In this document: piece after piece, positions 1 through 31,323 of the stretch
How positions within the stretch are numbered: position 1 is the stretch's first letter
Layout of the letters: each line of letters opens with the position of its first letter
NCBI GenBank assembly: GCA_946480965.1
Contig: CAMLMI010000009.1
Coordinates: 1 to 31,323 of the forward strand
Source: an uncultured Verrucomicrobiales bacterium
Lineage (GTDB): Bacteria > Verrucomicrobiota > Verrucomicrobiae > Limisphaerales > CANJSG01
Direction: 5' to 3'
Length of the DNA: 31,323 nt
Position numbers and translations under genes: made by a program
Notes under the pieces: generated by a model
What the model saw: only the letters and a program-made list of their open reading frames with translations
Databases searched by the model: none
Told to the model about the DNA's origin: nothing

Positions 1-1180
1 AGCCTTCTTCGGCGAAGCGTCCGCCGCTCCCGTCCCGGCGCCGGCGCTCCCGATCCCGGCCCCGGCTCCCGTGCCGCCGCCGCCCGCACCCCGCCCGGTC
101 GCTGCCGCGGCACCGGTTCCTGTGGCGATGCCCGAGTCGGCCCCGGCTGCGGAAGCATCCGCGCCGCTCCTGCCGGAGTCCGACGTCTTGACCGTGCCCC
201 TGGCCCAGTTGGCCGCGCTCTGGCCCGCGCCGGTGATCGCCGAGATCCGCCAGCTCGTCCTCGGCGGCAAGTCCGTCCATCTCCCCGCCGGCCAGGTCGA
301 GCCCGTGCTGCGCTCGGGCAAGGTCACGTTCACCTGGCAGCAGATCGCCGCCTGGATTCATCCCGAGCCCGTCGCGGTTTCGCCCGCCACGGCCGGCACG
401 CTGGTCGAGCTGCCGCTGAAGGTCATCGCCCCGCTCTTCGTCGCGCGGTTCCGCGCGAAGGAAGGCCAGAAGCGAGTGAAGGTCGGCGAGGACATTCCCG
501 ATGTGTTCGGCAACCGCTCGGCCGCGCCCAAGCCGGAGCCCGTGGCCCCGGCCGTCGAAGCGGTCGCTGCTCCCGTTGCGAAGCCCGCGCCCGCGACGGA
601 GCCGCCCGCGCCCGAACCCGTTCCGCTCGCCGCCCTGCAACCGCCGGTCGAGGAAGCCCCGCCCGCTCCGGTCGAACCCGCGCCGTTGCCGGTGCAGGAA
701 CCGATCCGGATGCCGAAGCTGACCCTGGCCGAGCCCCCGAAGGAAACGGTGCCGTTGCCGGTCGTCGCGCCGGAGCCGATCCCCGCTCCCGCCGCGTCCC
801 GGCTGGGCGCGCTCTTCGGCCAGCCGCAGAAGGCCGAATGGACGCCGGGCGAGATCGTGCAGAAGGTCGCCGCCTTCCCCGGCGTCACCGGTGCCGTGAT
901 CGCGCTGCCCGAGGGCCTGCCCGTCGCCGCGCAGCTGCCGTCGAGCGTGAACGCCGACGCCTTCGCCGGCTTCATGCCGCAGATGTTCGCCCGCATCGCG
1001 CAATACACCCGCGAGCTGAAGTTCGGCGAGATCCACAAGCTCTCGCTTGAAGTGAACGGCGGCCACGTGACCGTCTTCCGCGCCGGGCGCGTCTATTTCG
1101 GCGTCATCGGCGAAGGGGCCACCTCCCCCGCCGCGCAGCTCGCGCTCGTCGCCACTGAACTCTCCAAACTCAATCCCTAA
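1..1180 (+). CDS. Pro/Ala-rich protein with C-terminal roadblock/LC7 domain (5' end outside window)
   Basis: The frame is open to the left edge (from base 2), so the true start lies outside the window; the GTG at 71 is only an internal codon. Visible order: Pro/Ala linker; a globular segment at about 180-510 (leucine-rich, ending near VELPLKVIAPLFVARF); a second Pro/Ala/Glu linker at about 520-800; then a C-terminal roadblock/LC7-like domain at about 830-1180 (PGVTGAVIALPEGLPVAAQL, later GRVYFGVIGEG). Roadblock proteins bind Ras-like GTPases, and the next gene, 11 bp on, encodes one, so this is probably a regulator or scaffold for that GTPase in the cytoplasm. A short motif ending in Phe-Gly recurs at or next to the linkers (AFFGE, DVFGN, ALFGQ). 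The roadblock call is by pattern, with no search. The linker composition is extreme, but the frame is supported by the following operon and by the conserved-looking blocks. Confidence 0.75.
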   Translation, partial: AFFGEASAAPVPAPALPIPAPAPVPPPPAPRPVAAAAPVPVAMPESAPAAEASAPLLPESDVLTVPLAQLAALWPAPVIAEIRQLVLGGKSVHLPAGQVEPVLRSGKVTFTWQQIAAWIHPEPVAVSPATAGTLVELPLKVIAPLFVARFRAKEGQKRVKVGEDIPDVFGNRSAAPKPEPVAPAVEAVAAPVAKPAPATEPPAPEPVPLAALQPPVEEAPPAPVEPAPLPVQEPIRMPKLTLAEPPKETVPLPVVAPEPIPAPAASRLGALFGQPQKAEWTPGEIVQKVAAFPGVTGAVIALPEGLPVAAQLPSSVNADAFAGFMPQMFARIAQYTRELKFGEIHKLSLEVNGGHVTVFRAGRVYFGVIGEGATSPAAQLALVATELSKLNP

Positions 1181-1191
1181 AGCCCCTCCGT

Positions 1192-1803
1192 ATGGCCATC
1201 ATCAACCAGGCAACCCGCGAACTTCAGGTCAAGATCGTCTATTACGGTCCCGCGAAGTGCGGCAAGACCACCAACCTCGAACAGGTCCACGCCAACGTGC
1301 AGAACGTGCAGGAGAAGGGGAAGCTCGTGTCCCTCGCCACCAGTTCCGATCGCACGCTCTTCTTCGACTTCCTCCCCATCGAGGCGATGGCGATCAAGGG
1401 CTTCAAGACCAAGTTCCAGCTCTACACCGTGCCCGGCCAGGTGATCTACAACACCACCCGCCAGCTCGTGCTGCGCGGCGTGGACGGCATCGTCTTCGTG
1501 GCGGATTCCCAATACGACAAGATGCAGGAGAACGTGGAGAGCTTCGCGAACCTGGAGGAGAATCTGAAGAGCCTCCGCCTGAATCTCGCCGATATCCCCT
1601 ACGTGATCCAATACAACAAGCGGGACCTGCCCGGCGTCGCGCCCGTGGACTACATGGAGTTCCTCCTGAACAACCGCGACATCCAGGTCCCGTCCTTCGA
1701 GGCCAGCGCCTCCACCTGCGAGGGCGTCTTCGAGACCCTGAACATGATCACCCGGTTGTTGCTGCACAAATTCATCAACGAGAGCCAGCGCCGCGCGGCC
1801 TAG
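1192..1803 (+). CDS. mglA: MglA-like small Ras-family GTPase
   Basis: This 203-residue protein matches the MglA family over its whole length. Visible motifs: P-loop GPAKCGKTTN (about residues 19-28), switch region TLFFDFLP, TVPGQ in place of the classical DxxG (typical of MglA), VDGIVFVADSQ, and NKRD for guanine recognition. In Myxococcus, MglA-GTP marks the leading cell pole and drives motility, and MglB (a roadblock protein) is its GTPase-activating protein. Here the gene lies between two roadblock-domain genes, 11 bp after the first and 20 bp before the second, so the three are probably one operon forming a GTPase switch. What it controls here (polarity, motility, pili or envelope growth) cannot be read from the window. 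The start ATG at 1192 gives the usual family N-terminus (M-A-I-I-N). Confidence 0.92.
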   Translation: MAIINQATRELQVKIVYYGPAKCGKTTNLEQVHANVQNVQEKGKLVSLATSSDRTLFFDFLPIEAMAIKGFKTKFQLYTVPGQVIYNTTRQLVLRGVDGIVFVADSQYDKMQENVESFANLEENLKSLRLNLADIPYVIQYNKRDLPGVAPVDYMEFLLNNRDIQVPSFEASASTCEGVFETLNMITRLLLHKFINESQRRAA

Positions 1804-1823
1804 GCCCTCATCCCACCGATCCC

Positions 1824-2306
1824 ATGTTGAGCCTCCCACAGCTCATCGAAGAGGACATCGCGGTGCTCGACGCCGCCTTGGGTTCATTGCTCGTCAAATC
1901 CGAAGCGGTGGCCGTGCTCATCATCGACAAGGGCGGCCCCCTCATCATCCAGAAGGGAAACCACGACCAGATCGACACCACCACGATGGCCGCGCTCGCC
2001 GCCGGTTCCTTCTGTGCGAACCAGGCCATCGCCGGGCTCGTGGGCGAGAACGATTTCAGCAGCATCTACCAGCAGGGCCGCGAGCACAGCCTCCTGGTGA
2101 TGAATGTGGACGACCAGCTCCTCCTCGTCGTCATCTTCAAGGCCGAACACAGCGTCGGCGCCATCAAGTATTTCGCCGCCGCCACCGTCGGCCTCGTGGC
2201 CGAACAGATCCGCAAGGCCCGCGAACGCGATCCCGACGAAGGCATCGACCTCGTGGAGCTGAACCTTGTGGACACCTCCGTGCTCTTCGCCCGCAAGGCC
2301 GGTTGA
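1824..2306 (+). CDS. Roadblock/LC7 domain protein (MglB-like GTPase partner)
   Basis: The start is ATG 1824 (MLSLPQLIEEDI), giving 160 residues; a longer upstream reading in this frame only overlaps the GTPase gene and is rejected. The sequence has the alpha/beta pattern of a roadblock/LC7 domain: a leading helix, VAVLIIDKGGPLIIQKG, a helix around AALAAGSFCANQAIAGLVG, then strands HSLLVMNVDDQLLLVVIF. The C-terminal tail (about residues 120-160) is charged and helical. Roadblock dimers such as MglB act as activating proteins or scaffolds for MglA GTPases, and its place 20 bp after an MglA gene makes that role likely. It differs clearly from the roadblock domain of the first gene, so the two may have separate roles, for example activator and localisation factor. 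Intracellular, with no signal peptide. Confidence 0.85.
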   Translation: MLSLPQLIEEDIAVLDAALGSLLVKSEAVAVLIIDKGGPLIIQKGNHDQIDTTTMAALAAGSFCANQAIAGLVGENDFSSIYQQGREHSLLVMNVDDQLLLVVIFKAEHSVGAIKYFAAATVGLVAEQIRKARERDPDEGIDLVELNLVDTSVLFARKAG

Positions 2307-2369
2307 ACCGCGGCAAGTCCGGTTTCCGCAGCCCGGTGGCTGCTCCGTTCCGCCTGCGGCGTTCCGCGC

Positions 2370-3071
2370 TCAGGCCCGCTTCCGGTTGTGGGCGTCGAGC
2401 CCGTATTTCTGTGCGGCCAACGCCTCGGCCCGTTCCAGAAACGCCTCGGACGGCGTGAACTCCTTGGCCGTCTCCCCGAAGAAGTTTTTCCCCGCGGCCA
2501 GCGCCGCCGCCTGCCACGCCGTGCGTTCCAACCCGATGGGGGGCGGCTGCACGGAGCCCTGGATGAGCAGGCCGAACTTGTTCCGGCGCTGCGCCGCTCC
2601 GGCGATCTTGCGTCCGTGCCAGAGCAGGTCGTGCTTCTCCGCGCCGATGAAGCACTGGCCGGGAATCTCCTTCACGCAGCACGGCGACAGCGCCGTTTCC
2701 ACGCCCAGCCGCGCGAATCCGACCCTCAGCCAATCGTGGATGCGCCGGTAGCTTTCCTCGGCGGAGAGCGCATACCAGAAATGGCCCGGCGGCACCGCCA
2801 GGCTGTAGGTCCAGTCCCGGTCGTGCGGCACGAACCCGCCGCCGGTGCAGCGCCGGATCAAGGGCCGCAATCCCGTCACTGCCTCCACCTCCGAGATGCG
2901 CTGCGAATAGCCGAAAGTTCCCGCCGGTTCGGTCCAGCCGTAGAACCGCAAAACGGGAGCGCCGTGGATCACGGCGGATTCCAGCAACGCCTCGTCCACC
3001 GCCATGTTGCGCGCGGGCGCGCCCAGGGCCGTGTCGAAGTGGAGCCAACTTGAAGAAACGGAATCGGACAT
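2370..3071 (-). CDS. Lipoate-protein ligase / octanoyltransferase family (BPL_LplA_LipB fold)
   Basis: The protein has 233 residues from ATG 3071 (MSDSVSSSW); an in-frame extension to 3248 translates the upstream inverted repeat and is not credible. Family motifs: LRFYGWTEPAGTFGYSQ (about 41-57), RRCTGGGFVPHD (73-84, the lipoyl/octanoyl-binding RRxxGGG motif) and GRKIAGAAQRR (153-163, with the catalytic-type Lys155), followed by LIQGSV. These enzymes attach lipoate, or transfer octanoate, to the E2 and H subunits of 2-oxoacid dehydrogenases and the glycine cleavage system. The sequence alone does not separate a ligase (LplA) from a transferase (LipM-like); Cys140 (PGQCF) fits the position of a conserved cysteine in that superfamily. 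No lipoyl-dependent enzyme gene is beside it. It follows nth on the same strand, across a long inverted repeat that may separate their transcripts. Confidence 0.82.
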   Translation of the reverse strand: MSDSVSSSWLHFDTALGAPARNMAVDEALLESAVIHGAPVLRFYGWTEPAGTFGYSQRISEVEAVTGLRPLIRRCTGGGFVPHDRDWTYSLAVPPGHFWYALSAEESYRRIHDWLRVGFARLGVETALSPCCVKEIPGQCFIGAEKHDLLWHGRKIAGAAQRRNKFGLLIQGSVQPPPIGLERTAWQAAALAAGKNFFGETAKEFTPSEAFLERAEALAAQKYGLDAHNRKRA

Positions 3072-3131
3072 CGCGGTCACCCTAGAGGAATCAGCCCCGG
3101 TCGCGCAAAGCCCGCGCGATCCACTCGCATA

Positions 3132-3233
3132 AACCCACCCCTGACCCCTCCGAGGAGGGGAATAGTGGAACCGCGTCCGGCAATCGGATGGCGAAATGTT
3201 GTATCCTCTCCTCGGAGGGATCAGGGGTGGGTT
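3132..3233. repeat. Long imperfect inverted repeat between nth and the lipoate-ligase gene
   Basis: Arms at 3132-3161 and 3204-3233 (about 30 bp each, two mismatches) flank a 42-bp centre. Each arm contains a smaller palindrome; in the left arm CCCCTC pairs with GAGGGG around CGAG. The element fills the gap between nth (stop at 3245) and the start of the lipoate-ligase gene at 3071. There is no T-run typical of an intrinsic terminator. It resembles a mobile palindromic repeat (REP/MITE-like) and could still act as a transcript-end or processing structure. Confidence 0.7.
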
Positions 3234-3244
3234 CCGTCCACCGT

Positions 3245-3898
3245 TCACTCAGCTACCACCGACGGACACAGCGCCCTCAGCTCGCACCCCGCACAATCCG
3301 GGCTCCGAGCCGAGCACCGCCGCCGCCCGTGCCAGATCAACCAGTGGCTGAACTGCGCCCAGTCTTCCTGCGGCACGAGCTTCATCAACGCCTGCTCGAT
3401 CTTCCCCGGATCGGTTTCCTTCGTCAGTCCGAGCCGTTGGCTCAGGCGGCCGACGTGCGTGTCCACCACGATGCCGACATTGATCCCGAAGGCGTTTCCC
3501 AGGACCACGTTCGCCGTCTTGCGCCCCACGCCGTCGAGCTCGATCAATTCGTCCATCGTGCACGGCACTTCGCCGCCGTGTCGTTCGATCAGCTTGCGGC
3601 AAGCGGCCTGGATGTTCTTGGACTTGTTCCGATAGAGCCCGATGCGCCGGACATCCTGTTCCAGTTCCGCCAACGGCGCGTCCGCGTAGTCCCCGGCCGA
3701 ACGATACTTTTTGAAGAGATCGGCCGTCACGATGTTGACCTGCTTGTCCGTGCACTGCGCGGAGAGGATCGTGGCGATCAGCAGCTCCAACGGGTTCGAG
3801 TGGTCCAGCTCGCAGTAGGCGTTGGGATACGCCGCCTTCAGCCCGGCGATGATCCGGGCGGCGCGCTCCAGCTTGGCGGAATGGGCTTCTCGGGGCAT
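3245..3898 (-). CDS. nth: Endonuclease III (DNA glycosylase/AP lyase)
   Basis: This protein removes oxidised pyrimidines and cleaves abasic sites in base-excision repair. From ATG 3898 (MPREAHSAKLER) it has 217 residues, close to the usual family length; an alternative TTG at 3925 would add nine residues. Visible signatures: the helix-hairpin-helix LDGVGRKTANVVLG with catalytic Lys127, catalytic Asp146 in VVDTHVGR, LLIATILSAQCTD near the N-terminus, and a complete C-terminal iron-sulphur motif C-x6-C-x2-C-x5-C (Cys195, 202, 205, 211). Nothing is missing, so it should be active. It is transcribed away from the sigma-factor gene, with about 170 bp between their starts, and towards the lipoate-ligase gene. 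Confidence 0.95.
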   Translation of the reverse strand: MPREAHSAKLERAARIIAGLKAAYPNAYCELDHSNPLELLIATILSAQCTDKQVNIVTADLFKKYRSAGDYADAPLAELEQDVRRIGLYRNKSKNIQAACRKLIERHGGEVPCTMDELIELDGVGRKTANVVLGNAFGINVGIVVDTHVGRLSQRLGLTKETDPGKIEQALMKLVPQEDWAQFSHWLIWHGRRRCSARSPDCAGCELRALCPSVVAE

Positions 3899-4068
3899 GG
3901 CGTTCAATCGGCCATCGCGGCCCAACGTGGGAAGACAACCGGACGGTTCACGCGCGGATGTTTCAACGGCCCATCGGCTGGAGGCAACGCCCGTTCAATC
4001 CCGGAGCCTTCGGTTCGCCAAAAGAAAGTTTTCGGATTCCAACCCGCAGCGGCAGCTTTCCGGGCGAA

Positions 4069-5715
4069 ATGAACGAGGAACGGAGCGATTCTGCACTGCT
4101 GGTCGCCTATGCCCGGAACGGCGAGGAAGGCGCGTTCCACCAATTGGTCCGACGACACCTCGATCTTGTTTACGCCACCGCGCTGCGGAAGGTGACCGAC
4201 GCTCCCGCCGCCGAGGAGATCGCGCAGAACGTTTTCCACGCCCTCGCCCGCAAGGCCGCCTGCTTCGCCCCCGAAGACTCCCTGCCCGCCTGGCTCCATC
4301 GCACCGCCCTGTTGGAGTCCAGGCATTGGCTGCGCGGCGAACTGCGCCGCCGTCGCCGCGAGGAAACCGCCGCCCACCTCGGCACCACCATGAACGCACC
4401 CGAAGAATCCCCGGTTTGGCGCGAACTGGTCCCGCTGCTCGATGACGCCCTGCTCTCGCTCCGGGAAAAGGACCGAGCCGCCCTGCTGCTCCGCTTTCAG
4501 GAAAACAAACCGCTCAGGGAGGTGGGCCGAGCGTTGGGAGTGGGCGAGGACGCGGCCCAGAAGCGCGTCCAAACCGCCTTGGAGCGCGCGGCGAAGTTCT
4601 TCCGTCGGCACGGCCACCGCACGGCCACCGGCGCGATCGCCGCCGCGCTCCAAGGCACCGCCCAGACCGCGCCCGCTGCCCTCTTGGCGACCACCATCCA
4701 GTCCACCTTGGCCGTTGCCCCCGCCACAGCGTTGACCGGCCTCTCCCTCTGGCTGGCGAAGCTGGCCGGTCTCAGCAAGGCCAAGACGGCGCTGGCCTGT
4801 ATGGCGGTGGCGGCTTTGCCAGCCTTGATGGAATGGTCGGAGGTTCGAGCTGCTCAGACCCAGTTGAGCCAACTCCAAGCGGAAGCTGAGCAAGCTCGGC
4901 AGCAAGCCGATCAATTGGCGGAAAGACTGCTCGGCTTGCAGGCGGAAGAGTCCCGCATAGCAGCCGACTTGCAGCGCGAGGAAGAAAACCGGGCTGCACG
5001 TCAATTGGCTGTGGCCAAGGTCGCCTCCTTTCGCGACCGGCTTCAGTCCTATCTCGACTCGGACGAAGAGGGATGGCCGGATGATTTGCCGTATGTGAAG
5101 CTTCCGAAACGCTCGCTGAAGGAAATTGGCTTCCAAGTCTGGAGCTACAACAACGAGCTGACCCGGGAAGCGAAACACCTTCTGGCCATCACGGACGAAG
5201 AAGCCCTCGGCCTCCAACGGCAAGCCAAGTGGTTCAAAGGCGAAGTGGATCGATTGATGGTTCTGAGTGCGGTCGAGGACCACGACACGAAATGGTTCAC
5301 CCAGTTCGCCCAAAGCAACGCTCCGACAAAGGCGTTCCAAATCCATGTGCCTCCGTCAGCGGGTGCTGTGTTGCTCGACGAACACCTGCGAAAGCAGAAC
5401 GGATGGATCGGACCCGAGCGCCAATCGGTTCTAGCCATGCAGGGCGATTCAAGGTTCGGAGGTGACCTGTGGTCCAAGGTCCAGACCTTGGCGATGGACC
5501 ACGGCCTGTCGCTGGCGGTCGGCATCAGCAAAGCCAAAGAAGGAAAGTTCGCCTTCGGAAGCCAGCATGTGGTCTTCAAGGAAGGAGAGGCCACCGGGGT
5601 TCAAGCATCCTATTGGTCCGGACCAGCACTCTCCCGGATGCTGCCTGACGATTTTGTCGGGCTCTACGAGCCAACCTTCAAAGAAATCATCCATCAACCG
5701 GAGGAGAACCAATGA
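4069..5715 (+). CDS. ECF sigma factor fused to a transmembrane helix, coiled coil and C-terminal domain
   Basis: The likely start is ATG 4069 (MNEERSDSALLVAYARNG), giving 548 residues; the frame stays open upstream to 3958 but without family-like sequence. Residues 20-95 are sigma region 2 (LVRRHLDLVYATALRKV, AEEIAQNVFHALARKA, WLHRTALLESRHWLR). Residues 118-182 are region 4, a helix-turn-helix (LREKDRAALLLRFQ, PLREVGRALGVGEDAAQKRV). An Ala/Thr-rich linker leads to a hydrophobic segment at about 238-255 that looks like a membrane helix, then a heptad-like coiled coil (256-312) and a unique domain to residue 548. A sigma of this type would be held at the membrane, with the C-terminal part probably periplasmic. 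No anti-sigma gene is adjacent. The next gene starts inside its stop codon (ATGA, 5712-5715) and encodes a look-alike partner, so the two are translationally coupled. Fusions of this kind are, from memory, common in Verrucomicrobiota. The signal sensed is unknown. Confidence 0.85.
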   Translation: MNEERSDSALLVAYARNGEEGAFHQLVRRHLDLVYATALRKVTDAPAAEEIAQNVFHALARKAACFAPEDSLPAWLHRTALLESRHWLRGELRRRRREETAAHLGTTMNAPEESPVWRELVPLLDDALLSLREKDRAALLLRFQENKPLREVGRALGVGEDAAQKRVQTALERAAKFFRRHGHRTATGAIAAALQGTAQTAPAALLATTIQSTLAVAPATALTGLSLWLAKLAGLSKAKTALACMAVAALPALMEWSEVRAAQTQLSQLQAEAEQARQQADQLAERLLGLQAEESRIAADLQREEENRAARQLAVAKVASFRDRLQSYLDSDEEGWPDDLPYVKLPKRSLKEIGFQVWSYNNELTREAKHLLAITDEEALGLQRQAKWFKGEVDRLMVLSAVEDHDTKWFTQFAQSNAPTKAFQIHVPPSAGAVLLDEHLRKQNGWIGPERQSVLAMQGDSRFGGDLWSKVQTLAMDHGLSLAVGISKAKEGKFAFGSQHVVFKEGEATGVQASYWSGPALSRMLPDDFVGLYEPTFKEIIHQPEENQ

Positions 5716-6653
5716 TCCGGCTCATGATCGTCCTTGGGTGCTTTGGCGCGGGTATCGGAGTCTTTTCGGACGCCGTTGTTCAACGCACCACCTCACGAGG
5801 GGAGGTGGATCACGCCGACGCAGAGCTGGCCCAGGTTCGGATCAGGATCGATTCGATGAACGAGGCCAGTGAACGAACGCGGAGCCAAATTGAAGAACTC
5901 CAGGCCCGCCTCCGCAGCGCACGAATCACGGAAACCGTCACCGACCCGCTTCGCCGCCAGATCGAATCGATTCCGGCATCACAACTCGCGTCCCATGGCT
6001 CCGAAGGTTCCCTGCATGAGCTGGGATTTTCCTGGGAATCGTCGCCAGACCACGTTCTGGTCCCAAAAGAGATCTTGGGAGCCCTCAAGGTGGATGCCAT
6101 TGATACGAACGGACACCTGTCGAAGGTCGCCGCATCCTTGCTGGATCTGGATCGCGCTCAAATCGCCGCCACACAGGAAGCATTGAGCCAGGCCCAAAGA
6201 GCCTACGTGGAACGGGCCGCCAAGGCCGCACAACGAACGCCGTTGAACGACCCCGAGATTGTCAGGTGGGAATTGCCAATCGATCTGGAGCTTGAGGCCA
6301 CGCTGATGGGTGAGCTGAAACGACGGCTGGACGAATCCATCGGCCAGGAGCGCCGCGACCTCCTCCTCAAGTTTGCCGGCAGGCCGCTGGCGGAATCCTT
6401 CGGGAATCTGGGAGGCGTCAAAGCTACTTTGACGGTTTATTGGGCGGAAGGAGCCCACGGTTGGGCTCCGGCTTTCCGCTACGATCTCGCCACCAAGAAC
6501 GGCAGTTTGGGTAGCCGCTACGGGAGCGTGGTCAATGACCCTCCCTTCCCAATCTACGCAGAAGACCTGCCACCATTGTTTCGTCCTGCTTTCCCACGCG
6601 GCTGGGCCGAACTTTTGGCGCGTGAAGGCATCGAATTGCCGAAAGATAAGTAG
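5712..6653 (+). CDS. Membrane-anchored coiled-coil protein, partner of the fused sigma factor
   Basis: This 313-residue protein belongs to no family I can name. It starts with a short membrane anchor (MIRLMIVLGCFGAGIGVF, residues 1-18), followed by a charged coiled coil (about 34-75, with IRIDSMNEASERTRSQIEEL). A domain follows in which HELGFSW and LLDLDRAQIAATQEAL resemble KEIGFQVW and LLAITDEEALGLQRQA of the upstream sigma factor's C-terminal domain. Its remaining C-terminal part is Pro- and aromatic-rich. Layout and apparent homology suggest it is a paralogue of the sigma factor's extracytoplasmic half, possibly pairing with it across the coiled coil to control its release or activity. The ATGA overlap with the sigma gene supports a joint function. 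Both genes look less GC-rich than their neighbours from about 4850 on. The function is inferred only. Confidence 0.7.
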   Translation: MIRLMIVLGCFGAGIGVFSDAVVQRTTSRGEVDHADAELAQVRIRIDSMNEASERTRSQIEELQARLRSARITETVTDPLRRQIESIPASQLASHGSEGSLHELGFSWESSPDHVLVPKEILGALKVDAIDTNGHLSKVAASLLDLDRAQIAATQEALSQAQRAYVERAAKAAQRTPLNDPEIVRWELPIDLELEATLMGELKRRLDESIGQERRDLLLKFAGRPLAESFGNLGGVKATLTVYWAEGAHGWAPAFRYDLATKNGSLGSRYGSVVNDPPFPIYAEDLPPLFRPAFPRGWAELLAREGIELPKDK

Positions 6654-6683
6654 GCCCGTGAAGGGAATCGGCGAAGCTTCGTT

Positions 6684-6839
6684 CTATTCCTTCGCCGGGG
6701 GACGCGCTTCGCCGCCCAGTTCCTTCATCACCGCGTCGAAGGCGGGTTTGGGTTGGCCGGTGCGGTCGAAGAGGACGGGGGAGCCCTGCCCTGAAAAGAT
6801 GGGACACCGTTCCGGTTGCCAGAATCCTTCCCGCCGCCT
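6684..6839 (-). pseudogene. 3' remnant of a GH10 xylanase-like gene
   Basis: Read on the minus strand towards a TAG at 6684-6686, this segment encodes a tail containing SGQGSPVLFDRTGQPKPAFD, followed by AVMKELGGEARPPAKE. That resembles the extreme C-terminus of glycoside hydrolase family 10 endo-xylanases, where a PLLFD...PKPA(F/Y) block is conserved. The similarity fades upstream and no body of such a gene remains, because the DUF1592-type gene starts at 6851. It therefore looks like the leftover 3' end of a deleted or displaced gene. The evidence is one short motif recognised by eye. Confidence 0.5.
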
Positions 6840-6850
6840 AAATCATACGT

Positions 6851-9406
6851 ATGCCCATGATCTCCCGCTCCAGCGCCCACGGGACGTTGCTGGCCTTGGC
6901 CGGTGGCTGGTGGCTCGCGTGCGGGCTTGGCGCGGGTTCAGCGACGGGCGCGGAGGATGCGAAGTTCCGGAAGGAGATCCACCCGATCCTCGCGGAGTAT
7001 TGCTTCGACTGCCACGGCGACGGCGACGCCAAGGGCAACATCGCCTTCGACACCTTCGCCTCCGACGCCGCGCTGCTCTCCAGCCACGATCTCTGGTTGA
7101 AGGTCTTCAAGAATCTCCAGACCGGCACCATGCCGCCGGAGAACAAGCCGCGACCCACGGCCGAGGAACTGGCCAAGCTGGAAACGTGGATCAAGTCCGA
7201 CGTCTTCCGCATCGACCCGGCCAATCCCGATCCCGGCCGCGTGACGGTGCGCCGCCTGAACCGCGTGGAGTATCGCAACACGATCCGCGACCTCATGGGC
7301 GTCGAGTTCGACACCGCGCAGGAATTTCCGCCGGACGATTCCGGGCACGGGTTCGACAACATCGGAGACGTGCTCACGCTCCCGCCGATGCTGCTGGAGA
7401 AGTATCTGGACGCGGCCAAGGAGATCGTGACCCGCGCAGTGCCGACCGTCGCTCGCGTCGCGCCCGAACAGGTGATCGGCAAGTTCCAGGGCGAGGGCAC
7501 CTGGGGCATGGAGTTCTCCTACTACGAGAAGAAGGCCTTCACCCACGCCTTCCGCATCGAACACGCCGGGCAATACAAGGTGGTGCTGGATCTCCGCGCC
7601 ATCGAGCGCTACGTGGACAATGTCTTCGACCTGAACCGCTGTCGGCTGACCTTCCGGCTGGATGGCGAGGCGGTGTTGGCGCAGGAGTTCAACCGGGAAA
7701 GCCACAAGCAGTTCTTCTTCGAGTTCGACCGGAAATGGACGGCGGGCGAACACACGCTGACGTTCGAGATCGAGCCGCTGACCCAGGAACGACAGGTCCG
7801 CGAGCTCAAGCTCCGCATCAACCAGGTCGCGCTCACCGGGCCGCTGGACGACACGACGACCTGGGTCCGGCCGAAGAACCACGAACGGTTCTTCTCCGCG
7901 AAGGACGCGCCTGCCGATCCCGCCGAACGCCGCGCCTTCGCGCAGGAAGTGCTGGGCCGTTTCGCGAACAAGGCGTTCCGGCGTCCGGTCGATGCCGCCA
8001 CGACCGAACGGCTCGCGGGCTTGGCGGAGTCGGTTTACAGCGCGCCGGGCAAGACCTTCGAGGCGGGTGTGGCCCATGCGATGGTGGCGGTGCTGGCTTC
8101 GCCGCGCTTCCTCTTCCGCGAAGAAGCGGCCGGAACCCCGGCGGCGGAAGGCGCGCATCCCTTCGTGGACGAACATTCGCTGGCCTCGCGGCTCTCCTAC
8201 TTCCTCTGGTCCACCCAGCCGGACGAGGAGCTGCGTCGCTTGGCCGATGAGGGCCGGCTCCGCGCGAACCTCGACGCGCAGGTGCAGCGCATGTTGAAGG
8301 ACTGGCGCTCCTACGCTTTCGTGCAGAACTTCACCGGGCAATGGCTGCTGGCCCGCGACATCGAGACGGTGCCGATCGATTCCCGCGCGGTCATGGCCCG
8401 GGAGGAGAAGCGCGATCCGGAGTTGGAGGCCAAGCGCGAACGCTTCCGCGAGCTGCGCCGCAAGCCGGAGGGCACCTTGACCGAAGCGGAGCAGAAGGAG
8501 TTCGCCGGGCTGCGCGACGTGGTCATGCAGTCCTTCCGCCGCGTGCGGCCGGAACTCGACAGCGGCCTGCGCCAAGCCATGCGGCAGGAGACGGAGAAAT
8601 ACTTCGAGCACGTGCTGCGGGAGGACCGCCCGCTGACCGAGCTGCTGAACAGCGACTACACCTTCCTCAATGAACGCCTCGCGAAGCACTACGGGTTGAG
8701 CAACGTGCTGGGCGGCGACTTCCGCCTGGTGAAGCTGCCGCCCGACAGTCCGCGCGGCGGCGTGCTGACCCACGGCACGGTGCTGGCCACCACGTCCAAT
8801 CCCACCCGCACCTCGCCGGTGAAGCGCGGCGTCTTCGTGCTCGACCACATCCTCGGGATGCCGCCGCCGCCGCCGCCTCCGAACATCCCGCCTTTGGAAA
8901 ACACCGAGTCGGCGAACAAGGGCCGCGAACTCACGCTGCGCGAGACGCTGGAGCTGCACCGCGCCCAGCCATTGTGCAGCTCGTGCCACAACCGCATGGA
9001 CCCGCTCGGGCTCGCGCTGGAGAACTTCAACGCCATCGGCATGTGGCGCGACGCCGAACGCGACCAGCCGGTCGAACCTTCCGGCACGCTCGTGAGCGGC
9101 GAGACCTTCCAGGACATCCGCCAGTTGAAGCGCATCCTGGCCACGACCCACGCGCGCGACTTCCACCGCTGCCTGACCGAGAAGCTGCTGACCTACGCGC
9201 TCGGCCGGGGCCTGGAATACTACGACGTCGCGACCGTGGACCGGATCGTCGAGCGCATCGAAGGCTCGGAGGGCAGGTTCTCCGCACTGCTGCTCGGCGT
9301 GATCGAATCCGCGCCGTTCCAAAAGACCCGGGCCGACCGGGCGACCGTTTCCGTTCCCGCCCCCGAACCCGCGCAGCTCCGCGCCGAAGTGAAAGCCACG
9401 CCATGA
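6851..9406 (+). CDS. Planctomycete-type cytochrome c / DUF1587-DUF1592-DUF1588-DUF1585 protein
   Basis: An 851-residue exported protein. The N-terminus has a signal-peptide-like stretch (about residues 10-33, ending near ATGAEDA), followed by a PSCyt1-like haem-binding segment with CFDCH (Cys51, Cys54, His55) and GTMPPENKP. RVTVRRLNRVEYRNTIRDL marks DUF1587; RLSYFLWSTQPDEEL marks DUF1592; YTFLNERLAKHYGL and SNPTRTSPVKRGVFVLDHIL mark DUF1588, which carries a second motif CSSCHNRMDPLGLALENF (Cys709, Cys712, His713). The DUF1585-like tail includes TEKLLTYALGRGLEYYD. This architecture is abundant in Planctomycetes and Verrucomicrobia and pairs with DUF1552 proteins; its biochemical role is not established, though links to polysaccharide use or redox chemistry have been suggested. 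Its stop overlaps the start of the DUF1552 gene by 4 bp (ATGA, 9403-9406), so the pair is one unit. A proline run (about nt 8861-8890) lies in the DUF1588 part. Confidence 0.93.
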   Translation: MPMISRSSAHGTLLALAGGWWLACGLGAGSATGAEDAKFRKEIHPILAEYCFDCHGDGDAKGNIAFDTFASDAALLSSHDLWLKVFKNLQTGTMPPENKPRPTAEELAKLETWIKSDVFRIDPANPDPGRVTVRRLNRVEYRNTIRDLMGVEFDTAQEFPPDDSGHGFDNIGDVLTLPPMLLEKYLDAAKEIVTRAVPTVARVAPEQVIGKFQGEGTWGMEFSYYEKKAFTHAFRIEHAGQYKVVLDLRAIERYVDNVFDLNRCRLTFRLDGEAVLAQEFNRESHKQFFFEFDRKWTAGEHTLTFEIEPLTQERQVRELKLRINQVALTGPLDDTTTWVRPKNHERFFSAKDAPADPAERRAFAQEVLGRFANKAFRRPVDAATTERLAGLAESVYSAPGKTFEAGVAHAMVAVLASPRFLFREEAAGTPAAEGAHPFVDEHSLASRLSYFLWSTQPDEELRRLADEGRLRANLDAQVQRMLKDWRSYAFVQNFTGQWLLARDIETVPIDSRAVMAREEKRDPELEAKRERFRELRRKPEGTLTEAEQKEFAGLRDVVMQSFRRVRPELDSGLRQAMRQETEKYFEHVLREDRPLTELLNSDYTFLNERLAKHYGLSNVLGGDFRLVKLPPDSPRGGVLTHGTVLATTSNPTRTSPVKRGVFVLDHILGMPPPPPPPNIPPLENTESANKGRELTLRETLELHRAQPLCSSCHNRMDPLGLALENFNAIGMWRDAERDQPVEPSGTLVSGETFQDIRQLKRILATTHARDFHRCLTEKLLTYALGRGLEYYDVATVDRIVERIEGSEGRFSALLLGVIESAPFQKTRADRATVSVPAPEPAQLRAEVKATP

Positions 9407-10800
9407 ACACTCCCGCTCCTTCCCGCCAAGCCCTCGCCGCCCAGCGCCACGCCGCTTTCAGCCGACGCGGCTTCCTGCGCGGCCTGGGCGCGTGTCTCGC
9501 GCTGCCCGCGTTCGAGTCGCTCGGCGGCGCGCGGCTCTTCGCCGCCGAGACGGCCCGGCTCGCCACCACGGCCACCGGCGCGCCCTTGCGCACGGCCTTC
9601 GTCTATTTTCCCAACGGCGCTATCCCGTCCGCGTGGTGGCCGGAAAAGGACGGCGCGGACTTCGCGCTCAGCCAGACGCTCGCGCCGCTGGCGGACCATC
9701 GCCGACAGATCCAGGTCATCGGCGGATTGAAGCACCAGCACGCCTACGAAGGCATGGACGGCGGCGGCGACCATGCGCGGGCCAACGGCACCTTCCTCAC
9801 CGGCGTGCGCATGAAGAAAAGCGCCACCGACATCCGCGCCGGCGTCTCCATCGACCAGATCATCGCCCGCGAAGTCGGCCACCTCACGCGCTTCCAGTCT
9901 CTGGAGCTGACCTGTGACGCCGTGCGCAAGGCGGGCGCGTGCGATTCCGGCTATTCCTGCGCCTACCAATACAACATCTCCTGGAGCTCCCCCACCACGC
10001 CGATGTCGCCCGAAGGGAATCCCCGGCTCGTCTTCGAGCGGCTCTTCGGCAGCGGTGCGCCCGGCACGCGCGGCGATACGCTTGCCCGCCGCCAGCAGGA
10101 GCAGCGGTCCATCCTCGATTTCGTAATGGACGACGCCCGGGCCATGCAGCGCCGCCTCAACGCGCGCGACCAGGACAAGCTCGACCAGTATCTGACCGGC
10201 ATCCGCGAGATCGAGACCCGCATCGCCAAGGCCGAACGCTTCGGCAAAGCCCCCGATCCCGCCATCGACGCCCCGGCCGGCGTCCCCGCCGAGTATGCCA
10301 CCTACATCCAGCTCATGTTCGACATGCTGGTGCTCGCCTTCCAGACCGACTCCACCCGCGTCGCCACGATGTTGCTCGCGCACGACGGCAGCAACCGCTC
10401 CTTCGGCGAGATCGGCATTTCCGAAGGCCACCACGACCTTTCCCACCACCAGAACCGGTCCGAGCTGATCGCGAAGGTCGCCGAGATCGACCTCTGGTAT
10501 GTGAAGCAGTTCTCCCAGTTCCTTGCCAAGCTGGAGGCGACGAAGGACGTGGACGGGCGTTCGCTCCTGCACAATTCCCAGATCGTCTATGGCGGCGGCA
10601 ACGCCGACGGCAACCGCCACACCCACTCGAACCTGCCCATTCTCCTCGCCGGTTCCGCCGGTGGCCAACTCGCTCCCGGCCGCTACGTGAAACACGACGA
10701 AACCCCGGCCACCAACCTCTTCCTCAGCATGGCCGACAAGGTCGGTCTGCGCGGCCTCGACCGCTTCGGCGACTCCACCGGCCGCCTTGCTGGAATCTGA
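9403..10800 (+). CDS. DUF1552 protein, Tat-exported
   Basis: ATG 9403 overlaps the stop of the preceding gene and gives 465 residues. The N-terminus has a twin-arginine signal (SRRGFLRGLGACLALPAF, about residues 23-40), so it should be folded and perhaps loaded with a cofactor in the cytoplasm before export. Typical DUF1552 blocks follow: AFVYFPNGAIPSAWWPE, QVIGGLKHQHAYEGMDGGGD, HARANGTFLTGVRMKK, SWSSPTTPMSPEGNPRLVFE, TRVATMLLAHDGSN, GISEGHHDLSHHQN, and a C-terminal NADGNRHTHSNLPILLAG. The many His and Asp residues in these blocks suggest a metal site, like the sulphatase-like DUF1501 relatives, but this is inference. It almost always pairs with a DUF1592/1588-type haem protein, as here. It ends 35 bp before a convergent gene, with a palindrome filling the gap. 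Confidence 0.93.
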   Translation: MNTPAPSRQALAAQRHAAFSRRGFLRGLGACLALPAFESLGGARLFAAETARLATTATGAPLRTAFVYFPNGAIPSAWWPEKDGADFALSQTLAPLADHRRQIQVIGGLKHQHAYEGMDGGGDHARANGTFLTGVRMKKSATDIRAGVSIDQIIAREVGHLTRFQSLELTCDAVRKAGACDSGYSCAYQYNISWSSPTTPMSPEGNPRLVFERLFGSGAPGTRGDTLARRQQEQRSILDFVMDDARAMQRRLNARDQDKLDQYLTGIREIETRIAKAERFGKAPDPAIDAPAGVPAEYATYIQLMFDMLVLAFQTDSTRVATMLLAHDGSNRSFGEIGISEGHHDLSHHQNRSELIAKVAEIDLWYVKQFSQFLAKLEATKDVDGRSLLHNSQIVYGGGNADGNRHTHSNLPILLAGSAGGQLAPGRYVKHDETPATNLFLSMADKVGLRGLDRFGDSTGRLAGI

Positions 10801-10810
10801 GAAGAGCCCC

Positions 10811-10834
10811 AGCGCGGACGTGACTGTCCGCGCT
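10811..10834. repeat. Perfect palindrome between two convergent genes
   Basis: A 9-bp perfect stem (10811-10819 with 10826-10834, AGCGCGGAC/GTCCGCGCT) encloses a 6-nt loop. It sits in the 35 bp between the stop of the DUF1552 gene (10800) and the stop of the convergent phosphatase-family gene (10836). Neither side has a T-run, so it may be a REP-type element or a weak Rho-independent end or RNA-stability hairpin for both transcripts. Confidence 0.65.
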
Positions 10835-10835
10835 C

Positions 10836-11627
10836 CTATTCCAGCCGGAATTCGCCCACGACGGGCAGATGGTCCGACGCTTCGGTGTAGGGAATCCAAG
10901 CCTTCAACGGACGGATCGGTCCGCCTTTCGTCACCCAGAGATAGTCGATGCGCTTGGTCGGTTGTTTCACCGGAATGGTCAGTCCGGGGCCTTCGCCGAC
11001 GAGCGCCCAAGTGTCGTCGAAGCGTTCGGCTAGACGGCGGATGACACGGCTGTCGGGCACGGCGTTGAAGTCGCCGCAGAGGATCACGGGCATTCCCGCG
11101 TAGCCGGCGACGACGGACTCGATCTCGCCCACGTTGGCCCAGCGCTCCTGGTCGTCGGGCCGGTAGTCGATGTGGGTATTCATGAACACGACCTCGCGGC
11201 CGCCGATGTCCACCACGGTCTGGAGCAGGCCGCGTTGCTCATTGGGGATGAGCATCCGGTAGTGCGTGTTGGTCCAGCGGCGGACGGGAAAGCGGCTGAG
11301 GATGGCGTTGCCGTATTCGCCGCCCTGAAAGGAGAAGTTGTTGCTGAAGACGCAGGTCATCCCGGTCAATGCGGCCAGTTCGGCGGGGAGATCGCGCCGC
11401 GCGGTGCGGGCCACGCCCCGGTCCACTTCCTGGAGCGCGACGAGATCGGCGCGTTCCTCGCGGATCAGTTCGGCGATGCGGAGCAGATCCACTTTGCCGT
11501 CCAGCCCTTCGCCGTGGTGGATGTTGTAGGTCATCACGCGGAAGGTGACGGGCGGCTGCCGCGACGCGCAGCCAGCGAGGCCTAGGGTCAGCAAGCAAAC
11601 AGCGGCGAAGCGAAGGGCGGCGATCAT
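10836..11627 (-). CDS. Lipoprotein of the endonuclease/exonuclease/phosphatase family
   Basis: A 263-residue protein with a lipoprotein signal peptide (hydrophobic residues 4-18, lipobox LAGC with Cys20), so it is probably anchored in an envelope membrane. The mature part is a complete EEP (DNase I-like) domain: MTYNIHHGEG (metal-site Asn), LVALQEVD (metal-ligand Glu), SRFPV, MNTHIDYR, CGDFNAVPDS (Asp/Asn pair), KRIDYLWV and the terminal SDHLPVV (Asp-His). Members cleave phosphodiesters in nucleic acids, phospholipids or inositol phosphates; an exported lipoprotein form could scavenge phosphate or act on lipids, but the substrate cannot be told from sequence. It is downstream of the SRPBCC gene on the same strand (45 bp gap) and converges with the DUF1552 gene. 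Confidence 0.88.
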   Translation of the reverse strand: MIAALRFAAVCLLTLGLAGCASRQPPVTFRVMTYNIHHGEGLDGKVDLLRIAELIREERADLVALQEVDRGVARTARRDLPAELAALTGMTCVFSNNFSFQGGEYGNAILSRFPVRRWTNTHYRMLIPNEQRGLLQTVVDIGGREVVFMNTHIDYRPDDQERWANVGEIESVVAGYAGMPVILCGDFNAVPDSRVIRRLAERFDDTWALVGEGPGLTIPVKQPTKRIDYLWVTKGGPIRPLKAWIPYTEASDHLPVVGEFRLE

Positions 11628-11672
11628 GGCGCCCTAGAGGAGCACGAATCCGGCGCGGGAAAGGAGCCCCGG

Positions 11673-12239
11673 TTATTGGGGGGCGGGAGCGACGGAGGGA
11701 GCCGCCGCCCGGGATTCGGTCACGGCCTTGGCCAGGTTCGTCAGGCCCTGCTCGAAGGACGTGCCGATCATCGTGTCCATGTCCATGAAGAGGCAGAAGG
11801 TCTTCGCGACGAAGTTGTTCGTCCCGTGCATGGTCCAGGAGACCGTCGTGTTCGCGCCCTCGGGCTGGAAGGTGAACACGGTCGGGCTCACTCCGGCCAT
11901 CGGCTTGAAGAACTCCAGGCGGATGCGGACGAGCTCGTTCGTCCGGCTCTCGGTGATGGTCAACCGGCCTTCGCCCACCTGGTCGTTGCCGACCCAGGCG
12001 TAGGCGGCGCCCGTGCCACCTTCGGGACCGGAGTAGGTGAGCTTCATCGACGGATCGAGTTTGATCCAGGGGTTCCAGGCCTCCCACTTCCTCGTTTCGT
12101 TCACGAAGGGAAAGACGGTCTCGGGCGGAGCGGCCAGCGTGGCGGAGCGCACGACGCGGAACTCGGCCGGCTGCATCGCGATGACCGCGAGGAACACCGC
12201 GAAGACGAGGGCGAGGCCGAGGAAGATTTTCTTGAGCAT
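11673..12239 (-). CDS. SRPBCC (START/polyketide-cyclase-like) protein with N-terminal membrane anchor
   Basis: The protein has 188 residues. A hydrophobic N-terminal helix (MLKKIFLGLALVFAVFLAVI) is a signal anchor or signal peptide. Then comes the typical start of a polyketide_cyc2/SRPBCC domain: AEFRVVRSATLAAPPETVFP, FVNETRKWEAWNPWIKLDPS and the glycine-rich TYSGPEGGTGAAYAW. The fold forms a hydrophobic cavity that binds small lipophilic molecules; no specific ligand is known for this membrane-linked subfamily. The tail is Ala/Pro-rich. It is followed 45 bp later by the EEP lipoprotein on the same strand and preceded by an intergenic repeat, so these two small envelope proteins may form one transcript. 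Confidence 0.85.
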   Translation of the reverse strand: MLKKIFLGLALVFAVFLAVIAMQPAEFRVVRSATLAAPPETVFPFVNETRKWEAWNPWIKLDPSMKLTYSGPEGGTGAAYAWVGNDQVGEGRLTITESRTNELVRIRLEFFKPMAGVSPTVFTFQPEGANTTVSWTMHGTNNFVAKTFCLFMDMDTMIGTSFEQGLTNLAKAVTESRAAAPSVAPAPQ

Positions 12240-12269
12240 GGCGGGGAAGGAATGGGTTCAGGCACGAAC

Positions 12270-12346
12270 TTCACGGATTTCCACGAAGGGGGAAAGGGGT
12301 TCCATGCTTCCTGTTCGATCCGGGTTCATCCGTGAAAATCCGTGGC
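12270..12346. repeat. Imperfect inverted repeat upstream of the SRPBCC gene
   Basis: The left part at 12270-12287 (around TTCACGGATTTCCACGAA) and the right part at 12325-12346 (around TTCATCCGTGAAAATCCGTG) are imperfect reverse complements. The right part also has an internal direct repeat, ATCCGTG twice, 10 bp apart. It lies between the SRPBCC gene and the 3' end of the ABC-2 permease gene. It looks like a dispersed intergenic repeat; there is no terminator-type T-run. Confidence 0.55.
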
Positions 12347-12367
12347 GAAGAGCGGACCGGGAATTTT

Positions 12368-13183
12368 TCAGCCGTCACCCAGGACGCGTTTGCGCAGCAG
12401 GCGATGGTCGATGGGCACGAGCACGAGCAGCAGCAGCGCGCTCAGTCCGGCGGCGGCGGCGAGATGCCACGTGGCCTGGCCGTGGATCAGGAGCCAGCGC
12501 AGCCCTTCGGCCAGATGGTTGAGCGGATTGAGCGCGACGACGGCGTTGAGCCAAGGCACGTCCGGCATGGGGAAGTAGGTGCTGCTGGCGAAGCCGATGG
12601 GCAGGATCACCAAGAAAAACGGCAGGCCCATGTGGTCGATGGACGGCAGGATGGCCGTGAAGAGCAGGCCGACCGCCGAGAACGCCAACGCCGCGAAGAA
12701 CAGCAGGGGAACGGCGAGCGGCATCAGTTCCCAGTGGAGCTGCAACTGGCCCGCCATGCCGAAGGCCGCGAGCACCAGGCAGACGACCACCGCGTAGAAC
12801 GTCGCCATTGCCGCCGCCCACAGCGCTTCACCCCAAATGACGTGCTCCAGCCGCACTTGCGTGGTGAGCTGGCCTTCCCACGACTTCTGGTAGCGCATCC
12901 GCATGAAGGCGGAGAAGAGCGACTGGAAGAACGACGTCATGAAGGCCGCATAGGCCAGCATCCCGGGGCCGAGATACGTCAGGTAGTCCAGCGGCGCGCC
13001 GCCCCAGCTCAGGTCGCTGATCTGTCGGCCGAGTCCGAGGCCGAAGGCCAGCAACAGCACGACCGGTTCGCAGACGGGCGGCAGGAGCGCGGTGTGCCAG
13101 TTGCGCAGATGCACGCGGACGTGCCGCGCGAGCACCGCGCGGCTCTGCCATTCAAGGGCGGGAAGATAGACGGATGCGATCAT
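12368..13183 (-). CDS. ABC-2 type (NodJ-like) transporter permease
   Basis: A 271-residue integral membrane protein with about six hydrophobic segments, among them PPVCEPVVLLLAFGLGLG, the segment after YLGPGMLAYAAFMTSFFQ, ATFYAVVVCLVLAAFG, LPFFLVILPIGFASSTYF and LSALLLLVLVPI. The order of segments, the GPGMLAYAA block and the late NPLNHLAEGLRWLL block match ABC-2 exporters of the NodJ/drug or polysaccharide export type. Such permeases work as dimers with a cytoplasmic ABC ATPase, usually the next gene; here neither neighbour is an ATPase (a dipeptide-epimerase-like gene upstream, an SRPBCC gene downstream). The substrate is unknown. The upstream gap (13184-13346) has no recognisable gene or repeat. 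Confidence 0.87.
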   Translation of the reverse strand: MIASVYLPALEWQSRAVLARHVRVHLRNWHTALLPPVCEPVVLLLAFGLGLGRQISDLSWGGAPLDYLTYLGPGMLAYAAFMTSFFQSLFSAFMRMRYQKSWEGQLTTQVRLEHVIWGEALWAAAMATFYAVVVCLVLAAFGMAGQLQLHWELMPLAVPLLFFAALAFSAVGLLFTAILPSIDHMGLPFFLVILPIGFASSTYFPMPDVPWLNAVVALNPLNHLAEGLRWLLIHGQATWHLAAAAGLSALLLLVLVPIDHRLLRKRVLGDG

Positions 13184-13346
13184 CGGATGTGCGGGATGCG
13201 GTCATGGCCGGGAGCCGGCGCGCCGGAAGACCGGGGGCGCTCGGGCGTCGATGGGGCTCTGGGCGATGCCGACATGGAACCAGCGGCAGGCTCATGCCAC
13301 ACGACCGGATCGGACGCCAGACCTGCGTTGCGCGCCGATCACCCCG

Positions 13347-14372
13347 TCATTCTCCCGTGGCGATGCCGAGGCCGGGGCGGTCGGCGACGGAGACGCGGCC
13401 GTCCTGGATCTTCAGGCCCACGAACGGGTCGTCGGCCAGCAGCCAGCTTCCGTCCAGATCCGCGTAGTCCGTGCCTTGGGCGACGACGAGCCCGGCGGCG
13501 ATGAGGAGGCTGGTCTCCAACATGCAGCCGACCATCATCTTCAGCCCGAGCTTCTGCCCGAGGCGCATCATCTTCAGCCCGGGCGTCAGTCCGCCGCACT
13601 TCACGAGCTTGATGTTGAAGCCGTGGAAACGGCCGGGAACACGTTCAACATCCTCGAAGACGACGCAGCTTTCGTCGGCCAAGACGGGAAGACATGAGGC
13701 CTTGAGGAATTCGGGCATCCGGTCGTTCTGCTCGACGGGCAGCGGTTGTTCGATGAACTCGACGCGGAGCTGTGCCAGTTCGCGGGTCAACGGCGCGATG
13801 TCCAGTCCGCCCCAGGCGCAGTTTGCATCCACGCGCAGCACGCCCTTGGCGTGGGAGGCGATGTAGCGGAGCGGCGTGAGATCGGCCTTGTGGTCGGACT
13901 TCACCTTGATGACGGGCGTGTCGCGCAGCTCGGCGACCTTGGAGACCAGTTCCTCCGGCGTGGAGAGGCCGATGGTGAGCGAGGTGGTGACGGGCTTGGG
14001 CGCGTGGCCGTGGGCGAGCTGGCAGACGGAGACGCCTTTTTTCTTCGCCAACCAATCCCAGAGCGCGAGGTCCACGGCGCATTGCGCGGCGCGGGACGGG
14101 GCGAACTCGGGCCAGAGCCGGGACCAGGCGCGTTCGATGTCGGCCACGGTGTCGATTTGGAGTTCGGCGATGATCGGGGCCGCCGCGAGGATGCGTTGGG
14201 AAACGTCCGCCGCCGTCTCCTTGTAGAACTTGTTGGGCGAGGCTTCGCCGTGGCCGGTAACGCCGTCCGCCTCGACCGTGACGATCACGTTCTGCACTTC
14301 GACCTGCGCCTCGCGCGAGATGCGGAACGGCGTGCGGGGATGGAGCTTCAGGGTTTTGATGGAGAGTTTCAT
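13347..14372 (-). CDS. Enolase-superfamily enzyme, dipeptide (L-Ala-D/L-Glu type) epimerase-like
   Basis: A 341-residue member of the muconate-lactonising subgroup. The expected active-site parts are all visible: the KxK pair K156/K158 (VIKVKSD), metal ligands D182 (RVDANCAW), E208 (FIEQPLP) and D233 (LADESC), and the opposite-face lysine in NIKLVKCGG (K255/K258). The C-terminal DLDGSWLLADDPFVG closely matches the DxD block that dipeptide epimerases use to hold the substrate's amino group. The N-terminal capping domain (residues 1-120) is intact. These enzymes epimerise dipeptides from peptidoglycan recycling (L-Ala-D-Glu) or other dipeptides; exact specificity cannot be assigned by eye. An SDR gene lies 27 bp upstream on the same strand, so the two are likely co-transcribed. 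Confidence 0.85.
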   Translation of the reverse strand: MKLSIKTLKLHPRTPFRISREAQVEVQNVIVTVEADGVTGHGEASPNKFYKETAADVSQRILAAAPIIAELQIDTVADIERAWSRLWPEFAPSRAAQCAVDLALWDWLAKKKGVSVCQLAHGHAPKPVTTSLTIGLSTPEELVSKVAELRDTPVIKVKSDHKADLTPLRYIASHAKGVLRVDANCAWGGLDIAPLTRELAQLRVEFIEQPLPVEQNDRMPEFLKASCLPVLADESCVVFEDVERVPGRFHGFNIKLVKCGGLTPGLKMMRLGQKLGLKMMVGCMLETSLLIAAGLVVAQGTDYADLDGSWLLADDPFVGLKIQDGRVSVADRPGLGIATGE

Positions 14373-14399
14373 GGGAGAGCGGGCGGAACAACGGGCCTG

Positions 14400-15197
14400 C
14401 TAGGCGCGGCGGTGGATCTTGCCGATGGTGACCTGGTCGGTGGGGAGGATGAGGAGCTCGTCAATGCAGACGTGGTCGGGGCGCGAGGCCATGAAGAGCG
14501 CGGCCTCGGCGATGTCCTCGGCGGTCAACGGCTCCATGCCTTGATAGACGGACTTGGCGCGGTCGGCGTCGCCTTTGAAGCGGACCACGGAGAATTCGGT
14601 CTCGACCAGTCCAGGATCGAGCGAGCCGACGCGGATGCCGGTGCCCATGAGTTCGTGGCGGAGCGACTTGGTGATCTGGAGCGTGCCGGCCTTGACCGCG
14701 CAATAGGCGGCCGCGCCGTCGTAGGCCACGCGCCCGGCGATGGAGCCGAGATTGACGATGACGCCGCCGGGCCGTTGGAGCAGCGGGAGCGTTTCGCGCG
14801 TCATGCGCAGAAGGCCGAGGAAGTTCGACTGCACCATCGTTTCCCAATCCGCGTCGAGCGCGGTGGCCACGGGATCGAGGCCCACGGCGCCGCCGGCGTT
14901 GTTCACGAGCACGCGGAGGACGTTGGCCTCGGGTGCGGGGCAGGTGGCGATGCGTTGCCCGGCCCAGGCGACGAAGGTCTTCACGCTCTCGGTGGAGGCG
15001 ACGTCGAGCGCGTGGGCGTGGGCTTCGGCCGCGCCGAGCGTGCGGCACTCGGCGGCGAGCGCCTCGATGCGGTCCGTGCGGCGGGCACCAAGCAGGAGGC
15101 GACAACCTTCGGCGGAGAAAGCCCGGGCGGTGGCGGCACCGATTCCGGACGAGGCGCCGGTGACGAGGACCCACCGGCCGGCAAGACGCGACGACAT
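14400..15197 (-). CDS. Short-chain dehydrogenase/reductase (SDR), classical type
   Basis: The protein has 265 residues from ATG 15197. Classical SDR signs: cofactor loop TGASSGIG (13-20), ARRTDR after the second strand (the Arg pair suggests NADP(H) preference), NNAG (99-102), and the catalytic triad Ser152 (GSIAG), Tyr165 and Lys169 (YCAVK). DPGLVETEFSVVRFKGD and LTAEDIAEAALFMASRPDHV match the C-terminal part of the YdfG-like group, which oxidises 3-hydroxy acids such as serine and L-allo-threonine; a broad-specificity oxidoreductase is equally possible. It is the first gene of a minus-strand pair with the epimerase (27 bp gap). Upstream lies a palindromic repeat, beyond which the histidine-kinase operon runs the other way. 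Confidence 0.9.
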   Translation of the reverse strand: MSSRLAGRWVLVTGASSGIGAATARAFSAEGCRLLLGARRTDRIEALAAECRTLGAAEAHAHALDVASTESVKTFVAWAGQRIATCPAPEANVLRVLVNNAGGAVGLDPVATALDADWETMVQSNFLGLLRMTRETLPLLQRPGGVIVNLGSIAGRVAYDGAAAYCAVKAGTLQITKSLRHELMGTGIRVGSLDPGLVETEFSVVRFKGDADRAKSVYQGMEPLTAEDIAEAALFMASRPDHVCIDELLILPTDQVTIGKIHRRA

Positions 15198-15291
15198 GGC
15201 GGCACGCTAAGGTCGGAGCCTCGGGCCGCGCAAACGCGAAGACCCCGGACGGAACCGCCAAAACTAGGGGGCTGTGGGCTCCATGATCCGA

Positions 15292-15422
15292 GACGCCGTA
15301 GCGCCGACGTCCCGTCGGCCGTGTCGCAAGCGTCGCGCTTGCTAGGACGTGTTACGACGGAGGACGTCCTTGCCGACAGGATGTCGGCGACACGGCAAGC
15401 CGGAGGCTTGCGCTACGGCGTC
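15292..15422. repeat. Mosaic palindromic element (131 bp) between SDR and histidine-kinase genes
   Basis: The ends are a perfect 13-bp inverted repeat, GACGCCGTAGCGC (15292-15304) and GCGCTACGGCGTC (15410-15422). Inside are several small hairpins: CCGAC...GTCGG around 15304-15318, AAGCG...CGCTT around 15328-15340, GCCGACA...TGTCGGC around 15372-15388, and GCAAGCC...GGCTTGC around 15395-15411. The same short modules occur in both halves but in a different order. The gap 15198-15468 otherwise shows nothing I can identify beyond the start region of the kinase gene. Confidence 0.75.
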
Positions 15423-15468
15423 CAGCCCACGCTTGCACTTCGCGGTCGCCGTTCCAGTGTTTGCGCGC

Positions 15469-17208
15469 GTGAGCGACGAGCTGAAAGAACTGCGCGACCA
15501 ATACGAACGCCTGAGCCTGCTGTATCAGGTCAGCAACGTCATCCATTCCACGCTCGATCCCCAGCAGGCGCTCAAGCTCATCCTCGGCGAAGCGGTGCGC
15601 CTGATGCGCGCCAGCAGCGGCTCCGTCGTGCTGGTCAATCCCACGACCGGCTTCCTCGAGATCCAGGCGGCCATCGGCCTCCCGGACCAGGTTTCCGACC
15701 TGCGTCTGCGCGTGGGCGAAGGCGTCACTGGCTGGGTGGCGAAGTCGGGCAAGCCGGCCCGCGTGGGCGATGTCTGGGGCGACAAGCGCTACATCCCCGT
15801 GCGCGGCGAGGTTCGCTCCGAGCTGGCCGTGCCCTTCGAGGTCGGCGGCGACGTGCGCGGGGTGTTGAACGTCGATTCGGACCGCGAGAACGCCTTCAGC
15901 CAGGCCGACCAGGAGCTGCTCGAAGCCGTGGCCGTGCAGGCGGCGCGCGTGATCGCGAATACCTGGATGTATGAGCAGCTCCGCCTGAAGGCCCGGCTCT
16001 TCGAGACGCTGGTCAGCGTGAGCCGCACGATCAATTCCACGCTGAGCCTCGACGAGGCGCTCCAGGTGGTGACGCGCGAGGCGAGCCTGCTGGTGAAGGC
16101 CAAGATGTGCTCGCTGATGATGCTCGACGAGTCCGGGGAGTTCCTCGATCTGCGCGCGAACCACGGCGCGGGTCCGGCCTATCTGAACAAGCCCAGGCTC
16201 GTCGTCGGCGAGAGCATGTTGGGCATCGTGGTGCGCCGGAAGAAGCCGCTCCAGGTGGAGAACGTCCAGGTGTCCGGGCGTTACCAGAACGTGGACGTGG
16301 CCCGCACGGAGGGCCTGGTTTCGCTGCTGAGCGTGCCGCTGGTCTTCGGCGGCCAGGCCATCGGCACGTTGAACGTCTATACCGGCACGCCCCACAGCTT
16401 CTCCAACGAGGAGATCCGCATCCTCAGCGCCATGGCCGAGCTCTCCGCCGTCGCCATCGAGAAGGCGCGGCTCTACGAGCGCATCGTGGATGTGGAGGAA
16501 CAGCTCCGGCAGAACGAGAAGCTCTCCGCCGTGGGCCTGCTCGCCGCCGAGGTGGCGCACGAGATCCGGAATCCGCTCACGGTGATGAAGATGCTCTTCC
16601 ACTCGCTCGATCTGCGCTTCCCCGACGGCGATCCGCGCAACAAGGACGTGGAGATCATGGGGCAGAAGATGGACCTGCTGAACCGCATCGTGGAGCAGAT
16701 CCTCGACTTCGCCCGCAGCTCGGAGCCGCGCCTCGCCCCGGTGGACCTGAACGAATTGATCGACGACCTGGGCCTGCTCACGCGCCACAAGCTGCGCAAC
16801 CAGGGCGTGAAGCTGACGCGCGACCTGAACGACGATCTGCCGGAGATCCTCGCCGATCCCACGCAGCTGGAGCAGGCCTTCCTGAACCTCACGCTCAACG
16901 CGGTCGAGGCCATGCCGAACGGCGGCCATTTGAAGATCAGCTCCCGTCTGGCGCGGCCCCGCGCTTCGGGACCGCGCCATGTCGTCGTGGAGTTCCAGGA
17001 CACGGGCGAGGGCATGAGCGAGGAGCAGCAGAAGCGCGCCTTCACCTCGCTGCTCCAGACCACGAAGGCGCGCGGCACGGGCATCGGCCTCGCCATCGTC
17101 GGCCGCGTGGTCGAGGCGCATCGCGGCAAGGTGAAGATCAAGTCCGAGATCGGCCGCGGCACCACCATCTCCATCCAGTTGCCGGTGGACCGGAGCGAAA
17201 CCACCTGA
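15469..17208 (+). CDS. Soluble sensor histidine kinase with two GAF domains
   Basis: Start chosen at GTG 15469 (first residues (V/M)SDELKELRDQYERLSLLYQV), 579 residues; GTG 15457 is an alternative, and anything longer translates the palindromic repeat. A short coiled coil leads into GAF 1 (about 25-170, with VGEGVTGWVAKSGKPARVGD) and GAF 2 (about 180-335, with VGESMLGIVVRRKKPLQVEN). Then come a HisKA domain with phospho-acceptor His364 (AAEVAHEIRNPLTVMKM) and a HATPase domain with N box (Asn477, NLTLNAVEAMPNGG), G1 (DTGEGM) and G2 (GTGIGLAIVGRVVEAH). All kinase motifs are intact. No transmembrane helix or signal peptide is present, so it is cytoplasmic and probably senses a small molecule or redox state through GAF. 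No response regulator is in the window. The next gene starts 6 bp later, so it is co-transcribed with an Mla-like pair. Confidence 0.92.
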   Translation: MSDELKELRDQYERLSLLYQVSNVIHSTLDPQQALKLILGEAVRLMRASSGSVVLVNPTTGFLEIQAAIGLPDQVSDLRLRVGEGVTGWVAKSGKPARVGDVWGDKRYIPVRGEVRSELAVPFEVGGDVRGVLNVDSDRENAFSQADQELLEAVAVQAARVIANTWMYEQLRLKARLFETLVSVSRTINSTLSLDEALQVVTREASLLVKAKMCSLMMLDESGEFLDLRANHGAGPAYLNKPRLVVGESMLGIVVRRKKPLQVENVQVSGRYQNVDVARTEGLVSLLSVPLVFGGQAIGTLNVYTGTPHSFSNEEIRILSAMAELSAVAIEKARLYERIVDVEEQLRQNEKLSAVGLLAAEVAHEIRNPLTVMKMLFHSLDLRFPDGDPRNKDVEIMGQKMDLLNRIVEQILDFARSSEPRLAPVDLNELIDDLGLLTRHKLRNQGVKLTRDLNDDLPEILADPTQLEQAFLNLTLNAVEAMPNGGHLKISSRLARPRASGPRHVVVEFQDTGEGMSEEQQKRAFTSLLQTTKARGTGIGLAIVGRVVEAHRGKVKIKSEIGRGTTISIQLPVDRSETT

Positions 17209-17214
17209 CGCCCG

Positions 17215-17997
17215 ATGAACCAAGCCATTCCCATCTTGGAGGCGTCCGGCGTCGAGATCCCGCTGCCGGCGGCGGCGGACGTTTCCGACCAGCGGGAGAT
17301 GTTCATCGAGAACTGCCGCGTGGAGCCGGGCCAGTTCTGGGTGCTCGGCGGATTGCCGACCTCCAGCCCGAGCGCGGTGATTCCGACGCTGGCCGGGTTG
17401 GAGAAGCCGGTGACCGGCGAAGTGCGGCTGTTCGGGAACGACGTTTTCCGGTTGGGCGAAGGCGAACTGGTCGAAGTGCGCAAACGCGTCGGCGTGGTCT
17501 TCTCGGCCGGCGGACGGCTCCTGCGGAACCTGACGGTGCTGGACAACATCGCGCTGCCGCTGCGCTACCACCGCTTCATGTTCCCGGACGAGATCGAGGA
17601 CCGGGTGCGCGTGCTGGCCGCAGCGCTCGACTTGGAGCGGCATCTGGACCGCGCGGCCGTGGCGTTGTCGCCCTCCGCCCGGCAACGGGTGGCGTTGGCG
17701 CGGGCGCTGGTCCTGGAGCCGGAGATTCTCTTCCTCGACCGTCCGTTGGTGGCCGCGAACGCGGATCGGCACGAGTGGTGGCTGGACCACGTGCAGGCGC
17801 TGAACCGGGGCTTTCACGGCTTGAAGCCGATGACGGTGGTGGTGGGCACGGACCGGCTGCACGTGTGGCGCGGCGTGGCCGGGAATTTCGCCGTGGTCGA
17901 GGACCGGCGCTGGACGCATCTGGGCCGGGCCGAGGAGGCGCGGGAACATTCCGCGCTGGCCGCGCCGGATTGGACGCGGCAGAAACGGAGCAGTTGA
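17215..17997 (+). CDS. Mla/Ttg2A-type ABC ATPase homologue lacking all catalytic motifs
   Basis: The overall sequence is clearly an ABC ATPase of the MlaF kind: TGEVRLFGNDVFRL, EVRKRVGVVF, LRNLTVLDNIALPLRYH, RQRVALARALVLEPEILFLD. Every catalytic signature is altered, however. The Walker A site (about residues 45-54, GGLPTSSPSA) has no GK(S/T). The Q-loop Gln is Ser97. The LSGGQ signature is LSPSAR (151-156). The Walker B glutamate is Arg176 (LDRP). The switch His is Thr212 (VVVGTDRLH). At 260 residues the frame is full length and uninterrupted, so it is not a decaying gene but probably a non-hydrolysing (pseudo-ATPase) protein. It sits 6 bp after the kinase gene and 1 bp before an MCE-domain gene, so it may be a regulatory or scaffold subunit of a lipid-transport complex whose permease and active ATPase are encoded elsewhere. 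Confidence 0.85.
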   Translation: MNQAIPILEASGVEIPLPAAADVSDQREMFIENCRVEPGQFWVLGGLPTSSPSAVIPTLAGLEKPVTGEVRLFGNDVFRLGEGELVEVRKRVGVVFSAGGRLLRNLTVLDNIALPLRYHRFMFPDEIEDRVRVLAAALDLERHLDRAAVALSPSARQRVALARALVLEPEILFLDRPLVAANADRHEWWLDHVQALNRGFHGLKPMTVVVGTDRLHVWRGVAGNFAVVEDRRWTHLGRAEEAREHSALAAPDWTRQKRSS

Positions 17998-17998
17998 T

Positions 17999-19207
17999 AT
18001 GGCCTTGCAGGATCTGACACCGCAGTTGCGCACCCGGTTGAGCCGCGTGGAACGCATGGTCGGCGTGTTCGTGACGGTGGCGTCGCTGCTGATGCTCGCG
18101 GGCTTCGCCTACTACCTCTACCACACGGCGGAGAAGAAGGGCTGGTTCCTGGCCAAGGTCCGCTACCAGACGGGCGTGAACAGCGCGGCGGGACTGGCGG
18201 CCGGCACTCCCGTGATGCTGATGGGCAAGGTGGTGGGCAAAGTCACGAAGGTCACGGAGAACGATCCTTGGGCCTACTACGGATTGACCGTCGAGTTCGA
18301 GGTCATGCAGCCGGGCTTCGGCTACATCTGGACCGACTCGAAGGTGAAGGTGGCGTCGGGCCTCTTCGAGAGCCGCTCGCTGGAAGTCACCAAGGGCCGT
18401 GAATACTGGGCGGTGCCGACCGTGATCGGAACGGCGCGCGCCAACTACCAGAGGGTCCCACTCGAGAAACTGGAGAAGGCCTGGACGGAAGAGACCAACC
18501 GGCTCTTTGCCGCCGAGCTGGCCAAGACCGGCGCGGCCTCGATCTCCGCCGACCGGAAAGAAGTCCTCGAACAGCAGGCCCGCTACAATCTCCAGGCCTA
18601 CGCGGCCAGTCCCGAAGGCAGGGCCAACCTCTACGTCCGTTGGGACGAGAAACAGCACGACGCCCCGTTCTGGCTGGACCCGGAAGAGGCCTTGCCCGTG
18701 GCCGAGCGGGTCGAACAAATCGCCGACACGGTGGAGAAGGCGCTTCCGAGCTTCCTTGCCTTGACCAACCAGCTCACCGCCATCCTCGACAATGCCGCCA
18801 GCGCCACGGCCAAGCTGGACGATCTCCTGAGCGACGTGAAGCCGGCCGCGCAGAACCTTTCCCGCGCCTCCGAGGACATGCCGCGCTTGTCCGCGAACCT
18901 GGCGCAGATCACGCAGAACCTGACCAACGCGCAGGGCGGCTTGGGCGAGTGGGTGCTGACGGACGACTTGAAGGCGCAGATCGACCAGACCTTTGGCGGG
19001 GTCCAGAGCGTGATGGGCACGGCGAACACGAACCTGCTGACGTTGAACCAGTCGCTGGAAAACCTCTCGCAGATCACCGGCGAACTCTCCACGCAGGTCC
19101 GGGCCAACACCAATCTGCTCAGCGGCGTCTATCACCTGGTGATCGACGCGGACCAGTTGATCCAGGGGCTCAAGCAGCACTGGCTGCTGCGCTCCGCCTT
19201 CAAGTGA
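17999..19207 (+). CDS. MCE/MlaD-family lipid-transport protein
   Basis: A 402-residue protein starting 1 bp after the pseudo-ATPase stop; a GGAG about 10 nt upstream supports ATG 17999. Residues 20-42 form one membrane helix (GVFVTVASLLMLAGFAYYLY), followed by an MCE domain (about 48-125: VRYQTGVNSAAGLAAGTPVM, then GKVVGKVTKV and SGLFESRSLEVTKG). The rest is a long helical tail with many Asn/Gln/Ser heptads (LTNQLTAILDNAASATAKLD, NLSRASEDMPRLSANLAQIT), ending in HWLLRSAF. MCE proteins form hexameric rings or tubes that move phospholipids between envelope membranes with an MlaE permease and MlaF ATPase; here the neighbouring ATPase homologue is degenerate and no permease is nearby. The coding end overlaps the convergent WYL gene by 8 bp. 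Confidence 0.9.
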   Translation: MALQDLTPQLRTRLSRVERMVGVFVTVASLLMLAGFAYYLYHTAEKKGWFLAKVRYQTGVNSAAGLAAGTPVMLMGKVVGKVTKVTENDPWAYYGLTVEFEVMQPGFGYIWTDSKVKVASGLFESRSLEVTKGREYWAVPTVIGTARANYQRVPLEKLEKAWTEETNRLFAAELAKTGAASISADRKEVLEQQARYNLQAYAASPEGRANLYVRWDEKQHDAPFWLDPEEALPVAERVEQIADTVEKALPSFLALTNQLTAILDNAASATAKLDDLLSDVKPAAQNLSRASEDMPRLSANLAQITQNLTNAQGGLGEWVLTDDLKAQIDQTFGGVQSVMGTANTNLLTLNQSLENLSQITGELSTQVRANTNLLSGVYHLVIDADQLIQGLKQHWLLRSAFK

Positions 19208-20201
19208 CCGGCGGCGCGGCGGCCAGCATCCGTTCGGCGGCGCGACGATAGCTCTCGACCAGTTCCTTGGGTTCCAGCGGGACGGCGCGTCCGCCCCAGC
19301 CCAGCACCCAGCGCAGCACTTCTTCCAGGCTGGAGAGCTTCAACCGCAGGTCGAGCCCGCCATCGGGCCGCTCCGCGATCTGCTGCGAGGCGTGCCAGCG
19401 CTTCTCGCGGATGTAGTCGGCGGCGTAGTCGTCGAAGCGGATGAGCACCTGGTGTTCGCCCTTTCCGGTGATGACGCCGAAGCTGTCGCGCAGCCGTTTC
19501 TCCAGGGAGAACTTGGCCGGGCGCGTGAAGGTCTTGCCGGTGGACTCCACCTCGACGATGCGCGCCGGGGCGAAGGTGCGGAGGTCGTTCCGAAGATGGC
19601 AGTGGGCGAAAAGGAACCATTCGCCGTTGATGTTGGCGAGGTGGTAGGGATCGACGACGCGGGGCTCGGTGCCCTTGCGTCCGGGCTTGCGGTAGGTGAG
19701 CCGCAGCTGCTGGCGCGCGGCGGTGGCCTTGGCCAGTCGGTCGAAGGTGGCGAGATCGACCACGGGCTCGGCGCTGGTGCGGAAGGAGATGGTCTGCTCC
19801 CAGTCGGCGAGATGGATGGTGACGTTTTCCGGAAGGGAGGAGGCGAGCTTCTTGAAGCCCGCGACGAGCGGCTGCTCGAAGCTGGTGCCGCGATATTGCT
19901 GGAGCGCCTTTTCCGCCACGAGCAGGGCGAAGAGCTCCCCCTCGCTGATCTGCACGGTGGGCAGCGAACCGACCTCGGCGGTGTAGAAGTAGCCGTTGCG
20001 GAGGCGGTCGAACTCCAGCGGGAGGTTCATGCGGTCGCGCATGAACTCGAGGTCGCGCTGGATGGTCTTGGAGGAGACCTCCAGGTCCACGCCGAGGCTG
20101 GTCTGGTTGGGGAACCGACCGGCCTTGATGGCCTCGTGGATCTTCATCATCCGCTCCAGCGGAGGGCGGGTGAGGCGTTCGGCGGGGACGGAGTTCTTCA
20201 C
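19200..20201 (-). CDS. WYL-domain transcriptional regulator
   Basis: Start GTG 20201 (then KNSVPAERLTRPPLERMMKI) gives 333 residues; a TTG at 20237 or ATG 20150 are alternatives, the latter cutting into the conserved RPPLERMM block. The N-terminal HTH (about residues 18-75) includes SLGVDLEVSSKTIQRDLEFM. A WYL domain follows (about 140-225, RLTYRKPGRKGTEPRVVDPY, then HLANINGEWFLFAHCHLRND and LRTFAPARI), then a C-terminal WCX-like extension (VLIRFDDYAADYIREKRWHA, LSSLEEVLRWVLGWGGRAVP). These proteins bind DNA and sense ligands such as nucleotides or single-stranded DNA through WYL; many act in DNA-damage or defence contexts, but nothing of that kind is nearby. It converges with the MCE gene, with 8 bp of overlapping coding sequence. 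Confidence 0.9.
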   Translation of the reverse strand: MKNSVPAERLTRPPLERMMKIHEAIKAGRFPNQTSLGVDLEVSSKTIQRDLEFMRDRMNLPLEFDRLRNGYFYTAEVGSLPTVQISEGELFALLVAEKALQQYRGTSFEQPLVAGFKKLASSLPENVTIHLADWEQTISFRTSAEPVVDLATFDRLAKATAARQQLRLTYRKPGRKGTEPRVVDPYHLANINGEWFLFAHCHLRNDLRTFAPARIVEVESTGKTFTRPAKFSLEKRLRDSFGVITGKGEHQVLIRFDDYAADYIREKRWHASQQIAERPDGGLDLRLKLSSLEEVLRWVLGWGGRAVPLEPKELVESYRRAAERMLAAAPPVT

Positions 20202-20243
20202 GGACGGGAACAGAGCAACGGGACGGGACGGGCGCAAAACAAA

Positions 20244-20271
20244 ACGCGCGGTTCCCGGAGGAACCGCGCGT
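20244..20271 (-). terminator. Intrinsic terminator of rho
   Basis: A perfect 12-bp stem (20244-20255 with 20260-20271, ACGCGCGGTTCC) with a 4-nt loop lies 21 bp after the rho stop codon. On the minus strand the stem is followed by TTTTGTTTTG. This is a textbook factor-independent terminator for the rho transcript, placed before the WYL gene. Confidence 0.9.
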
Positions 20272-20292
20272 GGGAAAGGAGACGAAGGCGGC

Positions 20293-21444
20293 TCAGCCGA
20301 CGAGCTTGGCCAGCAGCTCGTCGTTGGTCTTGTTCTTCTTCAACGCGGCCAGGAGCGTTTCCATGGCCTCGATGGGGTTCAGATCGACCATCATGCGGCG
20401 GAGCTTGCGGATGGAGTCGAGGTTCTTCGCGGCGAAGAGCTTCTCCTCCTTGCGGGTGCCGCTCTTCGGGATGTCGATGGCGGGGTAGAGGCGGCGGTCG
20501 GAGAGCTTGCGGTCGAGGATGAGCTCCATGTTGCCGGTGCCCTTGAACTCCTGGAAAATGAGCTCGTCCATGCGGCTGCCGGTATCGACGAGCGCGGTGG
20601 CGAGAATGGTGAGCGAACCGCCGCCCTCGATCTTGCGCGCGGCGGCGAACATCTTGCGGGGAATCTCCAGCGCGCGGGCATCGACACCGCCGGTCATCGT
20701 GCGGCCGGAACCGCCGTGGACGCTGTTGTAGGCGCGGGCCACGCGGGTGAGGGAGTCGAGGAGGATGAGCACGTCCTTGCCCGATTCCACCATGCGGCGG
20801 CAGCGCTCGATCATGAAACGGGAGAGGCGGACGTGGGTTTCCAGGTCCTGGTCGTTGGAGGAGGCGACGACCTCGGCCTTCACGGAGCGCTGGAAGTCGG
20901 TGACTTCCTCGGGCCGCTCGTCGATCAGCAGCACCATGACGTGGACTTCGGGATGGTTCGTGGTCACGGCGTTGGCGAGCTGCTTGAGGATCGTGGTCTT
21001 GCCGGTGCGGGGCGGCGCGACGATGAGGCCGCGGGTGCCTTTGCCGATGGGCGTGACGAGATCGATGATGCGCGTCTCCAAGATGTCCGGCGTGGTCTCG
21101 AGGGTGAACTTCTCGATCGGGTCGATCGTGGTCAGGTTCTCGAAGCGCGTGGTCTTGAGGTATTCCTGGAACGGAATGCCGTTGACGGACTCGACCGCGC
21201 GCAGCTGGGGACTGGTGCCGCGATGGGGGGGCTGGGTAATGCCGACGACCTGGCAGCCCTCGCGGAGGAAGTTGCGCTTGATGGTGTCGGGGGTGACGAA
21301 GATGTCGCTCGGCTTGGGTGCGAAATGCTGGTGCGGCGTGCGGAGGAAGCCGAAGCCCTTGTCGGAAATCTCAAGGTAGCCGGAGCCCAGGTTTTGCTGG
21401 GTCTGGCCATTGGTCGCGGGCGCGGTTTGTGGCGCGTTGCTCAT
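20293..21444 (-). CDS. rho: Transcription termination factor Rho (short form)
   Basis: Rho is the hexameric RNA helicase that ends transcription. From ATG 21444 it has 383 residues. The first 20 residues are low-complexity; then the OB/cold-shock-like RNA-binding domain begins (SGYLEISDKGFGFLRTPHQH, RNP-like GFGFLR at 30-35). The ATPase core is complete: Walker A APPRTGKTT (143-151), LLIDERPEEVTDF, Walker B LILLDSLTRVARAYN, the Q-loop region VHGGSGRTMTGGVD and the arginine-finger region MDELIFQEFKGTGNMEL. The usual N-terminal Rho_N helical domain (about 45 residues in E. coli) is missing. An in-frame stop (TAG, 21484-21486) 14 codons upstream of the start shows this is not a wrong start call. 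Its own transcript ends at an intrinsic hairpin. Confidence 0.95.
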   Translation of the reverse strand: MSNAPQTAPATNGQTQQNLGSGYLEISDKGFGFLRTPHQHFAPKPSDIFVTPDTIKRNFLREGCQVVGITQPPHRGTSPQLRAVESVNGIPFQEYLKTTRFENLTTIDPIEKFTLETTPDILETRIIDLVTPIGKGTRGLIVAPPRTGKTTILKQLANAVTTNHPEVHVMVLLIDERPEEVTDFQRSVKAEVVASSNDQDLETHVRLSRFMIERCRRMVESGKDVLILLDSLTRVARAYNSVHGGSGRTMTGGVDARALEIPRKMFAAARKIEGGGSLTILATALVDTGSRMDELIFQEFKGTGNMELILDRKLSDRRLYPAIDIPKSGTRKEEKLFAAKNLDSIRKLRRMMVDLNPIEAMETLLAALKKNKTNDELLAKLVG

Positions 21445-21586
21445 AAAGTCGGTCGGTGTAGAAGGCCTGACGGATGAAAGATCCTAGTCAGCCACGGAAT
21501 GGTGGAGGATGGAAAACCGTCGGTGCTGCAGAAACTGGAGAACCCAAAAAAATTCAGCCCAACGGTCAGACCTTCAGAACGGCGGT

Positions 21587-21615
21587 TTACTACTGCCGAT
21601 TGGCACCGGGTGCAA
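21587..21615 (-). promoter_or_regulatory. Possible sigma70-type promoter of rho
   Basis: On the minus strand TTGCAC (21610-21615) is followed after 17 bp by TAGTAA (21587-21592). It lies about 140 bp upstream of the rho start, past the accC terminator. The -35 match is good and the -10 is weak, so this is a tentative call. The 286-bp gap 21445-21730 otherwise holds only the accC terminator and an unremarkable rho leader. Confidence 0.25.
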
Positions 21616-21675
21616 CTGTCTTTTTCCGATCATGCGGCTTTCGGCCCGGCGAGGAGCGGAGGCGACGGCTTCCCG

Positions 21676-21712
21676 AAACAAAAAACGCCCGCCGAAGATC
21701 GTTCGGCGGGCG
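21676..21712 (-). terminator. Intrinsic terminator of accC
   Basis: A perfect 11-bp stem (21686-21696 with 21702-21712, CGCCCGCCGAA) with a 5-nt loop is followed on the minus strand by TTTTTTGTTT (21676-21685). It begins 18 bp after the accC stop and closes the accB-accC transcript. Confidence 0.92.
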
Positions 21713-21730
21713 CCATCAAGACGGAGCCGA

Positions 21731-23113
<1,383 letters not shown>

Positions 23114-23120
23114 GATGGGG

Positions 23121-23585
23121 TCAGAGCGGCCGGACGCGGAAGAGCGGCTGGCCGAATTCAACCGGCTTGGCGTTGTCCACAAGGATCTCGGTGATCACGC
23201 CGCGGACTTCGGCCTTGATCTCGTTCATGACCTTCATGGCCTCGATGATGCAGACCACGGAGTCGGGGCCGACCTCGGTGCCGACTTCTGCGTAGGAGGC
23301 GGATTCCGGCGACGGGGCGCGGTAGAAGGTGCCGATCATGGGCGACTTCACCTCCAAGCCGCCACTGGTGACGGGGACGGAGGGGGCCGGGGCGGTGAGC
23401 GCCGGGGGCGGAGGGAGCGTCGCTGCGGGCAGCGCGTAGGTGACGGGGCCGTCTTCGGCCGTGCCGGCGACACCATTGCCGCCGCGTTTGAGTCTGATCT
23501 TGAATTCCTGCCTCTCGAGCTCGAACTCGGATATCGAGTTCTTCTTCATCAGGTCGATGATGGCCTTGATGTCTTTAAGATCCAC
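23121..23585 (-). CDS. accB: Biotin carboxyl carrier protein of acetyl-CoA carboxylase
   Basis: The protein has 154 residues starting at GTG 23585. A well-placed CGGAG six bases upstream supports this start. The N-terminal helical part ([20 protein letters not shown]) is typical of AccB, followed by a Pro/Ala linker (about residues 50-75). The biotinyl domain spans residues 76-154, with the biotin-accepting Lys118 in EAMKVMNEI and the preceding [11 protein letters not shown] thumb-type segment. It carries carboxybiotin between AccC and the carboxyltransferase AccAD, whose genes are not in the window. accC follows 7 bp downstream. The operon begins after the aroQ terminator, so a promoter should lie in the roughly 50 bp upstream, though I cannot pick one with confidence. 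Confidence 0.97.
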
Positions 23586-23635
23586 AGCTGGCTCCGGTTC
23601 TAAAAACGACGGTTACGATACGAGTCTCTGAAACA

Positions 23636-23667
23636 AAAAAGCAGAGGTCGGTCAGACTCTGCTTTTT
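23636..23667 (-). terminator. Intrinsic terminator between aroQ and accB (bidirectional shape)
   Basis: An 11-bp stem (23636-23646, AAAAAGCAGAG, with 23657-23667, CTCTGCTTTTT) has a 10-nt loop. The A-run on one side and T-run on the other allow it to work in both directions, but both flanking genes are on the minus strand, so it ends the aroQ transcript. It lies 108 bp after the aroQ stop. Confidence 0.88.
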
Positions 23668-23774
23668 CATGATGTTTCAAAAATGTGGGCCGGAGGCTAG
23701 GGGTGGGTCCGGGGAGCGTCAAGGTGGAATCTCCGGACGGCCCCAGCGTTGATTTTTCGCTAATTCCCCGGGCT

Positions 23775-24221
23775 TCAAGCCGTTCTTTGCGCGCCGCAAA
23801 CGCTAACGGCCGCATCGAGTCCCAGCAGATACGACTGCACGCCGAACCCGGCGATCACGCCCTTGCAGACGGCGGTCAGGTAGGAATGGTGGCGGAACTC
23901 CTCCCGGGCATGGACGTTCGAGAGGTGGATCTCGATGGTGGGGATGGAGACTGCGGCAATGGCGTCGCGCAGGGCCACGGAGGTGTGGGTCAGCCCTCCG
24001 GCGTTCAGCACGATGGCGGCCGTGTGGCCCCGCGCGGCGTGGATCCAGTCGATCAACTGGCCCTCGCTGTTGCTTTGGCGGAACTCGATCTCCACCGGCA
24101 CCTGCGCGGCCCGGCTCCGGACCAAACCTTCGACCTCGGCCAAGGTTTCCCGGCCGTAGATGGTCGGTTCCCGGGTGCCCAGCAGGTTGAGGTTCGGGCC
24201 ATTGAGGAAGAGGATCTTCAT
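23775..24221 (-). CDS. aroQ: 3-dehydroquinate dehydratase, type II
   Basis: The third step of the shikimate pathway, dehydrating 3-dehydroquinate. At 148 residues it is the normal size for this dodecameric enzyme. Motifs: FLNGPNLNLLGTREPTIYG with catalytic Arg17 and Tyr22, RQSNSEGQLIDWIH, NAGGLTHTSVALRDAI, and EIHLSNVHAREEFRHHSYL carrying the active-site His and substrate-binding residues, then the CKGVIAGFG tail. All key residues are present. It starts 15 bp after the O-antigen-ligase-like gene, so the two share a transcript, which ends at the hairpin upstream of accB. No other shikimate gene is in the window. Confidence 0.96.
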   Translation of the reverse strand: MKILFLNGPNLNLLGTREPTIYGRETLAEVEGLVRSRAAQVPVEIEFRQSNSEGQLIDWIHAARGHTAAIVLNAGGLTHTSVALRDAIAAVSIPTIEIHLSNVHAREEFRHHSYLTAVCKGVIAGFGVQSYLLGLDAAVSVCGAQRTA

Positions 24222-24236
24222 GGCAAGAGCTGGACG

Positions 24237-25673
24237 CTAGGTCGTGGCTTTCGGCGTGTCGAACGGATTCCGGCCCAACAACCAACCGGCCAAGAGGCAG
24301 GCGATCCAGGCGATGCCGGGAATGTAGAGGTTGAACTCGCTCAACCCCTGGATCTGGATGGCCAACCACCCCAGCAACGCCGCTTGATGGATGGGATGGG
24401 GCGAAACCGAGCGCAAGAGAGCCCAGCCGGTCGCGCCGATCCAAGCGATGAACAACACAAAGCCCGGCCAACCCGAGTCGCTGGCCTGTTCCAAGTAGTC
24501 GTTGTGGGCCAGCCGGGCCATTTCGGACTCCGGCGCTTTCATGCGCTGGTAGGGAATCTGGAAGGTGCCGGGACCGGTGCCGAAGACGGGTTCGGCTTTG
24601 GAAACGGCCCAAGCGGCGCGCCAGTAGTCGAAGCGGGACTCCACGCTTTGCGCGCCTTTCTGGAAATACCCGGCGTAGCGCAAACCAAACGCCGTCAACC
24701 CGAGGACCGTGACACCCAAGGTGATGCCGACTTTCAGTTTCACCGACCAAGGCCGCAACCAGATCGCCACCACCCCGATGGCGACGGCGATCAACCAGGC
24801 GGACTTGGAGCCCGACCACGCCAGACACGCTCCGGCGACCGTCGCGACTCCGGCCATCAGGGCGAACCGTAGTCCTTTGGCCCAAGCCGCCCCGGCCGTG
24901 TAGAGCCACGCCAACGCCAGCGGCAGCAGGAGCAGGATGCCGCCGGCGAAGGTGTTCGGGTAAACGAACGTGCCGTAGATGCGGTTGCTCATGGCCTTCT
25001 TGCGCAGCGCTTCGTCCGTCACGCTACCGACCAGGGCGTTGGTGGAGGCCAGGCTGCCGGAAAGCACTTGTTCCCGGATCTGCTGCAATCCGCCAAAGTG
25101 CTGGTCCCAACCGGCCCACAGCGAATAGCCCAAGGCCAGCAGCAACGGCGTCCAGAACCAGGGAGCATGCACCGGCTGCAAATGCCGCAGGATGAAGAGG
25201 CCGAAGGCGAAGCAAACGAGGCATCCGATGAATTGGGCCAGCGTCACCGAGGTCAGGTGGGCGTTGATCGTCTGGGTGGCCGCAAGGCATTGCCAGCCCA
25301 GCCAAGCCAAACCCAGCAACAGACAGCGGATCGGCCACGGAGAGTCGAAGCGAAACCCCGGTTTCAGCCCGGTCCGCGAACACATCAAGACCGTTGCCAA
25401 TCCCAGCGCGAGCAGCAGTTGGTAACCCCAGGAGATCGGCCAGAATTGCAGGGCCAGTTCCACCACGTTGACCGGCGCGACAATCAGCTTGGTGAAGATG
25501 ACCGGGTTGCCCTGCTTGACGAAGATCAGGCCGAAAACGATCCCGGCGAACAGGCAGAACCACGGGGGCAATCCCGGCAACGCGGGCTGGCGCGAAGGTG
25601 GCGGCGATGGTTTCGACGGTTTCAACGGGCGGGATTCCAACCGACGACCGGCGCGGAGGCGAGCCCGGAGCAT
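24237..25673 (-). CDS. O-antigen ligase / Wzy_C family membrane protein
   Basis: From ATG 25673 (MLRARLRAGRR) it has 478 residues; ATG 25736 (MGRSLPVAL) is possible but would overlap the divergent gene's start codon. About ten to twelve hydrophobic helices are visible, e.g. WFCLFAGIVFGLIF, YQLLLALGLATVLMC, CLLLGLAWLGWQCLA, GGILLLLPLALAWLYTAG and AWLIAVAIGVVAIWL. The large loop near the C-terminus carries the family motif around FGTGPGTFQIPYQRM and HNDYLEQASDSGWPG. Such proteins join or polymerise surface glycans, or glycosylate proteins, on the outer face of the inner membrane. No glycan-synthesis genes are nearby to show the substrate. aroQ follows 15 bp downstream. Confidence 0.85.
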   Translation of the reverse strand: MLRARLRAGRRLESRPLKPSKPSPPPSRQPALPGLPPWFCLFAGIVFGLIFVKQGNPVIFTKLIVAPVNVVELALQFWPISWGYQLLLALGLATVLMCSRTGLKPGFRFDSPWPIRCLLLGLAWLGWQCLAATQTINAHLTSVTLAQFIGCLVCFAFGLFILRHLQPVHAPWFWTPLLLALGYSLWAGWDQHFGGLQQIREQVLSGSLASTNALVGSVTDEALRKKAMSNRIYGTFVYPNTFAGGILLLLPLALAWLYTAGAAWAKGLRFALMAGVATVAGACLAWSGSKSAWLIAVAIGVVAIWLRPWSVKLKVGITLGVTVLGLTAFGLRYAGYFQKGAQSVESRFDYWRAAWAVSKAEPVFGTGPGTFQIPYQRMKAPESEMARLAHNDYLEQASDSGWPGFVLFIAWIGATGWALLRSVSPHPIHQAALLGWLAIQIQGLSEFNLYIPGIAWIACLLAGWLLGRNPFDTPKATT

Positions 25674-25739
25674 GGGCCGAAAGAGGCACGACTTCGCGCT
25701 TGAAAGCCGCAAGGCGACCGGAAGACTCCGGCCCATGCT
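25669..25739. promoter_or_regulatory. Inverted repeat spanning the two divergent start codons
   Basis: AGCATGGGCCG (25669-25679) and its exact complement CGGCCCATGCT (25729-25739) contain, on their respective strands, the ATG at 25673 of the ligase-like gene and the ATG at 25735 of the TIG gene. Both genes thus start in the same 11-base context, with 61 bp between them that must hold both promoters. Whether this symmetry is an operator or an accident is not known. Confidence 0.4.
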
Positions 25740-27897
25740 TGGCGTTGCGCGTATTGGGGAGGCATTCCGTCTCTGGGTGGTGGTGGGAATCCTGTGGGCC
25801 GTTTCGGCCAAGGCGGTTCCGGTGATCACGAATGTATCTCCTGCTTTTGGGACGCCGGGCTCCCAACAGGAGATCAATATCTTCGGAACCGGCTTTGGCA
25901 GCTCCGGCGCATTTTCGGTCCATTTCGGAAACGTCGCGGCGGTCAATCCGTTCCGCGCTTCGCAGAACCAGATCAACGCCAAGGTGCCGGCCAATGCCGT
26001 GACCGCGCCCATCACCGTCACCGTGCTGGGCCAAGCCACCATCACGACCAACAACTTCGTGGTGCTGCGCGGCCAGCCCTACATCACCGCCTTCACCCCC
26101 ACGGGTCGGACCAACGACACCATCTCGATCTATGGTTCCAACCTGCTGGGGTCGAAGATCTGGCTCGGCGGCGCCTTGGCGTCGAACCCCGTCCAAGGCC
26201 CGGCCATTGGCGAAGTCCGAGTTGTTGTGCCCGCCGGAGCGGTGCCGGGACCGATCCTCGCCAGCAACGCCGCCAGCGTCACCTGGGGCACGTTCACCAC
26301 GCGGTCGAACTTCTTCCCCATCGGTGGCGGCCCGATCATCACCAGTTTCACGCCGGTGCGCGGCGGGCCGGGCACCGAGGTCTCGATCTTCGGTCTGAAC
26401 TTCTTCAACGGGAACACGGCCGTTTTCTTCGGCACCAACGCCGCCACCCAAGTGGTCTTCGTCTCGGCCAACGGCACCCAGGTCAACGCCAAGGCTCCGG
26501 CCAACGTTTACACCGCACCGATCCGGGTCATCACGCCGTATGGCACCAACACGACCTCGACCAATTTCATCGTGGGCCTCGCGCCCGAGATCAGCGGCTT
26601 TAATCCGCCGCACGGCCCGGTCGGAACCGAGGTGACGATCGACGGGCAGAACTTCGTCGTGGGGGGCACGACCGTCCGGCTCAACGGCACCAATGTCGCC
26701 TCCGTCACGGTCACATCCGACACCCAGCTCAAGGCCCGGGTGCAGGCCAACGCCTCCTCCGGCGTCTTCACCGTCGCCACGGCCTTCGGCACAAATTCCT
26801 CGTCCAGCAACTTCGTCGTCACCGGCCGCGCACCGCTCATTTCCAGCTTCAATCCGCCGAACGGCACCATCGGCACCTCCGTCGCCATCCACGGCGAAAA
26901 CCTGATCGACGTGACCAACGTGACCTTTGGCGGCGTGCGTTCGCTCTCCTTCCAGGCCACGTCGCCCGGCCAGATCACGGCCGTCGTGCCGGTGGGCGCG
27001 TCGAACGGTCCGGTCTCGGTGCGCAATCCGTATGGCGTCGCGACCACCACGACCAACTTCCATCTGCCGCCGATCATCTCGTCGCTGAATCCCACCTCCG
27101 CGCCGCTCGGCGGCACCATCACCGTCGCGGGCACGAATCTCTCCGGAGCGACGGAAGTGCGTTTCCACGGCCAGCTCGCGAACTTCACCGTGGTGAACAA
27201 CGGCGCGGTCACGGCCGTGGTTCCGCTCACCGCCACCAATGGCTTCGTCACCATCCTCACGCCCGGCGGCGTCACCAATAGCCCGGCCCCCTTCATCATC
27301 ATGCCCAGCGCCGATCTGGCCGTGTCCATCGCCCTCGACCGCGATCCTTCCGTGGTGAACGAAATCCTGCTCCTCTCCGCCAGCGTCACCAACAAAGGCC
27401 CCAACACCGCGTCGAACGTGGTGCTCTCCATCGAAAAGCCGTTCTTCTTCCAGATCCTGTCCGCCAGCGCGACGGCCGGGACCGCCTCGACCAACAGCCT
27501 TGGAGGTTCCGTTGCGTTGACCGCGTTGCCCAAGGGCTCGGTGCTCACGCTGACGCTGCGCTGCAAGGCGCTCTCGGCGGCCGCCACCGAAATCGGAGCC
27601 GAGGTCACATCCACCACCGCCGACCTGATCACGAGCAACAACGAGGTGAACCGCTTCGTCACCACCATCGCGCAGCCGCCGGAACTGGATATTTTCCCGG
27701 CCGGTGAAGCCGGCGTGGCGCTGCGCTGGTCGCTGACCTATTCCAACTTCACCGTCGAGAGATCGACCAATATGCCGTCGGGAGGGAATTGGGTGGCCCT
27801 GACCAACTCGCCCAGCGTCGTGAGCAACGGTTTCCAGATGACGCGCCAGGCGACGAACGGGACGGAGTTCTTCCGGCTGATCCGCGCCGCGCCCTGA
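25735..27897 (+). CDS. Secreted protein with six IPT/TIG repeats, a DUF11-like domain and a C-terminal beta domain
   Basis: The protein has 720 residues from ATG 25735. A signal peptide (LWVVVGILWAVSAKA, cleavage near residue 27) shows it is exported; readings upstream of this ATG are rejected. Six IPT/TIG immunoglobulin-like units of roughly 80-90 residues follow, each opening with a form of P-x-I-[ST]-x-[FLV]-x-P and ending in NF or PF: ITNVSPAFGTPGS, ITAFTPTGRTND, ITSFTPVRGGPGT, ISGFNPPHGPVGT, ISSFNPPNGTIGT, ISSLNPTSAPLGG. Then comes a DUF11/CARDB-like domain (SADLAVSIALDRDPSVVNEI, VTNKGPNTASNVVLSI) and a C-terminal domain (LRWSLTYSNFTVERSTN ... TEFFRLI) common at the end of verrucomicrobial secreted proteins. 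It lacks catalytic motifs, so an adhesive or structural surface role is likely. It ends at a strong terminator shared with the convergent gene. Confidence 0.88.
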   Translation: MLGVARIGEAFRLWVVVGILWAVSAKAVPVITNVSPAFGTPGSQQEINIFGTGFGSSGAFSVHFGNVAAVNPFRASQNQINAKVPANAVTAPITVTVLGQATITTNNFVVLRGQPYITAFTPTGRTNDTISIYGSNLLGSKIWLGGALASNPVQGPAIGEVRVVVPAGAVPGPILASNAASVTWGTFTTRSNFFPIGGGPIITSFTPVRGGPGTEVSIFGLNFFNGNTAVFFGTNAATQVVFVSANGTQVNAKAPANVYTAPIRVITPYGTNTTSTNFIVGLAPEISGFNPPHGPVGTEVTIDGQNFVVGGTTVRLNGTNVASVTVTSDTQLKARVQANASSGVFTVATAFGTNSSSSNFVVTGRAPLISSFNPPNGTIGTSVAIHGENLIDVTNVTFGGVRSLSFQATSPGQITAVVPVGASNGPVSVRNPYGVATTTTNFHLPPIISSLNPTSAPLGGTITVAGTNLSGATEVRFHGQLANFTVVNNGAVTAVVPLTATNGFVTILTPGGVTNSPAPFIIMPSADLAVSIALDRDPSVVNEILLLSASVTNKGPNTASNVVLSIEKPFFFQILSASATAGTASTNSLGGSVALTALPKGSVLTLTLRCKALSAAATEIGAEVTSTTADLITSNNEVNRFVTTIAQPPELDIFPAGEAGVALRWSLTYSNFTVERSTNMPSGGNWVALTNSPSVVSNGFQMTRQATNGTEFFRLIRAAP

Positions 27898-27990
27898 TTC
27901 CCAGACGGCGCGGCGAAGCGGGAGCGATTCTTCCCCCTGCCGCGCTCATGGGGGCGGACCGATCGAGCTAGAAGGTTGGTGGAGCCAAAG

Positions 27991-28028
27991 AAAACCCCTC
28001 ATCCCGTCGAACGGGATGAGGGGTTTTT
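27991..28028. terminator. Bidirectional intrinsic terminator between convergent genes
   Basis: A perfect 17-bp stem (27991-28007, AAAACCCCTCATCCCGT, with 28011-28027) and a 3-nt loop lie between the stop of the TIG gene (27897, plus) and the stop of the large surface-protein gene (28050, minus). An A-run on the left and TTTTT on the right let it end transcripts from either side. Confidence 0.95.
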
Positions 28029-28049
28029 GGTTTGTTGCCGGAGCGGGTT

Positions 28050-31000
28050 TTACTCCGCCTTCGCCCCGTAGAAGCGCAGCGTCGCCGAGCCTGCGGTGGT
28101 GTCGATGAACTCGAACACGCCGGGGCTGGTTTCGCTGGCCGATCCCAAGGTGCTCCACGCCGACATCGGCGAGGACAGGTCGCTTCCGGCCACGACCCTG
28201 AGATCCGCTCCAGCCGCCGCGGTGAACGTCACCCGCATGGTGCCGTCGGCGAGCCGCTGGATGCCGGTGAGCACGGGCACGACGACCGGCACGGCGGCAA
28301 TGGTGAACGACCGCTCGGGCGCGAACTCCGAACCCGCGTAGCCGCCATCCACCGACTGGACGCTCCAGTAGTAGGTGCCGGGCGGCAGGGCGAGCACGGC
28401 GTTGGTCGCGAGCTGGCGGTTGCCCAAGCCCTGGAGCCGGCGCGTGCCGTCCGGTCCGGCGGCGGCGGCCACGATGTCGGAGCCGCCGGGCGCGGTGCCG
28501 ATGCGCATGCTGTAGGAGAGGCCGGAGGCGGGGGTTTCCGGATCGGAACCGGCGGTCCAGAGCAGGACGACTCCACCGGTCGTCGGAATGGCCTCCATCA
28601 TGGCGGGCGGCTGCGGGAGGCGGTTCGCTTCGGGCGAGAGGTTCTTCCGGATCGCGGCGAAGACGCCTTCCGAGGAAGTGCCGGTCAGGAGCAGGTCCAG
28701 CCGTCCGTCCGTGTCGATGTCCGCCCACGAACCCAGGCTGCTGCCGACGGCGTCGAGGTCCGTCGCGACGACCACGAAGCCTTCCGGTGTATTGCGGAAT
28801 AGGCCCGCGACTTCTTCGCCTTGGCCGTCGCCCGCCAGGAAGAGATCGGGCCGTCCGTCGTTGTCGTAGTCGCCCCAGGTGAGGGAACCATCCACGAAGC
28901 CCGGCAGAGCGGCCTCGGCCAGCTCAAAGCCGTTTCCGGTGTTGCGCCACACCTGGCAGAGGAGAATGCCGTCCATTTCGGGGTGCAGGCCCGAGAGGGC
29001 GAGATCCAGGAGGCCGTCGCCGTCATGGTCCTGCCACGCCGCGCTGCTGCGCGCGACGGCCGGGATGGAGTGTCCGATCCGTTCGAACCCTTCGCCAGTG
29101 TTGCGGAAGACGGCCGTGATCGCGCCCGCGTCGCTCCAGTTGGTGCTGCCCGTGAGCAGCAGATCGGCCCAGCCGTCGTTGTCGTAGTCGCCCCAGGCCG
29201 CTTGGCCGGCGCGCACCGGAGGCAGTCCGGCCTCGACCCGCTCGAAACCGTCGGGGGTGTTTCTCCAGAGCTCGGCGAGGATCGCGCCGCCATCCCGGTC
29301 GGATTCGCCGGTGATCAGCAGGTCGATGCGCCCGTCGTTGTCGTGGTCGCCCCAGGCCAACGATCCTCGGGCCGATCCGGGGAACGGAACCTCCATCTGC
29401 GCGAAGCCCTCGCCGGTGTTGCGCCACAACTGGGTGACGAATCCTTCGCCCGTGTCGCCGGAGACGGCGAAGTCTAGGAGACCGTCGTTGTCATAGTCGC
29501 CCCAAGCCGCCGTGGCCTGCGCCAGTCCGGGGAGTCCCGGGATCGCGACGCCGGTGAAGGTCGAGCCGGTGTTGCGCCACAGGCGCGAGGGCATGGCGCT
29601 GTCGCGACCCACCAGGAGCAGATCCACGAGCCCGTCGTTGTCGTGGTCGCCCCAGGCCGGCACGCCGTTCACAAGGTCGGGAATGGGAGGCACCCACAGG
29701 AAGGACTGCGTGGCCACGCTGCGGTCCTGGCCAAGGGCCGTTCCCCCGGAGTTCACCGCGACGAGGCGGTAGTGATAGGTCGTGCCGGGCTGAAGACCGC
29801 TGACCGCGGCGCTGACCGCGATCTCGGCCGAACCGGCACCGACGCTGTTGGTGGCGGTGCGGGAGCCGTAGCTGGTGGTCGCACCATGCTCGAAGTAGTA
29901 GCTCGTGACCGCGCCGTTCGGATTGACCGTGCCGTTCAGCACCGCTCCGTTCGTCGTGATGCCGGTCGCGGCCAAGGTGGCGACCGCCGGTGCGGACTGG
30001 GACGCCGTGGTGGCGAACACCTGGTTGCTGCCGGTGGTGGCGCCGATGGCGTTGTCCGCGACGAGGCGGAAGACGTATTCGGTGTCGGACGCCAAGCCCG
30101 AGAGTCCGGCCGAAACGTTCACGGGCTGGTTTCCGGCCGGGAGCGAGTTCGTGGCGGTGGAGAGCCACTGTTCGGGCGGCGGACCCTGGAGCCGAGGTCC
30201 GGTGCCGTAGGTGGCGTTGAAGAAGGCCATCGTGTTCGTGCAGGCCTCCAGCGGCACGGCGTTGGTGAAGAGCGCGATCTCCGCGATCCAGCCCTTGAAG
30301 AAGCCGTAGCTCTGGCCGCTGGCCTTGCCGATCGTGCCCGGCGAGGTGTCGCTCACCTGCGGGGCGGTGAAATCCTCCACCCAGGATTCGCCGTTGACCC
30401 AGACCACGGTGTGCGAGCCCTGCTTGCGCACCATGAGGGTGAAGGTGTCCGGGGCCGGGGCCCAGATGCCGTAGGGGGACGGGGAGCGGTTCGCCCCGCC
30501 GCCGGCGGTGCCGTTGTTGCGGCGCGCCGCCCAGAAGCCGTCGAACCGGTCCTTGTCGAACAGCCGCGCGTGGTCCGGCGCGCCGTTGGCCCGGGCCGTG
30601 ACGAAGACGGTGAAGTCGCCGATCCGGTTGGTGAGTGCGGGCACGTTCCAGAAATCGCCGCCGTCGAACTGCCAGGCGGGCTGGCCGTTCAGGACGTTCT
30701 GGCGGAATGCGGGCCGCGCGTTGCCGCTCGCGGTGGCGGTGTAGCCGTTGCCGGTCAGGTCGCCGTTGCTGTCGATCAGTTGCCCCTCGGCCGCGTTGGT
30801 CATGTGGCGGGCGGCCCACCAGGCGATCAGCCCTTCACCGGTGAAACCGGTCGGCTGCTCCGTTGGCTCCGCCGGGATCGGGGCATACTCGAAATGGTAG
30901 CTCGTGGCCGCGCCGTTCGGGTTCACCGTGCCGTTCAGCACCGCCCCGTTCGTCGTGATGCCGCTCGCGGCCAAGGTCGTGACCGTGGGCGCGGGCTGGA

Positions 31001-31323
31001 TGGCCGTGGTGGTGAAGGACTGGCTGCCACCTAGAGTGGTTCCGCCGGAGTTCACCGCGACGAGGCGGTAGTGGCGGGTCGTGCTGGAAGGCAGACCAGA
31101 AAGCGAAGCATTGACCGACACCGCCGAAGTTCCGGAGCCCGCGCTGGTCGTGGCGGTCTGGGAACCGTAGCTGGTGGTTGCGCCATACTCGAAATAGTAG
31201 CTGGTGGCCGCGCCGTTCGGGTTCACCGTGCCGTTCAGCACCGCCCCGTTCGTCGTGATGCCGCTCGCGGCCAAGGTCGTGACCGTGGGCGCGGGCTGGA
31301 TGGCCGTGGTGGTGAAGGACTGG
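28050..31323 (-). CDS. Large surface protein: FN3-like repeats, inserted LamG domain, seven FG-GAP/VCBS repeats (5' end outside window)
   Basis: The frame is open through the right edge, so the N-terminus is not seen; at least 1090 residues are present. Order from the edge: FN3-like repeats of about 100 residues (NGTVNPNGAATSYYFEYG...TRHYRLVAVNSGG); a LamG/concanavalin-like domain (about nt 30162-30884: AWQFDGGDFWNVPALTNRIG, GSHTVVWVNGESWVEDF, FKGWIAEIALFTNA) placed inside one such repeat; another FN3-like unit; then seven FG-GAP/VCBS repeats (about 28638-29657) with calcium-type motifs such as AWGDHDNDGLVDLLLVG. Seven units fit a seven-bladed beta-propeller. The tail has another FN3-like domain (LLWTAGSDPETPASGLSYSM, GTYYWSVQSVDGG) and a final beta domain. 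No catalytic motif is visible; adhesion or carbohydrate binding outside the cell is likely. Confidence 0.88.
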   Translation of the reverse strand, partial: QSFTTTAIQPAPTVTTLAASGITTNGAVLNGTVNPNGAATSYYFEYGATTSYGSQTATTSAGSGTSAVSVNASLSGLPSSTTRHYRLVAVNSGGTTLGGSQSFTTTAIQPAPTVTTLAASGITTNGAVLNGTVNPNGAATSYHFEYAPIPAEPTEQPTGFTGEGLIAWWAARHMTNAAEGQLIDSNGDLTGNGYTATASGNARPAFRQNVLNGQPAWQFDGGDFWNVPALTNRIGDFTVFVTARANGAPDHARLFDKDRFDGFWAARRNNGTAGGGANRSPSPYGIWAPAPDTFTLMVRKQGSHTVVWVNGESWVEDFTAPQVSDTSPGTIGKASGQSYGFFKGWIAEIALFTNAVPLEACTNTMAFFNATYGTGPRLQGPPPEQWLSTATNSLPAGNQPVNVSAGLSGLASDTEYVFRLVADNAIGATTGSNQVFATTASQSAPAVATLAATGITTNGAVLNGTVNPNGAVTSYYFEHGATTSYGSRTATNSVGAGSAEIAVSAAVSGLQPGTTYHYRLVAVNSGGTALGQDRSVATQSFLWVPPIPDLVNGVPAWGDHDNDGLVDLLLVGRDSAMPSRLWRNTGSTFTGVAIPGLPGLAQATAAWGDYDNDGLLDFAVSGDTGEGFVTQLWRNTGEGFAQMEVPFPGSARGSLAWGDHDNDGRIDLLITGESDRDGGAILAELWRNTPDGFERVEAGLPPVRAGQAAWGDYDNDGWADLLLTGSTNWSDAGAITAVFRNTGEGFERIGHSIPAVARSSAAWQDHDGDGLLDLALSGLHPEMDGILLCQVWRNTGNGFELAEAALPGFVDGSLTWGDYDNDGRPDLFLAGDGQGEEVAGLFRNTPEGFVVVATDLDAVGSSLGSWADIDTDGRLDLLLTGTSSEGVFAAIRKNLSPEANRLPQPPAMMEAIPTTGGVVLLWTAGSDPETPASGLSYSMRIGTAPGGSDIVAAAAGPDGTRRLQGLGNRQLATNAVLALPPGTYYWSVQSVDGGYAGSEFAPERSFTIAAVPVVVPVLTGIQRLADGTMRVTFTAAAGADLRVVAGSDLSSPMSAWSTLGSASETSPGVFEFIDTTAGSATLRFYGAKAE
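30884..31023. repeat. First copy of a near-identical 140-bp repeat in the surface-protein gene
   Basis: This segment matches 31184-31323 base for base except for about two positions (near 30896 and 30903), at an offset of exactly 300 bp (100 codons). It encodes the first half of an FN3-like unit. A diverged third copy lies near 29890-29990. Similarity stops at about 30884, which is where the LamG domain has been inserted. Confidence 0.92.
31184..31323. repeat. Second copy of the 140-bp repeat, running into the right edge
   Basis: This copy is separated from the first by exactly 300 bp and continues to the last base of the window, so further copies may follow outside it. Near-identity at the DNA level, not only in protein, points to recent duplication or gene conversion and allows copy-number change by recombination. 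Confidence 0.92.

Follow-up and report, generated by a model that had tools for sequence, protein, structure and literature searches.

ATP is considered to power Mla-type MCE systems by way of MlaF (Ttg2A), the ATPase of the MlaFEDB phospholipid transporter. According to sections of a study of the Escherichia coli protein, MlaF function requires Lys47 and Glu170, so a nucleotide-binding domain (NBD) lacking these residues would need to work differently; the same sections report that MlaF binds MlaB without nucleotide turnover, and a non-hydrolysing NBD could therefore still assemble (PMC7367683). Another study counted MlaF solely where it was syntenic with further Mla genes, and calls its annotation uncertain (PMC10665443). 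For the Bce-type modules (BceAB-S), excerpts of a third describe a kinase proposed to sense the transporter cycle, with BceS seated in the membrane via transmembrane helices and requiring a functional transporter for activation (PMC10314905).

Here we analysed a stretch of 31,323 nucleotides from an uncultured Verrucomicrobiales bacterium (the window), in which a gene for an ABC ATPase fold without catalytic motifs (pseudo-MlaF) is flanked by genes for a histidine kinase and for an MCE protein of the long MlaD type. On balance we favour the view that pseudo-MlaF, without hydrolysing ATP, serves an MCE lipid-transport complex as a structural or regulatory subunit, and that this complex is probably one of Verrucomicrobiota. 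No description of a dead MlaF was recognised from titles and abstracts in the PMC literature, a collection outside which most subscription papers and preprints lie; as far as literature searches reach, an MlaF-type pseudo-ATPase family in one clade of which a second loss, that of Walker A, took place is new.

The pseudo-MlaF gene and its neighbours

The pseudo-MlaF gene (17215-17997, plus strand) runs from ATG to TGA without interruption and encodes 260 aa, with a GC content by codon position (0.73/0.45/0.90) resembling that of neighbouring genes. Pfam ABC_tran matched the protein at E 2.2e-15 and 57.9 bits (cut-off 25). The best three matches in a structure search were MlaF chains, with MetN tied within 1 Z, and Foldseek again placed MlaF first. 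The preliminary description of an intact frame with an MlaF-like ABC fold is upheld. The opposite strand is likewise open, and a wrong frame or strand was considered and rejected: two long reverse frames and one overlapping plus-strand frame are without any Pfam match, and the frame of the gene itself has homologues and coding composition. Assignment within the ABC ATPases was less uniform by sequence. FtsE led the NCBIfam matches at 96.8 bits, MlaF reached 61.6 bits (cut-off 441), and all of the best 25 rows fell below their own cut-offs; the best PDB match by sequence was likewise a protein other than MlaF. Residues 253-260, in the region of the C-terminal extension by which MlaF subunits are held together as a dimer, have pLDDT below 50, and 6 of the C-terminal 26 residues are invariant in the nine-member clade described below.

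The MCE gene (17999-19207, plus strand) starts 1 base past the pseudo-MlaF stop and encodes a long MlaD-type protein of 402 aa (31.1 bits with Pfam MlaD, above the cut-off of 25.1), with an MlaD-like fold at residues 51-230 and no beta-barrel in its model. Ahead of the hydrophobic helix lies a conserved N-terminal tail (17999-18061, plus strand). Its motif QDLTPQLRTRL is exact in 112 of the 120 MCE homologues compared (P0122-P0241, best 120 of 2415), and 119 match it with no more than a single substitution; the sole exception, P0128, begins further in. Conservation of this degree is remarkable in so short a segment ahead of a membrane helix and makes the tail a candidate docking site. One MlaE query (from Binatia) returned just a 23-residue match in the window (E 0.033), PF02405 (MlaE) was absent from the 37 of 128 window ORFs scanned with Pfam, and no MlaB gene was found beside pseudo-MlaF. 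The lack of an MlaE hit in the window counts against placing pseudo-MlaF in an MCE complex, as do the need of E. coli MlaF for Lys47 and Glu170, the NCBIfam preference for FtsE, the best PDB sequence match and the structural tie with MetN. Elsewhere in the window, the minus strand encodes an ABC-2 type permease (12368-13183; PF01061, E 3e-19; NodJ/DrrB-like), for which no cognate ATPase gene was found within the window, and a Rho factor of 383 aa (20293-21444), which Rho models match from about position 45, such that its usual N-terminus seems short or missing.

Upstream, the kinase gene (15469-17208, plus strand) ends 6 bases before the pseudo-MlaF start and encodes GAF, GAF, HisKA and HATPase domains by Pfam. 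As listed, its ORF (15349-17208) begins about 40 codons upstream of the start of homologues; since these are mostly 574-577 aa long, GTG at 15469, giving 579 aa, is the likelier start. The phosphoacceptor motif HEIRNPL is present in 119 and GTGLGL in 94 of 120 kinase homologues (P0242-P0361, best 120 of 5800).

Loss of catalytic motifs

The motif register was set by alignment with seven chosen canonical ABC ATPases from fetched loci, which by likeness we take to be two MlaF, one MceG-type, three FtsE and one LolD-type protein. All five catalytic features were found in each of the seven controls and none in the window protein (P0001), from which the D-loop is lost too. In the degenerate Walker A (residues 46-53; 17350-17373, plus strand, as are all motifs here) the lysine is replaced by Pro52 and the preceding glycine by Ser51. 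The Q-loop glutamine is Ser97 (17503-17505), and within the degenerate signature (residues 151-155; 17665-17679) SGG has become Ser-Pro-Ser (152-154). Walker B retains Asp175, next to which the catalytic glutamate is Arg176 (17740-17742), and in the D-loop (residues 180-182; 17752-17760) Ala-Ala-Asn stands for GLD or NLD. These comparisons bear out the losses first proposed for Walker A, Q-loop, signature and catalytic glutamate. The switch histidine is lost as had been described, at a position one residue further on: the threonine of the canonical 'TH' aligns with Thr212, so the histidine corresponds to Asp213 (17851-17853) and not to Thr212. An active MlaF was rejected for this gene, its motifs being replaced.

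A protein search with pseudo-MlaF scored 7998 candidates, of which 3066 passed; the counts that follow refer to the best 120 of these 3066 and favour sequences resembling the query. The Walker A position holds lysine in 110 rows, proline in nine and arginine in one, and the Walker B aspartate is present in all 120. The SGG signature was found in 0 of 120. The Q-loop glutamine is retained in five rows (P0035, P0048, P0058, P0073 and P0088), the catalytic glutamate in 12 (P0011, P0027, P0031, P0032, P0039, P0044, P0045, P0060, P0062, P0069, P0077 and P0114) and the switch histidine in eight. Scored row by row, ten homologues have none of the five features, 85 have one and 25 have two, the maximum. 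With the same positions hit across these homologues, the degenerate motifs are a family trait, beyond chance; orthologues with intact motifs, which under the check proposed at the outset would have spoken for a decaying gene, were not seen among these 120 rows. One source names these relatives ordinary MlaF ATPase subunits. Judging from the P-loop, nucleotide binding may still be possible in the relatives that keep Walker A, and has probably been lost in the window's clade.

ABC NBDs function in pairs, and some such pairs are asymmetric, with one of the two sites degenerate. Pseudo-MlaF might share a permease with a true MlaF and so render the NBD dimer asymmetric, an arrangement to which the Walker A lysine in 110 of the 120 rows would be suited. 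In composite sites, the canonical signature of the degenerate subunit completes the ATP site of its partner. The signature is degenerate in every one of the 120 rows, so a classic active heterodimer is disfavoured, and no second ABC ATPase or true MlaF was found within the window. We regard such pairing as improbable.

Relatives were also sought in assembled sequences. Genome contigs scanned with the single pseudo-MlaF sequence gave 17 loci, none of them from Verrucomicrobiota by title. Viral contigs contained 15 loci matching the pseudo-MlaF alignment and none matching the alignment of the kinase or that of the MCE protein, and plasmid and phage searches yielded no useful relative. Motifs were checked by loose patterns in 26 of the 32 loci (11 of the 17 genomic and all 15 viral ones), six further Amycolatopsis loci being left out. 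All five features were matched in 21 of the 26. Of the incomplete loci, L012 has an LSRG signature and, like L033, no Q match; L016 has no match to the switch histidine, and in L019 and L028 Walker A is absent from the frame examined. Other ABC proteins may therefore miss single features, as in these 5 of 26 loci; none of the 26 misses all.

Constraint, linkage and distribution

A tree was built by a quick method with seven outgroup rows, several flagged long branches and no canonical verrucomicrobial MlaF, so active copies may be nested within the family. The 120 family rows separate from the outgroup in this tree (branch value 100), and nine rows including that of the window, all with the Walker A lysine replaced by proline, form one clade on one side of a branch (branch value 100, stem 0.89), placed at a fork without resolution at the family base. 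Losses within the family are graded, as the 12 glutamate holders and the five glutamine holders are different rows. Given that gradation, that base and the sampling of the tree, any order is provisional; the simplest is that hydrolysis motifs were lost first and the P-loop later in one clade.

The long stem would fit a decaying gene under little selection, and protein databases under-sample broken copies. Against decay, all nine clade proteins are full length (259-263 aa), and Pro52, Arg176 and Asp213 are fixed in 9 of 9. The clade alignment has 94 invariant columns of 263, where about 17 would be expected if a single rate applied throughout; in the absence of constraint, some 722 substitutions would have introduced about 25 stops, yet no stop was seen, a count to be read in the light of broken copies being hidden from a protein database. 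Identity to the window protein also parallels that of the MCE neighbour in linked relatives: 88% for pseudo-MlaF and 89% for MCE on a contig of 3391 bases, and 62% and 56% on one of 3973. The alignment indicates that the protein is under constraint, and we consider decay very improbable. Conservation is highest in residues 93-122, of which 22 of 30 are invariant, and in residues 151-165, with 13 of 15. ABC ATPases contact their permease around the Q-loop, which residues 93-122 follow; this suggests that docking has been retained. The preliminary description thus stands as regards an intact, constrained and degenerate gene in a tight run with kinase and MCE genes; its picture of five losses in one gene gives way to degeneration across the 120 family rows, with an additional loss of Walker A in the window's clade.

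Gene linkage among relatives was read from equal longest-contig sizes, with values for 119 of 120 rows each for pseudo-MlaF, MCE protein and kinase. Pseudo-MlaF and MCE relatives are linked in this way on five contigs (23822, 3391, 3973, 13944 and 18230). Contig 18230, and contig 13944 through P0040 and P0080, involve pseudo-MlaF rows with Walker A retained; on 13944, P0186 is paired with P0080 from the same source and with P0040 from a different one. In an offset control, size matching gave 0.66, 0.78 and 1.02 matches per comparison, and 0.03, 0.05 and 0.08 at >=9 kb. Size matches at 3688, 2418 and 5444 joined rows from different sources and were taken as chance. Organism-named homologues in the best-120 lists, each of which favours sequences resembling its query, belong to Verrucomicrobiota in 5 of 5 cases for pseudo-MlaF, 11 of 13 for MCE and 7 of 7 for the kinase, where Limisphaerales and Roseimicrobium rows were counted by us as Verrucomicrobiota; the two other MCE homologues (best 120 of 2415) are from Paceibacterota and Dongiaceae.

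From adjacency we infer a functional link between kinase and pseudo-MlaF. A dead ATPase and an MCE protein that no longer transport might signal to this kinase what state the envelope lipids are in. The 6-base spacing and retained phosphoacceptor motif fit such a sensor, as does flux sensing in the parts of PMC10314905 that describe BceAB-S, and outside the window a kinase relative is joined to a pseudo-MlaF relative on contig 16542 (P0007 with P0245) and to an MCE relative on contig 9815 (P0124 with P0243). However, these are two coincidences of contig size, both in close relatives, and no response regulator was found among the window frames scanned. Moreover, the kinase is conserved far outside the pseudo-MlaF clade (mostly 70-79% identity over about 93%, best 120 of 5800), and may therefore have its own job; conservation this strong might point to a core function for the kinase itself. 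A sensor that has given up transport is, in our judgement, a rather unlikely explanation.

Comparison with known systems

In the favoured account of a non-hydrolysing subunit, an MlaF-type NBD without hydrolysis would assemble as a structural or regulatory part of the MCE complex, and the adjacent kinase might read its state, the weakest step. More speculatively, a widespread verrucomicrobial MCE system could use a pseudo-ATPase NBD as a conformational reporter, read by a kinase in this lineage and without nucleotide binding in the window's clade; we consider this reading rather unlikely. Because one source names an MlaF-type family lacking the catalytic motifs as ordinary MlaF, the presence of the gene does not equal the presence of the motor. 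The family constitutes a natural test of what NBDs do in an MCE complex besides hydrolysis, and is perhaps also informative on how the state of envelope lipids is communicated to a kinase.

Like MlaF, pseudo-MlaF adjoins an MCE gene; it differs from MlaF in five catalytic features and the D-loop, and from the MlaFEDB arrangement in having a kinase gene upstream and neither an MlaE nor an MlaB gene found adjacent. The MCE protein is long, as in MlaEFD systems with a long MlaD such as that of Veillonella parvula. Its model agrees with the absence of a beta-barrel from MlaD of the PVC group given in part of PMC10665443, the section of which on this group makes no mention of a dead MlaF. Unlike heterodimeric ABC transporters with one degenerate site, the 120 family rows compared have not kept the canonical signature. 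With the Bce-type modules, as far as portions of PMC10314905 describe them, the locus has in common that an ABC-type subunit might signal together with a histidine kinase; here, by contrast, the ABC protein is catalytically dead, the kinase domains are just GAF, HisKA and HATPase, and an MCE protein is present.
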